Origin: Erythrobacter sp.
GTDB taxonomy: Bacteria > Pseudomonadota > Alphaproteobacteria > Sphingomonadales > Sphingomonadaceae
Assembly (NCBI GenBank): GCA_030148605.1
Contig: JASBTD010000063.1
Location: forward strand, 62,001 to 126,000
Direction of reading: 5' to 3'
DNA length: 64,000 bases
This document shows, one piece after another, positions 1 through 64,000 of the stretch. Made by a program: the position numbers and the translations under genes. The stretch's first letter is position 1, and the number at the start of each line of letters is the position of its first letter. Below the pieces are notes generated by a model. It did not search any database. It saw nothing but the letters and a program-made list of their open reading frames with translations, and was not told the origin of the DNA.

Positions 1-318
1 CAGGCGGCGATCCTGAAGATGCAGGATGCTGGCGAGATCAGCGGCGGCCAGGCCAAGGAAATCTTTGAAATCGTGCTCAAAACAGGGCGCGAACCAGGCG
101 AGATCGCGGACAGCGAAGGCCTGAAACAGGTCAGCGACACCGGCGCGATCGAAGCCGCGATTGATGAGATCATCGCCAACAATGCTGACAAGGTCGAGGA
201 ATATCGCGGCGGGAAAGACAAGCTGTTCGGCTTCTTCGTTGGCCAGACGATGAAAGCGATGCAGGGCAAGGCAAATCCGGCGGTGGTGAACCAAATCCTG
301 AAGGACAAGCTCGGCTGA
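1..318 (+). CDS. gatB: Aspartyl/glutamyl-tRNA amidotransferase subunit B, C-terminal fragment
   Basis: The reading frame is open from the first base of the window and ends at a TGA at 316-318, so only the C-terminal ~105 residues are present. They match the helical GatB/YqeY tail: '[13 protein letters not shown]', then '[18 protein letters not shown]', then the usual end '[15 protein letters not shown]'. GatB binds tRNA in the GatCAB complex, which converts misacylated Glu-tRNA(Gln) or Asp-tRNA(Asn) into Gln-tRNA or Asn-tRNA in the cytoplasm. The catalytic kinase-like part lies upstream of the window. trmL follows after 7 bp and is probably co-transcribed. Confidence 0.93.
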
Positions 319-325
319 TCCAGCC

Positions 326-781
326 GTGGCCTCCATCGTTCTGATCCAGCCCGAAATCCCCGGCAACACCGGCGCGGTCGGGCGCACCTGCGTTGCGCTG
401 GATATGGAGCTGGTGCTGATCCGCCCGCTGGGTTTCGATATTTCGGACAAGCGCGTGAAACGATCCGGGCTCGATTACTGGCCGCATATCCGGCTGACTG
501 AGTTCGCGAGCTGGAACGCCTTCATAAAGGAGCGCGAGCCGCGCGCGGACCAGCTGTTCCTGTTTGAAGAATATGCCGAGCGCAGCTTTTACGATCCGGA
601 CTATCCGGCGGATGCCTATCTGGTGTTCGGGCGCGAGACCAAGGGTATCCCCGAAGATATCGTCACTGCCCACGGCGAGCAAATGGTCAGCCTGCCGATG
701 CGATCCGACAAGGTGCGTTCGCTCAACCTTGCCAACACCGTCGCCGCGGCGGCCTATCAGGCGCTGAGAGGACATATTTAG
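326..781 (+). CDS. trmL: tRNA (cytidine(34)-2'-O)-methyltransferase TrmL
   Basis: A 151-residue SpoU/TrmD-fold (SPOUT) protein starting at a GTG 7 bp after gatB. It opens with 'IVLIQPEIPGNTGAVGRT', the short N-terminal motif of the TrmL/YibK family. Near the C-terminus it has 'LVFGRETKGIP' and 'VRSLNLANTVAAAAYQAL', the knot-forming SAM-binding motifs. The length equals that of standalone TrmL. Members 2'-O-methylate the wobble base of tRNA-Leu isoacceptors. It is probably transcribed with gatB, and a hairpin at 790-825 ends the unit. Confidence 0.92.
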   Translation: MASIVLIQPEIPGNTGAVGRTCVALDMELVLIRPLGFDISDKRVKRSGLDYWPHIRLTEFASWNAFIKEREPRADQLFLFEEYAERSFYDPDYPADAYLVFGRETKGIPEDIVTAHGEQMVSLPMRSDKVRSLNLANTVAAAAYQALRGHI

Positions 782-789
782 GCCAAAGA

Positions 790-825
790 GAAAGGCCGCC
801 GGAGCGCGAACTCCAGCGGCCTTTC
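790..825. terminator. Bidirectional hairpin terminator between trmL and a convergent small gene
   Basis: The arms 790-799 (gaaaggccgc) and 816-825 (gcggcctttc) are exact reverse complements, extended by ggag/ctcc inside, with a 6-nt loop. Short T- or A-rich flanks lie on both sides. It sits between convergent genes, so it likely stops transcription both ways. Confidence 0.75.
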
Positions 826-848
826 TGATTGACTGGCTCTGAGCTGGT

Positions 849-1151
849 TTAAGCGGCCTTTTCGCCGGTCAGCGGCATCGCGCCAAACGCACCCGCGTTC
901 ACATTGCCAGCCAGCGTGCCGCCTTCGATGGTTGCTTCGCAATCAAGCGTCATCGGCATGGGCACAGTCATCTGCATCTTCCAGGTCAGCGTGTTGCCGT
1001 CGACCTTGCCGTCTTCAACATCCATGCTGCCCATCGCGCCGGCCATGTTGCCGCTGAAAGTTCCATCGCCATTGTCGACCACGGTGAAGGTGCCGCTCTG
1101 GTCGCCCATCGGGCTTTTGACAGTGGTGTTGTAAGTGCCGGAAAGTGACAT
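849..1151 (-). CDS. Small conserved hypothetical beta-strand protein
   Basis: A 100-residue protein without signal peptide or membrane segment. It is rich in Gly, Thr, Asp and Met ('GDQSGTFTVVDNGDGTFSGN', 'GKVDGNTLTWKMQMTVPMPM'), a repeating strand-turn-strand pattern as in lipocalin-like or beta-barrel carriers. Such proteins recur in sphingomonads, but I know of no assigned function. Codon use looks like that of its neighbours. The ATG at 1149-1151 is preceded by a good Shine-Dalgarno (AGAGGAGAA on the minus strand). It is convergent with trmL and shares its terminator. Confidence 0.75.
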   Translation of the reverse strand: MSLSGTYNTTVKSPMGDQSGTFTVVDNGDGTFSGNMAGAMGSMDVEDGKVDGNTLTWKMQMTVPMPMTLDCEATIEGGTLAGNVNAGAFGAMPLTGEKAA

Positions 1152-1225
1152 GGGGTTCTCCTCTTGGAAATTGTTCTTGTAATATCAAAGGCTGAAGGTC
1201 TTCGAAGTTCCTGTTTACATGGCTG

Positions 1226-3439
1226 TCAGTTAGACTCAACCTCATATCGCCGCGAAGCATTGGCGATTGCGTCTTCGCGCCAGAAATGCACCGGTTTGAG
1301 CTGATGATCGACGAAAAGCTGCATCTGGTCGGTGTGGTGCGGACTGTCAGGCCGCGTGATCGCCGCGCCGAAAGGCTGGATCGATTGCGAACGCACGCGC
1401 CCGCCATCGCGCGGCCATTCGACCCATTGGATAAAGCTGTCTCCGTGGACCAGCCGCAAGCGGCCATCATCGTCGACACGCCATGTGGTTGATGCACGCA
1501 ATGTGTCCGAACCGCCATCGAGCGGTAAGTCGACATCGCCCTGCCGCAAACGCAGCAATTCGCTCATCGGGGGATCGATCCGCCCGAAATGCGTCATCAA
1601 GTGGTCGACCTTGTCACGCAAATGCGCTTCGACATCGGGATAATCCTTGTTCTGATATTCGGCTGACATGAAATCCTTGATCATCAACAGCGCGAGGCTG
1701 TCGCCGGCGCCTATGCTATCGGCTGTGAAGTCCCAATTCAGCAGCAATTGGCGTGCTTCAGCGAGGTCACCTTCAACCTCTAGCGCCTTCAGCGCATCCC
1801 ACAGCTCAGCGACATAGCCTTCGCGCTCATAGGCCGTGTCATATTTGATCCGACGCAGGTTTGCGCGATCCAGCACTTCGGCTTCGCTAAGCAGCTTCCA
1901 CGCCCGGCGCGATCGATTGGTCTGCTTCAGCTCCACACCCAGGATCGGAGACACGCTGTCGCGGTCGATATCATCCGCCGCACCCGCAGCCGTGTAAGGC
2001 TCATTATTCGAATTGTAGAGCCAGCCAGACGAGGGATTGATGAGCTTGGGTATTTCGGCATAGTCGACCGTGCCTTGCCAGATCAGATCTGACCGGGAAC
2101 CATCGAGAATGCCGCGCCAGTTGGCTTTCACGTCTTCGGGCCGGTCAGGGATCGCAGCGTTGTAGACATAGGCGATATTGCCCGCTTCATCGGCATAGAT
2201 GAAATTGGTGCTGGGGATCGCCATGCGCGCCAGCTGAGCCTGCCATTCCTCAAGATTGGTCGCCTTGTTCAGCCGGTAATAGGCATCGAGCTGTTCGATG
2301 CGGTCGATCCCGCCATATCGGATGGCAAACGCGCCATTGTCATTGATGATCACCGGCCCGTGGACGCTGCGATAGACTGTGCGGCGGATAGGCAATGTGA
2401 TCGGCCCCAGCTTGACCGGTAGGGTAACCGTCTTGCTTTCCAGCTCGCGCCATTCGCCATCAAGCATGTAGCGTGTGCCGCTGTCATCCATCTCCAGCCT
2501 GTAGACATCGACCATGTCCGGCCGGTTGACGGTGTTGGTCCATCCCAAATGCCGGTTATGGCCGAGGAACGGGTAGGGCGATCCGGGGAAATTGGCGCCG
2601 GTGAAGTGCCAGCCTTCGCCGCTCTCGACAGTCATTTCATACCAGGCAACCCCGCCGGTGAGTGGCTGGTGCGAATTCGAAATCAGCGTTGTCGGCCCGC
2701 CTGACTTGTCCGGGCTGACTGCCCATGCGTTCGAGCCGTTGAGCGCTGCGTCCTTGCCGAAAGGTGTATAGGTGGCCGAGTCAGCCGGCTCGCCGTCAAA
2801 GTCAGGCCCGATGACATCGCCGTTCGCGTCACGCGGAAAACCGGGAATGTCAGGGCCGAATTCGCGGCGCAGCGGGTCGCCAGCAACCAAAGGCTGGATC
2901 ACGTTGTTGAGGCCAAAGAAGAACGGCTGGCGCAGCGCGAAACCGGCTGCGATATCCCGGCCATTGACAGGGAAAAGGTTTGCCAGCTTCAGTTCTTCAG
3001 GGTGCTCGCGCGCATATTGATTGAGACCTGCCGCATAAGCTTCGAGCAAGGCGCGCGTGTCATCGGGCAAGCTGTCATAGTGGCGCTCGGCCGTGCCGCG
3101 CGCGTCGAGCAAGTGGTACACAAAATCGACCGCTGCACCATCTTCGCCTGCAATGGCACCATAGCGCCCGCGTGACATGGCGATAACGTCCTGCAGCGTG
3201 AAGAAGTCATCCTCTGACTGAGCAATCGCCACCCCAAAGGCCACATCCGCATCGGTCTCGCCATAGATATGCGGCACGCCATATTCGCTGCGGACGATCT
3301 CCGCGCGATATTGCCGTTGTTCGTCGGGTGCCTTGCCACGTTCAGCGAAGAACGGCTCCCACGTCGCCAAAGCGATGAATAGAACGAGCACGGATACAAG
3401 CAGCGCGCCAGCGCCGCGCAAGAGCCATTTGCGGATCAC
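1226..3439 (-). CDS. Secreted/periplasmic penicillin acylase-family (S45) amidohydrolase, possibly an AHL acylase
   Basis: An Ntn-hydrolase precursor of about 737 residues. I chose the GTG at 3437-3439 because AGAGG lies 6 nt upstream; a TTG 30 bp further up has no such site. An N-terminal hydrophobic segment ('GALLVSVLVLFIALATW') should send it to the periplasm. The autocatalytic cleavage site is visible as 'LNGSNAWAVSPDKS': the Ser at about residue 236 (of this start) would become the N-terminal nucleophile of the beta chain. 'NSHQPL' and 'GHNRHLGWTNT' downstream are typical of the S45 beta chain. Family members cleave penicillins, cyclic imides or acyl-homoserine lactones; the substrate cannot be read from sequence. 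It is divergent from the secreted M17 peptidase. Confidence 0.88.
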   Translation of the reverse strand: MIRKWLLRGAGALLVSVLVLFIALATWEPFFAERGKAPDEQRQYRAEIVRSEYGVPHIYGETDADVAFGVAIAQSEDDFFTLQDVIAMSRGRYGAIAGEDGAAVDFVYHLLDARGTAERHYDSLPDDTRALLEAYAAGLNQYAREHPEELKLANLFPVNGRDIAAGFALRQPFFFGLNNVIQPLVAGDPLRREFGPDIPGFPRDANGDVIGPDFDGEPADSATYTPFGKDAALNGSNAWAVSPDKSGGPTTLISNSHQPLTGGVAWYEMTVESGEGWHFTGANFPGSPYPFLGHNRHLGWTNTVNRPDMVDVYRLEMDDSGTRYMLDGEWRELESKTVTLPVKLGPITLPIRRTVYRSVHGPVIINDNGAFAIRYGGIDRIEQLDAYYRLNKATNLEEWQAQLARMAIPSTNFIYADEAGNIAYVYNAAIPDRPEDVKANWRGILDGSRSDLIWQGTVDYAEIPKLINPSSGWLYNSNNEPYTAAGAADDIDRDSVSPILGVELKQTNRSRRAWKLLSEAEVLDRANLRRIKYDTAYEREGYVAELWDALKALEVEGDLAEARQLLLNWDFTADSIGAGDSLALLMIKDFMSAEYQNKDYPDVEAHLRDKVDHLMTHFGRIDPPMSELLRLRQGDVDLPLDGGSDTLRASTTWRVDDDGRLRLVHGDSFIQWVEWPRDGGRVRSQSIQPFGAAITRPDSPHHTDQMQLFVDHQLKPVHFWREDAIANASRRYEVESN

Positions 3440-3524
3440 GGGAAACCTCTGTCTGACATTGGCGTTCAACCTGCGTTGGCTGGCCGCTCAGGTCAACACG
3501 TTCAAGATATCAGGGGACAATATC

Positions 3525-5102
3525 GTGCCAATTTTGCGTTCAAAAATCATTGCCTTGGCAGCCTGCGCGCCGCTTGCACTCGCGGCTGCGCCCGTTCTGG
3601 CTCAGGATGTCATGGGTTCGGGGATTGTGCCCGGCACCGCTGAAAACAGCGCATCGCGCGGGATCGGTTTTGCCGAAGAAGCGCCGCGCGGCGCAGCTAT
3701 TGCAATCATCACAGCCAGCGCTGAATTGCCCGCTGACGCGCCTTTTTCGGCTGCTGAACGGCAGGCAGCGGAGCAGCGGATCGCTGCGCGAGGTTTTACA
3801 GGGAAATCCGGCGAAACGCTCGAACTGATGGCAACGGGCAATGCCCCCAAGATCGTGCTGTTCGGCGCTGCGACGGATGAGGGCGAGCAATCTGACTGGC
3901 GCGCAATGGGCGGCACCATCGCTCAAGCGATGAGCGCTGAGAATAGCGGTGTCGCCGTGATTGGCGCGTCGGACGCGGCTGCCATGGCGGATATCGCGTT
4001 TGGCGCGGCGCTGGGCCAGTATCGTTTTGATCGCTACAAGAGCGACCGCACGGCTGCACCTGCTGAGGAAATTACTCTGGTAGGCAGCCAGTCACGCGCG
4101 GCACAGGTGCTGTGGCAAGGCCGCCATGCGGCGCTGGCAGAAGGCGTGGTGATGGCGCGCGATCTGGTCAATGAGCCAGCCAATGTGATCTATCCGGAGA
4201 GTTTTATCGAGCGCGCACGTGCGGCGTTTCGCGGCGTTCCCAATGTCACTATCGAAGTGCTCGAGCAAGCTGACATGCGCCGCTTGGGTATGGGCGCGAT
4301 TGCGGGGGTAGGGCAGGGTAGCCCGCGCGGCAGCCGCTTGATGCTGATCACTTACAAGGGCGCCGATGGCGCGCCGATCGCCTTGGCAGGCAAGGGCATC
4401 ACATTCGATACAGGCGGTATCTCGATCAAGCCGAATAGCGGCATGTGGGAGATGAAAGGGGACATGTCTGGCGCAGCGGCCGTGACAGGTGCCTTGCTGA
4501 GCCTGGCCAAGTCGCGCGCACCGGTTCACGCGGTCGCAGCCGTCGCGCTGGCAGAGAACATGCCCGGCGGCAATGCGCAGCGCCCCGGCGATGTGATCCG
4601 CACGCTGTCAGGCAAGACAATCGAGATCCGCAGCACTGACGCGGAAGGGCGCCTGGTCCTGTCAGACGCGATTGAATACACGGTGCAGGAAAAGTCGCCC
4701 TATGCGCTGGTCGACATCGCGACGCTGACCGGCTCTGCTGTTCGTGCGCTTGGCCCGGAATATGCCGCTCTGTTTGCGCGGGCAGACAGCCATGCCGAAG
4801 CGGCCATCGCAGCAGCCGATGCGAGCGGTGAAGCGCTGTGGCGACTGCCGCTTCATCCCGCTTATGCCAAAGCGATCAAGTCGGAAATTGCTGACATCAA
4901 GAATAGCGATGCCAGCCCCGCACCCGGCGCGAGCGCTGGTGCCCACTTTATCGAGTATTTCGTGCCGGAAGATCTGCCCTGGGTGCATATCGATATGGCA
5001 GCGGTTGATCGCTGTTCTGGCACCACTGCGCTGTGCCCCGGTGGTGCGCGCGGATTTGGCGTGATGCTGCTCGACGAATTGGCACGCAATTGGCGCCCGT
5101 AA
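3525..5102 (+). CDS. Exported M17-family leucyl aminopeptidase
   Basis: A two-metal M17 aminopeptidase of about 525 residues. I place the start at the GTG at 3525: AGGGGA lies 7 nt upstream, and the resulting N-terminus is a clean signal peptide ('IIALAACAPLALAAAPVLAQ') ending in ALAxxPVLAQ. The longer open frame upstream only overlaps the divergent acylase gene. The metal and catalytic motifs are present: 'GKGITFDTGGISIKP', 'MKGDMSGAAAV', 'STDAEGRLVL'. The last is normally NTDAEGRL; here Asn is Ser, while the metal-binding Asp and Glu are kept. Most M17 enzymes are cytosolic hexamers, so export is notable. A cytosolic paralogue is encoded at 54428-55834. Confidence 0.88.
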   Translation: MPILRSKIIALAACAPLALAAAPVLAQDVMGSGIVPGTAENSASRGIGFAEEAPRGAAIAIITASAELPADAPFSAAERQAAEQRIAARGFTGKSGETLELMATGNAPKIVLFGAATDEGEQSDWRAMGGTIAQAMSAENSGVAVIGASDAAAMADIAFGAALGQYRFDRYKSDRTAAPAEEITLVGSQSRAAQVLWQGRHAALAEGVVMARDLVNEPANVIYPESFIERARAAFRGVPNVTIEVLEQADMRRLGMGAIAGVGQGSPRGSRLMLITYKGADGAPIALAGKGITFDTGGISIKPNSGMWEMKGDMSGAAAVTGALLSLAKSRAPVHAVAAVALAENMPGGNAQRPGDVIRTLSGKTIEIRSTDAEGRLVLSDAIEYTVQEKSPYALVDIATLTGSAVRALGPEYAALFARADSHAEAAIAAADASGEALWRLPLHPAYAKAIKSEIADIKNSDASPAPGASAGAHFIEYFVPEDLPWVHIDMAAVDRCSGTTALCPGGARGFGVMLLDELARNWRP

Positions 5103-5141
5103 TAGGTCGCTTAACAGAGTTTTGAATGACATCGACGGCAG

Positions 5142-5169
5142 GGGTCTTGCGGAAATCTTCGCAAGACCC
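5142..5169 (+). terminator. Hairpin after the exported M17 gene
   Basis: A perfect 10-bp stem, 5142-5151 (gggtcttgcg) and 5160-5169 (cgcaagaccc), with an 8-nt loop, 40 bp after the stop codon. No clear T tract follows, so it may be a weak or Rho-assisted terminator. Confidence 0.55.
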
Positions 5170-5213
5170 ACCTATTCAGATAACACACCGCGAAAGATTC
5201 TTGTGTCGGTGCG

Positions 5214-5241
5214 CTTGTGTTGTATAAATGCAACACTATAT
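5214..5241 (+). promoter_or_regulatory. Putative heat-shock (RpoH-type) promoter of clpB
   Basis: CTTGTG at 5214-5219 and CTATAT at 5236-5241 are 16 bp apart. This resembles the alphaproteobacterial sigma-32 pattern (CTTG ... C-TAT-T). It lies 30 bp before the clpB start, and clpB is a classic RpoH target. Confidence 0.45.
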
Positions 5242-5270
5242 CGGATGGGTAATGCAATGAGGGACCGTCG

Positions 5271-7850
5271 ATGAATCTCGAAAAATTCACTGATCGCGCC
5301 AAGGGCTTCCTGCAAAGCGCGCAGACCGTTGCCATCCGAATGGAGCACCAGCGGATCACACCCACGCACCTGCTCAAGGCCTTGCTTGAAGACAGCGAAG
5401 GCATGGCGGCTGGCCTGATCCAGCGCGCGGGCGGCAATCCGGGCGTGGCGATCACTGAAGTCGATACGGAATTGGGCAAAATTCCTGCCGTCTCCGGCGG
5501 CGGCGCACAGGCGACCCCCGGGCTCGACAATGACGCAGTGCGCGTGCTCGACCAGGCTGAGCAGATCGCGGAAAAGTCAGGCGATTCCTACGTCACAGTC
5601 GAACGATTGCTTTCTGCGCTGACGCTGGCGAGCACGACCAAGGCAGGCCAGGCGCTCAAGCAAGCGGGGCTCGATCCCAAGTCGCTGGAAAATGCGATCA
5701 ATGAACTGCGCAAAGGCAAGACCGCGGACAGCGCCAATGCTGAAAGCGCCTATGACGCAATGAAGAAATTCGCGCGCGACCTGACGCAGGCTGCGCGTGA
5801 CGGCAAGCTTGATCCGGTCATCGGCCGTGACGAGGAAATTCGCCGCACCATTCAGATTCTGGCGCGCCGTACGAAGAACAATCCCGCGCTGATCGGCGAA
5901 CCCGGCACGGGCAAGACCGCGATCGCCGAAGGGCTTGCGCTGCGGATCGCCAATGGTGACGTGCCTGACAGCCTGAAGGGCCGCACGCTGAAGTCGCTCG
6001 ACATGGGTGCACTGATTGCTGGCGCAAAATATCGTGGTGAATTCGAAGAACGCCTGAAGACCGTGCTCGACGAAGTGAAGGGCTCTGACGGGCAGATCAT
6101 CCTGTTTATTGACGAGATGCACACGCTGATCGGGGCAGGGGCCTCTGAAGGCAGCATGGATGCTTCGAACTTGCTCAAGCCTGCTCTAAGCCGCGGCGAG
6201 CTGCACTGCATCGGCGCGACGACGCTTGATGAGTATCAAAAGTATGTCGAGAAAGACCCCGCGCTACAGCGGCGTTTCCAACCGGTCTATATCGATGAGC
6301 CGAGCGTGGAAGATACGATATCCATCCTACGCGGGCTCAAAGAGAAGTACGAGCTGCACCACGGGGTGAACATCACCGACAATGCGCTGGTGGCCGCCGC
6401 GCAGCTATCCAACCGCTATATCCAGAACCGCTTCCTGCCAGACAAGGCGATCGACCTGATGGATGAGGCTGCCTCGCGCATCCGCATGGAAGTGGAATCA
6501 AAGCCTGAAGAGATCGAGAAGCTCGACCGGCGTATCATCCAGCTGAAGATCGAAGAGAGCGCGCTTGCGAAGGAAAGCGACGACGCGTCGAAAGACCGGC
6601 TCGTCGCGCTGCGTGAAGAGCTGGCCAATCTCGAACAGGAATCGTCTGAACTGACCACGCGCTGGCAGAACGAGCGTGACAAGATTCACGCGGAAAGCCG
6701 GATCAAGGAAGAGCTCGACGCTGCGCGGATCGAGCTGGAACAGGCGCAGCGTACGGGTGACCTGGCGAAAGCCGGTGAGCTTTCATACGGCAAGATTCCC
6801 GAGCTCGAAAAGAAGCTTGAGGAAGCGCGCGGTGCGTCAGAAAACGCGCTGCTGCGTGAGGAAGTAACCGAAGAGGACATTGCCGGTGTCGTGAGCCGCT
6901 GGACCGGTATCCCGGTTGACAAGATGATGGAAGGCGAGCGTGACAAGCTGCTGCAGATGGAGCAACTGCTCGGCAAGCGCGTGATCGGCCAGAATCAGGC
7001 AATCGAAGCTGTTTCCAAGGCGGTGCGCCGTGCACGTGCGGGCTTGCAGGATCCCAACCGTCCGCTCGGTTCATTCCTTTTCCTTGGCCCCACCGGCGTC
7101 GGCAAGACCGAATTGACCAAGGCGCTGGCGGAATTCCTGTTCGATGATGACCAGGCAATGGTGCGCATCGACATGAGCGAATTCATGGAGAAGCATGCTG
7201 TTGCCCGCCTGATCGGCGCGCCTCCGGGCTATGTCGGCTATGAAGAGGGCGGTGTGCTGACCGAAGCTGTCCGCCGCAGACCGTATCAGGTCGTGCTGTT
7301 CGACGAAGTCGAGAAAGCGCATAATGACGTGTTCAACGTGTTGCTGCAGGTGCTTGACGATGGCCGTTTGACTGACGGGCAGGGCCGCGTGGTCGATTTC
7401 TCGAACACTCTGATCATCCTGACATCGAATTTGGGCAGCCAGTTCCTCAGCCAGATGACCGACGACCAGAAGGTGGAGGATGTCGAGCCGCAGGTGATGG
7501 ATGTGGTGCGCGGGCATTTCCGCCCCGAATTCCTCAACCGGCTGGACGAGATCATCCTGTTCCACCGGCTGGCGGCTGAACATATGGCACCGATTGTCGA
7601 AATCCAGGTCAAGCGCGTGCAAAAACTGCTCAAGGACCGCAAGATCACGCTCGACTTGTCAGAGGCTGCGCTGCGCTGGCTGGGCCGGGTGGGGTATGAT
7701 CCGGTTTACGGTGCACGCCCGCTCAAACGCGCGGTGCAACGTTACCTGCAAGACCCGCTGGCGGAAATGCTGCTCCAAGGGACAGTCACCGATGGCAGCA
7801 CCGTGCAGATCGATGAAGGCGATGGCGAGTTGAAGATGAGTGTGAGCTGA
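5271..7850 (+). CDS. clpB: ATP-dependent disaggregase ClpB
   Basis: An 859-residue full-length ClpB. The N-terminal Clp_N repeats start '[18 protein letters not shown]'. The first AAA+ module has Walker A 'GEPGTGKTA' at about residue 209 and '[13 protein letters not shown]'. The coiled-coil middle domain covers roughly residues 400-520. The second AAA+ module has Walker A 'GPTGVGKTE' near residue 606, 'LFDEVEKAH' and the sensor/pore motif 'GYVGYEEGG'. ClpB works with DnaK to resolubilise aggregated proteins in the cytoplasm after heat stress. A GAGGGA ribosome site precedes the ATG, and a strong hairpin follows at 7886-7918. It is monocistronic. Confidence 0.97.
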
Positions 7851-7885
7851 CGGAGCGGTTGCAATGGCATGTTCGTTTTAAGAAG

Positions 7886-7918
7886 AAGGGCCGCTAGGGT
7901 TTCCCCTAGCGGCCCTTT
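7886..7918. terminator. Strong bidirectional terminator between clpB and a convergent receptor gene
   Basis: A perfect 14-bp stem (7886-7899 with 7904-7917), GC-rich, with a 4-nt loop, followed by a short T run on the plus strand and an A/G-rich flank on the other. It sits exactly between two convergent genes. Confidence 0.85.
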
Positions 7919-7939
7919 CCAATGGGTGTCGCGGCGTGC

Positions 7940-10900
7940 TTAGAAACGTGTGCGCACTGTTACCGCAAAACGCCGACCAAGAGGATCAGCGATACCATTT
8001 GCTGCGCCGAAGTACTTATTCTGCGCGATCCGGTCCAGCAGGTTGGTAACTGAGAAGGTGAAGCGATAATCTTCCTCAACGTCGAAGAATACCGACGCAT
8101 TGAACAATGCATATGGATCACGACGGTTGATTTCACGGATTTCGACGCTGCGGTCGTTACGGGTCGCGAGCTGCCGGCCAACGAAGTTGCTCGATAGCAG
8201 TGCGCCCCAGTCATCGGTGAAATAGCGCAGATTCATCTGAGCTGTGAAGGTCGGGTCACCAAACGTACCATCGGTACGGTTTGTTACAACGCCCAGATTG
8301 TTGAAGTCGCGCTTAAGCGTGTAAAGAGCGCTCCCGTTTAGCGCCAGTGTTCCAGACCCACCCAAGAAGTTGTTCATGTTCCAGCTGAATACACCTTGCA
8401 ATGCTTCGTAGTTGAACTGAACACCGTTAGCAAAGCCGGTCGCAACGCCTGGGTTTGCCGGGTCATTGATCACCCAACCACCAATGTCACCGGTGCTGCC
8501 ATCAGGCAATGTACCCTGTGTTCCTGCCGGCTGGCGACGGATCAGCGAGCAGAACTGGTTACCGTTCGCCGGGTCCGTAGTGTCAAAATCCGGGTTGTCG
8601 AAACAGCCTGCGATGATGTCGTTCGTGCCGAGGAAAATAATCGGATTGTTGATCTCAACATTCACGTAATCAACCGCTAGCACGAAATTTTTCAGGAACC
8701 TTGGCTGGAAAACAGCACCAAGGGTCCATGCGTTGGCTTCTTCATTCAGCAGGTTCGGGTTGCCGCCAACAAGGATCGGAATCGATGCGTCAGCTGACGG
8801 GTCCTGATTGGCATTCGGGAATGCTCCAAGGAACGCCGCACAGTTGCTTGCGCGAACATCCGGATTTGGACCAGCATCCGGGTTTTCACAGGGCTGCCCC
8901 ACGAAACCAAATGCACCGGCTTGCGGCGAGAATAATTCGGAAATAGCCGGCGCACGGAATGACCTAGTGAAATTGCCACGGAACGTAATGTCCGGGATCG
9001 GAGAGATCCTCGCTCCTGCCGCCCAAGCGGTGAAGCCTCCATTCACGGTGTTGTCCACATAACGTGCGCGCCCGAAGATTTCGGCATTGTCGATGAATGG
9101 AATGCCATTTTCCGGCGATACCAGTGGAATCAGCACTTCGCCGAAGACTTCGTTCAGGGCGTAGTCGCCCGAAACAGACTCAATGGCGACGGCGCGGCCG
9201 AGGCCTTGTTCGGTGAATTCATCGGGAATGAATGCACCTTCTTCACGACGATATTCGTAACCGATGTTGAATCCGATGGGACCGGCACCCCAAAGGTCGA
9301 ACAAAGTCGAACCAAGGTTGGCGTTGATCACTTCCTGGTCCAGCGTTGCTTTCACAACTGCATCGTTGATTATATAATCAAGCGCTGCTTGCGAAGCACG
9401 GCCTTCGCCAAGAATGTTCAGGCCGACACAGTTTGGATCTGCAACCGGCGTACCGCCTGGAGCAAAGCCGGTGGCGAGAGCCGGATCGGTGGTGCAATTC
9501 CCGTTCACGTCGACGCTGATGGCGTTGATGAAGTTCTGACGGTTGATGTCCTGACGGAACGTATTGATTACGTTTTCGCCGCGGTTGTAGCTGACATCGA
9601 AGTTCCAGTCGCGTCCCAGCGCCTCAAATTCGCCACGGAGCCCGATCACTCCGCGTTTCACTTCGTTCTCGCCGTAACCGGTAAGGTCGGCAAGGTCGAG
9701 GTTTACACGGGAAAGACGGAATGCGGATACACCAGCGTCATTCAACACGCCGCGCGCCTGAGCTGTAAGGAACGGGTTGTCGATCGTGAATACAGGGCTG
9801 CCGCTGGACCCGCCAAACAGGACCGTGTTGAAAGTCGGCTGCTGAACAAGCTCGTCAGCCCGTGATTTGAAATACCAACCTTCAACATAGGCTTCGATAC
9901 CGGGAGTGAATTCCCAGGTGGCGAACAGGTTGCCGGTGGTCCGGCGCACGTCCGAAGTAATCTGGCCAAAGTCCGAGAACTGGAAGCCATCGCCGCCGAT
10001 GCTGCGAATGCCGTTGGTCAGAACACCGATATCATAAGGAACCAGGTTCCCTTCCGGATCAAATTCGCGCTGAAGGCTAAGCGGACCGCCAAAGATTACA
10101 CCGCCCCGTGAAAGGAAAGGAATACTAGTGTCGAAGAACTGCACAAACGGTGGGTTGCCATCAGGATCATCAACGCCGCCGCCATTGTCCGCGCCAAAGT
10201 TGGGATTGACACGGAGCGCGTTGGACGCAGGGTTTGCTGCGTTTGCTGCGTTGTTGCTCAATGTCTGAATGTTCTGACGGTAAATCGCACGATCATTCTG
10301 TAGTAGGCCATCGACCTCGTCATGCGAGATGGCGACCGTCACGTTCAATGTGTCGTCAAGGAAGTTGAAGCCTGCTACGCCGGACAGGTTGTAGCGGAAG
10401 TTGTCACCACGCTCCGTAATGGCCGAAGTCGCACTGAAGACGATGTCGTCAAAGCGTGTTTTCAGAACAACGTTTGTGGTGCCGCCAATGGCGTCAGAAC
10501 CGTAAACTGGTGCGCCACCCACAGCAACGATATCGACTTTATCGATCAGTACAGTGGGAACAACGTTAAGGTCGACCTGAGTGCCCGCTCCGGCGTTGTT
10601 GAAAACGGTCGGCGGGTTAGAGTTCACGAAACGGCGGCCGTTAATAAGGGTTAGCGTCCGGTTCGAGCCCAGACCAAAGGTGTTCACGAAGTTAACACCC
10701 TGACCGAAAGATCCTTGGGCCCCTGCCGGTGTAACTGAACCCTGATAGATCGGGAGTTCGTTCAGAGCGTCCGCGACGTTGGTCAGGTTGCGGTCTTCGA
10801 TATATTCCTCGTTCAGAACAACCAAAGGCTCTTTGGAATCGGCAGAATCCGGGGTCCGGATACGCGAGCCGGTTACTGTGATGTAACCAGTGGCTTCGAC

Positions 10901-11083
10901 TGGTGCTTCTCCAGCTACATCGCAGACGCCACCTTCGTCGGCATCGACACAGTCCGGTGCTTCGGCAGACGCATCCTGCGCAGCGGCAGGATCTGCAAAC
11001 GCAACAAGCGAAAGAGCCGCTATGCCCGCGCCAGCAAAAAGGCGACCCTTTGCAAGGCCGACGGCTCCAAAAGTCTTTCTCAT
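7940..11083 (-). CDS. TonB-dependent outer-membrane receptor
   Basis: A 1047-residue TonB-dependent transporter. It has a signal peptide ('GIAALSLVAFADPAAAQ'), then a TonB-box-like stretch 'YITVTGSRIR'. The plug domain follows with 'NRTLTLINGRRFVNS', 'LIDKVDIVAVGGAPVYGSDA' and 'IGGTTNVV'. A long beta-barrel ends in an aromatic residue ('FAVTVRTRF'). Such proteins import large or scarce substrates with energy passed from TonB-ExbBD. The plug signature is shared with the receptor at 12143-15019, so the two are probably paralogues, but barrel loops differ and the ligand is unknown. The 5' region runs to 11300 and carries a GGGGA site upstream of the ATG. Confidence 0.93.
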   Translation of the reverse strand: MRKTFGAVGLAKGRLFAGAGIAALSLVAFADPAAAQDASAEAPDCVDADEGGVCDVAGEAPVEATGYITVTGSRIRTPDSADSKEPLVVLNEEYIEDRNLTNVADALNELPIYQGSVTPAGAQGSFGQGVNFVNTFGLGSNRTLTLINGRRFVNSNPPTVFNNAGAGTQVDLNVVPTVLIDKVDIVAVGGAPVYGSDAIGGTTNVVLKTRFDDIVFSATSAITERGDNFRYNLSGVAGFNFLDDTLNVTVAISHDEVDGLLQNDRAIYRQNIQTLSNNAANAANPASNALRVNPNFGADNGGGVDDPDGNPPFVQFFDTSIPFLSRGGVIFGGPLSLQREFDPEGNLVPYDIGVLTNGIRSIGGDGFQFSDFGQITSDVRRTTGNLFATWEFTPGIEAYVEGWYFKSRADELVQQPTFNTVLFGGSSGSPVFTIDNPFLTAQARGVLNDAGVSAFRLSRVNLDLADLTGYGENEVKRGVIGLRGEFEALGRDWNFDVSYNRGENVINTFRQDINRQNFINAISVDVNGNCTTDPALATGFAPGGTPVADPNCVGLNILGEGRASQAALDYIINDAVVKATLDQEVINANLGSTLFDLWGAGPIGFNIGYEYRREEGAFIPDEFTEQGLGRAVAIESVSGDYALNEVFGEVLIPLVSPENGIPFIDNAEIFGRARYVDNTVNGGFTAWAAGARISPIPDITFRGNFTRSFRAPAISELFSPQAGAFGFVGQPCENPDAGPNPDVRASNCAAFLGAFPNANQDPSADASIPILVGGNPNLLNEEANAWTLGAVFQPRFLKNFVLAVDYVNVEINNPIIFLGTNDIIAGCFDNPDFDTTDPANGNQFCSLIRRQPAGTQGTLPDGSTGDIGGWVINDPANPGVATGFANGVQFNYEALQGVFSWNMNNFLGGSGTLALNGSALYTLKRDFNNLGVVTNRTDGTFGDPTFTAQMNLRYFTDDWGALLSSNFVGRQLATRNDRSVEIREINRRDPYALFNASVFFDVEEDYRFTFSVTNLLDRIAQNKYFGAANGIADPLGRRFAVTVRTRF

Positions 11084-11300
11084 GAGTTTTCAGTCCCCGT
11101 TGGTTTGGCCGCTTCGCGACCGTTACGACTTCAATTCTGGAAATTCCTGTCCCCCCTTTGCTGCTGGGCAAGAATCCATCAGTGATTGATGCGCAAGTCG
11201 GATGGACAGTGCAAACAAAATGACCTAAAAATTAACGAGTGTCGTGACGGCGTTGTTTTTGAGCAACAAAACTGTCCGCTCTATGCAGGTTCACAGCGAA
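11084..11300. other. Leader/intergenic region upstream of the minus-strand receptor
   Basis: 217 bp between the receptor start and the end of the next minus-strand gene. It is relatively A/T rich around 11220-11290. An imperfect gttgt/acaac pair near 11250-11272 could act as a weak terminator for the upstream gene. I see no convincing promoter consensus and no open frame. Confidence 0.4.
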
Positions 11301-11858
11301 TTATTGCACGCGAGAGCCCTTAACGCCCATCTGTCCGTCGATGCGGACGAAAAAGCTGCCCAGCGATGCCTTTTTGAATACGACTGGATCACCCACCTCG
11401 ATTCGGCTTAACCTGCGCGGGATGCTGCTGATTTCCCAGGTTGCGCCTTCCTCCGTCGTGAAGCGGACGCCGCGCCTCCCCATGTAGCGTACGCTGGTGA
11501 TTGTTGTTTCCAGCAGCTCGCCTTCTTCGTCATCTCCGCCAAACAGACCGATCTTGGGCAGGGAAAAACCGAAAAGGCGCCGCTTTGTCTGGCGAACATC
11601 CTCACGGTCAACGATCTGCACGTCGCCGGCCTCTGTCGCGGCCACCATTGAGGCGACGGCGCTATCGAAGCACGCGAGACGGGCCGTTTCTTCTGTTACG
11701 GCCTGACAGGATTTGAGGGTGTCGAGATAATCGGTCGGTGGAACTTGCGCCCCATCATCCTGAGCATGAGCAGGAGGCGCGCTGAAGGTGAGTATGGCGC
11801 AGGCCCCAAGCCCTGCCAAAAAACGCGCCTGATGGGATAATTGAGCGACTCGTTTCAT
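11301..11858 (-). CDS. Exported hypothetical protein
   Basis: A protein of 185 residues. The ATG at 11856-11858 is chosen over an upstream in-frame start because GGAGA lies about 8 nt before it and the protein then starts with a signal peptide ('RFLAGLGACAILTFSAPPAHAQ'). The mature part has two Cys ('LKSCQAVTEETARLACFDSA'), an LxACFD motif seen in small exported proteins of this order. A charged linker and a C-terminal beta segment follow ('RYMGRRGVRFTTEEGATWEI', 'VFKKASLGSFFVRIDG'). No catalytic motif is evident. It sits between two TonB receptors; whether it serves them is unknown. Confidence 0.7.
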   Translation of the reverse strand: MKRVAQLSHQARFLAGLGACAILTFSAPPAHAQDDGAQVPPTDYLDTLKSCQAVTEETARLACFDSAVASMVAATEAGDVQIVDREDVRQTKRRLFGFSLPKIGLFGGDDEEGELLETTITSVRYMGRRGVRFTTEEGATWEISSIPRRLSRIEVGDPVVFKKASLGSFFVRIDGQMGVKGSRVQ

Positions 11859-11979
11859 TAAAAAGTCTCCATGCAAGGCGACCAAAGAACCCAAGCAATC
11901 ATGGTAAAGCCGCCCTTCACCACGTTCGCCGCGTACGATTATTACAAAAACGCGCCCTTATAAACCCCGTCTGCGAACT

Positions 11980-12001
11980 CCTGTGTCCTGTATGCCACAG
12001 G
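11980..12001. promoter_or_regulatory. Inverted repeat in the divergent receptor promoter region
   Basis: The arms cctgtg (11980-11985) and cacagg (11996-12001) are exact reverse complements 10 bp apart, a spacing consistent with a dimeric regulator. It lies in the 284-bp gap between two divergent genes, about 140 bp before the plus-strand receptor. The role is inferred only. Confidence 0.3.
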
Positions 12002-12073
12002 TGATCCTTAACCTTAGAGTACATCGACCGCTGAGATTGCGATACCGAAACGCTCTGTCATAAGCCCGAATCA

Positions 12074-12091
12074 TACGGATGGATGTCCGTA
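12074..12091. promoter_or_regulatory. Second inverted repeat upstream of the plus-strand receptor
   Basis: tacgga (12074-12079) and tccgta (12086-12091) pair perfectly around 6 bp. Located 52 bp before the receptor ATG, it could be an operator or a leader hairpin in the mRNA. Confidence 0.3.
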
Positions 12092-12142
12092 AATATGAGA
12101 GTGCCTGCCACAAGGGCGTGGGCATTGATCAAGGGGAAAAAA

Positions 12143-15019
12143 ATGGACCGCTTTAGCAAAGCATCATTGCTGACCGGCACGATCATGGCAGGTGCCATGT
12201 TCGCTACGCCGGCCTACGCACAAGACTCTGAAGAAGCCGCTGCGGATGACAACTTCATCGTTGTTACCGGTTCGCGCATTCAACAGCTTAACGTCGAAAC
12301 TGCTGCTCCGGTTGCAGTGGTCGAAGCCGAAGAATTCTCGCTTTCGGGTACGGTCAACGTTGAAAACGTGATCAACACTCTCCCGCAGGTTGTTCCGGGC
12401 TTTACTTCTAACTCGAATAACCCGGGTACTGGTACTTCGACTCTGAACCTTCGCGGTCTGGGTTCAAACCGCACGCTGGTTCTCGTCAACGGCCGTCGCT
12501 GGCTGTCGTATGACACCGGGCAAATCGTTGACCTTAACACCATCCCGCAGTTCCTGCTGGGTTCGGTTGACGTTGTGACCGGTGGTGCTTCGGCCGTTTA
12601 CGGTTCGGACGCTATGTCGGGTGTTGTTAACTTCAATCTGCGTAAGATTGAAGGTGTCGAAATGGGTGGTCAGTATGGGATCACTGAAGAAGGCGATGGC
12701 GCACGTTACCAAATATATGGCGCAATCGGCACCAGCTTTGATGATGGCCGCGGTAGCGCGACTGTTTTCGCTGAATACTATCAGCGTGACCCAATCTTCC
12801 AGGGTGACCGTGCATTCTCGAACTTCGCACTTGGTGGTGAGACCTTCGGCCTGCCGCTTCTGCAGTTCGGTTCTTCGACCCTCCCGAATGGTGTGATCCG
12901 TTACTTTGGTGATGGCGACCTTACCGGCACTGAATTCGCTGCGAACCGTGCAGTTGTGTTCGACGACGTACCGGGCGAATTCCGTACCCGTACCGGCGAC
13001 ACCTATAACTATGCACCGGTTAACTACCTGCAGCTTCCGCAAGAGCGTTACCTGCTGGGTGGTATGGCAGACTACGAAGTCGTTGATGGTCACACGGCCT
13101 ACACCGAAATCGCGTTCGTCAACAACCGCGTGGCTCAGGAACTGGCTGCAACGCCGGTAACCGGTACTTTCAACGTTAATCTGGCAACCATTCAGCCGTT
13201 CCTTTCGGCTGGTGACTTCGCTCAGCTTCAACAGTTGAACGACACCGAAAGCGATGGTGACCCGGAGAACATCGCCCTGTTCCTTCAGCGTCGTACTATT
13301 GAAACCGGAGCACGTAACTCGCTCGACGAACGGAACGCATTCCGCGTTCTCGCAGGTGTTAAAGGCGACATCACCGATAACCTGTTCTACGATGCTTATT
13401 ACATGTACGCCCGTACACGCAACGCCAACGTACAGGCTGGTAACATCTCGCGTTCGGCCTTCCAGGCTGGCCTCGACGGGACTGGCACTACGATCAACCC
13501 GTTTGGTCTTGGCACTCTGACGCCTGCAATGGTTGATGCAATCAGCATTCAGGCACAGAACGGCGATATCTCGACTGTTGAAGTGGCTTCGGCCTCTGTT
13601 ACCGGTTTCCTCGGCAGCCTCGGTTTTGGCGGTGGCGACATCGGCTTCGCTGTCGGTGCAGAATATCGCGGCGTTGGTTCAGAGTTCATTCCTGACACTG
13701 CGCTGTCTTCGGGCGACGTGATCGGCTTTAACGCTGGTGACGCGACTGAAGGTCAGTACAGCGTCAAGGAAGTCTTCGCCGAAGTTAACGTCCCGATTTT
13801 CGAGATGGAAAACGGCATGGGCATGGAATTCAGCGGTGCTGCTCGTTACTCCGACTACTCGCTTGACGCAGTCGGCGGCGTATGGACCTATGCTGGTGGC
13901 CTTGAATTCGCCGTGAACGACGCAATTAAGCTGCGGGGTCAGTATCAGCGTGCGGTGCGTGCACCGAACGTGGGTGAACTGTTCGGCGGTCAGGCAATCG
14001 GCTTTCCGGGTGCAACCGACCCGTGCTCGACTGCTGCTGCTGCTGCTGATCCGACCATCACTGCACTGTGCACCGCCACCGGCGTGCCAGCAGGAAGCGT
14101 TGGTGATCCGGGTATCCAGCTGAACGCTCAGATCCCGGCACTGTTCGGTGGTAACCCGAACCTGCAAGAAGAAACCTCCACCAGCTGGAGCGTTGGCGTC
14201 GTTCTGCGTCCGGACAACATCATTCCGGGCCTGACCATCACTGCTGACTACTTCGACATCAAGATCGAAGATGCAGTTTCGGCCATCGGTCTGCAGACCG
14301 GCTTCGACCTGTGCTTCGAAGAAGTTCAGGATCTGGCTGATCCGATCTGTGCGCCTTACCTCAACATCCGTAACGCTGCGGGTCAGATCACAGTGGACAA
14401 TCCGCCGCTGGTTTCCACTGCAAACGTTGCAGAACTGGGCGTATCGGGCATCGACCTTCAGGTGAACTATGGCACTTCGCTGCCGTTCTCGTTGCTCACG
14501 GACACCGGTGAATCGCAGTTCAACCTGATGTTCCTCGGTACATGGTCTGAAAGTGCGTACTTCCAGCCGCTGGTGGTTCGTGACGATGTCATCGAATGTG
14601 CAGGCCAGTTCGGTCTGACCTGTGGTGAACCGACTGCTTCGTTCAAGTGGACGTCGCGTTTCAGCTGGGTCGACGGTCCGCTGACCACTTCGGTTCGCTG
14701 GCGTCACCTCAGCGCAGTTGATGACCTGTCGTACAACTTCAACGACTTCGGTGGTACGGAAACGATTCCGGCATACGACCTGATCGACCTTACCTTCTCT
14801 GTCGATGCGACAGAGAACGTGACCCTTTCGCTTGGCGTCAACAACCTGTTCAACACTCTGCCGACTGCGCCGACCTTCGACGCAGATGGCTTTGTAACCA
14901 ACACAGATTCGCTCAACGGTCTGCTGCTTGGCGATAACCAGGAACAGGCAAATACTTACCCGAGCACTTACGACGTGCTGGGCCGTGACTTCTTCATCTC
15001 TGTTGCGTTCAAGTTCTAA
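12143..15019 (+). CDS. TonB-dependent outer-membrane receptor, probably highly expressed
   Basis: A 958-residue receptor. I chose the ATG at 12143: AAGGGGA lies just upstream and the product then starts with a signal peptide ('LLTGTIMAGAMFATPAYAQ'). After a TonB-box-like 'FIVVTGSRI' comes the plug domain ('LGSNRTLVLVNGRRWL', 'VDVVTGGASAVYGSDAMSGV'). A large barrel ends in '...FFISVAFKF', the aromatic terminus needed for BAM insertion. Codons are strongly skewed to GGT, GTT, CGT and GCT compared with neighbours, as in abundant envelope proteins. A run of five GCT codons at about 14033-14047 encodes a poly-Ala loop next to Cys residues. The substrate is unknown. Confidence 0.93.
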   Translation: MDRFSKASLLTGTIMAGAMFATPAYAQDSEEAAADDNFIVVTGSRIQQLNVETAAPVAVVEAEEFSLSGTVNVENVINTLPQVVPGFTSNSNNPGTGTSTLNLRGLGSNRTLVLVNGRRWLSYDTGQIVDLNTIPQFLLGSVDVVTGGASAVYGSDAMSGVVNFNLRKIEGVEMGGQYGITEEGDGARYQIYGAIGTSFDDGRGSATVFAEYYQRDPIFQGDRAFSNFALGGETFGLPLLQFGSSTLPNGVIRYFGDGDLTGTEFAANRAVVFDDVPGEFRTRTGDTYNYAPVNYLQLPQERYLLGGMADYEVVDGHTAYTEIAFVNNRVAQELAATPVTGTFNVNLATIQPFLSAGDFAQLQQLNDTESDGDPENIALFLQRRTIETGARNSLDERNAFRVLAGVKGDITDNLFYDAYYMYARTRNANVQAGNISRSAFQAGLDGTGTTINPFGLGTLTPAMVDAISIQAQNGDISTVEVASASVTGFLGSLGFGGGDIGFAVGAEYRGVGSEFIPDTALSSGDVIGFNAGDATEGQYSVKEVFAEVNVPIFEMENGMGMEFSGAARYSDYSLDAVGGVWTYAGGLEFAVNDAIKLRGQYQRAVRAPNVGELFGGQAIGFPGATDPCSTAAAAADPTITALCTATGVPAGSVGDPGIQLNAQIPALFGGNPNLQEETSTSWSVGVVLRPDNIIPGLTITADYFDIKIEDAVSAIGLQTGFDLCFEEVQDLADPICAPYLNIRNAAGQITVDNPPLVSTANVAELGVSGIDLQVNYGTSLPFSLLTDTGESQFNLMFLGTWSESAYFQPLVVRDDVIECAGQFGLTCGEPTASFKWTSRFSWVDGPLTTSVRWRHLSAVDDLSYNFNDFGGTETIPAYDLIDLTFSVDATENVTLSLGVNNLFNTLPTAPTFDADGFVTNTDSLNGLLLGDNQEQANTYPSTYDVLGRDFFISVAFKF

Positions 15020-15054
15020 GAACGACGCAGCTTAAGATAAGAGCTACAGAATTG

Positions 15055-15085
15055 GGGCGGTGGACTTTGGTCTGCCGCCCTTTTT
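15055..15085 (+). terminator. Rho-independent terminator of the receptor gene
   Basis: gggcgg (15055-15060) pairs with ccgccc (15075-15080), with additional inner pairs, followed directly by TTTTT (15081-15085). It lies 36 bp after the stop codon. Confidence 0.8.
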
Positions 15086-15186
15086 CGATGCGCGCTGCGA
15101 CGGCATATTCATAAATGGATTAGGGGCCGCGCACGCAAAATTTGCTGCACCGACTGGTGCGTGCGCAGGCTGAAATCTGCAATCGA

Positions 15187-16092
15187 TCAGTTGAAGATAA
15201 GAAAGTCCGCAATCGCGCGGCCGCCCGGCTGGTTCACTGTTTCAGTGCTTTTCAGCGACAGCCCGGCCTTTTGCATGGCCGCGTGCAAGGCGTCCCGCGC
15301 ATCAGCAATGCCACAGGCGCGTTCGAGCGATGCGATCCGGCCGATTTCATTGGTCGCCTGTGCTTCAATGGATTGCGCGCTTTCAAGAATATCCTCGGCA
15401 CCCGCCTTTGCCCCCAATAACACCGCACGCCGCAGAGCTTCGGGAATTTCCCAAGCGGGGCTTTCCTGCCCGTGTGCCCGTGCGCCCAACATGGCGAGCG
15501 CTGCCATGACCTGCGCAGCGACTTTGATGCCGCCTTCGGGGGCCGTCAAGGCATTCTTCAACACAGCGATCACCTGCTTTTCGCTCAACGCCCAGTCGAT
15601 CGCTGCACGGCGTTTGAGGTTATGTTCAAGTATCGGTCCATCGCCGCGATGCACCATCAGGCCAACAGTGCCCCCCGGTTTCAGAACATTGGCGATCTCC
15701 ACCGCAGAAGCAGCGACATCGCCATATTCAAAGCCGAATTGACTTACGACCGCATCAAAGCTGTCTGTATCAAACGGCAAGTCTTCCATCGCAACGCCGC
15801 CGCGCGTTTCTGTTCCGTCTGGGGCTGGTGGCACTTGCGGTGCAAGATCCACACCCATCAACGTTAGATCAGAGCGTTTCTCGCGCATCCATCGCAATAT
15901 GCGGCCATCTCCGGTTGCCAGATCGAGGACGTTCGCGCCCTGAGGCAGGTCGGCGATGATACCGTGCCATGCGGCCTTCTGCGCGGTCTCTATTTCTGCC
16001 CAGCGTTGTGGGAGGCACCCGCCTCCCTTGCCTTGAGAATTATTGGCCCAGAATTCGCTCCAGGCAGTGGCATCATTGTTCGATTTCGTCAT
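15187..16092 (-). CDS. Class I SAM-dependent methyltransferase
   Basis: A protein of about 301 residues with the SAM-binding motif I 'VLDLATGDGRILRWM', the acidic post-I region 'LMGVDLAPQ', and 'FDAVVSQFGFEYGD' and 'VLKPGGTVGLMVHRGD' as motifs II and III. This is a Methyltransf_11/25-type fold related to UbiE/SmtA-like enzymes. The methyl acceptor is not evident. The ATG at 16090-16092 overlaps the stop of the upstream TPR-oxygenase gene as TGATG, which points to translational coupling. A GTG one codon earlier is also possible. It is the last gene of a three-gene minus-strand unit. Confidence 0.85.
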   Translation of the reverse strand: MTKSNNDATAWSEFWANNSQGKGGGCLPQRWAEIETAQKAAWHGIIADLPQGANVLDLATGDGRILRWMREKRSDLTLMGVDLAPQVPPAPDGTETRGGVAMEDLPFDTDSFDAVVSQFGFEYGDVAASAVEIANVLKPGGTVGLMVHRGDGPILEHNLKRRAAIDWALSEKQVIAVLKNALTAPEGGIKVAAQVMAALAMLGARAHGQESPAWEIPEALRRAVLLGAKAGAEDILESAQSIEAQATNEIGRIASLERACGIADARDALHAAMQKAGLSLKSTETVNQPGGRAIADFLIFN

Positions 16093-17798
16093 CACGTCAT
16101 CTCATGCGCGGTCACGACATCGAAGGCAACCGTCATCCTTTCCGCTGACCCAAACGGAGTGGTGCCGTGGTACAATGTCGATGGAAACAGCGCGAGATGC
16201 CCCGGCTTGGGCTGGATCGTTTGCAAAGGCCCCAAATCCATACGCAGATCAGGGGGAGGGCGGCCAACTTCGAGCCAGCCTTCCTTTGCTTCCTCGTCCC
16301 GCGCTGCCTCTGGTACGATCAGGTAGAGCGCGCTGGATATGATTCCCTGTGGATGGATGTGTGCGGTGTGATAGTCACCGCTTTTACCTTCTGCTCCGGT
16401 CAATCGAACCGACCACGATCCTGCCAGGCGCCACGGTGTATCGCGATGCCTCAGCAGTGGGTGCGACGCATCCTTTGCCGCAAGATCGGCGCGATATTCT
16501 TCCAATGTGTCGCAAATTGCTTGATGCAGTTCCGCCAGCAGCGGCTCTGTCCGATGGAACAATATGCCGCGGGTCTGCGTCCCTCCGCGAAGGCTCTGAC
16601 CCAAGGGCATTGACGATCCCGCGTGAAGAGCGCGTAGCTCAGCAATGACATCCTCGATCAAACCCTCGCGTCCTGCTAGCGGTCTGAACTGGACCAACCC
16701 TGCTTGCTCGTGCAACCACGCGCCGCGCTCATCATCAGCCAGTCGCCATGCAATCCCGCGCAAGGCCCATGCCGATATATCCCACGGATTGGAATCGAGC
16801 GCCCGTTCGAGCAATTGCAGCGCGCGACCTGTATCGCGTCCACGCAAACGATGGCGGGCTTCGTGCAGGGCACCCACTGGGGAATCTATCTGCAAATCAG
16901 CAAAAATCTCCTCGGCCCGGTCCCATTCGCCAGCCGAACCAGCGTGAACCGCTTCGAGCAGCGCAAAATGCGGCTCATTGGGAAAACGCATGCGCGCCTG
17001 CGCAGCAATTTCTGCCGCCCGTGCGGCATGATCCAGTCCCGCGAGCGTTTCTGCATGGATTGCGGCAATGTTCGGGTCCTGAGGCGCGCGTGCCGCAGCC
17101 TCGGCAAAAGGCCGGGTAAATTCGGGATCGCCTGAAGCTAGTCGTAGCCCCGAAAGAAACGTGAGATTGGCGATAAAACCCGGTGCCTGTACCGCGACCT
17201 GCTCGGCGATCGTGCGTGCACCTGCGATATCGCCTGCAACCTCCAGCGCTTGCGCTTTACCCAGCCATAGGTCGGCTTCGCCCGGATTAACCGCCAGTGC
17301 CGCGTCAAAGCGGGCCACTGCACCGCCTTCTCCACGCTCCAATGCGACACGCGCGCGTCCGTGGAGTGCCTTTGCGTGCTGCGCGTTGGCCACAAGTGCT
17401 GCATCATACCATTTCGCAGCCTCAGCAGGATCACCCGCTTCGCGCGCGCAGCCTGCGCGAACGCTGCAATATTTAGGCAATCGGCTGCCCGCTTGCTCGA
17501 TTGGCTTTAACGCTGTGATCGCCTCCAATGGCCTGCCCAACCGCTGCAAGGCGATGGCGTGATTGATCACATAGTCCAAATTATCGGGAGCATGTCTGCA
17601 GGCTTCGGAAAAGTGATCTCTGGCGGCAGTGACATCGCCTAACTGCATCACCAATTCGCCTGCCATATTGGCAAGCATCGGTTCAGATGGATAGGCGCGT
17701 AGGGCTTCTTCCATGACCTTGCGCGCTCCGGCAAGATCGCCGGTTTGCGCGATGCTGCGGGCCCTGTTGACCCAGTCACTCACTGCATCTCGCTTCAT
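16092..17798 (-). CDS. TPR-repeat protein with C-terminal 2OG-Fe(II) oxygenase-like domain
   Basis: 568 residues. Roughly residues 1-380 are tetratricopeptide repeats ('AGARKVMEEALRAYPSEPML', 'ALLEAVHAGSAGEWDRAEEI', 'LLERALDSNPWDISAWALRG'). The C-terminal ~190 residues look like the putative 2OG-Fe(II) oxygenase family PF13759: 'HTAHIHPQGIISSALYLIVP' with the iron-binding His cluster near residue 475, then 'GHLALFPSTLYHGTTPF' and 'RMTVAFDV' with the distal His and the Arg for 2-oxoglutarate. The TPR part probably docks a protein or peptide substrate. It overlaps the upstream oxygenase gene by 4 bp (ATGA) and the methyltransferase by TGATG. Confidence 0.85.
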   Translation of the reverse strand: MKRDAVSDWVNRARSIAQTGDLAGARKVMEEALRAYPSEPMLANMAGELVMQLGDVTAARDHFSEACRHAPDNLDYVINHAIALQRLGRPLEAITALKPIEQAGSRLPKYCSVRAGCAREAGDPAEAAKWYDAALVANAQHAKALHGRARVALERGEGGAVARFDAALAVNPGEADLWLGKAQALEVAGDIAGARTIAEQVAVQAPGFIANLTFLSGLRLASGDPEFTRPFAEAAARAPQDPNIAAIHAETLAGLDHAARAAEIAAQARMRFPNEPHFALLEAVHAGSAGEWDRAEEIFADLQIDSPVGALHEARHRLRGRDTGRALQLLERALDSNPWDISAWALRGIAWRLADDERGAWLHEQAGLVQFRPLAGREGLIEDVIAELRALHAGSSMPLGQSLRGGTQTRGILFHRTEPLLAELHQAICDTLEEYRADLAAKDASHPLLRHRDTPWRLAGSWSVRLTGAEGKSGDYHTAHIHPQGIISSALYLIVPEAARDEEAKEGWLEVGRPPPDLRMDLGPLQTIQPKPGHLALFPSTLYHGTTPFGSAERMTVAFDVVTAHEMT

Positions 17799-18526
17799 TG
17801 CGAGCGGAGCCAGCCAGTGACTGCAATCCGCCCAACCGGTGCGAAAGGCGGGACATAGCTGACCAAATGGCTTTGCGGCACTTTGAAAAGATTGAGCGCG
17901 TTAAAGCGCGGGCGGACTCCTTCAATCACGTCGCCTTCGTCATCTAGGAACATCAGATATCCGCCCCAATCGGGATGCCAATCCTCGGGAGCAAAATTCA
18001 GCACATAGGCGACCTCCCACCCTTCTGCGACATGGCTGTCGATATGGCGGCCCAGATAATGATTGGGCGCGTAAAGCGTGGCTTGCCCATCGGCCTTCAC
18101 CAGATCGGCAATGCCGGTGATTTCGCGGGCTAATCCAAGAAATTCCGGCGCATTCAAATGACCCAGCAGCACTTCGTGCGGACTGCCGGGATCCCAGCCT
18201 TCCTGCAGCGCTGTCAGGATTGGGTAATGCGCAAAGCGAAATCCGTATTCCCCACGCGCCGAATTCTCTTGCGCCTGCATCGCAGCGGCATTGATTTTCT
18301 GCTGCCCTTCGGGAGTGCGCGCTTCTTCCATGCGGAAGCTTTGACGGGTTTCATCGCCAGCGCCGGTCGCCATGCCCCATGGTGTGCCCTTGGTCAGAAC
18401 ATGCAGGACTTCTCGCGCTGTCTCATCGGTCAGCACATTGCGAATCTGCACCCGCCCGGTTTCAGCAAACCGCTGAGCCAGCGCAGCGCGATCAAGCGTG
18501 GGGTTGAGTTCAAACAGCTTCTTCAT
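17795..18526 (-). CDS. 2OG-Fe(II) oxygenase (prolyl-hydroxylase-like)
   Basis: About 243 residues, counting from the ATG at 18524-18526 (MKKLFELNP...). A longer open frame exists but its extra N-terminus looks non-coding. The facial triad and co-substrate residues are visible: H161-x-D163 in 'GRHIDSHVAEGW', H220 in 'VPQSHLVSYV' and R233 in 'VGRIAVTGW'. The DWGGYLMFLD segment is typical of P4Hc/Ofd1-type double-stranded beta-helix enzymes. These use 2-oxoglutarate and O2 to hydroxylate, most often, protein side chains. It is the first gene of the overlapping operon and shares a divergent promoter region with the thiolase gene. Confidence 0.85.
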   Translation of the reverse strand: MKKLFELNPTLDRAALAQRFAETGRVQIRNVLTDETAREVLHVLTKGTPWGMATGAGDETRQSFRMEEARTPEGQQKINAAAMQAQENSARGEYGFRFAHYPILTALQEGWDPGSPHEVLLGHLNAPEFLGLAREITGIADLVKADGQATLYAPNHYLGRHIDSHVAEGWEVAYVLNFAPEDWHPDWGGYLMFLDDEGDVIEGVRPRFNALNLFKVPQSHLVSYVPPFAPVGRIAVTGWLRSQ

Positions 18527-18658
18527 TGCATCGCGTCCAGATATCCGCGTTGTGCCTGCCATTCGCACCACCGCATGGCAAGGACAGTCCGCCACCGGTA
18601 CCTGATTTGCGTGCTTGATTCCGGCGGCTGGCTCCAATAGGTCAGTGGCAAAGAGCAA

Positions 18659-18672
18659 CGTTTACGTAAACG
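18659..18672. promoter_or_regulatory. Perfect 14-bp palindrome, probable operator
   Basis: CGTTTACGTAAACG reads identically on both strands. It lies 16 bp before the thiolase ATG and in the divergent gap before the oxygenase operon. The TTTACGTAAA core resembles sites known for regulators of acyl-CoA and branched-chain catabolism (LiuR-type, recalled by eye), which would suit the thiolase. The protein that binds it is not identified. Confidence 0.5.
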
Positions 18673-18688
18673 AGAGGAAACCCCCGTC

Positions 18689-19861
18689 ATGCCAACAGCC
18701 TATATCGTCGAAGCCGTCCGTACAGCAGGGGGACGCCGCGGCGGTCGCCTTGCCGGGGTTCATCCCGTCGATCTGCTCGCGAAATCGCTGGATGCGATCG
18801 TAGAACGCTCTGGGGTTGACCCCAATACCATTGATGATGTTGTTACTGGCTGTGTCAGCCAAGCGGGTGAACAGGCGATGCAGGTTGGGCGCATGGGCGT
18901 GCTCGCATCGAAACTGCTTCCGCAATCGACCCCGGCGGTCACGATTGATCGCCAGTGCGGCTCCTCACAGCAAGCCATTCAGTTCGCCGCTCAAGCGGTG
19001 ATGAGCGGTACACAGGATATCGTAATCGCCAGCGGTGTTGAAAGCATGACCCGCGTGCCGATGGGTACCAATGCGACCTTACACATGAAAGAAGGGCTGG
19101 GGCACTACAAATCGCCGGGCCTGGAAGAGAAATACCCCAAGGTGCAATTCTCGCAGTTCATGGGCGCGGAAATGATTGCGCAAAAACACGGCTTTGAAAA
19201 AGATGCGCTCGACCAGTTCAGCCTCGACAGCCACAAAAAAGCGATTGCTGCAACCGAGGCAGGCGCGTTCGAAAACGAGATTGTGCCCATCGAGGTGGAA
19301 ACTGCAGATGGAACCGAAATGCACACGGTTGACGAAGGCATCCGGTTCGACGCGACGCTGGAAGGGATCGCCGGGGTCAAATTGCTTGCGCCCGATGGCC
19401 GCATCACCGCTGCCTCTGCAAGCCAGATTTGCGACGGTTCGTCGGCGGTGCTGGTAGTGAGCGAAGAAGCGCTCAAGACGCACGGCCTCACCCCGATCGC
19501 ACGCATTCACAACCTGACCGTGACAGCAGGCGATCCGGTGATCATGCTGGAGGAACCGCTGTTCGCCACTGATCGCGCGCTTGAGCGTGCGGGCATGAAG
19601 ATGAGCGATATCGATCTTTACGAGGTAAATGAGGCATTCGCTTCGGTTCCGCTTGCATGGCTCAAGCACACCGGTGCCGATCCGGACAAGCTCAATGTCC
19701 ATGGCGGCGCGATTGCGCTTGGCCACCCGCTTGGCGCATCAGGCACCAAGCTGATGGCGACGCTGGTCCATGCATTGAAGCGCCACGGCAAGAAATACGG
19801 TTTGCAGACGATGTGCGAAGGCGGCGGTGTCGCCAATGTCACCATCGTTGAAAGAGTTTGA
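18689..19861 (+). CDS. Acetyl-CoA acetyltransferase / 3-ketoacyl-CoA thiolase
   Basis: 390 residues, the usual length for degradative or biosynthetic thiolases. The acyl-accepting Cys is C90 in 'IDRQCGSSQQA'. 'NVHGGAIALGHPLGASG' supplies the active-site His, and 'MCEGGGVANVTIVE' the second Cys at the C-terminus. The enzyme cleaves or forms 3-ketoacyl-CoA in the cytoplasm. GAGAGGA sits upstream of the ATG. An SDR resembling type-2 3-hydroxyacyl-CoA dehydrogenase follows 94 bp downstream, so the two likely act in one beta-oxidation-like branch, possibly under the palindrome just upstream. Confidence 0.93.
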   Translation: MPTAYIVEAVRTAGGRRGGRLAGVHPVDLLAKSLDAIVERSGVDPNTIDDVVTGCVSQAGEQAMQVGRMGVLASKLLPQSTPAVTIDRQCGSSQQAIQFAAQAVMSGTQDIVIASGVESMTRVPMGTNATLHMKEGLGHYKSPGLEEKYPKVQFSQFMGAEMIAQKHGFEKDALDQFSLDSHKKAIAATEAGAFENEIVPIEVETADGTEMHTVDEGIRFDATLEGIAGVKLLAPDGRITAASASQICDGSSAVLVVSEEALKTHGLTPIARIHNLTVTAGDPVIMLEEPLFATDRALERAGMKMSDIDLYEVNEAFASVPLAWLKHTGADPDKLNVHGGAIALGHPLGASGTKLMATLVHALKRHGKKYGLQTMCEGGGVANVTIVERV

Positions 19862-19871
19862 TCTGTCGCGA

Positions 19872-19932
19872 TTCCCCGCGCAGGCGGGGAACTCTGGCAG
19901 GATGTGATTCAGATCCCCGCCTTCGCGGGGAT
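19872..19932. repeat. Pair of REP-like GC-rich hairpins
   Basis: Two 8-bp-stem hairpins with 4-nt loops: 19872-19891 (ttccccgc-gcag-gcggggaa) and 19913-19932 (atccccgc-cttc-gcggggat), 21 bp apart in related orientation. They look like the short interspersed palindromes common in sphingomonad intergenic DNA. They separate the thiolase and SDR genes and could also dampen transcription. I saw no second copy in the window. Confidence 0.6.
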
Positions 19933-19955
19933 TCACCCTAGAGAGGAAAATTTCA

Positions 19956-20741
19956 ATGGAAGTCAGCAGCAATACCCCAGCCGTCGTCACCGGTGGCGCG
20001 TCGGGCCTGGGCGCCGCAACCGCGCGCGCACTCGCGGCGAAGGGCGCCAAGGTCGCGATCTTCGACATGAACGAGGAGAAGGGCGAGGCCATGGCCGCGG
20101 AAATCGGCGGCGTGTTCTGCAAGGTCAATGTGACGAGCGACGATGATGTCGATGCAGGCTTCGCCAAGGCGCGTGAAGCGCATGGGCAGGAACGCATCCT
20201 TGTAAACTGCGCAGGTATCGGCAATGCGATCAAGACTGCCAGCCGCAGCAAGGAAGACGGATCGATCAAGCACTTTCCGATCTCGGCTTTCGATTTCGTG
20301 ATCCAGGTGAACCTGATCGGCACCTTCCGATGCATCGCCAAGTCAGCGGCGGGCATGCTCACGCTTGAGCCGCTGAGCGAAGACGGGGATCGCGGCGCGA
20401 TCGTCAACACCGCATCGGTCGCGGGCGAAGACGGTCAGATCGGGCAGGCGGCATACTCAGCCTCAAAGGCCGGGGTGATTGGCATGACCTTGCCGATCGC
20501 GCGCGACCTGATGAACGAAGGCATTCGCGTCAACACCATCCTGCCGGGCATCTTTGATACCCCGCTGCTGGCCGCCGCGCCGCAGAACGTGCGCGATGCG
20601 CTGGCGGCTAGCGTGCCGTTCCCCAAGCGGCTCGGCATTCCAGAGGAATATGCCAAACTGGCGATGTGCATGATCGAAACCGGCTATTTCAACGGTGAAG
20701 ACGTGCGTCTTGACGGTGCGATCCGGATGGCACCGCGCTAA
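19956..20741 (+). CDS. Short-chain dehydrogenase, 3-hydroxyacyl-CoA dehydrogenase type-2-like
   Basis: 261 residues with a Rossmann NAD-binding motif 'VTGGASGLGAATARALA', 'LVNCAGIGNA' and the catalytic 'YSASKAG' preceded by 'NTASVAG'. The 'PGIFDTPLL' and 'FPKRLGIPEEYAKL' segments are characteristic of the HSD17B10/3-hydroxy-2-methylbutyryl-CoA dehydrogenase group. It probably oxidises a 3-hydroxyacyl-CoA with NAD+, supplying the thiolase encoded upstream. The ATG is preceded by GAGAGGAAAA. A terminator hairpin follows. Confidence 0.9.
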   Translation: MEVSSNTPAVVTGGASGLGAATARALAAKGAKVAIFDMNEEKGEAMAAEIGGVFCKVNVTSDDDVDAGFAKAREAHGQERILVNCAGIGNAIKTASRSKEDGSIKHFPISAFDFVIQVNLIGTFRCIAKSAAGMLTLEPLSEDGDRGAIVNTASVAGEDGQIGQAAYSASKAGVIGMTLPIARDLMNEGIRVNTILPGIFDTPLLAAAPQNVRDALAASVPFPKRLGIPEEYAKLAMCMIETGYFNGEDVRLDGAIRMAPR

Positions 20742-20767
20742 GCTTCACAGCGAAAAGAAGACAAAAG

Positions 20768-20805
20768 ATCGCCGTCCGCACCATTTGGCTCGGGCGGCGA
20801 TTTTT
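20768..20805 (+). terminator. Rho-independent terminator after the SDR gene
   Basis: atcgccgtccg (20768-20778) pairs with cgggcggcgat (20791-20801), including one G-T pair, and is followed by TTTT. The reverse strand also has a short U run, so it may serve the convergent membrane gene too. Confidence 0.8.
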
Positions 20806-20846
20806 GTAGTCACGCGGTGCATGCGTGAGTTTGCTGGACAGTCGGT

Positions 20847-21314
20847 TCAGCCATTGCTTGAATTGCGTGACCAAAGCGAGAATCCGAAGCCGACAACCAT
20901 GGCGAGGAACAGCAGCTGCACGATGGCGCCAGCGGTGCTGGTTGCGAGCTGCAGGAAGGGTGCCCCTTCCCAGATCGTGGTTTGGAGCTTCCGCGCAACA
21001 TATTCGTAGATCAGGATCAGATAGAGCAGCGGGACCATAGAGCGATAACGCAGCAGTGCCATCAGGCCGAGTGCGACCAGGATGAAATGCAGGTTCCCCA
21101 GTTTTGAGAAGATCGACAATACCTGCGCGGCTGCTTCCGGGGGATAACTATCGACCGGGATTCCGTCTGCATTGATCGCGCCATAGCGCACGTTGATGGC
21201 CGTGTTGTAAGCCATGATCGCTTTGAAGGCCGTGATGATCCACAGCAGGACTAGCGCAATCCAGTGTCCTTGATAAGCGTTGTCAAATTGCTTGGGAAAT
21301 ATCTTTGCCAGCAT
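20847..21314 (-). CDS. Hypothetical integral membrane protein
   Basis: 155 residues with about four predicted membrane helices ('WIALVLLWIITAFKAIMAY', 'LHFILVALGLMALL', 'MVPLLYLILIYEYV', 'AGAIVQLLFLAMVVGFGF'). No motif I recognise. It lies 27 bp downstream of another membrane-protein gene on the same strand and both are divergent from an AraC-type regulator, so it is likely the second gene of a regulated two-gene operon. Confidence 0.72.
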   Translation of the reverse strand: MLAKIFPKQFDNAYQGHWIALVLLWIITAFKAIMAYNTAINVRYGAINADGIPVDSYPPEAAAQVLSIFSKLGNLHFILVALGLMALLRYRSMVPLLYLILIYEYVARKLQTTIWEGAPFLQLATSTAGAIVQLLFLAMVVGFGFSLWSRNSSNG

Positions 21315-21341
21315 CTGCGGCTCCTTGTTGGGTGTTGTGGA

Positions 21342-22046
21342 TTAAGCTCTTGCGAAGGTTGGCCAGACTGGCCGCAACCATTGCTTCGCAAATCGGACGC
21401 GCAGGATCCAAAAGACCATGAACAGCACAGTCGCGAGCGAAGGGATGAAAAGCAGCGGCGATCCGGCCATGAAAAAGAACACATCGTCCTGCTGGCCCAG
21501 GAAAAGCGATGTAGCGGCAAGGAAATAGGGCACGCACATGCGCCACAAGTGTCGGGCAATCCGCTGCCGCTGATTCACGTTTTCTCTAAGCAGGAAATGG
21601 CAGTCGAGCAGGGCTGCCATGAGCGCGAAACCGCCAAATACGAAGAAAGGTTGCTGGGAAACGCCTGCTATCATTCCGTCGGTGCTTTGCAGTGCCAGCC
21701 AACCGGTCAATCCAAGCACAACGGCGAGGCTCGATGCGAATATCATGGCTGCCCATTCATAGCGCCGCCACCCGCTACCGCGCGCTGTCATCCATGACGT
21801 CGCAACCAGATATAGCGTAAGGATTGCGCCCATCAGCGACACCGGATCAGGTTCCCACCAAGTGAGAACCGCAGCGCTTGATGCCATGACAAGCATGGAT
21901 ACGAAGAACCAGTTGCCCGCACGCGCGTGCAACGATGCGCTGCCTTTGCGAGCCGTCATCGCCGTCGCTCCAGATATAATGGCGATCGTTCCGGCAATGA
22001 TATGGACAACAATAAGCGGCAGATAGATTAAGGATGAGAAAGTCAC
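21342..22046 (-). CDS. DUF2306-like multi-pass membrane protein
   Basis: 234 residues with about six to seven hydrophobic helices. The opening 'VVHIIAGTIAIISGATAMTA', then 'KGSASLHARAGNWFFVSMLV', matches the His-containing start of DUF2306 membrane proteins, whose function is unknown. A conserved His in the first helix and 'LHARAG' could bind a cofactor such as haem, but this is a guess. First gene of a pair transcribed away from the AraC gene, with a 106-bp shared promoter region. Confidence 0.75.
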   Translation of the reverse strand: MTFSSLIYLPLIVVHIIAGTIAIISGATAMTARKGSASLHARAGNWFFVSMLVMASSAAVLTWWEPDPVSLMGAILTLYLVATSWMTARGSGWRRYEWAAMIFASSLAVVLGLTGWLALQSTDGMIAGVSQQPFFVFGGFALMAALLDCHFLLRENVNQRQRIARHLWRMCVPYFLAATSLFLGQQDDVFFFMAGSPLLFIPSLATVLFMVFWILRVRFAKQWLRPVWPTFARA

Positions 22047-22152
22047 GGTGTTTCCAAGAGATCGGGAGGCATACTTGTCGCCACCGTTCTATCTCACTAA
22101 GACAGTGGGTCCATGACGACCCGTATCAAAAACTTGACCGAAGGTTGCAGCT

Positions 22153-23166
22153 GTGGGTGAAGCGACTGTCGCCGCTGGCGTGGTCCAGGGATTGATCGAT
22201 TTTGCAGTGAGCAAAGGTGCGAATCGCGCGGAGATGCACCAGCTGGCAGAGATTGATCCGTCTCTGCTCGCAGATCATGACAACCGGATCGCGCTTTCCC
22301 GCTATCGGGCGTTGATGGCGGTGGCCATACAGCTATCGGGCGAACCGGCGCTTGCCTTGCACTATGGCGAACAGATCGATCTTTCAGAGGATTCACTGGT
22401 CGGGCTGATTACGCGATCTTCCCCGACCATGCTCGACGCCTTGATGCAGCTAAACCGCTATGGCGAGCTTGTGATGGAAGTCGATACCGGATCAACCCAG
22501 CGGTTCGAGATTGTTCGCGAAACGGGTGAGATTTGGCTGGTAGACAACCGGCGAAATTCTGACGAATTTCCTGAATTGACTGAGACCACGTTCGCGCGCC
22601 TCGCATGCGGCCCCAGGCATTTCACGGACCGACTGAAACCAGGCGCTATGGAGTTCACTCACGCGGCACCTTCCTATGCGGCCGAGTATGAGCGCGTTTT
22701 TCAGGCGCCGGTCGAATTCGAGTGTCGGCGCAATGCGATGAAACTGGATGAGGATTGGTTGACGTATCCGCTCGCGCTGACCCCGCCCTATATGTTTGGC
22801 ATTCTGACTGCCAGAGCGGATGCCTTGCTGGAATCGCTCAAGGCTGAAACGACATTCAAAGCGCGGGTTGAAAGCCAGTTAGCCACCATGTTGCACGAAG
22901 GCGATGTCTCGATTGAGCGGGTTGCTGCACAGATGGCGATGAGCCGGCAAACTCTGTATCGTCGGCTTAAGGCCGAAGGCACTACGTTCAAGGATGTGCT
23001 GGACGAACTGCGCCACCAGCTTGCGATCGGCTACTTGCGGGGCGGAAAGGTCTCTGTGAATCAGGTCGCCTACCTGACCGGTTTTTCAGACCCCAGTGCC
23101 TTTTCCCGCGCATTCAGGCGATGGACCGGGCAAAGTCCGCGAAGGACCAGGTTGAAAACTCACTGA
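22153..23166 (+). CDS. AraC-family transcriptional regulator (OruR/ArgR-like, Arabinose_bd type)
   Basis: 337 residues starting at a GTG at 22153. The N-terminal ~200 residues fit the Arabinose_bd-type ligand domain ('LVGLITRSSPTMLDALMQL'). The C-terminal ~90 residues are an AraC DNA-binding domain with two helix-turn-helix motifs ('ERVAAQMAMSRQTLYRRLKA' and 'VNQVAYLTGFSDPSAFSRAF'). It ends in 'RRWTGQSPRR', the family signature. It is divergent from the membrane-protein pair, the most likely target. The ligand is unknown. Confidence 0.9.
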   Translation: MGEATVAAGVVQGLIDFAVSKGANRAEMHQLAEIDPSLLADHDNRIALSRYRALMAVAIQLSGEPALALHYGEQIDLSEDSLVGLITRSSPTMLDALMQLNRYGELVMEVDTGSTQRFEIVRETGEIWLVDNRRNSDEFPELTETTFARLACGPRHFTDRLKPGAMEFTHAAPSYAAEYERVFQAPVEFECRRNAMKLDEDWLTYPLALTPPYMFGILTARADALLESLKAETTFKARVESQLATMLHEGDVSIERVAAQMAMSRQTLYRRLKAEGTTFKDVLDELRHQLAIGYLRGGKVSVNQVAYLTGFSDPSAFSRAFRRWTGQSPRRTRLKTH

Positions 23167-23353
23167 GCCTTTGGGGCGAGGAACGAAGGCGGCGGCCTTC
23201 GCATTGGGGGTAGCTGGTAAAGATGCTGGTGCGGGTTTCCTACTGACCCCTGATTGCCCTATCGCTTTTGGCGATGACAAAGCCCGCTCAAACCCGCCAT
23301 TGTTCGCCGCGAAGCGCGCTGATTGCAGCGAGCGGTTTTCTTGCCCATGGACA

Positions 23354-23371
23354 GTGTTCCATGTGTTCCAT
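23354..23371. repeat. Perfect 9-bp tandem repeat upstream of enoyl-CoA hydratase
   Basis: gtgttccat occurs twice head to tail (23354-23362, 23363-23371), 29 bp before the start codon. This could be a site for two tandem protein molecules, or slippage. The 234-bp gap in which it lies holds no other gene that I can see. Confidence 0.45.
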
Positions 23372-23400
23372 GCTGTATGATTTGACGGAGAGAAACTGAC

Positions 23401-24273
23401 ATGACCGAATATACCCAGATCATCGTCGACAAAGCCGATGGCATCGCCACCATCACGCTCAACCGGCCCGAGAAGATGAATGCCTACACGCGGATAATGG
23501 GCGAAGAGCTTGCTTCGGCAATGGATGACATTGATGCTGATGACAGCGTGCGGGCGGTGATCTTCACCGGGGCGGGCGACCGTGCCTTCTGCGCCGGGGC
23601 CGATTTGACACCGGAAGGGGGAGGGCATGTGTTCTCCGATCCGACCGAAGTCGAGGATCTGTCCGATCCCAAGGTGCGCGATGGCGGCGGGCTGCTGACA
23701 CTGCGCCTGTTCGAAAGCAAGAAGCCGCTGATCTCTGCATGCAATGGCGTGGCTGTTGGTGTTGGCGCGACCATGCAATTGGCGATGGATATCCGGCTGG
23801 CGAGCGACAATGCGCGCTTTGGTTTCGTCTTTGCGCGGCGCGGGATTGTGCCGGAAGCATGCTCCAGTTGGTTCCTGCCGCGGATCGTCGGGATCAGCCA
23901 TGCACTCGAATGGTGCTACACCGGGCGGGTGTTTGATGCAGCAGAGGCGCATAGTGGCGGATTAGTCCGCTCCATTCATACGCCGGATGAATTAATGAGC
24001 GTCGCGCGCGGCTTGGCGCGGGAGATTGCTGACAATACTTCGGCTATCTCCGTGGCGATGACTCGCGCGATGATGTGGCGCTTGCCATCCGGCGATCACC
24101 CGATGGATGCGCACCGGATTGACAGTCGCGCGATCTATCGCCTGTCGCGTGGAGCCGATGCGAAAGAGGGGATTGCAAGCTTCCTTGAGAAGCGCGCGCC
24201 GCAATATCCGGGCAAGGTCAGCGAGGACATGCCGGACTTCTACCCTTGGTGGGACGAGACGCAATATCGCTGA
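23401..24273 (+). CDS. Enoyl-CoA hydratase/isomerase family protein
   Basis: 290 residues, crotonase fold. 'GIATITLNRPEKMNAYTR' opens it, followed by 'FTGAGDRAFCAGADL' forming the oxyanion hole and CoA pocket. 'SACNGVAVGVGATMQLAMD' is the second oxyanion motif and 'FGFVFARRGIVPEACSSWFL' holds a conserved glutamate of the active site. It hydrates trans-2-enoyl-CoA or isomerises a related acyl-CoA. AGAGAAACTGAC precedes the ATG. A MarR regulator gene follows 52 bp downstream on the same strand. Confidence 0.9.
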   Translation: MTEYTQIIVDKADGIATITLNRPEKMNAYTRIMGEELASAMDDIDADDSVRAVIFTGAGDRAFCAGADLTPEGGGHVFSDPTEVEDLSDPKVRDGGGLLTLRLFESKKPLISACNGVAVGVGATMQLAMDIRLASDNARFGFVFARRGIVPEACSSWFLPRIVGISHALEWCYTGRVFDAAEAHSGGLVRSIHTPDELMSVARGLAREIADNTSAISVAMTRAMMWRLPSGDHPMDAHRIDSRAIYRLSRGADAKEGIASFLEKRAPQYPGKVSEDMPDFYPWWDETQYR

Positions 24274-24325
24274 AATGTCCATGCGCACTTGCCAGCACCG
24301 ATCGTTGCAGTAGTAACCGGTTCCT

Positions 24326-24796
24326 ATGGGGAATGAGGGAACACCGATCGGGCGGCTGGCAGACTTCCTGCCATACCAGCTTTCAGTTACATCCAATGCA
24401 GTGAGCAGCCTGATTGCAGAACGCTATCGTTCGCGCTTCGGCCTGAAGATTGCGGAGTGGCGCGTGATGGCGATCCTTGGCGATGCAGGCTCGGCAACGC
24501 AGCGCGAGCTGACCGAGGCGACACTGATGGACAAAGTCGCCGTAAACCGCGCGTGCAAGGTGCTGGAAGAGCGGGGGCTGGTCATGCGGCAGCCGAATGC
24601 CGATGACGGACGCTCGCACTTGCTGGAGCTGACCGACGAAGGGCGCGCGATCCATGGCGAAGTGATGCCGCTGGCGCGGGCGATGGAAGCGGAGATATTC
24701 GCGACCCTTGATGCGGCCGAGATCCACCAGCTGCAGGATCTGCTACGCCGGATTTTCGCTCAGACTGAAAAGATGCGGCCCGCCCCACGCAGTTAG
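24326..24796 (+). CDS. MarR-family transcriptional regulator
   Basis: 156 residues with the winged helix-turn-helix of MarR: 'LKIAEWRVMAILGDAGSATQ', recognition helix 'MDKVAVNRACKVLEERGLV' and wing 'RQPNADDGRSHLLELTDEGR'. MarR proteins bind as dimers near their own promoters and respond to small aromatics or acyl-CoA. Its position after the enoyl-CoA hydratase suggests control of that gene, which is inference. Confidence 0.88.
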   Translation: MGNEGTPIGRLADFLPYQLSVTSNAVSSLIAERYRSRFGLKIAEWRVMAILGDAGSATQRELTEATLMDKVAVNRACKVLEERGLVMRQPNADDGRSHLLELTDEGRAIHGEVMPLARAMEAEIFATLDAAEIHQLQDLLRRIFAQTEKMRPAPRS

Positions 24797-24810
24797 TGTG
24801 AAGCGGGCCG
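24776..24810 (-). terminator. Hairpin at the convergent marR/tadC end
   Basis: cggcccgc (24776-24783) pairs with gcgggccg (24803-24810). On the minus strand it is followed by catctttt, giving a weak U-rich tail downstream of tadC. It overlaps the last codons of the MarR gene. Confidence 0.45.
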
Positions 24811-24872
24811 TCGCTTGATTGCTCACCCTTTACCCCCTGGGACGAGCAACCGAATTTGTGTCTCTCCAGGCC

Positions 24873-25877
24873 TTACTGACCGGGCTTGGCCGCGAAAGCA
24901 TCGGAGATCGAGCAGGCCGCAGGTCCAAGGATCACGATGAACAGCACCGGCAGGATGAACATGATCAGCGGGACTGTCATGATCGCAGGCAAGCGCGCAG
25001 CCTTCTCTTCCGCGCGCATCATGCGTTCGTTGCGGAACTCGGCTGAGAGCACGCGCAAGGCAGAGGCCAGCGGCGTACCGTAACGCTCGGTCTGGATCAT
25101 AGTGGTCACCACGCCGCGAATTTCCTCAAGGTCGACGCGATAAGCCAGGTTGTCGAAGGCTTTCTTGCGCTCATTGAGGAAGGAAAGCTCGATCGCGGTC
25201 AGGGCAAATTCGTCACCCAGTTCCGGATAAGCGCGGCCCAATTCCTTTGCGACACGGTTGAAGGCGGCGTCGACTGTCAAACCGGCCTCGGCACAGATCA
25301 CCAGCAAGTCGAGTGCATCAGGCAGACCTTTGCGGATTTCCGTGGTGCGCTTGGTGGCCTTGTTCTTGAGGAAGATCTCAGGTCCCTTGTAGCCGGCGAA
25401 TATCACACCGGCCATCGCCATGACCTTCTTCATCTGCCAGTCGGGATAGATCTCGATGACATAGAGCAGGATGAACGCGGTTAGCCCCAGCACGATCGGA
25501 GCAATCATGCGTGCACCGATGATGAAGACAGCCAGTTCCTTGTTGCGGTAACCGGCATGCGCCAGCTTTTGCTGGATGACGGCGATCTGGCTTTCCTGAA
25601 GGACCTTCATGCCCTCCAGCTTCTGCTTCATCTTGTCCGTCGCATCAGTCCTGCGAACGAGGCTGGTGCGCTTCTTGGCGCTTGAAGTGATGATGCCCGC
25701 TTTCAGTTCTTCACGGCGTGCATTCAGCGACTTGACGCGATTTGCCATCGGGTCCTTGACAGTGACCGCAGCATAGATCGCCATCAGCACCGCGAACGCG
25801 GCGATACCGGCCAGAATGGTGCCGACGAGGATAACGTCGAAACCGAGCAGCGTGGGTCCGGAAGGAGTGCCAAACAT
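24873..25877 (-). CDS. tadC: Tad pilus inner-membrane platform protein TadC
   Basis: 334 residues with an N-terminal membrane anchor ('ILVGTILAGIAAFAVLMAIY') and a central GSPII_F domain ('DALDLLVICAEAGLTVDAAF', 'AYPELGDEFALTAIELSFL'). C-terminal helices follow ('LPAIMTVPLIMFILPVLFIV'). TadC pairs with TadB in the cytoplasmic membrane to form the base of the Flp/Tad pilus machine. It is the last gene of the locus, 18 bp after tadB. TadD, E, F and G genes do not follow; the next gene is an unrelated MarR regulator. Confidence 0.92.
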   Translation of the reverse strand: MFGTPSGPTLLGFDVILVGTILAGIAAFAVLMAIYAAVTVKDPMANRVKSLNARREELKAGIITSSAKKRTSLVRRTDATDKMKQKLEGMKVLQESQIAVIQQKLAHAGYRNKELAVFIIGARMIAPIVLGLTAFILLYVIEIYPDWQMKKVMAMAGVIFAGYKGPEIFLKNKATKRTTEIRKGLPDALDLLVICAEAGLTVDAAFNRVAKELGRAYPELGDEFALTAIELSFLNERKKAFDNLAYRVDLEEIRGVVTTMIQTERYGTPLASALRVLSAEFRNERMMRAEEKAARLPAIMTVPLIMFILPVLFIVILGPAACSISDAFAAKPGQ

Positions 25878-25895
25878 GATTTCCTGTTCCCTCGC

Positions 25896-26867
25896 TTAAA
25901 TCTCGAAGCTGACCATTTTGGCCATGATGAAACCGCCAATCGACATCCAGATCATGCCGCCGATGCCGGCCACGATCAGTCGATCATCGGTGAAGAAGCC
26001 GCCGATATAAGACGGATTGATCCACCAGATCATGAAGAAGACGATAAAGGGCAGGGCGCCAACGATATAGGCGGAAGCCTTTGATTCAGAGCTCATCGCG
26101 CGAATCTTGAGCTTCATCTGCGCGCGCTTACGCAGCACATCGGCCAGGTTCGAAAGCGTCTCTGCCAGGTTACCACCTGTCTCGCGCTGGATCGCTAGCG
26201 TGATGGTGAAGAAGTTGAATTCGGGAATGCCGAGCCGGTCAGCAGTTTCCTGCAGCGATTCTTCCATCGTCCGGCCGATCTTGATCCGCTCAACGATGCC
26301 TTTGAATTCCACGCCAACCGGGCCTGGTACTTCCTGGGCAACCACGGCCAAGGTTTCCGTAACCGGCAGACCAGAGCGCAGACCGCGCACGAGAAGCTCG
26401 ATCCCGTCGGGAAATTTCGAATTGAACATGTTGGTGCGCTTCTTGATTGCCCAATTGACCACCAGATGCGGGATCCCGGCACCAATCAGCAAGCCAATGC
26501 CAAGCGACAGCAGCAACGCGCCCGAGCGCAAATATACGATTACTGCAATTGCCAGCGCCAAGCCGATCGAAGCATAGATATATTGCGACAGAGTCCAGCC
26601 TTTGCCGGTGCGGTCAAGCCGCATCTCGAGCGCTTCGATCCGCGATCCGGAACCGGCCACCTTGTGAGCTTTCGGTTTGCGCGCGGCGATCGCCTTCTTG
26701 AGTTGCGATTCAACCTTGGTGTCGGTGCTTTCGGAATGGCGATAACGCACCGCTTCCAGGCGGCGATGACTGGCCTTGGACAGCGATGCTCCGCCAACCA
26801 GCACATAACCACCAGCCAGCACTCCCATCACTACGAGGCTCAGAAGCAGGGTCTCGAAAATGCCCAT
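25896..26867 (-). CDS. tadB: Tad pilus inner-membrane platform protein TadB
   Basis: 323 residues. Two N-terminal membrane segments ('LLLSLVVMGVLAGGYVLVGG', 'YIYASIGLALAIAVIVYL') are followed by a GSPII_F domain ('GIELLVRGLRSGLPVTETLA', 'LAIQRETGGNLAETLSNLAD') and C-terminal helices. It forms the platform with TadC and is normally driven by the CpaF/TadA ATPase. GGCGGGA precedes the ATG. The upstream neighbour is cpaE with only a 97-bp gap, so the expected cpaF gene is missing here. Confidence 0.92.
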   Translation of the reverse strand: MGIFETLLLSLVVMGVLAGGYVLVGGASLSKASHRRLEAVRYRHSESTDTKVESQLKKAIAARKPKAHKVAGSGSRIEALEMRLDRTGKGWTLSQYIYASIGLALAIAVIVYLRSGALLLSLGIGLLIGAGIPHLVVNWAIKKRTNMFNSKFPDGIELLVRGLRSGLPVTETLAVVAQEVPGPVGVEFKGIVERIKIGRTMEESLQETADRLGIPEFNFFTITLAIQRETGGNLAETLSNLADVLRKRAQMKLKIRAMSSESKASAYIVGALPFIVFFMIWWINPSYIGGFFTDDRLIVAGIGGMIWMSIGGFIMAKMVSFEI

Positions 26868-26964
26868 GCGTATGTCCCGCCTTTCCCTATCTTACTTCAC
26901 TGGACTGAAAGCTGGGGGTGGCACGCGCGCTGCCGAATCCAGCGACCCGCGTGCCGTGCCGACA
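26868..26964 (-). other. cpaE-tadB gap where cpaF is expected; possible gene remnant
   Basis: 97 bp. On the minus strand an ATG at 26965-26963 overlaps the cpaE stop as TGATG, the kind of coupled start expected for cpaF. It opens only a frame of about 16 codons. In another frame, 26963-26892 encodes 23 codons ending 'ARVPPPAFSPVK' and a TAA, with coding-like third positions, followed by the tadB ribosome site. This could be the scar of a large deletion that joined the start of cpaF to its tail, but the identity of the tail is not confirmed. Confidence 0.4.
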
Positions 26965-28251
26965 TCATTCTGCCGGTTCCCGCTCTGCTTCGTCCTTGTT
27001 TTTCTTTGCCAGCAGCGACTTGAGGTCGAAATTGCCAAGCAGCGATTTCTTGCTGCCATCGCTCGACTGGAAGTTCTCGTCGCTCGCGCCCATCACGCGT
27101 TCGCCGATCTGCTTGATCGTTGCCGATGCCTTGCTCGAGCGGTTGGCCTGGACAAAAGTCTGGCCAAGCTTGGCGGCATTGGCCGCTGCCTTCGAGTCAT
27201 ACGGAATGACAAAGTCGATCTGGCGTTCGATTGACGCTTCGAAGTCAGCCTTGCTGATTTCAGCGACGCCGTTTTGCACCTTGTTGGCGACGACCATGGT
27301 GTGCGCGTGCGCGGCATTGGTCTTGAGCCAGCTCAGGATGCGGATGGTGTCGCGGGCCGAAGCCAGCGTCATTTCCGACATCAGGATGACAAGGTTCACA
27401 TCCGACAGAACATGCGGGAAGTTGATCAGCATGTTGCGCGGAAGATCAACCACCGTCATTTCGAATGCCTGGCGGAATTCCTCCTCCAGTTGCACGAAAG
27501 CGGCACCATCAGTCATCAGCGGCGAATTGATCGGTGCTTCTGCTGACAGGATCGAAAGATTGTCATTCGCACGGATCATCGCGCGCTCGATGAACAGCCC
27601 GTCGATACGGCTCGGATTGTCAATCGCATCCGTCAGGCCGCGACCAGGCTCAAGGTCGAGCGTGAGCGCGCCGGTGCCGAAATGCACATCGAGGTCGAGC
27701 AGAGCAGTCGGTGACTTGTGCTCTTCGCTGAACAACCACGAAAGCGAGGTTGCGAGCGTAGAGGCACCCACGCCGCCGCGTGTGCCGATCACTGCGGTCG
27801 AGATGTGATGTTTGACTGCTTCACCATCCTGATTTCGCGGGGCAGTGAACACGGCCTGTGCCTGGTTCAGCGCATCACGCAGCTGACCGGCTGACAGCGG
27901 TTTCAGCAGATAGTCGTGGATGCCGCTCGCAAGCAAGTCGCGATAGAGGCGCACGTCATTGACCTGGCCGATGGCGATCACGACTGTGCCGGGTTCGCAA
28001 ACCTCAGCCAGAGCGTTGATGTCATTCAGCGGGTCGCCGCTTTCCGACAGGTCAACCAGCAGGATGTTAGGGCTCGCGCTCACGCTCAGCGACTGGATCG
28101 CATTGCGCAGGCCGCCCTTGTTGCATTTCTCCGGCTGCCAGCCGAGCTCGATCACGACCGGGCGCAAAACGTCCAGTGCGGCATCGTCGCAAATATAGGC
28201 AGCGAACGGATCGCGGTTGCCGGGCATCCCGGATTTCCAAGGCGCGTTCAT
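26965..28251 (-). CDS. cpaE: Pilus assembly ATPase CpaE (MinD/ParA-like)
   Basis: 428 residues. The first ~130 resemble a receiver-like domain ('NILLVDLSESGDPLNDINAL', 'SGIHDYLLKPLSAGQLRDAL'). A MinD/ParA-type domain follows with deviant Walker A 'GTRGGVGASTLATSLSWLF' and 'ALLDLDVHFGTGALTLDLEP'. The C-terminus is charged and rich in Lys and Glu. CpaE (TadZ) places the Tad machine at its site in the cell. GGAGGTAAC lies before the ATG, overlapping the end of cpaD, so translation is coupled. Its stop codon overlaps an ATG (see the cpaE-tadB gap). Confidence 0.92.
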   Translation of the reverse strand: MNAPWKSGMPGNRDPFAAYICDDAALDVLRPVVIELGWQPEKCNKGGLRNAIQSLSVSASPNILLVDLSESGDPLNDINALAEVCEPGTVVIAIGQVNDVRLYRDLLASGIHDYLLKPLSAGQLRDALNQAQAVFTAPRNQDGEAVKHHISTAVIGTRGGVGASTLATSLSWLFSEEHKSPTALLDLDVHFGTGALTLDLEPGRGLTDAIDNPSRIDGLFIERAMIRANDNLSILSAEAPINSPLMTDGAAFVQLEEEFRQAFEMTVVDLPRNMLINFPHVLSDVNLVILMSEMTLASARDTIRILSWLKTNAAHAHTMVVANKVQNGVAEISKADFEASIERQIDFVIPYDSKAAANAAKLGQTFVQANRSSKASATIKQIGERVMGASDENFQSSDGSKKSLLGNFDLKSLLAKKNKDEAEREPAE

Positions 28252-28254
28252 GGC

Positions 28255-28911
28255 TTAGTTACCTCCGGTTGCGGTTTCTGAGAGGCCATCAGCTCCGGTC
28301 GGAGCGGCCTCGCGATAGGATTCGATCGCTTTGGTCGAGCTCATGATCACGGTTTCACCCGTGCCCTTCTGACCTTCGATCAGATCTTCAGGATTTGCGA
28401 TCATCGCAGCCAGGTTGCCGTTGATGGCACAACCGTAACCCGGGCTGGTCGCATTGTTGAAGTTCATGTCGGATTTGGCTGACCAGTCGGGGCAGCCCGG
28501 AACCGAAGCGGTAGAACGAGTCAGGACTACACGGGCATAGCCCGGCTGGACCGAACCGCTTGTTACAGGCGCGCCGTTTTCGACCAGAATGCCGCGGCGG
28601 CCCGCCAGGTCAGCGACAGCGTCAAGCGTTGCTTCGCTGGCCAGCGGATCGTCAATCGATACACGGTCACCATAACCCAGTTCCATTGCATCGAACCAAC
28701 CGTCCAGACGCTGCTGCTCGGAAATGGTCAGACCGCTTTGGCTGGTGCGCACGTCGAACGTATAGCTAGTGCGTTCAACCACCGGCTGTTTGACGCTGTA
28801 GAGGCTCTTGTTCGTAGCCATGCCACCGCAGGCACTTACAGCCATGCCAAGCGAGAGGGCGAGGGCCATTGCAGGCGCCTTGGCCAGCTTGCTGTGTTTC
28901 GCAAAGGGCAT
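28255..28911 (-). CDS. cpaD: Pilus assembly lipoprotein CpaD
   Basis: 218 residues from the ATG at 28909-28911; a GTG three codons earlier is too close to the AAAGG site. The N-terminus is a lipoprotein signal with lipobox 'MAVSACGG', so it should be an outer-membrane lipoprotein. The rest matches the CpaD family ('GDRVSIDDPLASEATL', 'VPGCPDWSAKSDMNFNNATS', with two Cys typical of the family, 'GYGCAINGNLAAMIANPEDL'). CpaD helps the CpaC secretin in the outer membrane. It lies between cpaC and cpaE. Confidence 0.9.
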   Translation of the reverse strand: MPFAKHSKLAKAPAMALALSLGMAVSACGGMATNKSLYSVKQPVVERTSYTFDVRTSQSGLTISEQQRLDGWFDAMELGYGDRVSIDDPLASEATLDAVADLAGRRGILVENGAPVTSGSVQPGYARVVLTRSTASVPGCPDWSAKSDMNFNNATSPGYGCAINGNLAAMIANPEDLIEGQKGTGETVIMSSTKAIESYREAAPTGADGLSETATGGN

Positions 28912-28929
28912 TGTTCTCACCTTTCCCGA

Positions 28930-30519
28930 TTAGAAGCTGAAACCAGGGGTCGCAGCTTCAGCGCGGCGATCCGTCTTGGTTTCTTCGTTTTCAGTTTGAC
29001 GCGGTGCGACTGCATCCGGCGTAATCGAACCGACGCTGGGCGGCGGTACCTGCTTGTTGGTCGCAGACGGACCAGGGCGAGCTTCGCCGCTCACGCCGCC
29101 ATTTTCGCGATAGCCCAGGAACTGCTGCAATTCGCTCGATGCACGGAAGCCGTCGGTCGGCAGCTTGATGTCGCTGTCGTTGACCGGCTTCACCAGATAC
29201 GGCGTCACCACGATCACCAGTTCGGTTTCGCCCTTGCGGAACGAACGCGAACGGAACAGATTGCCCAGGATCGGAAGGTCGCCAACACCGGGAGCCTTGT
29301 CGATCGTATTCTGCGCATTGTTATTCATCAGGCCGGCAATCATGAAGCTCTGGCCAGAACCCAGTTCCACCGTCGTTTACGCGCGGCGGATCGTAAGTGC
29401 CGGGATCTGAAAGCCGTTGAGCGTCACTGCACCCTGACTCGAAAGTTCGGAAACTTCCGGGCGGACGCGGATCGAAATCCGGCCATTGGCCAGAACAGTC
29501 GGCGTATAAGACAAGCTTACGCCAAATTTACGATATTCGATCGCGGTGGCGCCGAGGCCCTGACTGGTCGGGATCGGGAATTCGCCACCGGCAAGGAAAT
29601 CAGCGGTTTCGCCTGAAAGCGCGGTCAGGTTCGGTTCTGACAGTGTGGTCACCAAACCATCGCGTTCTGCGAGATCGAGTGCACCGGCCAGATCCAGGCC
29701 TAGAAATTTGCCAAAGCCCGAAAGCGTCGTGCCCGGCGAATTCTGAGTTACCAGCGAGGTTCCGTCGCTGGCTTCAGTGCCGCCAGTGAACACTCCACCA
29801 CCGACATTCCACTGCGGCAGGAAGCCTTCACGACCTGTCGCAACGCCGAAACGGAAACCGTCAGTGCCGTCGAAACTGTTGAGATTGCCGCCAAGCGAAC
29901 GCACCAGCGAACGGCTGACTTCGGCAAAGCGCACGCGCAGATTGACCTGCAGCGGTGTTGCCATCTTGAAGCGGCTGATCACATTGGTGTCATCGCCAAC
30001 GAAAGCCTGAACCAGACGTTCAGCCTCGGCAGCATCTTCAGGCGCTTTCACCGTGCCTGTAAGCAGCACAGTGTTGGTGCCCATCGTTGCCACGCCGATC
30101 TTCGCTTCCGGCATGGCCAGAGCCAGCATCTGATCGACGCTGTCGATGTTCGAGCCGACGCGGACATTGGCAGACCAGATCACGTCACCGCGTGAATTGC
30201 TGGCATAGATTGTTGTCTCGCCACCAGCCTTGCCAAAGACATAGAGCTGGCGTTGCGACTTGACCTGAACATCAGCCACGGCATCATTGGCGATGAAAAC
30301 ATCGGCCATGGCGCCTGGGATGGTGATCAGTTCGCCGCGACCGATCGAGATGACAATGTCATCCGCCGGGCTTGTGACAGACTGCGCAGTCGCAGTTGTC
30401 ATCGGCACGCTTGCGAGCGGCGCAATGGCCAGGCTGGCAAGCAGCATTTTGGCAGTCAGGCGGCGTTTCATGGTCTTGCCCCTCGGTTGAATCGAATGTG
30501 TGAGTTTCTTGCTGGTCAT
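28930..30519 (-). pseudogene. cpaC: Tad secretin gene cpaC interrupted by an in-frame stop
   Basis: Two open pieces in the same frame make one CpaC. Part one (30519-29380, 380 residues) has a signal peptide, the pilus/secretin N-domain ('DIVISIGRGELITIPGAMAD'), a BON-like region and the start of the secretin domain, ending 'IPALTIRRA'. Then comes TAA at 29379-29377. Part two goes on at once with Thr-Thr-Val-'ELGSGQSFMIAGLMNNNAQN' and the rest of the secretin and a C-terminal tail. The family has Glu at the stop, and GAA to TAA is a single-base change. The GTG at 29370 could in theory restart translation. I chose the ATG at 30519 because AGGGGA precedes it. A sequencing error is possible. Confidence 0.8.
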
Positions 30520-30530
30520 CGTGTGTCCCC

Positions 30531-31616
30531 TCACTTGATCAGCACAGCGCCAGCGACAGGCACAGTGCGACCGGCATCGCCGATTGCCTCGGCCTGCTGG
30601 CTGACCAGCGCGTTGCCTGCGCGGCCAACGGGAACAGCAGTTGTCTGCTTGCCGCGAGTGACACGGACGGTCGGGCCTGCATTGGCTGCAGCGTAGACCG
30701 GTGCTCCGCCGCCTGATGTTGCCGAACCGCCTCCACCATTTGTGGCTGGCATCGAACGGCGCTGGAAGCGTGACACGTCACCGCCTGTGCTGAAGGTTGC
30801 GCCCTTGTCGATCGGGCGACCCATTGCGCTACGGATCAGGTTTTCTTCTTCCTCAGGCGTCGCGTCATCAGGAATTACGACATCGCCCGAGGCAATCGCA
30901 CGCTCAAGTTCAACCTGGTTGTCAGCGATCGAACGCAGCGCCAGGCTGAGCGTGCCGATCGTCTGTGCAACAGCGACCTTCTCCGCAATCTTCGGCGTCA
31001 CTTCGAGAGTGACGGTGCGGAAAGCGCGGACGACTGTCTTGCCATCTTCGGTAGTGGTCTGCTCGGTCGACTGGTCAGTCGCAAGCACACGAAGATTACG
31101 AAGCACGGTTTCCGCAGCACGTAGTGACGGGCCATCGTCACCATTGACGGTTTGCGTCAATACCAGATCAACGCGGTCACCCGGGAAGACAAATCCTGCA
31201 ACGCCGGTCTTGGCTGACACTGGAACCGTGACAGTGCGCATGCCCGGGCCAAGCGCCGCAGCCAGGAAGCCGCGATCACCAGGGCTGACAAGCGAGCCCT
31301 GCGTCACTGGTTCGCCAGCCGTGATCGGGTGGCGCACAACTGTGCCGAGCAACTTGTTGATGTCTGATTCGCCATCAATGAAGTAGGCGTCCTGCACCAG
31401 CTCTTCCGGCCATTGCTGGAAGCTCATCGCATCAGCGGTGATGATAGTGCCTGTCGGCAGCGCGCGCTGAGCCACAAGAACCTTTGGGCCTTGCGGGACC
31501 GGTGCGGCCTCCACTTCCGGTGCCGGGCTACCGGCCAACATGCTCCGAGCTGCCAAGGCTGTGCCGATCGCGATGACCAGCGCTCCAAGCAGCAATACCA
31601 GCTTCTTCCTATCCAT
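30531..31616 (-). CDS. cpaB: Flp pilus assembly protein CpaB (RcpC-like)
   Basis: 361 residues with an N-terminal anchor ('LVLLLGALVIAIGTALAARS'), an SAF domain ('KVLVAQRALPTGTIITADAM', 'VVRHPITAGEPVTQGSLVSP') and the RcpC-type region ('MRTVTVPVSAKTGVAGFVFP', 'GDRVDLVLTQTVNG'). CpaB is a periplasmic partner of the Tad secretin. Its stop overlaps an alternative GTG of cpaC, consistent with one operon, cpaA-B-C-D-E-tadB-tadC. Confidence 0.92.
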   Translation of the reverse strand: MDRKKLVLLLGALVIAIGTALAARSMLAGSPAPEVEAAPVPQGPKVLVAQRALPTGTIITADAMSFQQWPEELVQDAYFIDGESDINKLLGTVVRHPITAGEPVTQGSLVSPGDRGFLAAALGPGMRTVTVPVSAKTGVAGFVFPGDRVDLVLTQTVNGDDGPSLRAAETVLRNLRVLATDQSTEQTTTEDGKTVVRAFRTVTLEVTPKIAEKVAVAQTIGTLSLALRSIADNQVELERAIASGDVVIPDDATPEEEENLIRSAMGRPIDKGATFSTGGDVSRFQRRSMPATNGGGGSATSGGGAPVYAAANAGPTVRVTRGKQTTAVPVGRAGNALVSQQAEAIGDAGRTVPVAGAVLIK

Positions 31617-31703
31617 GGCTATTCTAGCCCCCTAATTCGGCCCAGTTAATTCTGCGGGCGGGTATGGTTGTCGTCTCTAAATCCAGACTGGTTAAAATCA
31701 GGT

Positions 31704-32195
31704 TCATCCCAATCCCGCCGATTGACCGGCAGTGGGTAAGTAATGCGTTCCAAGGGCCCAAAGCCCTCCGAACGCGATGGCAACACCATAAGGCACGGCG
31801 ATGCGATCACGCTGGCGGCGCATGATGTGCCACATGCCCATGACGATGGTCAGGACACCGCCTGCCAGTGCCATCACGATCAGCAGTTTTAGAAACAGTG
31901 TCGGCTCGATCCAAAGCGCAAGCGCAGTCAGAAGTTTGACATCGCCTCCACCCATCATCTTGAGCGCGAACAATCCGGCAAAGACAGCAAATGCAGCCAC
32001 GGCGATGCCGAGTTGCAGGGCAACTCCCGGCCAAAGCGACAGACCGCTTGACCACCAGAACAGCGGTGCGGCAAGCGCGATACCGGCGTTGAGCCAGTTA
32101 TCGATCTGGCGGCGGCGCATGTCGGTAATGGCTGCAAACAGCAGTGCAATTGCCAACCCGGCAAGCAGTCCGTAGTGGAGATATTCGCTCAGCAT
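31704..32195 (-). CDS. cpaA: Prepilin peptidase CpaA/TadV
   Basis: 163 residues, a small A24-type aspartic membrane peptidase with about five helices. The two catalytic Asp are D25 in 'AAITDMRRRQIDNWL' and D85 in 'MMGGGDVKLL', as in TadV/CpaA. It lacks the N-terminal methylase domain of large PilD enzymes. It processes Flp prepilins. First gene of the Tad operon; no flp pilin gene lies upstream, where a plus-strand hydrolase begins 89 bp away. Confidence 0.9.
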   Translation of the reverse strand: MLSEYLHYGLLAGLAIALLFAAITDMRRRQIDNWLNAGIALAAPLFWWSSGLSLWPGVALQLGIAVAAFAVFAGLFALKMMGGGDVKLLTALALWIEPTLFLKLLIVMALAGGVLTIVMGMWHIMRRQRDRIAVPYGVAIAFGGLWALGTHYLPTAGQSAGLG

Positions 32196-32284
32196 TGTGC
32201 CCCCAAAGGTTCCCCTAGGAGGACAGTGCTAAAGGGTATCACTTACCAAAAAGTAACCAAGGCCAGAGAGTTGAAATTAGCCAA

Positions 32285-33250
32285 GTGAGCCAAGCTGACA
32301 TTTCACCGATAGATCGGCGTGCAATTCCAGGCCATGCGAAAGAGAGTATCTGGCATGCGCAGGATGGGCATGCGCTGCGCCGAATTGACTGGAGTGCTGA
32401 GACCGATCCGGCTTCTCCGCGCGGATCGATCCTGTTCTTTCCGGGGCGCGGCGATCACTACGAGAAATATCTCGAGACGCTGGAAGAATGGCACAGAGCG
32501 GGCTGGCGTTTGACCGCTGCTGACTGGCGCGGCCAGGCCGGGTCTGGCCGTTTGGGCACGGATGCCGTGACGGGCCATATCGATGATTTTTCAACCTGGG
32601 TGGATGACCTCGCGCATTTCTGGGCAGCTTGGAAGGCATCGACCCCTGCGCCGCATATCCTGGCGGGCCATTCGATGGGGGGCCATCTGGTGCTGCGCGG
32701 CGCTTTGGAAAGGCGTATTGATCCCGATGCGCTAGTGCTTTCTGCGCCTATGCTGGGATTTGTCGGTTCTATCCCTGCTGCGATCGGCCATGCGGCAGCA
32801 AAGCTGATGACCAAGATTGGCGATCCGGCGCGCCCGGCATGGAAATGGAGCGAGAAGCCCGGCGAAGTGCCAGCGGCGCGGCAAGGGCTGCTGACGCATG
32901 ATAGTGATCGCTACGCAGATGAGCTGTGGTGGCGCGAACACCGGCCAGAGCTGGTTATGGGGCCGGGCAGTTGGGGCTGGGTCGAGCGCGCCTATGCCTC
33001 GATGCGGGGGCTGTTCGCTGGCAAGAAGCTTGAGCAGCTCGACATACCGGTGCTGATCATCGCCACATCGAATGACAAGCTGGTGGGGATCGGCGCCATT
33101 CGCGAAGCGGCGCAGCGGTTGCCGCACGCCGAGTTGGTTGAGTTCGGCAAGGAAGCGCATCACGAAATACTGCGCGAGGTCGATCCGGTGCGCGCCAAGG
33201 CAATGGCAAAAATCACGGAATTTCTTGAGCGAGTGACACCGCAAAAGTGA
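32285..33250 (+). CDS. Alpha/beta hydrolase, lysophospholipase-like
   Basis: 321 residues starting with a GTG. The nucleophile elbow is 'LAGHSMGGHLVLRGAL' with S130. 'ILFFPGRGDHYEKYLETLEE' is the oxyanion region seen in monoglyceride lipase/PldB proteins, and 'ATSNDKLVGIGA' and 'EAHHEILRE' give the Asp and His of the triad. It probably cleaves lipid esters at the inner membrane or in the cytoplasm; no signal peptide. Its stop overlaps the start of the next gene (GTGA), so the two are coupled. Confidence 0.87.
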   Translation: MSQADISPIDRRAIPGHAKESIWHAQDGHALRRIDWSAETDPASPRGSILFFPGRGDHYEKYLETLEEWHRAGWRLTAADWRGQAGSGRLGTDAVTGHIDDFSTWVDDLAHFWAAWKASTPAPHILAGHSMGGHLVLRGALERRIDPDALVLSAPMLGFVGSIPAAIGHAAAKLMTKIGDPARPAWKWSEKPGEVPAARQGLLTHDSDRYADELWWREHRPELVMGPGSWGWVERAYASMRGLFAGKKLEQLDIPVLIIATSNDKLVGIGAIREAAQRLPHAELVEFGKEAHHEILREVDPVRAKAMAKITEFLERVTPQK

Positions 33251-34341
33251 CAGCACATTTCGATATTGCAATCATCGGCGCGGGGATGGCCGGTGCCAGC
33301 CTTGCAGCAGAAATCGGCGATGCGGCAGATATCTTGCTGCTCGAGGCTGAGGATCAGCCTGGCTACCATTCAACCGGGCGTTCAGCCGCGTTCTGGGAAG
33401 AATGCTATGGCGGCCCGGAAATCGTCCCTTTGACCAGCGCGTCAGGCCCGTTCCTTGAGCAGCACGGCCTGCTGCAGAATCGCGGGGCGCTCTATCTTGC
33501 GCGGGCAGATGATGACGGCAAGATCGATCACTTCTTCGCAAGGTTTGCGAATAGCGGCGCGCAATTCGAACGTATCGGTCGCGACGATCTTGATCGGCTG
33601 GTGCCAAGCCTGCGACCTGAGTGGGACCGCGCGATCTGGCAACCCCGCTGCGCGGATATTGATGTAGCAGGGCTCCATGCACTGTACTTGCGCCGCGCGA
33701 AGCAAAGCGGCGTCAGGCTAGAGTGCAGGGCGCGGGTAAATGGCATCGCGCGTGATGGCGCATGGCAAATCAAGCTGGCTGACGGGCGGGTCTTTACTGC
33801 TGACACTCTGGTCAATGCAGCGGGCGCATGGGCAGATGAAATCGCGCAGCTGGCCGGAATCAAGCCGATCGGGATACAGCCCTACCGGCGCACCGTGGTC
33901 CAGCTAAGAGTTGATCCTGCGCCGTCTCACGACATGCCGCTTTGCCTCGATATTTCAGGCAGTTTCTATTTCAAGCCGGAAAGCGGGCGGCTTTGGCTCA
34001 GCCCGCATGACGAAACGCCCGACGCGGCGCATGATGTTGCGCCGGAGGAACTGGACGTCGCCTTGGCGATCGATCGGCTGCAACATGCAAGTGAATGGCG
34101 AGTTCAAACGGTTGAGCGCAAATGGGCAGGCCTGCGCAGCTTCGCGCCTGATCGCCTGCCGGTCTATGGAAGTGACCCGGCGTGCGAGAGCTTTTTCTGG
34201 TTCGCTGGCCAGGGCGGCTATGGCATCCAGACGGCCCCTGCGGCCGCGCGATTGGGGGCGCAGCTTTTACTTGGCCGGCAGCGCGATGACATGACCGCGC
34301 GTCTCGATGCGGAGGCATATTCTCCCGCGCGTTTCGCTTAA
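33247..34341 (+). CDS. FAD-dependent oxidoreductase (DAO family)
   Basis: 364 residues starting at the GTG that overlaps the upstream stop codon. A dinucleotide-binding motif 'IIGAGMAGASLAAEIG' opens it. 'DILLLEAEDQPGYHSTGRSA' binds FAD, and the C-terminal 'WFAGQGGYGIQTAPAAARLG' closes the site. It belongs to the D-amino acid or sarcosine oxidase/dehydrogenase superfamily; the substrate cannot be assigned. The tight overlap with the hydrolase gene suggests they are translated as a pair. Confidence 0.87.
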   Translation: MTAHFDIAIIGAGMAGASLAAEIGDAADILLLEAEDQPGYHSTGRSAAFWEECYGGPEIVPLTSASGPFLEQHGLLQNRGALYLARADDDGKIDHFFARFANSGAQFERIGRDDLDRLVPSLRPEWDRAIWQPRCADIDVAGLHALYLRRAKQSGVRLECRARVNGIARDGAWQIKLADGRVFTADTLVNAAGAWADEIAQLAGIKPIGIQPYRRTVVQLRVDPAPSHDMPLCLDISGSFYFKPESGRLWLSPHDETPDAAHDVAPEELDVALAIDRLQHASEWRVQTVERKWAGLRSFAPDRLPVYGSDPACESFFWFAGQGGYGIQTAPAAARLGAQLLLGRQRDDMTARLDAEAYSPARFA

Positions 34342-34396
34342 CCGCCCATCGTCCAGACAGTCTTCGGAAACAAAGCTGACAAACCCCTCTAGCATT

Positions 34397-34426
34397 TTGA
34401 AAGTGCGACGTTAGTGTGCATTTTAA
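34397..34426 (+). promoter_or_regulatory. Putative sigma-70 promoter of the DUF1508 gene
   Basis: TTGAAA at 34397-34402 and TTTTAA at 34421-34426 are 18 bp apart, in an A/T-rich pocket 28 bp before the start codon. Confidence 0.4.
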
Positions 34427-34454
34427 TATCAACGCCTCTTGAGGGAGATTCTAA

Positions 34455-34631
34455 ATGGCGCATCGCTTCGAGATTCGTAAGAACAAAAAGGGCGAATTCG
34501 TTTCCTACTTCATCTACAATTCGGAAACGATTTGGTGGACTGAAGGCTATAGCTCAAAGGCAAGCGCCAAGAATGCGATTGCATCAGTGCTCAAGAATGG
34601 CCCCAATGCAGAGATCGTAGACAACTACTGA
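34455..34631 (+). CDS. YegP-like DUF1508 small protein
   Basis: 58 residues, ATG at 34455 with GAGGGAGA 8-10 nt upstream and TGA at 34629-34631. It starts 'MAHRFEIRKNKKGEFVSYFI', contains 'IWWTEGYSSKASAKNAIAS' and ends 'NAEIVDNY', the single beta-beta-alpha unit of the DUF1508 (YegP) family. Proteins of this family often have two such repeats; this one has one. Function unknown, abundant and stress-linked in some bacteria. Probably a stand-alone transcript from the promoter just upstream. Confidence 0.85.
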   Translation: MAHRFEIRKNKKGEFVSYFIYNSETIWWTEGYSSKASAKNAIASVLKNGPNAEIVDNY

Positions 34632-34682
34632 TCCTGTTCGCTGGAAAATTTCAGAAGGCTGGTCGCTCGAAAAGCCGAGCGG

Positions 34683-35135
34683 TCAGCCTTCGCCGTTTCT
34701 GCGCCCGATTGCTTCGGCTTCAGCGCTAGCCAGCTGGTCCACCCTCTCGTTTTCGGGGTGACCATTATGGGCCTTTACCCAATGCCAGGTAATTTCGTGC
34801 CGCGACGCAAGGCCGATCAGTTCGCGCCACAAATCATCATTCAATACCGGTTTCTTGGCAGAAGTTTTCCAGCCGCGCTTGACCCAGCTGCTTGCCCATT
34901 TGGTGATTCCGTCGATGACATATTTGCTGTCCGAATAGAGTTCTACCTTGCACGGCTCGACCAGCGCGCCGAGCGCCTTGATCACTGCGGTCAATTCCAT
35001 CCGGTTATTGGTCGTTTCTGCTTCTCCGCCCGACATCACTTTTTCGTGCTTGCCCATGCGCAACAGCGCGCCCCAGCCGCCGGGGCCGGGATTGCCCTTG
35101 CACGCACCATCAGTGAAGATTTCGACCTGCTTCAT
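34683..35135 (-). CDS. rnhA: Ribonuclease HI
   Basis: About 150 residues starting at the ATG 35133-35135 ([10 protein letters not shown]...), preceded by AGGAAT. A further ATG upstream overlaps the end of thrB. The four catalytic carboxylates are D9, E47 ('NNRMELTAV'), D69 ('LYSDSKYV') and D133 ('NERVDQLA'), with H123 in 'VKAHNGH'. It degrades the RNA strand of RNA-DNA hybrids during replication and repair. It follows thrB closely. Confidence 0.95.
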
Positions 35136-35152
35136 ATTCCTGAGTTGCCCCA

Positions 35153-36133
35153 TCATTCGCCAGCGGCGAAGGCGCTCACGCCTTCGCTCCGATAGAAATC
35201 AAGTCGGCGGGCGAAATCCATCGGGTCCTTGCGAGTGACCAATGCATCGGCTGGCGTGCTGATCCAGTCTTCAGCGCGGCTTGCGACAAAGCGCAAACAG
35301 GCCCCCTGAGCAAGTACCGGCAATGCGGCGCGCTCTTCATCCGACAGCGACCGCTGCGATTCGTAACCGGCAATTATCGCGCTGCCGATTGCATGATCGA
35401 AGCTTGTTCCTTGCTTGCTGAAACACCACGAAGCGTGAGTGACAGCGAGGTCATAAGCCATCGAATCTTCGCAGGCGAAATAGAAATCGATCAGCGCGCT
35501 GACCTTGTCTCCCAGCATCAGGATATTGTCGGGGAACAGATCGGTATGACAGACTGTACGGGGCAGATCTGACGGCCATTGATCGCAAAGCTCGGCGGCT
35601 TTTCCGATATAGTCAGGAAGCGCGGGGTCGATCTGTGCAAGCGGCTCTTCACCGCAGCTCTTGAGCGTCTGCAAAGACGCTGCGACATCGAGCGTGTTGG
35701 GCCGGGACTGACCGAAATGCAGCGATGCCAGATGCATCTGCGCCAGTGCCGCTCCTACCGAAAATGCTTGCGCTGCGGTAGGATGATCGACTGAAATGCC
35801 GGGCAGGAATTCGATCAAGGCAACCGCCTTGCCATCAAGCATCCGAAAGCTTGCGCCGCTGCGATCATGGATCGTTCGCGGGACCGGGCACCCGTGTGCA
35901 GCCAGATGATCGAGCAGGTCGAGGAAGAATGGCAAATCCTCAAGCTCGATCCGTCGTTCATACATGGTGAGGATGAAGCGCTCTCCCCGGCCTTGCTTGC
36001 CAGTGGTCTCGATCAGCCAGTTGCTGTTCGACACGCCTTCCGCGATGCCTTTGGCGGAAACCAGATCGCCCACGTCATATGCTGCGATCAGCGCGGCAAG
36101 ATCCTCGGCTGCCAGGTGAGTATAGACCGCCAT
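35153..36133 (-). CDS. thrB: Homoserine kinase, ThrB type II (APH-fold)
   Basis: 326 residues. It has the aminoglycoside-phosphotransferase fold of the alphaproteobacterial ThrB: '[20 protein letters not shown]' at the N-terminus, Brenner motif '[13 protein letters not shown]' and the metal Asp in '[20 protein letters not shown]'. It phosphorylates homoserine in threonine biosynthesis. The ispH-thrB-rnhA order is common in Sphingomonadales and Rhizobiales. It lies 13 bp downstream of ispH. Confidence 0.95.
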
Positions 36134-36145
36134 TGACCTGGTCCG

Positions 36146-37120
36146 CTATTCGACCAGTTGACGCGGCAGCTTGAACACCATTTTCTCTTCGACTGCTGTT
36201 ACTGTCTTTTCCGTTACATCGCGCCACTCTGCCAGCCGATCTATCATTTCGCGCACCAGCGTTTCAGGTGCAGAGGCACCGGCGGTCAGCCCGATTGTTT
36301 CGACGCCTTCGAGCCATTCGGGATCGATCTCGTCAGCGCGCTGGATAAGATAGGCTGTCGTGCCCAGACGCTCTGACACTTCGACCAGTCGCAGCGAATT
36401 GGAACTGTTGGGCGCCCCGATCACCAGTACCAGATCGCTTTCAGGCGCAATCTGCTTGACTGCGGCTTGCCGGTTCGATGTCGCGTAGCAGATGTCTTCA
36501 GCCTTGGGGCCGACGATCTGTGGAAAGCGCTGCTGCAAGGCTTCGATTATCTCGTGAGTGTCATCGACCGATAGCGTTGTCTGGGTAAGGAATGACAACC
36601 CGTCATCCGGACCGAACTCGAGCTTGGCGACATCCTCGACAGTTTCAACCAAAGTCATCTGGCCCGGATCAACCTGCCCCATTGTGCCGATCACTTCTGG
36701 ATGGCCGGCATGGCCGACAAAGATGATATGGCGGTTCTTTTCTATCTGCCGCTCTGCTTGTCGGTGCACCTTGCTTACCAGCGGACAGGTCGCGTCAACG
36801 TAAAGCAGATTGCGTCGTTCTGCCTCGGCAGGGACCGATTTGGGTACGCCGTGGGCGCTGAAAACCACAGGCGCGTCGTCGGGCACTTCGTCAAGTTCTT
36901 CGACAAATATGGCACCTTTGGCCTTCAGTTCCTCGACCACATATTTGTTGTGCACGATTTCGTGCCGCACATAGACGGGCGCGCCGAAGCGTTCGAGTGC
37001 CTTTTCTACGATCTCGATGGCACGATCGACCCCGGCGCAAAAACCGCGCGGTGCAGCGATCAGAAGCTGAAGAGCGGGGCGATTTTCCCCGGTTTCCGAT
37101 GATTGAAAGGGAGCGTTCAT
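36146..37120 (-). CDS. ispH: 4-hydroxy-3-methylbut-2-enyl diphosphate reductase
   Basis: 324 residues. The three Fe-S cluster cysteines are C28 ('[13 protein letters not shown]'), C112 ('[12 protein letters not shown]') and C211 ('[13 protein letters not shown]'). '[17 protein letters not shown]' and '[12 protein letters not shown]' (here '[13 protein letters not shown]') complete the substrate pocket. This is the last step of the MEP isoprenoid pathway, producing IPP and DMAPP. First gene of the ispH-thrB-rnhA unit. Confidence 0.96.
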
Positions 37121-37249
37121 GTCACGCCCTCTAGCGCTTTGCAGCGCGCACCGCTAGGGCGTGGCAACGTATTTGCTACCAAGGCACAAGGCCGGTAGTT
37201 TTGACTGGAGCCCGAACGCGGGCTGAGTGAGAATGAGGATTGCAGATTG

Positions 37250-37900
37250 ATGACCCGTCGCAGCCGTTTCCTTTCTACCCTTGCCTTGGCCGCGACTGTG
37301 GCTGGTTGTGCCGGAGATGGTGATCTGGTCGTCGATCAGGGCATCGGCATCACAGCATCGCTTACCTCCTGCCCCACTGTCGGCATTCCGGACTACACTG
37401 GCGACGTCACAACCTTCCGCACAGCTGGCGATAGCACAGCGGGCAATATCGATGTGACCGGGGCGATCACCAATCTGCGCCATGCCTGCGATGAAAGTGG
37501 CGAGCAGGTATATACCAATGCGACCTTCGACGTTGTGGCGCGGCGCACCGATGTGCGCGGTGCACGTCAGGTCGAGTTGCCCTATTTCGTGACTGTGCTG
37601 CGCGGTGGCAGCGCTGTGGTAACCAAGCGCGTGGGTTCTGTGACGCTCAATTTTGCGGACGGGCAGGAACGCACCAGCGCCAGCGCCGATGCGGTATCAT
37701 ACGTCAATCGCGCAGAAGCCACCTTGCCACCGGAGATTCGCGAGCGGATCACGCGCCGCCGGCGCGCTGGCGATCCGGACGCGGCGCTCGATCCGCTGGC
37801 CGATCCTGAAGTTCGCGCTGCAATCCAGCGCACCAGCTTCGAGATGTTGATCGGTTTCCAGCTTACGCAGGACCAGCTGGCGTATAACGCCACGCGCTAG
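37250..37900 (+). CDS. Putative outer-membrane lipoprotein of unknown function
   Basis: 216 residues from the ATG at 37250 (a TTG lies one codon before). The N-terminus 'TLALAATVAGCAGDGD' is a lipobox, so it should be lipid-anchored. The mature part is beta-rich ('NATFDVVARRTDVRGARQVE', 'LPYFVTVLRGGSAVVTKRVG'), with an Arg-rich stretch ('REITRRRR' region near residue 165) and a C-terminal helix. Similar genes precede argS in related genomes. No enzymatic motif. Confidence 0.78.
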   Translation: MTRRSRFLSTLALAATVAGCAGDGDLVVDQGIGITASLTSCPTVGIPDYTGDVTTFRTAGDSTAGNIDVTGAITNLRHACDESGEQVYTNATFDVVARRTDVRGARQVELPYFVTVLRGGSAVVTKRVGSVTLNFADGQERTSASADAVSYVNRAEATLPPEIRERITRRRRAGDPDAALDPLADPEVRAAIQRTSFEMLIGFQLTQDQLAYNATR

Positions 37901-37953
37901 GCATCCATTCCGCCTACTTGCGATTCCAGTGAATTCGGCTAGGCGCTCAGGCC

Positions 37954-39702
37954 ATGTCCGATAGCCAAACCCTGTATAAGCTCTTTGCAGCCAAGCTCGA
38001 CGCTGCGCTTGATGCGCTGGAATCCGAAGGAACGCTTCCGGCGGACTGTTCGCGCCGCAACGTAACAGTCGAGCCGCCGCGCGATCCGTCGCATGGCGAT
38101 CTCGCAATCAATGCCGCCATGGTGCTGGCCAAACAGGCGAAAACCAATCCGCGCACGCTGGCTGAGGTGATCATTGCACAACTTGCGGCTGACGAGATGG
38201 TCACGAGTGCCGAGATCGCCGGGCCGGGCTTTATCAACCTGCGGCTTGATCCGGCGGTCTGGCTTGCCGAACTCGGCGCGATTGCGGGACAAGGCGATGA
38301 CTATGGCCGCTCCGACATGGGGCAGGGCCAGCGGGTCAATGTCGAATATGTCTCGGCCAATCCTACCGGCCCGATGCACATGGGGCATTGCCGCGGCGCG
38401 GTCGTCGGCGATGCGCTGGCGGCCTTGCTGGAATTTGCAGGGCATGATGTAACGCGCGAATATTACATCAATGACGCTGGTGGGCAGGTGGATGTACTCG
38501 CACGCTCGGCGCATCTGCGCTATCGCGAAGCGCTGGGCGACGACATCGGCGAAATCCCCGAGGGGCTTTATCCGGGCGACTATCTGATACCGGTGGGCGA
38601 ATATCTCGCAAGCGAGCTGGGTGACCGGTTCAAGGAATTGCCTGAAGAGGAATGGCTGCCGATTTTCCGCGCTGAAGCGGTCGAGCAGATGATGAATCTG
38701 ATCAAGGCTGACCTCGCCCTGCTGGGGATCCATCACGACCTGTTTTCATCCGAAGCCGCGCTGCATGCGGCTGGCAAGCCTGATGAAGCCGAAGCATGGC
38801 TGCGCGCGCACGACCTTGTCTATGATGGTGTGCTCGAAGCGCCCAAGGGCAAGGCGCCGCCGGAAGATTGGGAGCCGATTGAGCTGCCGCTGTTTCGCGC
38901 GACAAAATTCGGCGATGATCAGGATCGCCCGATCAAGAAGTCGAATGGAAGCTGGACCTATTTCGGGGCTGATTTAGCCTATCACATGCAAAAGGCGGCT
39001 GAGGCTGACGAGCTGATCGATATCTGGGGCGCGGATCACGCCGGTACGGTTAAGCGGATCAAGGCCGCTGTTGCCGCGCTTTCGGAAGGGCAGGGCAAGC
39101 CCATCCCCTTCGACGTCAAACTGGTGCAGATGGTGCAGCTGATGCGCGCTGGCGAGCCTGTGAAGATGTCGAAGCGTTCGGGCAACTTCATCACTATTGC
39201 CGACATGGTTGAGGAAGTGGGCAAGGATGTGGTGCGTTTCACCATGCTCACCCGCAAGCCTGAAGCGCAGATGGAATTCGACTTTGCCAAGGTGGTTGAA
39301 GCGTCGAAGGACAACCCGGTATTCTATGTCCAGTATGCGCATGCCCGGATCAGCTCGACCTTGCGCAAAGGCGCAGCGGAAGGGTTCGCGCCTTCTGATG
39401 TCGAGCTCGGCTTGCTAGGCGATGAGGAGCTGGGCCTGATCAAGCAAGCGGCGCAATTCCCGCGCGAGATTGAAGCGGCTGCCAAGGCTCGCGAGCCGCA
39501 TCGCATTGCGTTCTATCTTTACGAGCTTGCCGGTGCCTTCCACGCTTATTGGAATCTCGGCAATGACCAGCCTGAGAAGCGCTTTATTGTCGCTGATAAT
39601 CCCGCACTGACACGAGCAAGGCTTTTCCTTGCTGCCAAGTTAGGGCAGGTTATTCGCAACGGTTTACGTGTATTGGGGGTCGAGGCGGTCGAGGAGATGT
39701 GA
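37954..39702 (+). CDS. argS: Arginyl-tRNA synthetase
   Basis: 582 residues, class I. The N-terminal additional domain is followed by the HIGH-type motif '[20 protein letters not shown]' and the KMSKS-type motif '[16 protein letters not shown]'. '[16 protein letters not shown]' and the C-terminal DALR anticodon-binding domain ('[15 protein letters not shown]', '[16 protein letters not shown]') are in place. It charges tRNA-Arg. It leads a co-directional run with the SPOR gene, nagZ, scpA, scpB and tatABC. Confidence 0.97.
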
Positions 39703-39704
39703 CC

Positions 39705-40415
39705 ATGAGCTCGCCTGGCGGGGAACGGTTTGAGGATCAGGGCGATGGACGCGAGGCAGAACTTGCCTTGAGCGGCGATGACAGCTTGCCGTGGCTCGAA
39801 TCTGACGAATATGATCCGGATGAAGGCGGTGTCGACACGGCACGTATCATCGGGTTTGCCGCGATCCTGCTGGTCGTGCTCGTCGCCGCCGTTGGCGGTG
39901 TGTGGTGGTACACCAACCATGCTTCGAATGCTGAAATCGTTGCTGATGGCAGCACCATCGAAGCGCCTCCGGGGCCTTATAAAGAGCGGCCGGAGGATGC
40001 CGGGGGCAAGACTTTCGCAGGCACCGGCAATGTAGCACCCGGGGTGGGCGAAGGCGTGAGGCGGGAAGGCGTTCTGGCTGAAAACGAAGAAACGCCGCCC
40101 CCCGCCATTGCTACGCCTGATGCTGCCCCGCGTCCGACAATTTCTACGCTGACAAGCGAAGACGCAACGGCTGAGCAGCAAGGCATAGGAGTGCAAGTTG
40201 GCGCCTATGGTTCGCGCGCGTCCGCTGAAACCGGCTGGGCAACGCTGCGCCGCCAAACGACTTTGCTCAATGGCGTGCGCTATCGCATCGTGCGTGGGCA
40301 GGCCGATATTGGCACGGTTTATCGCTTGCAGGCGATCGCTGATGATCTTGCAGCAGCAAGGGCGCTTTGCGAAGCTCTCAAGGCTGATGGCCTCGCTTGC
40401 CAGGTGAAGCGCTAG
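39705..40415 (+). CDS. SPOR-domain cell-division-associated protein
   Basis: 236 residues from the ATG at 39705 with AGGAG upstream; a GTG at 39699 overlapping the argS stop is an alternative. A charged cytoplasmic head is followed by one membrane helix ('AAILLVVLVAAVGGVWWYT') and a Pro/Ala-rich linker. The C-terminal SPOR domain ('GIGVQVGAYGSRASAETGWA' onward to 'ALKADGLACQVKR') binds denuded septal peptidoglycan. FtsN-like role inferred; a NagZ wall-recycling enzyme is encoded next. Confidence 0.88.
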   Translation: MSSPGGERFEDQGDGREAELALSGDDSLPWLESDEYDPDEGGVDTARIIGFAAILLVVLVAAVGGVWWYTNHASNAEIVADGSTIEAPPGPYKERPEDAGGKTFAGTGNVAPGVGEGVRREGVLAENEETPPPAIATPDAAPRPTISTLTSEDATAEQQGIGVQVGAYGSRASAETGWATLRRQTTLLNGVRYRIVRGQADIGTVYRLQAIADDLAAARALCEALKADGLACQVKR

Positions 40416-40532
40416 CAAATCTGTCACATTTTGGAGCAAACGCGCCGGAATGGCGCGGAAATGCGCCGTTTTCCCCCGTGCCGAGCCGGTCTTCGCTTGC
40501 CCGAAGCGGGCTTTGCTGCGAATCTTTTGCCT

Positions 40533-41552
40533 ATGACGCCTGCCATTTTCGGGATTGCCGGAGCTGAACTAACTGCGGACGAGCGCGCCTTCTTCAAGGA
40601 AGCTGATCCGGCAGGCTATGTGCTGTTTGCGCGCAATTGCGTGACCCCTGGACAGCTGCGTGCGCTGACTGATGACTTGCGCAGCATTCATGGCCGCGAG
40701 CGCTTGCTGGTATCGATCGATCAGGAGGGTGGCCGCGTTGCACGGCTGCGTCCGCCGCACTGGGCCGCCTATCCTGCCAGCGATGTGTTTGACCGGCTCT
40801 ATCAGATTGCCCCCGCGAGCGCGATTGAAGCGGCCCGTGCCAATGCGCATGCCATGGGGCTGGAATTGGCCGCGATGGGCATCACGGTTGATTATCATCC
40901 GCCGCTCGACCTGCGTTTGCCCGGCGCGCATGATGTGATCGGGGATCGTGCCTTGGGCGAAGATCCGATGCAGGTGGCAGCGCTTGGCCGCGCAATTCTC
41001 GATGGTCTCAGCTCAGGCGGCGTCGCTGGCTGTATCAAGCATATGCCGGGCCATGGGCGGACCACGACAGACACGCATCACGAACTGCCTACTGTTACGG
41101 CAAGCGAGGAAGAGCTGGAAGCCGATCTGGCACCGTTCAAGGCTCTCAACACTGCGCCAATCGGCATGACCGGGCATCTGCTGTTCACCGCTTGGGATGC
41201 GGAACGGCCTGCCACGCTCTCTCCGTTCATAATTGGCGAGATCATCCGCAAGCGGATCGGGTTCGACGGTCTCTTGCTGACCGACGATATCGATATGGAA
41301 GCGCTTGAGGGAAGTGTGCCGGAACGCGCGGCTCAGGCGCATGCGGCGGGTTGCGACATCGTGCTCAAGTGCTGGGCCAAGATGGCTGACATGGTCGCCA
41401 TTGCCGACATCCTGCCATTGATAGGCGATGTGACGAAGGCGCGGCTTGATCGCGCGTTGTCGACTACCCGGCTGCGGCAGGATTGCGGAGAGCAGGCGGA
41501 ATTGCTCTCCAAGCGCGATGCCTTGCTTGAGCTGGCCGGAGAAGCCGCATGA
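40533..41552 (+). CDS. nagZ: Beta-N-acetylhexosaminidase NagZ
   Basis: 339 residues from the ATG at 40533 (MTPAIFGIAG...); a longer in-frame extension upstream lacks family similarity. GH3 fold: 'LLVSIDQEGGRVARLRPP', 'KHMPGHGRTTTDTHHELP' with the His/Asp pair, and the nucleophile region 'LLTDDIDMEALEG'. It removes GlcNAc from muropeptides in the cytoplasm for wall recycling. The ATGA at 41549-41552 couples it to scpA. Confidence 0.93.
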   Translation: MTPAIFGIAGAELTADERAFFKEADPAGYVLFARNCVTPGQLRALTDDLRSIHGRERLLVSIDQEGGRVARLRPPHWAAYPASDVFDRLYQIAPASAIEAARANAHAMGLELAAMGITVDYHPPLDLRLPGAHDVIGDRALGEDPMQVAALGRAILDGLSSGGVAGCIKHMPGHGRTTTDTHHELPTVTASEEELEADLAPFKALNTAPIGMTGHLLFTAWDAERPATLSPFIIGEIIRKRIGFDGLLLTDDIDMEALEGSVPERAAQAHAAGCDIVLKCWAKMADMVAIADILPLIGDVTKARLDRALSTTRLRQDCGEQAELLSKRDALLELAGEAA

Positions 41553-42361
41553 ACGATGATGGCCTCCTGATCGACATGCCAGGCAGCACTGATGATGCGA
41601 GCGATTGGGCTGGCCCTGCTGCGCCTGCCAAAGGCGACGATAGCGCGCTTTATCTGGAGCTAGAGGGCTGGGAAGGGCCGCTGGACCTGCTGCTGGACCT
41701 TGCGCGGCGGCAAAAGGTTGACCTGCGCCAGATATCGATCCTGGCGCTGGTTGATCAGTACCTTGGCTATATCGAAAAGGCAGAGGCGCTAAGACTCGAG
41801 CTCGCGGCTGATTACCTCGTGATGGCGGCGTGGCTCGCCTATCTCAAGTCGGCGCTGCTGCTGCCCAAGGACGAGCAAGAGGATCCCAGCCCGGAAGAGC
41901 TCGCGCTTCGCCTGCAATTGCGGCTGCAGCGTTTGGGCGCAATGCGCGAAGCAGCGGCGCGGCTGATGGCGCGTGACCGGATCGGGCGCGACATCTTTCT
42001 GCGCGGTGCGCCTGAAGGGCTCAGGATCGATCGCAAGACGCAATGGAAGAGTGACAGTTTTGCGCTGATCCAGGCTTATGGCCAGGTGAAGGCGCGCACG
42101 GCGCCGAAAATCTACCACGTGTCTGATCGCCCGGTGATGACGCTGGAAAGCGCGCTCGACCGGGTGTCAGCCATGTTGGGGTTGACGCTGGAATGGATGG
42201 AAATCCGCGAGTTCCTTCCCCCGCATGCCGAACCGCGTTTGCGCAAGTCAGCCTTGGCATCGAGCTTCGTCGCCGCGCTTGAATTGGCGCGGCTGGGCAA
42301 AGCGGAAATCGCGCAAGAGGAGATCTTCGGCGAAATGCGCATCCGGAGGATAAAGCAGTGA
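41549..42361 (+). CDS. scpA: Segregation and condensation protein A
   Basis: 270 residues. The kleisin N-terminal part contains 'LELEGWEGPLDLLLDLARRQ', 'VDLRQISILALVDQYLGYI' and 'LVMAAWLAYLKSALLLP', the ScpA hallmarks. A winged-helix-like C-terminus follows ('VAALELARLGKAEIAQEEIF'). ScpA bridges SMC and ScpB in the chromosome condensin. Starts overlapping nagZ by ATGA and ends overlapping scpB by GTGA. Confidence 0.94.
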   Translation: MNDDGLLIDMPGSTDDASDWAGPAAPAKGDDSALYLELEGWEGPLDLLLDLARRQKVDLRQISILALVDQYLGYIEKAEALRLELAADYLVMAAWLAYLKSALLLPKDEQEDPSPEELALRLQLRLQRLGAMREAAARLMARDRIGRDIFLRGAPEGLRIDRKTQWKSDSFALIQAYGQVKARTAPKIYHVSDRPVMTLESALDRVSAMLGLTLEWMEIREFLPPHAEPRLRKSALASSFVAALELARLGKAEIAQEEIFGEMRIRRIKQ

Positions 42362-43020
42362 GCACGCAGCAACCAGACGACACCATTCGTGCGATTGAAG
42401 CCACTCTGTTCGCGTCCGAAGAACCGATGAGCGTTGAAGCGCTTGCGGGCCATCTGGGCGGGCTGGAAAATGCAATCGTGCGCGACGGTCTGCAAAGCTT
42501 GCAGGAACACTATGCTGATCGCGGCGTGCATTTGGTGGAGCGCGGCAAGCGCTGGCATTTCGAGACCGCGCCTGATCTTGCGCACCTTCTTCGGCGCGAA
42601 CGCGAACAGGTGCGGCGGCTTAGCCGTGCGGCGACAGAAGTGCTGGCGATCGTGGCCTATCACGAACCTGTCAGCCGGGCAGAGATTGAATCGATCCGCG
42701 GAGTGCAGACGGCGAAGGGCACGCTCGACGTGCTGATGGAAGCTGGCTGGATCAAGCTTGCGGGTCGGCGCGAAGTGCCGGGGCGCCCGGTGATCTATGC
42801 AACGACGCAGGAATTCCTCGATCACTTCGGGCTCTCCAGCCGGCGCGATTTGCCGGGAATTGACGAACTGAAAGCGGCGGGCCTGCTCGATCCGGTCGAT
42901 GATGCTTACGATGCGCTGCAGGAAGAGGCAGAGGCCGCTATGCAGGCCAGCCAAGAGGCAGACGATCACGACGAAGACGAAGCTGACGCATTGGAAGGCC
43001 TGGACGAACCCGCTGCATAG
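42358..43020 (+). CDS. scpB: Segregation and condensation protein B
   Basis: 220 residues starting at GTG at 42358 that overlaps the scpA stop. Two winged-helix units: 'IRAIEATLFASEEPMSVEAL' and 'RLSRAATEVLAIVAYHEPVS', with 'RAEIESIRGVQTAKGTLDVL' and 'GRPVIYATTQEFLDHFGLSS'. The C-terminal ~45 residues are acidic and low complexity. It acts with ScpA and SMC. The tat genes follow after 71 bp. Confidence 0.95.
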   Translation: MSTQQPDDTIRAIEATLFASEEPMSVEALAGHLGGLENAIVRDGLQSLQEHYADRGVHLVERGKRWHFETAPDLAHLLRREREQVRRLSRAATEVLAIVAYHEPVSRAEIESIRGVQTAKGTLDVLMEAGWIKLAGRREVPGRPVIYATTQEFLDHFGLSSRRDLPGIDELKAAGLLDPVDDAYDALQEEAEAAMQASQEADDHDEDEADALEGLDEPAA

Positions 43021-43091
43021 CAAGGCTTCACTGGCGCTTGTCGCGAACCATGCCTATATTGCCGGGATAGGCAATTCAGAGAGTAATCCCC

Positions 43092-43343
43092 ATGGGTCTT
43101 AGCATTTGGCAGCTTCTCATCATCGCACTGGTCGTGCTCGTGCTGTTCGGGCGCGGTCGTATTTCCGAAATGATGGGTGATTTCGGCAAGGGAATCAAAA
43201 GCTTCAAGCAAGGCATGAATGAGGAAGATCAGCCTTCATCTGACGCGACGCGGCAAATCGAAGGGCAGGCGAAAGACCCGCAACAGCAAGAGAGTGATCC
43301 GCAGCCAGCGCCGCGCTCTGACACTCCTGACCTGAAGGGCTAG
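43092..43343 (+). CDS. tatA: Twin-arginine translocase subunit TatA
   Basis: 83 residues: a single N-terminal helix ('[17 protein letters not shown]'), the hinge '[20 protein letters not shown]' with the FGRG and phenylalanine-glycine motifs, and a polar tail. It builds the variable pore that moves folded proteins across the inner membrane. Followed 12 bp later by tatB. Confidence 0.95.
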
Positions 43344-43355
43344 GAGGCTTCCGAC

Positions 43356-43796
43356 ATGTTCGACATCGGCGCCTTTGAGCTGCTGGTGATCGTCATTGTG
43401 GCGGTGCTGGTCATCGGCCCCAAGGACATGCCGCTTGCGCTGCGCACGGCGGGGCGCTGGATCGGTAAAGTGCGCCGTGTGTCTGCCCATTTCCGCTCGG
43501 GCGTGGATGCCATGATCCGCGAAGCCGAGCTTGAGGAAATGGAAAAGAAGTGGAAGGCGCAAAACGAAGCGATCATGGCCAAGACCGGAACGGCTGAAGA
43601 CTATGCGGATGACCAGATGACTGGTCCGCCTGCAGCATCGGCTGAAGCGAGCGAAAGCGATTTTCCCACGCATGATGATCCCGCGCCCGAGGCCGAGGAG
43701 CGCTCCACCGCGGCGGGGAAGCAGAGCAAGCCAAAACGGCCAGCGCCCAAGGATGAGCCGCAATTGCCGCTGGGCGGACCTGAAGAGAAGGGTTGA
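43356..43796 (+). CDS. tatB: Twin-arginine translocase subunit TatB
   Basis: 146 residues beginning 'MFDIGAFELLVIVIVAVLVI' then 'GPKDMPLALRTAGRWIGKVR', the TatB hallmark of a helix and amphipathic segment with the GPKxLP motif. The tail is Pro, Ala, Glu and Lys rich and ends in 'LPLGGPEEKG'. It forms the signal-peptide receptor with TatC. 9 bp separate it from tatC. Confidence 0.95.
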   Translation: MFDIGAFELLVIVIVAVLVIGPKDMPLALRTAGRWIGKVRRVSAHFRSGVDAMIREAELEEMEKKWKAQNEAIMAKTGTAEDYADDQMTGPPAASAEASESDFPTHDDPAPEAEERSTAAGKQSKPKRPAPKDEPQLPLGGPEEKG

Positions 43797-43805
43797 GGAC
43801 AGGCG

Positions 43806-44615
43806 ATGGCTCTCAAGATCCGCGACATTGACGAGACGGAAGCTCCCTTGCTCGATCACTTGATCGAACTTCGCACGCGGCTATTACGCAGTGTGTTCGC
43901 CTTGGCAGTGGGATTTGCCGTCTGCCTGTACTTCGCGGATCCGATCCTGGGCTTCCTGGTCCAGCCGCTGCGTGACGCTTTTCCCGATGGGGAAGGGCAG
44001 TTGATCTTCACCAAGCTTTATGAAGTGTTCTTCGTTGAATTGAAGGTTGCATTATTCGCAGGCTTCTTTGTCAGCTTCCCGATCATCGCCAACCAGCTTT
44101 GGGCCTTCGTCGCGCCCGGTCTTTACGCGAAAGAGAAGAAGGCATTCCTGCCTTTCCTGATCGCAACGCCGATCCTGTTCACTGCAGGTGCGGCGCTGGC
44201 CTATTACGTCGTGATGCCGACGGCTTTCGAATGGTTCCTTGGATTCGGTGGCGAAACCGGCGGGTTGGAGATCGAAGCACTGCCCTCGGCGGGTGATTAC
44301 CTTGGGCTGGTGATGCAGTTCATACTGGCATTCGGGATCAGCTTTCTGCTGCCGGTGCTGTTGTTACTGCTCAATCGGGCAGGGATTGTTTCGCGCCAGC
44401 AGCTCGCGAACGCTCGCCGCTATGTAATCGTAGGGGTGGTCGCCTTGGCCGCGATCGTCACCCCGCCTGACCCCGGATCACAGGTAATCCTGGCGGTTCC
44501 GCTATTGCTGCTGTTTGAGGGCTCGCTGCTGCTGATGCGCTGGCAGGAACGCAAGGCAGGCAATGCTGCCGAATCTGAGTCAGACAAATCCGAGGCAGCC
44601 AACGCAACAGATTGA
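43806..44615 (+). CDS. tatC: Twin-arginine translocase subunit TatC
   Basis: 269 residues, six transmembrane helices. Conserved features are 'PLLDHLIELRTRLLRSVFAL' at the N-terminus with the signal-peptide Glu, 'FFVELKVALFAGFFVSFPII', 'ANQLWAFVAPGLYAKEKKAF' and 'FLLPVLLLLLNRAGIVS'. It recognises the twin-arginine signal peptide. Last gene of the co-directional run; a hairpin lies 58 bp after its stop. Confidence 0.96.
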   Translation: MALKIRDIDETEAPLLDHLIELRTRLLRSVFALAVGFAVCLYFADPILGFLVQPLRDAFPDGEGQLIFTKLYEVFFVELKVALFAGFFVSFPIIANQLWAFVAPGLYAKEKKAFLPFLIATPILFTAGAALAYYVVMPTAFEWFLGFGGETGGLEIEALPSAGDYLGLVMQFILAFGISFLLPVLLLLLNRAGIVSRQQLANARRYVIVGVVALAAIVTPPDPGSQVILAVPLLLLFEGSLLLMRWQERKAGNAAESESDKSEAANATD

Positions 44616-44663
44616 TGCAAGCGCGGATTGAGCGTGACTGCCGTGCAACAATCGGTTCAATCC

Positions 44664-44693
44664 AAAAAAAAAAACGGGGCCAAAAGGCCCCGT
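44664..44693 (-). terminator. Rho-independent terminator of the small membrane-peptide gene
   Basis: A perfect 8-bp stem (44674-44681 with 44686-44693) with a 4-nt AAAA/TTTT loop. The minus strand continues into an eleven-base U run (44664-44674 as A on the plus strand). This is a textbook strong terminator for the minus-strand gene at 44719. Confidence 0.93.
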
Positions 44694-44718
44694 CTTCTAT
44701 TCGGTTTAGGTCCGTCTC

Positions 44719-44937
44719 TTACGGGCTGACCGGCTCGTCATCATCATCAGCAGCGATGACAATACCAGCAATAACAGCTGCACCTGCGAGGATGGCAATC
44801 AGGAGTCCTGAGCCACCGGCAAGTTCGCTTTCGCCTTCGACCGGAGCCGGAGCACGATCAAGCGACACTTCAGCGATTGCTGGTGCGGTTGCGAGAGAGA
44901 GGACCGCAGCTGCTGCTGCGAGAGTACGGATCTTCAT
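44719..44937 (-). CDS. Small exported membrane peptide with acidic tail
   Basis: 72 residues from the ATG at 44935-44937 (GGAGA upstream). A signal peptide ('TLAAAAAVLSLATAPAIAE') is followed by an acidic linker, one membrane helix ('GLLIAILAGAAVIAGIVIAA') and an acidic end 'DDDDEPVSP'. No known domain. Small proteins of this shape are widespread in Sphingomonadales with no assigned role. A plausible promoter and a strong terminator flank it, so it is a distinct transcript. Confidence 0.8.
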   Translation of the reverse strand: MKIRTLAAAAAVLSLATAPAIAEVSLDRAPAPVEGESELAGGSGLLIAILAGAAVIAGIVIAADDDDEPVSP

Positions 44938-44973
44938 CAAGTGTCTCCTATCGGCTTGTCTTGACTTGGGTGC

Positions 44974-45002
44974 AAACTACGAAACCTTTATCTATCACGC
45001 AA
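44974..45002 (-). promoter_or_regulatory. Putative sigma-70 promoter for the small membrane peptide
   Basis: On the minus strand TTGCGT (45002-44997) and TAGTTT (44979-44974) are spaced by 17 bp, about 37 bp upstream of the ATG. Confidence 0.4.
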
Positions 45003-45213
45003 CCCCAAATTCGTATGCATTCATCGCCAGAATGGTCGAAAACACCGGTGAATTGATGATCTTGTTCCACTCTGTTGCAATATTGCCGCGATTATTGCTT
45101 TGAAATGCTGGGTAAGCAGTGCGCAAGTAACGTTCTGGCGAATCAAAGGTAAATTTTGAGTAAAGCCGTATCGCGCACATCTGCCGACCCGCCTTGCAGC
45201 ACACTGCCCGGCA
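45003..45213. other. Gene-free A/T-richer spacer
   Basis: About 210 bp between the small peptide promoter and the end of the amidohydrolase gene. Only short frames with non-coding composition occur. I see no structured RNA or operator here. Confidence 0.5.
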
Positions 45214-46887
45214 TCACTCGGTTCCGGAGCGTGAGAATACGCGCTCTCCATTGACCCAGGTTTCCAGCACTCGCAAATCGCGGATTTCGGAAGGCGAAGA
45301 AAGCAAGGGATCGCGATCGACCAGGATAAAGTCAGCCCTCTCCCCTTTGATCAGTCGACCAAAGCGACCTTCGGCAAAACCTGCGTAGGCGGCATCGCTG
45401 GTGAAACCGGCCAGCGCCTGTTCGCGCGAAACTGTTTCGCTTGGCAACCAGCCGCCAAAGGGTTCGCCATTGGCATCGGTTCGGCTTATCGCCACCGCGA
45501 GCCCTGCCGGCGTGTTGGCGGGTTCGACGGGTGCGTCCGATCCGAACGCTAGCCGACCACCTTGCGCGAGCACACTGCGCCAGGCGTAGGCTCCGCCAAG
45601 CCTTTCGATGCCCATCCGCGCTTCTGCCATCAACCGGTCAGAGGATTGATGGAGCGGCTGGAATGATGCGATAATTCCATTGTCGGCAAAGCGAGGGAGG
45701 TCTGCCGGGTCGACAATCTGCGAGTGTTCGATCCTCCAGCGCCGATCGCCCTTGTAGCTTTCGCTGAGTTCTTCGATTGCGGACAGGACTTCGGCATTGG
45801 CTGCGTCACCGATTGCGTGAACGGCGGTCTGAAATCCGTCCATTGCCGCCCGGCTCATGATATTGCGCAATTGAGCCGGCGTGAGGATCGGAATGCCGCG
45901 GTTGCCGGGCGCGTCGGCATAATCCTGTTTCAGCCAGGCCCCGCGCGAACCCAATGCCCCGTCAAGGTAGATCTTGATGCCGCCCATGCGCAGCCGATCA
46001 TCATAAAGCCATGGGGTGGGGGCAGGGCCTGCGATCAGCAGCATGGAATCGAGCGAACTGGCGTAAGACATGATGCGCAGCTTCAGCGCGCCGCGATCTC
46101 CGGCGCGACGAAACGTCTGCCAATCCTCGATGGAAGTGCCCATATCGGCTGCTGCGGTTATGCCGCTGGCGAGCAACAAGTCCTGCGCCTTGGATAATGC
46201 GAGGTCACGCTCGGCAGGGCGCGGCGCGGGAATAGCCCTTGTAACCAGGCTCTCTGCGGCATCGACGAAGATCCCGCTTGGTGCATTAGTCCCTTGCAAA
46301 CGAATAATCTGCCCACCGACCGGTGACTGCGCTGTGGCATCGAGCCCGGCCAGCTGCATCGCGCGGCTGTTTGCCCAGCCGGCGTGGCCATCCACTCGTG
46401 TCAGATAAACCGGGCGATCGCTGACAACTGCGTCAAGCTCGGCTGCGGTGGGGAAACGGCCCAGCCCCCATTTTTCCTGATTCCATCCACCGCCAAGGAT
46501 CCAGGGGCGGCCGGGATTGTTCTCAGCAAACTCGGCGATTGCAGCAAGTGCTTCTTCCAGCGACCGAGTGGCAGAAAGGTCTAGCGTCATCTGCGCGAAG
46601 CCGATTCCCATCACATGGACATGCGCATCGATAAAGCCCGGCAGCATGACGCGGCCATCGCCGTCGACCGCGAAATCGACATCGCTTGGTCGCTCGCCAC
46701 CGCTTGCAACGGTTTCGCGCACGCGGCCGTCATCATCGATCACCAAGGCAGCAAATCGCTCGACTGATCCGTTCTCGCCGATGGTGATGCCGTCGACATT
46801 GTAGATCAACGTGTCAGCCTGCGCGGGTATTGCGGCTAGCGCCAGGATACTTGCCGCTGCCAGACCCAGTTTCGAAATCAAAGTCAT
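45214..46887 (-). CDS. Exported amidohydrolase (YtcJ-like, metal-dependent)
   Basis: 557 residues with a signal peptide ('LGLAAASILALAAIPAQAD'). The amidohydrolase barrel has 'VMLPGFIDAHVHVMGIGFAQ' giving the metal-binding HxH. 'GLGRFPTAAELDAVVSDRPV', 'LKIYLDGALGSRGAWLKQDY' (here 'GIKIYLDGALGSRG'), 'HAIGDAANAEVLSAIEEL' and 'RLAFGSDAPVEPANT' follow; this arrangement fits the YtcJ/N-substituted formamide deformylase group. The substrate is unknown. It overlaps the upstream dehydrogenase gene by ATGA. Confidence 0.87.
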   Translation of the reverse strand: MTLISKLGLAAASILALAAIPAQADTLIYNVDGITIGENGSVERFAALVIDDDGRVRETVASGGERPSDVDFAVDGDGRVMLPGFIDAHVHVMGIGFAQMTLDLSATRSLEEALAAIAEFAENNPGRPWILGGGWNQEKWGLGRFPTAAELDAVVSDRPVYLTRVDGHAGWANSRAMQLAGLDATAQSPVGGQIIRLQGTNAPSGIFVDAAESLVTRAIPAPRPAERDLALSKAQDLLLASGITAAADMGTSIEDWQTFRRAGDRGALKLRIMSYASSLDSMLLIAGPAPTPWLYDDRLRMGGIKIYLDGALGSRGAWLKQDYADAPGNRGIPILTPAQLRNIMSRAAMDGFQTAVHAIGDAANAEVLSAIEELSESYKGDRRWRIEHSQIVDPADLPRFADNGIIASFQPLHQSSDRLMAEARMGIERLGGAYAWRSVLAQGGRLAFGSDAPVEPANTPAGLAVAISRTDANGEPFGGWLPSETVSREQALAGFTSDAAYAGFAEGRFGRLIKGERADFILVDRDPLLSSPSEIRDLRVLETWVNGERVFSRSGTE

Positions 46888-47786
46888 TGCTTGCCTCCCT
46901 TGGGCAGTCGCGAAATGAGCGCGCTGGTATCAAGGCGTCCGCCGCCTTGTGCCTGCACCTCGGCATAAAACTGGTCCACCAATGCCGAGATTGGCGAAGA
47001 AAGGCCATGGCTTCGCGCTTCTTCCAGTGCATAGCCCAAATCCTTGCGCATCCAGTCGATCGCAAAGCCGAAGTCGAACTCGTCCTTGACCATGGTTTGC
47101 CAGCGATTCTCCATCTGCCAGCTTTGCGCTGCCCCGCCGGAGATGGCCTCGAAAGTCTTGTCCAGGTCAAGCCCGGCAGCTTGTGAAAGGCGGATCGCTT
47201 CGCTCAGCCCGCCAAGCACCCCGGCGATGCACATCTGGTTTGCCATCTTGGCGGTCTGCCCTGCACCGGGGCCGCCGATATGGACGATCCGTGCGGCATA
47301 GCAGTCCATCACCGGCGTCGCGCGCGCCATGGCGGCATCGCTGCCACCGCACATGATCGCCAGCTTGCCATTTTCCGCGCCAGCCTGGCCCCCGCTGACA
47401 GGAGCATCCACGGCTTCGATGCCGTGCGCTCTGGCTTCCCTATCGATCCGGCGGGCCATACGTGCAGAAACAGTGGTGTGATCAACAAACAGCGCGCCGG
47501 GCTTCATCGCAGGAATCGCGCCATCGCTGCCCAGCGCGACGCGCTCGAGATCTTCGTCATTACCGACGCAAGTGAACACGATATCAGCATCGCTCGCAGC
47601 TTCGGCAGGCGTCGATGCAATTTGCACGTCCAGGCCTTGCGCGGCGCATTCTGCCTGCCATTTGGAGGCGCGCGCGGCGGTGCGATTATAGCCGGTTACC
47701 GCGTGACCTGCCTTGGCCAGGTGGCGAGCCATCGGTGCGCCCATCACGCCAAGCCCGACAAAAGCGATTTTCAATTCTCTATCCAT
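46884..47786 (-). CDS. NAD(P)-dependent 3-hydroxyisobutyrate dehydrogenase-family protein
   Basis: 300 residues from the ATG at 47784-47786 (MDRELKIAFVG...), the longer open frame adding an unlikely extension. The N-terminal Rossmann motif is 'IAFVGLGVMGAPMARHLAKA'. Then come 'DAPVSGGQAGAENGKLAIMC', the family signature, and 'GAGQTAKMANQMCIAGVLGG' with the catalytic Lys. It oxidises a beta-hydroxy acid. Paired by a 4-bp overlap with the amidohydrolase downstream, which hints at a shared pathway. Confidence 0.87.
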   Translation of the reverse strand: MDRELKIAFVGLGVMGAPMARHLAKAGHAVTGYNRTAARASKWQAECAAQGLDVQIASTPAEAASDADIVFTCVGNDEDLERVALGSDGAIPAMKPGALFVDHTTVSARMARRIDREARAHGIEAVDAPVSGGQAGAENGKLAIMCGGSDAAMARATPVMDCYAARIVHIGGPGAGQTAKMANQMCIAGVLGGLSEAIRLSQAAGLDLDKTFEAISGGAAQSWQMENRWQTMVKDEFDFGFAIDWMRKDLGYALEEARSHGLSSPISALVDQFYAEVQAQGGGRLDTSALISRLPKGGKQ

Positions 47787-47894
47787 AGTTCCAAGCGGGG
47801 TAATGCCTGAGCCCGCCACTGCAACCGCTTTTATCACTTGCAAAAGATCGAATAGCGTTGCGGAGGCGGTCCCGAGCCCCTATCCCGCCGCGCT

Positions 47895-49148
47895 ATGAGC
47901 AGCCAGCCGATCTTTGCCAGCGATGAAGCAGCGCGCAATGCGCTGACGATCGAAGATGTCCGCGCCGCCGCAGAGCGGATCGACGGTGCGGTGGTCCGCA
48001 CGCCGATGATGCATTCGATTACGCTGTCTCAAATTGCGGGCTGCGAGATCTGGCTCAAGTTCGAGAACCTTCAGTTTACGGCCGCCTATAAGGAGCGGGG
48101 TGCGTTGAACGCGCTCTTGCATCTGTCCGATGAGCAGAAAAAGCGCGGCGTGATTGCGGCCTCGGCTGGCAATCACAGCCAGGGGCTATCCTATCACGGC
48201 ACGCGTCTGGGCGTGCCGGTCACGATCGTGATGCCGCGCACTACGCCGACTGTGAAGGTGATGCAGACAGAAAGCGTGGGCGGGCATGTCGTGCTCGAAG
48301 GCGAGACTTTCGACGATGCCTATGCGCATGCGCGCCAGCTTGAGCAGGAGCGGGGGCTAACCTTCATCCACCCCTTTGACGATCCGCTGGTTGCCGCAGG
48401 GCAGGGCACTGTCGCGCTTGAGATGCTGGATGTGAATGCCGATCTGGATTGCATGGTTGTGCCGATCGGCGGAGGCGGCTTGATGTCTGGCATGGCAACC
48501 GTGGCGAAAACGCTCGATCCCGAAATCGAGATGATCGGTGTTCAGGCTGAACTTTTCCCGTCGATGTATGCGAAGGTGAAGGGCGAAGAGCGTGAATGTG
48601 GCGGCGATACGCTGGCAGAAGGCATCGCCGTGAAGGCTCCGGGAGAATTCACTTCGCGGATCATCGCGAACCTGGTCGATGATATCATGCTGGTCGACGA
48701 GCGTGCACTGGAAGAAGCGGTCAGCCTGTTGCTGCAGATCGAGAAGACCGTGGTTGAAGGCGCGGGCGCGGCTGGCCTTGCAGCAGTGCTGACAAACCCC
48801 GAGCATTTTGCCGGCAAACAGGTTGGGCTGGTGCTTTGTGGCGGCAATATCGACACGCGTTTGCTGGCAAATGTCCTGCTGCGCGATCTTGCCCGCCAGG
48901 GCCGATTGGCGCGCCTCAGGATCACCTTGCAGGATCGCCCCGGCGCCCTGTTCAAGGTGATGCGCGAGTTCAACGAGCACAATGTGAATATCATCGAGAT
49001 ATACCATCAGCGCATCTTCACTTCGCTGCCAGCTAAGGGGTTGATCACCGATATCGAATGCGAAGCGCGTGACCGCGAACAGCTCGATGCACTGATCCAC
49101 GCACTGCGTGCCAAGGGTTACGCTGTTAACCCTGTTGAGCTCAACTGA
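47895..49148 (+). CDS. ilvA: Threonine dehydratase (catabolic type with C-terminal ACT domain)
   Basis: 417 residues, PLP fold type II. K66 in 'QFTAAYKERGALNAL' forms the Schiff base, 'SAGNHSQGLSYHGTRLGVPV' binds substrate and 'VPIGGGGLMSGMATVAK' the PLP phosphate. The last ~75 residues are an ACT domain ('RITLQDRPGALFKVMREFNE'), fitting the short IlvA/TdcB-type enzyme. It makes 2-oxobutyrate for isoleucine. 'HQRIFTSLPAKGLITDIECE' is the ACT core. The start ATG follows a weak ribosome site. Confidence 0.92.
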   Translation: MSSQPIFASDEAARNALTIEDVRAAAERIDGAVVRTPMMHSITLSQIAGCEIWLKFENLQFTAAYKERGALNALLHLSDEQKKRGVIAASAGNHSQGLSYHGTRLGVPVTIVMPRTTPTVKVMQTESVGGHVVLEGETFDDAYAHARQLEQERGLTFIHPFDDPLVAAGQGTVALEMLDVNADLDCMVVPIGGGGLMSGMATVAKTLDPEIEMIGVQAELFPSMYAKVKGEERECGGDTLAEGIAVKAPGEFTSRIIANLVDDIMLVDERALEEAVSLLLQIEKTVVEGAGAAGLAAVLTNPEHFAGKQVGLVLCGGNIDTRLLANVLLRDLARQGRLARLRITLQDRPGALFKVMREFNEHNVNIIEIYHQRIFTSLPAKGLITDIECEARDREQLDALIHALRAKGYAVNPVELN

Positions 49149-49197
49149 CTGGAAAAAGCGAACATTCGTCGCATAGTGGGGCGGAATTTTGGCGATA

Positions 49198-49218
49198 TTA
49201 ACCATGTCACATGGTTAA
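49198..49218. promoter_or_regulatory. Long perfect inverted repeat downstream of ilvA
   Basis: ttaaccatg (49198-49206) and catggttaa (49210-49218) are exact reverse complements around a 3-bp centre. It sits 50 bp after ilvA and about 95 bp before bpt. No T tract follows, so an operator is at least as likely as a terminator. Confidence 0.45.
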
Positions 49219-49311
49219 AGACCTTTTACCGAAGGGCTCGAAAAGGCATAACAGGGTCTTAACGCGCACATAGCGCGATTCCTTTGTGTGGAAGAGGACC
49301 TTGGCAGAACA

Positions 49312-50145
49312 GTGACGGCGCCCATTCGCTTTCCCCGTTTTTTCGTGACCAGCCCGGCGCCGTGTCCGTACCTGCCCGGGCGCAGCGAGCGGAAGGTGTT
49401 CACTGAGCTAAAAGGTCCGCACGCAGAGCAATTGAACGAAGCCTTGGGCCGGATCGGCTTCCGCCGCAGCCAGACTGTGGCCTACCGCCCGAGCTGCCTG
49501 GATTGCCAGGCATGTGTTTCAGTGCGTGTGGCGGCGCTCGATTTCGCGGCGTCGAATACCCAGCGCCGCAATCTGCGTGACAATGGCGACTTGATTGGGA
49601 CCGAATGCCGGCCTTGGGCGACCGATGAGCAGTTTGAACTGCTGCGCCAGTATCTGGGCGCGCGCCATCCCGAAGGTGGCATGGCGACGATGGACGAAAT
49701 GGACTTCGCCGACATGGTTGAGCACACACCTGTGACTTCGACCATGATCGAATATCGTGAGCCCACTGCAAGCGGCGAGCCTGGCCGACTGGTGGGCGTA
49801 TGCCTGACTGATCGTCAAAGCGACGGGCTTTCGATGATCTACAGTTTTTATGACGCTGATCATGGCGCGCGCAGCGGACTTGGCAATTACATCATCCTCG
49901 ATCACATCCGCCGCGCGGCCGCCGAAGCGCTGCCCTATGTTTACCTTGGTTACTGGGTCGAAGGCTCGCCGCGTATGCAATACAAGGTGCGCTATCGCCC
50001 GCTCGAAAAGCTTACCCGCGATGGCTGGGTGCGCATCGGAGATGAAGAGCACAAGCGCTTGATCGCCAATGCGATGAAGCCGGGCAATCCTGTACCTAAC
50101 CCGAGCGGGAAGGACGGCAAACATCCGCGCTTCGAGAGAGGCTGA
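49312..50145 (+). CDS. bpt: Aspartate/glutamate leucyltransferase
   Basis: 277 residues from the GTG at 49312 ([11 protein letters not shown]...), chosen because family members start MTAPxRFPRFF; the first in-frame GTG lies 24 bp before. The N-terminal Cys-rich motif '[15 protein letters not shown]' is the metal/redox patch of the ATE/Bpt family. '[20 protein letters not shown]' and '[20 protein letters not shown]' belong to the transferase. It adds Leu to proteins with N-terminal Asp or Glu, marking them for ClpAP in the N-degron pathway. Confidence 0.9.
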
Positions 50146-50154
50146 ACACCCGTA

Positions 50155-50763
50155 TCAGGCGAGCCCGCTGGCGTAGACGCGGGCTTCCGCCTGCCTCCGC
50201 CTGACAAGCCCTTTCAAGACACGCCCGCCCGCGCGGTTCCAGCGCGCGAATTCTTCTGCTGCGCCTAACCTGTCACCTGACTGGTGTTTCGCCGTCAGCG
50301 TCGCACGGCGGATCGCGCCGGTGTTGTAGTGAAAGCTGACCAAAGCATCGAACTCGCTTTGGCTCGTGGGAGTGTCACCCAGCGCCTCTGCCACTTCAGC
50401 CGCATGGCGCGCGACATCTTCAGCAAGCCGGGCATCGCATTGCTCTTGCGTCCAGACTGTACCTGGCCCGATATCAGCGCCGGTCGCGCCCCATCCGATT
50501 GTCCATGGTGCGCCGCCAGTCCCCGGGTCGGGATAGGCTTCGATCAATCCGTCAGGGCGGAGCGACGCACAACCTTCAAATCTTTTGATCAGCTCGAATG
50601 CCTGACTGCCGGGCTTGAGCCGGGCGGCCCGGACCAGCTTTTCACAAGCCTCATCATCTCCGGTCGCGCAATCGATCGCGCTATCAATGGCATCGACTTC
50701 GGATGGGCGAAAGCCGCGTCCCAATATGTTGCGAAATGTGTCGAAAATTGCCTTGCGCGTCAT
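50155..50763 (-). CDS. Phage-type lysozyme (GH24) with extra N-terminal domain
   Basis: 202 residues. The T4-lysozyme-like active site is E63 in 'IKRFEGCASL', D79 in 'AYPDPGTGG' and T88 in 'PWTIGWG', with 'ALVSFHYNTGAIRRATL' as the helical body. The first ~50 residues ('AIFDTFRNILGRGFRPSEVD') form a separate region typical of endolysin-like proteins in alphaproteobacteria. It lacks a signal peptide, so release would need a holin or cell lysis. No phage structural genes are nearby. Confidence 0.85.
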   Translation of the reverse strand: MTRKAIFDTFRNILGRGFRPSEVDAIDSAIDCATGDDEACEKLVRAARLKPGSQAFELIKRFEGCASLRPDGLIEAYPDPGTGGAPWTIGWGATGADIGPGTVWTQEQCDARLAEDVARHAAEVAEALGDTPTSQSEFDALVSFHYNTGAIRRATLTAKHQSGDRLGAAEEFARWNRAGGRVLKGLVRRRQAEARVYASGLA

Positions 50764-50937
50764 ATGCCTGCCTCTTGCCGGGGGAATCGAGGCGAAGGAA
50801 TTAGACAGGATTCGGCCAAGTAGGAAAATGGTTTGTTCCAGGAAGCAGCGTTCCAGACGCCGCTGTTCTTGCTTTGGGCAGTCAGGGAATCTTGAAATCG
50901 CTGGCCTGATCCCAGTATCGTGCCCGGGAAGATATAA

Positions 50938-50969
50938 AAAGGGCGCCCGGATCGCTCCGGACGCCCTTT
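50938..50969 (-). terminator. Rho-independent terminator of glnA
   Basis: aaagggcg (50938-50945) pairs with cgcccttt (50962-50969), extended inside by ccgg/ccgg. The minus strand continues into TTTTT. It lies 30 bp after the glnA stop. Confidence 0.85.
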
Positions 50970-50998
50970 CAGGTTAGCGCTAGATTGCTGGAGGCAGA

Positions 50999-52408
50999 TC
51001 AGGCGCTGTAATACATGTCGAATTCGACCGGGCACGGCGTGGTTTCAGTACGCACGACCTGCTCCCACAGAAGCTCTGCATAGGCGTCGATCTGATCCTT
51101 GGTGAATACGTCACCCTTCAGCAGGAATTCGTGATCGGCTTCGAGCGCTTCCAGCGCTTCGCGCAGCGAACCGCAAACGGTCGGAACTTCAGCAAGCTCT
51201 GCCGGCGGCAGATCATAGAGGTTCTTGTCCATGGCTTCGCCCGGGTGGATCTTGTTGGTGATCCCGTCGAGGCCCGCCATCAGCAGCGCCGAATAGGCGA
51301 GGTAAGGGTTCGCCATGGCATCGGGGAAGCGGAATTCGACGCGTTTCGCCTTGTCGCCCGCACCGTAAGGAATGCGGCAAGAAGCCGAGCGGTTGCGAGC
51401 AGAGTATGCCAGCAGAACCGGCGCTTCGAAGCCCGGTACCAGGCGCTTGTAGCTGTTGGTGGTCGGGTTGGTGAAGGCGTTAAGAGCCTTCGCGTGCTTG
51501 ATCACACCGCCGATGTAATAGAGGCAGTTTTCCGACAGGCCGGCATATTCATTGCCTGCGAAAGTCGGCTTGCCATCTGCCCAGATCGACATGTGGGTGT
51601 GCATGCCAGAGCCGTTATCTTCCTTGATCGGCTTGGGCATGAAGGTAGCGCTCTTGCCATAGGCGTGGGCGACCGGGTGCACGACATATTTGTAGACCTG
51701 CATGCGGTCTGCCGTTTCCACCAGCGTGCCGAAGGTCAGGCCCAGTTCGTGCTGAGCCGCAGCCACTTCGTGGTGGTGCTTGTCGCAAGGCAGGCCCATT
51801 TCCAGCATGGTCGCAACCATTTCCCCGCGAATGTCGACAGCGCTGTCCACCGGTGCAACAGGGAAGTAGCCGCCCTTGGCACGCGGGCGGTGGCCCATAT
51901 TGCCGGCTTCGTATTCCTTACCGCTGTTGGTTGGCAGTTCCACGTCATCGATGGCGAAGCCCGAACCGGCGTAACCATCTTCGAAACGGACATCGTCGAA
52001 CATGAAGAATTCGGCTTCAGGGCCGACATAAACCGTGTCACCAATGCCGGTGCTCTTCAGGTAAGCTTCTGCGCGCTTGGCGGTTGTGCGCGGATCGCGT
52101 GCATACCAGTCGCCGGTTGACGGCTCGACGATGTCGCAATTGACGATCAGCATCGGCGTGGCGCTGAACGGATCGATCCATGTCGCGTTGAGATCCGGCT
52201 TCAGGATCATGTCGGATTCGTTGATCACCTTCCAGCCGGCGATCGACGAACCGTCGAACATCAGGCCGTCTTCGAACTCGTCTTCGCCCATCACACCAGC
52301 ACACATGGTGAGGTGCTGCCACTTGCCCTTGGGGTCGGTAAACCGGAGGTCCACCCACTCGATTTCATTGTCCTTGATCAGTTTCAGGACGTCTTTGACC
52401 TTACTCAT
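50999..52408 (-). CDS. glnA: Glutamine synthetase type I
   Basis: 469 residues, GSI-beta length. '[20 protein letters not shown]' (beta-grasp), '[17 protein letters not shown]' with metal Glu, '[20 protein letters not shown]' with catalytic motif and '[11 protein letters not shown]' complete the active site. The adenylylation Tyr is in '[16 protein letters not shown]' (E. coli Tyr397-like). It makes glutamine from glutamate and ammonia. GGAGGCTA precedes the ATG. It follows glnB with a 94-bp gap, and both should be expressed from the NtrC/sigma-54 region. Confidence 0.97.
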
Positions 52409-52502
52409 TGGTATTTAGCCTCCAGCTAGTATTCAAACTTGCCCGTTTGTGTGGGCGGGTTGATCGGTAGTCTGCATTTTACGTTGCGCCGCACGAAGTG
52501 CG

Positions 52503-52954
<452 letters not shown>

Positions 52955-53035
52955 GATCGAGGGGAAAGGCCGACCTAATCGGGCGCGGATTGCCCAAAAG
53001 CATGACGGGCATTGCCCAAAATTTAGGCAGATTGG

Positions 53036-53983
53036 CTAGCCGAGCCTCAGGCCGGTGGTCTCTGGCAATCCGCACATGATGTTGAGATTCTGGATCGCGG
53101 CACCCGATGCGCCTTTGCCGAGGTTGTCGAGTCTGGCAATTAACCGCATGTCATGGTCGCCAGCCTGCCCGATGACGAACAGTTCCATGCTATCCCAACC
53201 GCGCGCCTTGGCATGCAGGATCAATTCCTGATTGACCGGCGATTCCAGAGCAACGGAAATGAGCGGAGAAGGCGCATAGAAGCGCGCCAGTGCTTCTCGC
53301 ACGGCATCATGGCCATATCCGCTCGCAGTGTCATGAACTGTCAGCGGGATGTCGATAAGCATCCCTCTATAAGCCGGGACAACCGACGGAGCGAAAGTGG
53401 GTGCCATCGCCAGATCGGCGTACTTTGCCATTTCAGGCAGATGTTTGTGTTCGACACCCAACGCGTAACTGCGAAATGCGGGTGCACCGGGAGCTTCAAA
53501 TCGTTCGATCAGCGATTTTCCGCCGCCTGAGTATCCTGAGAAGCCATAACAGATGAGTGGTTGAGTCATCGACAGGATTCCAGCGCGCACCAAGGGTGCG
53601 ATCAGCGCCAGGAATCCGGTCGGATAGCATCCGGGATTGCTCACGAATTGCGCCTCTGCAATCTTTTCGTGCCCGATGATCTCCGGAAAGCCATAGGTCC
53701 AGCCATCGGCCACGCGGTGCGCGCTCGAAGCATCGATAATCCGCGTGTTCGAGCCTTCGGCCAGCTTCACAGCTTCTTTCGCCGCATCGTCAGGCAAGCA
53801 CAGGATTGCGATATCGGCTGCGTGGAGTGCGTCCCTTCGGGCGGCTTCGCTTTTGCGCTGGGCATCGTCCAGCACCAGCAATTCAAATTCGCTTCGGCCA
53901 GCCAGCCGCTCGCGGATTTCGAGCCCGGTGGTTCCGGCGGCACCATCGATGAAAACGCGCGTCGTCACCACGGCGCCGTTCAA
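53036..53983 (-). CDS. argC: N-acetyl-gamma-glutamyl-phosphate reductase, type 2
   Basis: 315 residues from a TTG start that overlaps the SH3 gene stop (TTGA); GTGs at 53971 and 53968 are alternatives, giving 'VTTRVFIDGAAGTTGLEIRE'. The catalytic Cys is C119 of the long form in 'VSNPGCYPTGFLALIAPL', and 'GFSGYSGGGKSLIERFE' is typical of ArgC2. It reduces N-acetylglutamyl-phosphate with NADPH in arginine biosynthesis. No strong ribosome site, so coupling to the SH3 gene is plausible. Confidence 0.92.
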   Translation of the reverse strand: MNGAVVTTRVFIDGAAGTTGLEIRERLAGRSEFELLVLDDAQRKSEAARRDALHAADIAILCLPDDAAKEAVKLAEGSNTRIIDASSAHRVADGWTYGFPEIIGHEKIAEAQFVSNPGCYPTGFLALIAPLVRAGILSMTQPLICYGFSGYSGGGKSLIERFEAPGAPAFRSYALGVEHKHLPEMAKYADLAMAPTFAPSVVPAYRGMLIDIPLTVHDTASGYGHDAVREALARFYAPSPLISVALESPVNQELILHAKARGWDSMELFVIGQAGDHDMRLIARLDNLGKGASGAAIQNLNIMCGLPETTGLRLG

Positions 53984-54330
53984 GCTTCAACGGGCGCGAG
54001 CTGTGCGATCCGCACATAGCCGCTCGGGCCTTCGGGCGTGAGGCACACCCACGCCCACTCGCCGGCAATGTCGAGCACTTCCACGCCAGTGCCGGGAGCT
54101 AGCTCGGTCACCACATCGCTGTCATCGCGCCCGGCTAGATGCATTTCTGCGGCCTGTTCACCGATCTTACGCGGCTTGGGGATCACGTAATGCGCGGCGA
54201 GATAACGCCCGGCGAGCGCGACATGTGCCAGATCGCCGCGCAAAGGCAGCGTGCCCGGGGCAGGGCGCGCAACAGGGCCTGCCAGCCGTAGCGGGCCAGT
54301 CGGAACCTCATATGTCAATGCGTCGCTCAT
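53980..54330 (-). CDS. SH3-domain protein of unknown function
   Basis: 116 residues from the ATG at 54328-54330 (MSDALTYEV...), with GGGGA upstream. The C-terminal ~60 residues form a bacterial SH3-like fold ('SDVVTELAPGTGVEVLDIAG', 'EWAWVCLTPEGPSGYVRIAQ'). The first half is rich in Pro, Ala and Gly and lacks a signal peptide. Its stop overlaps the argC start by TTGA. The role is unknown; a link to arginine synthesis is not evident from the fold. Confidence 0.72.
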   Translation of the reverse strand: MSDALTYEVPTGPLRLAGPVARPAPGTLPLRGDLAHVALAGRYLAAHYVIPKPRKIGEQAAEMHLAGRDDSDVVTELAPGTGVEVLDIAGEWAWVCLTPEGPSGYVRIAQLAPVEA

Positions 54331-54427
54331 CCGGCGCGCGTCCCCTGTTGATGCACCTCCCGCTGGATGCGGATTGCGCGGGCGCTTATACACTGCGCGC
54401 CTTTCCGGCAAGTTAGCTGCGTCCTAC

Positions 54428-55834
54428 TTATTTGCCAGCGTAGCGTGCGCGCAACATGTGGAAAGTCGCTCGCAAGCCATATGCTGCGCCACCGGCGGGC
54501 CTCCCGGGCTTGGCAGAGGGACGCCAGGCGAATGTGTCGAAATGTGCCCAGTCGATGGGTGTCCCGTCATCATGGGCGCCGACGAATTTGTCGAGGAACA
54601 ACCCCGCCACACTTGCTCCGGCGAACCCGTTGAAATGGGTGTTGTTTGTGTCGGCAATGTCGGACTTGAGCCATTCGGCATAGGCGGCGGGCAGCGGCAG
54701 TCGCCATGGCTCGTCATCGCAAGCCTTGCCGGCGTCGATCAACGCCTGCGCGGTCTCGTCCTTGCGTGTCATCAGCGCGGGGAAATCTGGGCCCAGAGCG
54801 ACGCGCGCCGCGCCGGTCAGCGTCGCGAAATCGACGATCAGGTCCGGCTTTTCTTCGCTCGCGCGGGTCAAGGCATCGCCCAGGATCAAGCGACCTTCCG
54901 CATCGGTATTGCCGATTTCGACGGTCAGGCCCTTGCGCGTGTTGAGGATATCGCCGGGGCGGAAAGAATTTCCGGCAATCGCGTTCTCAACCGCCGGGAT
55001 CAGCAGGTGCAGCCGCACAGGCAGCTTCGCGTTCATCACCAGCCTTGCAAGCGCGATCGCATGCGCCGCTCCGCCCATATCCTTTTTCATCAGCTTCATT
55101 CCGGCGGCTGATTTCACATCCAGTCCGCCCGAATCGAAGCACACGCCCTTGCCAACGATCGCAAGGCCGGGGTGCTTCTCGTCACCCCAGGTCAGCCGCA
55201 TCAGGCGCGGCGCATGGTGGCGCGCCGCCGCACGGCCCACCGCGTGGACCATGGGATAGTCTTTCTCCAGCGCATCGCCTTTGACCACTTTCAGCTTCGC
55301 GTCGAACGCCTTGGCGAGCTTTTCGCACTCGGCTTCAAGCGCGGCGGGCCCCATATCTTCGGCCGGCGTATTCACGAGATCGCGGACGAGGTTTTCGGCT
55401 TCAGCCTCGGCAATGGCATCATCCAGATGCTTGGCCTGCTTGCTCAACAGGATGCGCGGGCCGGTCGGCTCGTCATCCGGTTTGAGATAGCGAGTGAACT
55501 TGTATTGCGCGGCCTGCCAGCCGTGCAGCGCTGCGCCTGGCTCGCCATCGTTCAAGCGGTAGGTGCCTTCGGGCAAGTCCTCTGCCAGCTTGGCGAGGCA
55601 CCAACTGGTGAGCTTTTCCGGATCGGTCACGCCGCCCGCTGCGAACCAACCATCACCATCGGGCACGATAGCGACCTGCGCGGGCTTGGCTTCGAATTTC
55701 TGCGCCTTGATCGAAGCGCGCTGACCGGCCGAAAGCGGCTTCAGCCAGGCTTCGAAGCTGTCCTTGGTTACCAAATGGATCGTAGTGGCACTTTGCCCGC
55801 GATCGGGCTGGATCAACGCGTCTTTCTTGCTCAT
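54428..55834 (-). CDS. Cytosolic M17 leucyl aminopeptidase
   Basis: 468 residues, no signal peptide. The two-metal motifs are 'IVGKGVCFDSGGLDVKSAAG', 'MKLMKKDMGGAAHAIAL' and the canonical 'GNTDAEGRLILGDALTRASE'. 'PAVENAIAGNSFRPGDILN' precedes the last. It removes N-terminal amino acids from peptides in the cytoplasm. It is paralogous to the exported enzyme at 3525-5102, which has STDAEGRL instead. It is divergent from map across 61 bp. Confidence 0.93.
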   Translation of the reverse strand: MSKKDALIQPDRGQSATTIHLVTKDSFEAWLKPLSAGQRASIKAQKFEAKPAQVAIVPDGDGWFAAGGVTDPEKLTSWCLAKLAEDLPEGTYRLNDGEPGAALHGWQAAQYKFTRYLKPDDEPTGPRILLSKQAKHLDDAIAEAEAENLVRDLVNTPAEDMGPAALEAECEKLAKAFDAKLKVVKGDALEKDYPMVHAVGRAAARHHAPRLMRLTWGDEKHPGLAIVGKGVCFDSGGLDVKSAAGMKLMKKDMGGAAHAIALARLVMNAKLPVRLHLLIPAVENAIAGNSFRPGDILNTRKGLTVEIGNTDAEGRLILGDALTRASEEKPDLIVDFATLTGAARVALGPDFPALMTRKDETAQALIDAGKACDDEPWRLPLPAAYAEWLKSDIADTNNTHFNGFAGASVAGLFLDKFVGAHDDGTPIDWAHFDTFAWRPSAKPGRPAGGAAYGLRATFHMLRARYAGK

Positions 55835-55895
55835 GCGGAGCTAGATAGTGTCGCGGTGCGCGTTGTCACTCGCAATTTTGCGCGAGCGTCGCTAA

Positions 55896-56732
55896 ATGGG
55901 CTGCATGCACCAGTACCAAGTCATCGATGGAAGCGAGACCGTCTACCGCGACGGCACGATCAAGCTGCACGGGCCGGAAGGGTTCGAAGGGATGCGCAAG
56001 GCCGGTCGCCTTGCCGCAGAGATTCTCGATGAGCTGACGGAATTCGTGAAGCCCGGCGTGACTACGGCCGAGATCGACGACTTTGCGCGCGGCATGATGC
56101 TAGACGCAGGCGCGGTGCCTGCGACGCTGGGTTATCGCGGCTATGCGCATAGCTGCTGCACCTCGATCAACCATGTGATTTGCCACGGCATTCCGGGCGA
56201 CAAAGCGCTGAAAGATGGCGACATCGTTAACATCGATGTCACGCCGCTGCTCGACGGATGGCACGGCGATACCAGCCGCATGTTCTATGCTGGCGAGCCG
56301 CCGCTCAAGGCTACGCGGCTGGTCGATGTGACCTATGAATGCCTGATGCTGGGGATTGAGGCGGCGTCGAAGCCCGGCGCGCGGCTGGGCGATATCGGCG
56401 CGGCGATTGAAGCGCATGCGCGTCAGTTCCGCTATGGCGTAGTGCGCGAATTCTGCGGCCACGGGCTGGGGCGTCTGTTTCATGACGCACCCGAAGTGGT
56501 GCATGCAGCCAAAGCGGGGACGGGGCCGGAGCTCAAGCCCGGCATGTTCTTCACCATCGAGCCAATGATCAATGCAGGCAAACCCTGGGCGAAAGTGCTG
56601 GGCGATGGCTGGACCGCAGTGACCCGCGACAAGTCATTGAGCGCGCAATTCGAGCACTCGGTTGGCTTGACGGAAAACGGCGCGGAGATCTTCACCAAGA
56701 GCCCGAAGGGGCTGGATAAGCCGCCTTATTGA
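55896..56732 (+). CDS. map: Methionine aminopeptidase type I
   Basis: 278 residues. Metal ligands are spread over 'NIDVTPLLDGWHGDTSRMF' (two Asp), 'GHGLGRLFHDAPEV' (His), 'FFTIEPMINAG' (Glu) and 'SAQFEHSVGLTENGAEI' (Glu). 'INHVICHGIPGDKAL' carries the substrate His. It removes initiator Met. The start may be this ATG or the one three codons later. Positioned divergently to the M17 gene, so both ends of peptide processing lie together. Confidence 0.95.
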   Translation: MGCMHQYQVIDGSETVYRDGTIKLHGPEGFEGMRKAGRLAAEILDELTEFVKPGVTTAEIDDFARGMMLDAGAVPATLGYRGYAHSCCTSINHVICHGIPGDKALKDGDIVNIDVTPLLDGWHGDTSRMFYAGEPPLKATRLVDVTYECLMLGIEAASKPGARLGDIGAAIEAHARQFRYGVVREFCGHGLGRLFHDAPEVVHAAKAGTGPELKPGMFFTIEPMINAGKPWAKVLGDGWTAVTRDKSLSAQFEHSVGLTENGAEIFTKSPKGLDKPPY

Positions 56733-56745
56733 CCTTGCTCAAAAG

Positions 56746-56991
56746 CTACTTGGAACTGCCGTTTTGATCGCGCCCGAGCAATGCGACGCTAAAGCCCAAC
56801 AAAATTACCAATGCATTGAAAATTGCGTTTGCCCAGAATACAAGCGGGCGATCAATTCTGGCATAAGCCTCTCCCCCGAGCTCGAATACGCCCGAACGAA
56901 GCCCTTCGATCAGCTCCCATGAAAATGCCAATGCTATGATGCCCATCATCGTGCGCGCAAAGTTGGTCGCTTCGATGTTTGGTTTTTTCAC
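56746..56991 (-). CDS. Small two-helix membrane protein
   Basis: 81 residues with two hydrophobic segments ('MMGIIALAFSWELIEGLRSG', 'FWANAIFNALVILLGFSVAL'). No known motif. It lies 43 bp downstream of ccmB on the same strand and could be co-transcribed, but is not a recognised Ccm protein such as CcmD, which is shorter and single-pass. Confidence 0.55.
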   Translation of the reverse strand: MKKPNIEATNFARTMMGIIALAFSWELIEGLRSGVFELGGEAYARIDRPLVFWANAIFNALVILLGFSVALLGRDQNGSSK

Positions 56992-57034
56992 CTAACGAAA
57001 GCCCCTTTCAGTTTCAGCGCAGATTGCGCGGCAG

Positions 57035-57691
57035 CTAACCCTGACTCCCCGCCCTGATCGCCGCACCGGCAGCAAAGGGCGTGATCGCCACCAGCAGCAG
57101 GCTGATCGCGGCGGAGAAGCCCAGCGTAGCCGGGTCGCTGCGCTCGAGCGCGCCAGCTCCAAAGATCAGGATCGGCAGCGCAAGTGGGATCAGCAGCAAG
57201 CCAGACAAAGCCGCGCCTGCGCGCAGGCCCGCTGTCAGCGCGGCGATCATCAGGCCGATCGCCGCCAGCCCCGGCGTCCCCGCGAGCAATCCAAGCAACA
57301 GGAGCTGCAGCGTCTCGCCATCGAGATTGAGCAGCGCCGCGGCTGGGAAGCACGCGAGCATCAGCAGGGGACCAAAGCTCAGCCAATGCGCGAACAACCG
57401 CACCGCCATCACGCTTTCTTCAGTGATCCCGCGCAGCTTGAGCTGATCAAACAGGCCCAGCTCGATATCGGGCAGCACCAGCCTGTCCAATGGCAGGATC
57501 GCTGCGAGCAAGGCCGCAATCCACAAGACCCCGCCGCCGGTCTTCGCCAGCAGCGGTGCGTCCGGACCCACGGCGAAGGGATAGAGCATCGCCACGGCCA
57601 GAAAGAACAGCAGCGGCAACATAGCCCCGCCGCCGCGCCCGCCGCCGAGCAACAACATGCGCAGATCACGTTTGAGCAACGGCCATATCAC
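57035..57691 (-). CDS. ccmB: Heme exporter protein CcmB
   Basis: 218 residues with about six hydrophobic helices, starting 'MIWPLLKRDLRMLLLGGGRG' and with 'VLPDIELGLFDQLKLRGITE', matching the CcmB membrane subunit of the CcmABCD complex. It works with CcmA to move heme-loaded CcmE in cytochrome c biogenesis. ATGA overlap with ccmA. CcmC is not in the window. Confidence 0.9.
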   Translation of the reverse strand: MIWPLLKRDLRMLLLGGGRGGGAMLPLLFFLAVAMLYPFAVGPDAPLLAKTGGGVLWIAALLAAILPLDRLVLPDIELGLFDQLKLRGITEESVMAVRLFAHWLSFGPLLMLACFPAAALLNLDGETLQLLLLGLLAGTPGLAAIGLMIAALTAGLRAGAALSGLLLIPLALPILIFGAGALERSDPATLGFSAAISLLLVAITPFAAGAAIRAGSQG

Positions 57692-58269
57692 GCGACATAC
57701 TCCGCGAGCGCGAAGACGCTTAGCCGTTCGACCGCAATCGGCTGGTGCGAAGCCAGCACTACGATCCCACCCGCTGCCGCATGCGCGCTGACCGTTTCGC
57801 CAATGCGCGCCTGCGATCGATCATCGAGCCCGCTCAAGGGTTCGTCAAGCAGCCAGATTGGCGCGTTCTGGCACAGCAACCGCGCCATTGCCGCGCGTTT
57901 GCGCTGACCGGTCGAGAGGTAGCGCACCGGCACGTCGAGGAGAGCATCCAGTTCCATCGCAGCGAGTGCTGCCTCAGGATCGCTGCACCCGTCGACCTGC
58001 TGCCAAAAACGCAGCGCGATGCCCAGCGGCTGGTCAGGATCGAGCGCGGGTCGTTCGTCCAGCATGCCGATTGCGCCATCGTGCGATACCTCGCCCGCAT
58101 AAGGGCTCAGCAAGCCCGCAAGTATGCGCAGCAAACTCGTCTTCCCGGTGCCGTTTTCGCCGGTGACATGCAGCACATCGCCGCTTCCTAACGCCAGCGA
58201 TAGCCCGCGAAACAGCAGGCGGTCGCCTCTCATACAGGCAAGATCAGTGGCAGTGAGGCGCGCTTGCAT
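57688..58269 (-). CDS. ccmA: Heme exporter ATP-binding protein CcmA
   Basis: 193 residues from the ATG at 58267-58269 (MQARLTATD...); a longer frame extends upstream but lacks similarity. Walker A 'TGENGTGKTSLLRILAGLL' at about residues 37-44, signature 'RYLSTGQRKRAAMARLL' and Walker B 'APIWLLDEPLSGLDDRS'. It is the ATPase of the CcmAB transporter that releases holo-CcmE from CcmC. 4-bp overlap with ccmB. Confidence 0.92.
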   Translation of the reverse strand: MQARLTATDLACMRGDRLLFRGLSLALGSGDVLHVTGENGTGKTSLLRILAGLLSPYAGEVSHDGAIGMLDERPALDPDQPLGIALRFWQQVDGCSDPEAALAAMELDALLDVPVRYLSTGQRKRAAMARLLCQNAPIWLLDEPLSGLDDRSQARIGETVSAHAAAGGIVVLASHQPIAVERLSVFALAEYVA

Positions 58270-58332
58270 GATCGCCAGCGTTAGGCGAAAGGATGTGCGC
58301 GAACAAGCAGATGCGCCAAGAGGAGCCACCAC

Positions 58333-58623
58333 ATGTCAGTCCCCCAGCTTACCGATGCCGAATGCGACACTCTGCTCACCGCGCATCCCGAATGGTCAAT
58401 CGCGCGCGAAGGCAAGGCGATCGAGCGTACCTTCAAGTTCGAGAACTTCAGCGAGGCTTGGGGCTTCATGAACCGCGTCGCGCTGCTGGCGGAAAGCCAT
58501 GATCACCATCCCGAATGGTTCAATGTCTACAATCGGGTCGAGATCACGCTCACCACGCATGACGCGGATGGCCTGTCCGAACGCGATACGGTGATGGCGG
58601 CAGCGATTGATGCCCTGATCTAA
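58333..58623 (+). CDS. phhB: 4a-hydroxytetrahydrobiopterin dehydratase
   Basis: 96 residues. The family signature is '[20 protein letters not shown]' with the two catalytic His, followed by '[13 protein letters not shown]'. It recycles the pterin cofactor of phenylalanine hydroxylase and may also act as the DCoH-type regulator. GAGGAG lies before the ATG. It is divergent from ccmA and overlaps the convergent SDR gene end by 4 bp. Confidence 0.94.
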
Positions 58624-59438
58624 CGCGCTGTACTCATGTCTTCGGTGCCAATGCCTTGATTGCGCATCTCCTTGCGCACTTTGCCCGGCATCCAGCGAGA
58701 CAGGAAGAGCAGGCGTTTTGCCATCTTGCCCACCGTGTAGTCGAGCTTGTCGCCGTGGACCGCATTCCACACGACTTCTGGCACAATGGAGACAGGGTTC
58801 ACTTCAACGCCAGCATCGACCAGCTGTTCTTTCACTGACTGATTGGTGCCATCAGCCGTCTGCTCGATGATCGGTGTGTCGATAAAGCCCGGGCAAAGCG
58901 AAGCGACCTTGATTCCGTCATCGGCCCATTCTGCATCCAGGCTGTTGGTCAATCCGCGCACAGCCCATTTGGTTGCGCAGTAGACAGAAAGGTTGGGCGC
59001 GCCGATAATACCGGCCAGGCTGGCTGTGTTGATCAAGGCTGAGCCAGGAGCAGTTTTCTTCAAATGCGGGTGCGCGGCTTGTGCGCCGTAAATCACCCCT
59101 TTGAGGTTTACATCGAGCAAGGCTTCGACTTCATTGCTAGGCTGTTCGATGATCGGTCCGCCGTGTCCGATACCCGCATTGTTGAACAACACATCGATGC
59201 GCCCGCCCGCAGCGGTGGAGAAAGCATTCAGCGCTTCGTCCCATGCCGCACGGTCGCGCACGTCAAGCTTGTGCGCATATTTGAAGCCGCCCTCGATCAG
59301 GCCCAGCGTGTCTTCCATCGCTTGCTCATTGACATCACCGATGCCGACAAACCAGCCGCGTTCAGCGAAATAGACCGCAACTGCGCGACCGATGCCGGAA
59401 CCGCCGCCGGTGATGAAGATTGACCTGCGCTCGCTCAA
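58620..59438 (-). CDS. Short-chain dehydrogenase/reductase
   Basis: 272 residues from a TTG start preceded by GGAGAGAG. Rossmann motif '[20 protein letters not shown]', '[12 protein letters not shown]', '[20 protein letters not shown]' with catalytic Tyr-x3-Lys ('[10 protein letters not shown]') and '[11 protein letters not shown]'. The C-terminal ~60 residues carry a basic hydrophobic helix ('[20 protein letters not shown]'), common in sphingomonad SDRs. Substrate unknown. Its stop overlaps the phhB stop region on the opposite strand. Confidence 0.88.
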
Positions 59439-59459
59439 ATTCTCTCTCCCGAAAAGAAA

Positions 59460-59485
59460 CCGCGTGAAGGATTAACCTCACGCGG
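59460..59485 (-). terminator. Terminator of the S9 peptidase gene
   Basis: ccgcgtga (59460-59467) pairs with tcacgcgg (59478-59485) with a one-base bulge next to gg/cc. The minus strand runs on into TTTCTTTTC. It lies just after the S9 gene and before the SDR start. Confidence 0.72.
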
Positions 59486-59512
59486 CTTACATGTCAGCAA
59501 AATTACTTGCTG

Positions 59513-61585
59513 TTAGTTGCCTAAAGCAGCTTCCAATCCAACGACATGCTCTGCGCCTTCAAGGATCTGAGTGGTCGAGGGCTCCAGCACATCGCCAAGC
59601 GGCTCCGCACGTCCACCCAGGCATTCAGCCAGGAAATTCTCGGCAATACCGAAGAAAGCGATATTGTTGGTGGGCTTGGCAAAGCCGTGGCCTTCATCTG
59701 GGTAAAGAACATAGGTCACAGGGATACCCGCTTCCTTCATCGCGCCTACGATCTGGTCGCTTTCAGACTGCTTCACGCGCGGATCATTGGCCCCTTGCGC
59801 AATTAGCAGCGGCTTGGTGATCTGGTCTGCCTTGTAAAGCGGGCTTGCGGCTTTCAGCAGCGCCAAGCCTTCTTCGGTGTTGGGGTCGCCCATACGCTCA
59901 TGGAATATCTTCACCAGCGGTGCCCAATAAGGCGGGATAGTGCCGAGCAGCGTTTCAAGGTTTGACGGGCCAACGATGTCAACGCCGCAGGCAAAGGTTT
60001 CAGGCGTGAAGGTGAGCCCGGCCAGTGTTGCGTAGCCACCATAGGAGCCGCCCATGATCGCCACCTGGTCCTTGCCGGTAACGCCATGCTCGATTGCCCA
60101 GTTGGTGGCATCGATCAGGTCGTCATGCATCTTGAGGCCCCACTGCTTGTTGCCAGCATTGAGGAAATCCTTGCCGAAGCCGGTCGAGCCGCGGAAATTG
60201 ACGGAGAGTACCGCGTAGCCGCGATTGGCCAGCATCTGGTGCACTGTATTGAAGCCATAGCTGTCGCGCGCCCACGGTCCACCATGCACGAACAACACCA
60301 TGGGCACAGCATGTTCCGGCTTGCCATCGCCATCTGCATCGCTGCCGGGCGGCAGGGTGAGGTATGATGGCAGAGTCAGCCCGTCGCGGCTGGCGATCTC
60401 GATTGGGTGCATCGGCTGAAGCGGGGCGCCTTCGAGTTCGGGCCGGGTGGTATAGAAATGCTCGAGCGTGCCCGCGCTACGATCATAGATATAGGTTGAG
60501 CTCGGCGCGGTCAGCGGATCGTTCCATACGATCCAGGTCTTGTCATCATCGGTGCGCGACTGGATGCCGAACTCACCGTCGAGCTTGCTGTCGAGGAACG
60601 CAAGTGATGCGGCAATCTCGTCATCAATCGCTGTCCATTCCGTGGTCAGATATTCGGCTGAATAGGCTTCCACAACGCCGGTCTTGGGATCGCGGATAGT
60701 GCCGCCGATGTCGGCCTTGTCATTCTCGGCGATAAGCGTGCGGGTGCCGGTCGCGACATCCTCGGCATAGAGCGCCGCAGTATTACGCCCGCGGCTGTCG
60801 AGCCAGTAGAGGATCGAGCCGTCATTGGTGTAGCCGGCCGGATTGGTGGTGAGCGAATCTTCCATCTCGGTCGAAGAGAACGGCTCATCTTCGACCACAT
60901 TGTCGACAACACGGAAGTAATCCGTTCCGCCCTCGGCATTCTGGCGCAAGGCCATGCGCACGGTCAGCGTGTCATCAGCCATGAAACCGGCATAGCTCTC
61001 GTTCTCGATCACCATGGTCAATTCGCCGGTATTGAGATCGAGCAGATGCACGTCATGGAACTGCGGATTGCGATTGTTGAGCCCGACAAGAATCTTGTCG
61101 CGGATACTTTCTGAGCCGCCGATGATGTTCACACGTGTGTTTTCAAACGGAGTCAGCGTGGTTTCATCTCCGCTGGCGATATTCACACCGTAAAGCAGGA
61201 AATTCTCGTCGCCGCCCTTGTCCTGAATATAGAGCAGGCTCTGCGAATCGGGCGACCAGAAATACTGGCGGATCGGGCGGTCTGTTGCATCGGTCATCAC
61301 CTTGGCGTCGTCCGGATTATCTGCTGGAGCGAGCCAGATATTGAGCACGCCATCCTTCGGTGCCAGCCAGCTCAGCCATTTGCCATCAGGACTGATCTGG
61401 CCTGAAGCCTTGGTCGGATTGCCGAACAGCGCGTCGCGCGGGATCAGGGGGGTGGCTTCGTGATGCTGGTGCATTGTTGCTCCGTTGGATGCGTGATGGT
61501 CTGCCAAGGCTGTACCGGAAAAGGCGATGGCGCATGCGGCCAATGTGGTGGTCAGTAGGCGGGTTGCCAGGCTACGTCTGGACAT
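59513..61585 (-). CDS. Exported S9-family prolyl oligopeptidase (acylaminoacyl-peptidase-like)
   Basis: 690 residues with a signal peptide ('LLTTTLAACAIAFSGTALAD') followed by a His-rich short stretch. Residues ~50-420 make a beta-propeller ('GQISPDGKWLSWLAPKDG', 'PDSQSLLYIQDKGGDEN'). The alpha/beta-hydrolase end has the nucleophile in 'AIMGGSYGGYATLAGL', Asp in 'AQGANDPRVKQSESDQIV' and His in 'YPDEGHGFAKPTN'. It degrades peptides outside the cytoplasm. AGAGGA lies before the ATG, and a likely promoter lies upstream. Confidence 0.92.
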   Translation of the reverse strand: MSRRSLATRLLTTTLAACAIAFSGTALADHHASNGATMHQHHEATPLIPRDALFGNPTKASGQISPDGKWLSWLAPKDGVLNIWLAPADNPDDAKVMTDATDRPIRQYFWSPDSQSLLYIQDKGGDENFLLYGVNIASGDETTLTPFENTRVNIIGGSESIRDKILVGLNNRNPQFHDVHLLDLNTGELTMVIENESYAGFMADDTLTVRMALRQNAEGGTDYFRVVDNVVEDEPFSSTEMEDSLTTNPAGYTNDGSILYWLDSRGRNTAALYAEDVATGTRTLIAENDKADIGGTIRDPKTGVVEAYSAEYLTTEWTAIDDEIAASLAFLDSKLDGEFGIQSRTDDDKTWIVWNDPLTAPSSTYIYDRSAGTLEHFYTTRPELEGAPLQPMHPIEIASRDGLTLPSYLTLPPGSDADGDGKPEHAVPMVLFVHGGPWARDSYGFNTVHQMLANRGYAVLSVNFRGSTGFGKDFLNAGNKQWGLKMHDDLIDATNWAIEHGVTGKDQVAIMGGSYGGYATLAGLTFTPETFACGVDIVGPSNLETLLGTIPPYWAPLVKIFHERMGDPNTEEGLALLKAASPLYKADQITKPLLIAQGANDPRVKQSESDQIVGAMKEAGIPVTYVLYPDEGHGFAKPTNNIAFFGIAENFLAECLGGRAEPLGDVLEPSTTQILEGAEHVVGLEAALGN

Positions 61586-61624
61586 TGGGGGGATCCTCTC
61601 TCTGCTAAAAAGGTGTGTTGGAAA

Positions 61625-61653
61625 ATTAATACTCAGACAGATTTATGTAGCAA
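61625..61653 (-). promoter_or_regulatory. Putative sigma-70 promoter of the S9 peptidase gene
   Basis: On the minus strand TTGCTA (61653-61648) and ATTAAT (61630-61625) are 17 bp apart, in an A/T-rich gap, about 40 bp before the start codon. Confidence 0.45.
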
Positions 61654-61659
61654 GAGCAA

Positions 61660-62277
61660 TTAAAGCGCTGGATTGGCGTAATAATGCCAAGTGAAGATCG
61701 CCATCGCTCCGCGATGCGGGCGCCATTGCTCCGCAAGCTCGCGAGTGGGTTTTTCCGTCGGTCGTTCTGGCAGGTCAAGCAGACGTTTCACACCTTCTTG
61801 CACCGCCAGGTCTCCCGCTGGCCAGATGTCGGGGCGGCCTTCTGCGAACAAGAGGTAGATTTCCGCTGACCAGCGGCCGATGCCCTTGATCCGGGTGAGT
61901 TCGGCAATGGCTTCCTCGTCATCATGGGGCAAATTGTCGAAGTCGAGCTCGCCAGCAGCAACCAGTTCGCAGAGCGATCGGGCATAGCCTTGCTTCTGGC
62001 GAGACAGGCCGCAAGCGCGCAGCGTATCGAAATCGCGCTCCAGCACACAGGTCGGCTTGAAATCAGGGCCAAGTTCGGCCTCCAGCTTGTTCCACATCGA
62101 GGTGGCGGCAGCGACGGAGACCTGCTGGCCCACAATGGTGCGCAGAAGTGTCTTATAACCCGTATCGCGGATGCGCGGCTCGGGATAGCCGATGCGGTCA
62201 AGCTGCTGCGCAACCCGCGGATCCCGGTTCGCGACGGCATCCAGCCCTTCGCGGATTGTCTTTGCGCTCAGGCTCAC
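61660..62277 (-). CDS. DNA-3-methyladenine glycosylase II-like (HhH-GPD)
   Basis: 205 residues starting with GTG, GGGGA upstream. The helix-hairpin-helix and catalytic Asp are in 'LTRIKGIGRWSAEIYLLF' and 'DIWPAGDLAVQEGVKRLL'. 'TLLRTIVGQQVSVAAATSMW' is the substrate-side motif of the AlkA group. It excises alkylated bases from DNA. It matches a short AlkA-like glycosylase without the regulatory Ada domain. Confidence 0.9.
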   Translation of the reverse strand: MSLSAKTIREGLDAVANRDPRVAQQLDRIGYPEPRIRDTGYKTLLRTIVGQQVSVAAATSMWNKLEAELGPDFKPTCVLERDFDTLRACGLSRQKQGYARSLCELVAAGELDFDNLPHDDEEAIAELTRIKGIGRWSAEIYLLFAEGRPDIWPAGDLAVQEGVKRLLDLPERPTEKPTRELAEQWRPHRGAMAIFTWHYYANPAL

Positions 62278-62384
62278 TAACTAATCCCCTAGCTTGCAAA
62301 TCGGGCCGCACCTGCTTAGCAGCCCGTCCAAACCGACATTAGGGCGCTCAACCATGATTGCCCACCGCAAAAGGGAAAGCACAA

Positions 62385-62702
62385 ATGCCGAAGCTGACAG
62401 TCGTCAATCGCGATGGTGAAGAATCCACGATCGATGTCGAAGATGGTCTGACCGTGATGGAAGCCATCCGTGACAACGGCTTTGATGAGTTGCTCGCACT
62501 GTGCGGCGGCTGCTGCTCTTGCGCGACCTGCCATGTGCATGTCGATCCGGCATTCGCTGGCAAGCTGCCGGCGATGAGCGAAGACGAAGATGACCTGCTG
62601 GAAAGCTCGGACCATCGCAACGAGTCTTCGCGGCTGTCTTGCCAGATTGCCTTCACGGATGATCTTGACGGGCTCAAGGTTACTATTGCCCCTGAAGATT
62701 GA
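62385..62702 (+). CDS. 2Fe-2S ferredoxin (adrenodoxin type)
   Basis: 105 residues from the ATG at 62385, AAGGGAAAG upstream. The Fe-S ligands follow C-x5-C-x2-C...C: C40, C46, C49 and C86 ('[18 protein letters not shown]', '[10 protein letters not shown]'). An acidic patch ('[14 protein letters not shown]') is typical of ferredoxins that serve cytochrome P450 or Fe-S assembly. Partner unknown. Confidence 0.93.
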
Positions 62703-62744
62703 TCTTCATTGCGGGATGAGCAGCCTAGGCTTATCTCTCGTGCC

Positions 62745-63758
62745 ATGAATATTACTCAGCCTTTCGGCTCAACGCTCGAATTGATCGGCAACACGCCGCT
62801 TGTCCTCTTGAAAGGGGCGAGCGAGGCAGCCGGTTGCGAAATCTATGGCAAGTGCGAATTCGCCAATCCCGGTTCTTCGGTAAAGGACCGCGCGGCGCTC
62901 TACATGATCCGCGATGCCGAAGCGCGCGGAGAGTTGAAGCCTGGCGGAACGGTGATCGAAGGCACCGCTGGAAACACCGGCATTGGTCTTGCGCTGGTGG
63001 CCAATGCGCTTGGCTACAAGACGATCATCGTCATGCCTGACAACCAGTCCAAGGAAAAGATGGACACGCTGCGCGCATTGGGTGCGGAGCTGGTGCTGGT
63101 TCCGCCGACGAAATATGCTGACCCTGCGCATTTCCAGCACACGTCGCGCCGTATGGCCGAAGAGATGGAAGGCGCGATTTGGGCAGGCCAGTTCGACAAC
63201 ACGGCCAACCGCAAGGCGCATATCGAAGGCACCGCGCCAGAGCTGTGGGAGCAGCTCGGCGGTAGAATTGATGGCTTTACCTGCGCAGCTGGCACGGGCG
63301 GTACGATCGCCGGCGTTGGCATGGGGCTCAAGGCTTTCGACGAGAATGTGCGCATCGCGCTAACCGATCCGCATGGTGCGGCGCTGTACAATTACTTTGC
63401 CCATGGCGAGCTCAAGGCCGAGGGATCATCCGTGGCCGAGGGAATCGGGCAAGGTCGCATCACCGCCAATCTCGAAGGCGCGCCGATTGATGACCAGTTT
63501 CGCATCTCTGACGAAGAGGGGCTGCAATGGGTCGCGCAATTGCTCAAGGAAGAGGGGCTCTGCCTCGGCTTGTCCTCGGGCATCAATGTCGCTGGCGCAG
63601 TAGAGCTGGGCAAAAAACTCGTCGCCGAAGGCCGCAAGGATGTGCGGGTGGCAACGATCCTGTGCGACACCGGCTTCCGCTATCTTTCGACGCTTTACAA
63701 CGCCGATTGGCTGCGTTCGAAAGCTTTGCCGGTGTTCGACTGGCTCGAGCAAGCCTGA
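62745..63758 (+). CDS. cysK: Cysteine synthase A
   Basis: 337 residues from the ATG at 62745 (MNITQPFGSTL...). PLP Lys is K47 in 'NPGSSVKDRAALYMI'; 'EGTAGNTGIGLALVANALGY' and 'CAAGTGGTIAGVGMGLKAFD' bind substrate and cofactor. It forms cysteine from O-acetylserine and sulfide. Somewhat divergent from the shortest CysK types, with the 'NQSKEKMDTLRALGAELVLV' segment. It follows the ferredoxin by 42 bp. Confidence 0.93.
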   Translation: MNITQPFGSTLELIGNTPLVLLKGASEAAGCEIYGKCEFANPGSSVKDRAALYMIRDAEARGELKPGGTVIEGTAGNTGIGLALVANALGYKTIIVMPDNQSKEKMDTLRALGAELVLVPPTKYADPAHFQHTSRRMAEEMEGAIWAGQFDNTANRKAHIEGTAPELWEQLGGRIDGFTCAAGTGGTIAGVGMGLKAFDENVRIALTDPHGAALYNYFAHGELKAEGSSVAEGIGQGRITANLEGAPIDDQFRISDEEGLQWVAQLLKEEGLCLGLSSGINVAGAVELGKKLVAEGRKDVRVATILCDTGFRYLSTLYNADWLRSKALPVFDWLEQA

Positions 63759-63792
63759 TTGACTGCGCGGCGGATTGGCTTAGCCTAGGTCC

Positions 63793-64000
63793 ATGGCGAC
63801 ACGCGATCTCCTGAAACTGCCACGTCTGAGCACCCGCGCCGAACCGCGTTCGGGCGAAGCCGCGCCGAGCGGCACGCGTCGCGAGACTGTCCAGCGCTTG
63901 CAGGTCGGATTGTCCGGCCTTGCCGCGATGATATTGCTGGTGGGGCTGGCCAATATCATTCAGGACCGCGCGCGGGTGACAGAAGAGATGGCAGTTCCTG
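63793..64000 (+). CDS. Membrane protein, 5' fragment
   Basis: An open frame from the ATG at 63793 to the window end, 69 complete codons. It starts 'MATRDLLKLPRLSTRAEPRS', polar, then a hydrophobic segment 'LSGLAAMILLVGLANII' and a charged stretch. Nothing more can be said without the rest of the gene. It lies 34 bp after cysK and may be co-transcribed. Confidence 0.6.
   Translation, partial: MATRDLLKLPRLSTRAEPRSGEAAPSGTRRETVQRLQVGLSGLAAMILLVGLANIIQDRARVTEEMAVP

Follow-up and report, generated by a model that had tools for sequence, protein, structure and literature searches.

Tad pili are described in the available passages of PMC12019362 as pili whose one ATPase both extends and retracts them, and bifunctionality across Tad systems is stated to be unknown in those of PMC11300603. 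The gene encoding this motor, cpaF, is commonly located between cpaE and tadB, an order which, according to the available part of PMC6668835, is not required, with scattered loci being allowed for. The closest described motor is CpaF of C. crescentus (PDB 9e24, 8rkd, 8rjf; PMC12019362, PMC11300603), which belongs to the same family as the ATPase treated here, shares its motifs, aligns with it over residues 22-510 and, as far as the available passages of both papers go, has the same role at the TadB-TadC (CpaG-CpaH) platform that is predicted here for a CpaF encoded away from its pilus genes (in the following, unlinked CpaF).

The stretch of DNA analysed here (the window, 64,000 nucleotides from Erythrobacter sp.) carries a Tad block which differs from these systems in several respects. 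In contrast to C. crescentus CpaF, the presumed motor is encoded off the Tad block and belongs to a second CpaF clade. While scattered Tad loci have been reported before (Denise et al. 2019, PMC6668835, as judged from the available part), separation of the motor gene is here fixed across a large clade and would have arisen by loss of one of two CpaF forms. Moreover, sister lineages hold both of these forms, as opposed to the single bifunctional ATPase with which the available passages of PMC12019362 credit Tad systems.

The Tad block and its missing motor gene

The region in question is the core block of a Tad (type IVc) pilus of an erythrobacter-like alphaproteobacterium, with the gene order cpaA-cpaB-cpaC-cpaD-cpaE-tadB-tadC and the following features:

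24873-32195, minus strand: Tad block as a whole
31704..32195, minus strand: cpaA-like prepilin peptidase that opens the block; its name is based on position, with homologues in the same place in relatives; no match in an NCBIfam search
30531..31616, minus strand: cpaB (TIGR03177, 224.2 bits against a cut-off of 71)
28930..30534, minus strand: cpaC secretin with an in-frame stop inside
29377..29379, minus strand: the in-frame TAA within the cpaC secretin domain, located in an alignment of 95 rows
28255..28920, minus strand: cpaD lipoprotein (TIGR02522, 55.1 bits, under the cut-off of 94.45)
26965..28251, minus strand: cpaE (TadZ-like), 428 aa, directly upstream of the gap, assigned by homology and place, its NCBIfam matches being weak and all below cut-off
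26868..26964, minus strand: cpaE-tadB intergenic gap, 97 bp, the site of cpaF in other families of the order
25896..26867, minus strand: tadB platform protein, 323 aa, T2SSF domain
24873..25877, minus strand: tadC platform protein, 334 aa, T2SSF domain

Hence, a TadB-TadC pair, CpaB, the secretin CpaC (with its in-frame stop) and CpaE stand together in one block, and the motor gene expected between cpaE and tadB is absent. As the preliminary description of this DNA had correctly stated, exactly 97 bp without any ATPase gene are found there, and a genome-wide PF00437 search gave no CpaF match within the block. The absence is real, because in other families of the order all 21 loci with cpaE and tadB on one stretch carry cpaF in an interval of 1686-1845 bp. 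Across 94 rows (one locus entered twice), cpaE-tadB distances are bimodal, falling between -22 and 151 bp in 67 rows and between 1686 and 1889 bp in the other 27; nine further loci have distances of 1681-1917 bp. Within the genus, none of the 30 loci examined carries cpaF in the gap, which measures 30-151 bp and is mostly dissimilar in sequence; this sample includes the window's own locus, and six more of the 36 same-genus genomes with window-type CpaE lie outside it.

The in-frame stop in cpaC raises the question whether the system works at all in this strain. At the affected codon, 94 of the 95 aligned rows (genome G113 counted twice) have a sense codon, 88 of them for Glu and six for another residue, and one has a stop; cpaC copies are uninterrupted in relatives, and cpaC is the sole secretin (PF00263) match in the assembly. 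The stop may therefore break the Tad system of this strain, and that the system is already non-functional, whatever its motor, is a serious possibility, if somewhat short of an even chance. Against this it has to be considered that a single base in a single assembly may reflect a sequencing or assembly error, and that all six remaining genes of the block are open. In any case, the stop does not explain the missing cpaF, since relatives with a sense codon at this position also lack it.

A CpaF gene outside the block

The preliminary description had called for a genome-wide search for a CpaF/TadA ATPase, and this search did yield an open CpaF gene. The assembly (2.6 Mb, 66 contigs, 97.8% complete) encodes three PF00437 ATPases: contig C5 carries the unlinked CpaF, contig C18 a CpaF that forms part of a second Tad locus, and contig C50 a VirB11. 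The unlinked gene is open, encodes 512 aa and stands alone at C5:54233-55768. Its nearest PDB structures are 9e24 (E 1.9e-144) as well as 8rkd and 8rjf (both 1.1e-142), followed by 2oap (3.1e-40). The protein matches PF00437, the type II/IV secretion ATPase family, with E 8.2e-60 and 202.8 bits (cut-off 24.9). Its best NCBIfam match, TIGR03819, reaches 331.1 bits and remains under the curated cut-off of 373.15; since the C18 CpaF, although located inside a Tad locus, misses this cut-off too (354.0 bits), it was not treated as defining.

The protein carries a Walker A motif (GGTGSGKTT), a Walker B motif (PDRIILGEIR) and a His-box (GHDGSMCTLHAN), the motif strings not being taken from a database. 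In a strict scan, 179 of 203 sequences passed; Walker A was intact in each of the 24 that did not, which lacked the strict string for Walker B or for the His-box. A further scan with looser strings covered overlapping sets of 138 close relatives, 26 tree-set sequences, eight other unlinked genes and 21 in-locus rows; here, the central-loop string was not found in four of the eight unlinked genes of other families and in one of the 21 in-locus rows. Walker B and His-box occur in all 138 close relatives, 137 of which also have EGxG at the position of EGSG in C. crescentus CpaF; according to the available passages of PMC11300603, these residues lie on the surface facing CpaG/CpaH. Compared with 29 same-genus loci, unlinked CpaF shows a mean identity of 88.9%, versus 84.8% for CpaE and 76.3% for TadB, and is more conserved than these presumed partners.

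On C5, the gene is flanked by an EamA transporter gene on one side and, on the other, by a hypothetical gene next to a glmS-like one (names taken from Pfam domains), and the surrounding 18 kb gave no match to the window's Tad genes. This lack of Tad neighbours counts against the proposed role, as does the variation of the neighbourhood between lineages: of the 80 nearest named loci (several being truncated at a contig end), 43 have a glmS-like gene near unlinked cpaF and 51 an EamA-type match of some kind. One fixed site was considered and rejected, as more distant family genomes show other neighbours. Relatives of unlinked CpaF in other families of the order (L242-L246), some of them long-branched, likewise stand beside unrelated genes; the neighbours there include S9, M1 and M24 peptidases, a hydantoinase, a TonB receptor and a biotin synthase-like gene, and no second Tad block was seen within the 5-11 kb around them. 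In several lineages, EAL or GGDEF (c-di-GMP) genes occur a few kb from unlinked cpaF (L004 2382-4736, L226 2881-4767, L314 3520-4791). The distance between unlinked cpaF and cpaE is rather constant within the genus, at 147-232 kb in 15 of the 18 genomes with both genes on one contig.

Co-occurrence with the window-type block

Window-type CpaE and unlinked CpaF are present together in all 31 genomes of the genus (n = 37) that are at least 90% complete, in a few fragmented ones only in pieces; three of the six less complete genomes are without unlinked CpaF and one is without CpaE. Across a family sample of 59 genomes, unlinked CpaF (identity at least 71%) was found in 48, including one gene split by a frameshift and one cut by a contig end. 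All 48 also encode window-type CpaE (identity at least 53%), so that unlinked CpaF without CpaE does not occur in the sample. The sole genome with CpaE and no unlinked CpaF (G106) has cpaF in its block, and ten genomes have neither gene, five of which (G070, G085, G074, G076, G117) possess other Tad types with their own CpaF. This association gives a Fisher p of 1.8e-10, a value uncorrected for kinship. One case counts against a takeover by the unlinked form: in G113 (L236 8109-9618), unlinked cpaF is split by the frameshift although CpaE and the Tad block are present. By name, the nearest carriers of unlinked CpaF among the best 80 of 572 confirmed stretches belong to Altererythrobacter, Erythrobacter, Qipengyuania, Tsuneonella, Croceibacterium, other erythrobacters and Novosphingobium.

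History of the two CpaF forms

In the final CpaF tree, a branch with 100/100 support separates the in-locus from the unlinked forms, and the unlinked side includes copies from other families. The first CpaF tree gave the same split, with the second-locus CpaFs on the in-locus side. As placed in these trees, unlinked CpaF would be a separate, old paralog (or xenolog) and not a relocated copy; a horizontal origin is possible, because the trees are midpoint-rooted and reach only the order. The final CpaE+TadB tree (23 rows without cpaF, 23 with, midpoint root) unites the loci lacking cpaF in one clade (100/100) within a grade of family genomes that keep it, and a quick tree of the same proteins agrees (support 97). 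For the quick tree, nine same-genus loci out of the 30 were used; L193, which is the same locus as L239, was not included. The final trees leave out the divergent blocks L205, L237, L238, L310 and L312 together with other redundant rows. The final CpaF tree additionally omits the unlinked copies L243-L246, some of which have long branches. L205, L237 and L238 are included in the first trees, and L243-L246 in the first CpaF tree. The unlinked-CpaF and CpaE+TadB trees disagree in places, with G065 grouping with G080 in the first CpaF tree and the final tree giving no resolution at this point; in G080, tadB lies off the contig and the cpaE-tadB gap is thus not visible.

Genomes that hold both forms speak to the order of events. 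A strong in-locus-type CpaF match (E <=1e-185) was obtained in 14 of 397 family genomes, ten of which also have unlinked CpaF; the 383 without a match at this level include genomes without this Tad block. Where a window-type block keeps cpaF, nine of 11 family genomes hold unlinked CpaF, too. The in-locus-type CpaF of G070, G276 and G295 sits in a divergent Tad block, and G085, which has a divergent block with cpaF in place, is absent from the list of 14. Since genomes with both forms exist and the clade lacking cpaF is nested, the unlinked form should be older than the in-locus loss, and a single loss of in-locus cpaF would be enough to account for the distribution. An ancestor within the family would accordingly have possessed both CpaF forms, with one gene as part of the Tad block and the other standing apart from it. 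A single deletion of the in-block gene would then have occurred in the ancestor shared by erythrobacters, Novosphingobium and allied lineages, leaving unlinked CpaF as the only motor of TadB-TadC, supplied in trans. The motor ATPase of the window's block is most likely the unlinked CpaF on C5, which is predicted, from co-occurrence, phylogeny, motifs and conservation, to bind TadB-TadC and to drive both extension and retraction. Overall, an unlinked paralog appears to have replaced the Tad motor gene throughout a clade.

The same trees bear on a simple relocation, in which the original cpaF itself left the block. Within the same genomes, a single unlinked CpaF does take the place of a single in-locus one, as relocation would predict, and unlinked CpaF would then be expected to nest inside the family's in-locus clade. 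The opposite was found: the fully supported branch parts both forms and groups the unlinked copies from other families with the unlinked form, and most family genomes with in-locus-type CpaF hold both forms at once. Relocation is thus improbable and was rejected.

Second Tad locus and pilin genes

Contig C18 carries a second, divergent Tad locus which begins at the contig edge (L005 1-7365) and comprises CpaE-, CpaF-, TadB- and TadC-like as well as TadE-type genes. No second secretin (PF00263) was found in the assembly. As the genome does encode this additional CpaF, it could in principle be the motor of the window's platform. However, the C18 locus already has CpaE-, TadB- and TadC-like genes of its own, and 11 of the 59 family genomes are listed with a C18-type CpaF (44-51% identity to the unlinked form), compared to 49 with window-type CpaE, which makes this assignment very improbable.

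Flp pilin genes are present in the genome (two PF04964 matches on C34), as are TadE-type pseudopilins (five PF07811 matches on C54 and C18), and neither domain was matched on C21, the window's contig. With the two Flp pilin matches and a TadE-type match at C34:69629-70060 and C54:3913-4041, pilin and pseudopilin genes are scattered like that of the motor.

Content of the cpaE-tadB gap

The preliminary description had compared the gap to a deletion scar of cpaF and held that the platform could not work unless cpaF lay elsewhere. A recent deletion in this strain, with a scar and a dead platform as its result, would fit the missing gene, a TGATG at the cpaE stop (interpreted as a lost cpaF start) and a 23-codon open frame ending VPPPAFSPVK before tadB. 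The TGATG is real and carries no weight, because among 30 same-genus loci only the window's own has it, and overall it occurs in seven of 64. The short frame can be read in the gap, but its resemblance to CpaF does not exceed that of shuffled sequence: with the gap translated in three frames and compared to nine in-locus CpaF proteins, the best score was 34 against a shuffled mean of 33.0 and was matched by 37 of 100 shuffles, and the in-locus CpaF C-termini inspected end like GLGRALMECM. The gap as a scar of cpaF was therefore rejected. Furthermore, all 30 same-genus loci examined share the arrangement, the genome has an open CpaF gene on another contig, and there are relatives that combine this spacing with a cpaF at another site, which the preliminary description itself had named as counter-evidence. 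A recent strain-specific deletion is hence extremely improbable. What holds of the original idea is a true loss in the lineage, visible as one clade without cpaF nested among cpaF-bearing loci; it is not particular to this genome.

Two elements can be described within the gap:

26920..26955, minus strand: hairpin predicted to form past the cpaE stop; its stem has 8+2+4 pairs, GGCACGCG...CGCGTGCC
26868..26887, minus strand: purine-rich, ribosome-binding-like stretch before tadB, AAAGGCGGGA

In a comparison by eye, the purine-rich stretch seems to be the part of the gap common to near relatives. For the upstream part, the observed score was reached by one of 100 shuffles against L039, by 8 (L041), 13 (L037) and 13 (L042), and by 47 (L040) and 54 (L038), so that the gap is mostly unconserved with respect to these six near relatives. 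The whole window gap folds with -38.2 kcal/mol (z -1.69). Among same-genus gaps of at least 60 nt (n = 29), the mean folding z is -2.09, with 21 below -1.5; among all gaps of this size (n = 47), 30 fall below -1.5, and the gap of near relative L037 has a z of +0.38. In many loci of the genus, a hairpin is predicted just past the cpaE stop, though the sequence is mostly unconserved, and a role in tuning tadB expression or mRNA stability would be plausible.

Finally, an assembly collapse that removed cpaF from the block, conceivable for an assembly in 66 contigs, was rejected as extremely improbable, since comparable gaps of 125, 30, 150 and 100 bp are present in G003, G012, G021 and G026, respectively, all of them listed as one-contig genomes.

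A possible two-motor stage

Verified in-locus-type and unlinked CpaF occur together in 17 genomes; G048, whose in-locus CpaF is unverified, was left out of this count. A PF00482 check covered 14 of them, that is, all except G201, G276 and G288. Exactly one TadB-TadC pair was found in each; the remaining PF00482 matches fall twice within one and the same frame (405-461 aa), a pattern like that of GspF, with a short extra fragment in G038 and a tadB cut by the contig end in G110. No other Tad platform for unlinked CpaF was found by this check in the 14 genomes. In its simplest reading, this suggests two motors at one platform as a stage before the takeover. Alternatively, unlinked CpaF might serve another machine in these genomes; several of their unlinked copies are on long branches in the first CpaF tree.

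Two related ATPases beside one platform are also known from type IVa pili with PilB and PilT (available passages of PMC12019362), the difference being that both ATPases are CpaF-type here. If both CpaF forms act on the same TadB-TadC, as PilT does beside PilB, a two-motor Tad pilus of sphingomonads can tentatively be imagined, in which unlinked CpaF began as a specialised second motor, e.g. for retraction or a regulated mode, and later became the sole motor in erythrobacters and Novosphingobium. We regard this extension as possible, with the chances rather against it.

Implications

The Tad machine itself is known; what seems to be new is the clade-wide swap of its motor gene for an unlinked paralog. 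No earlier report of this arrangement was found by title or abstract opening, which does not show that none exists. For genome annotation, the Tad block of erythrobacters and Novosphingobium can be without cpaF while a CpaF exists elsewhere in the genome. Surveys requiring one locus might score such Tad systems as incomplete, because cpaF lies outside the block. With a clade whose motor has seemingly been swapped and relatives which hold both forms, it can now be asked whether two CpaF proteins divide extension and retraction between them.
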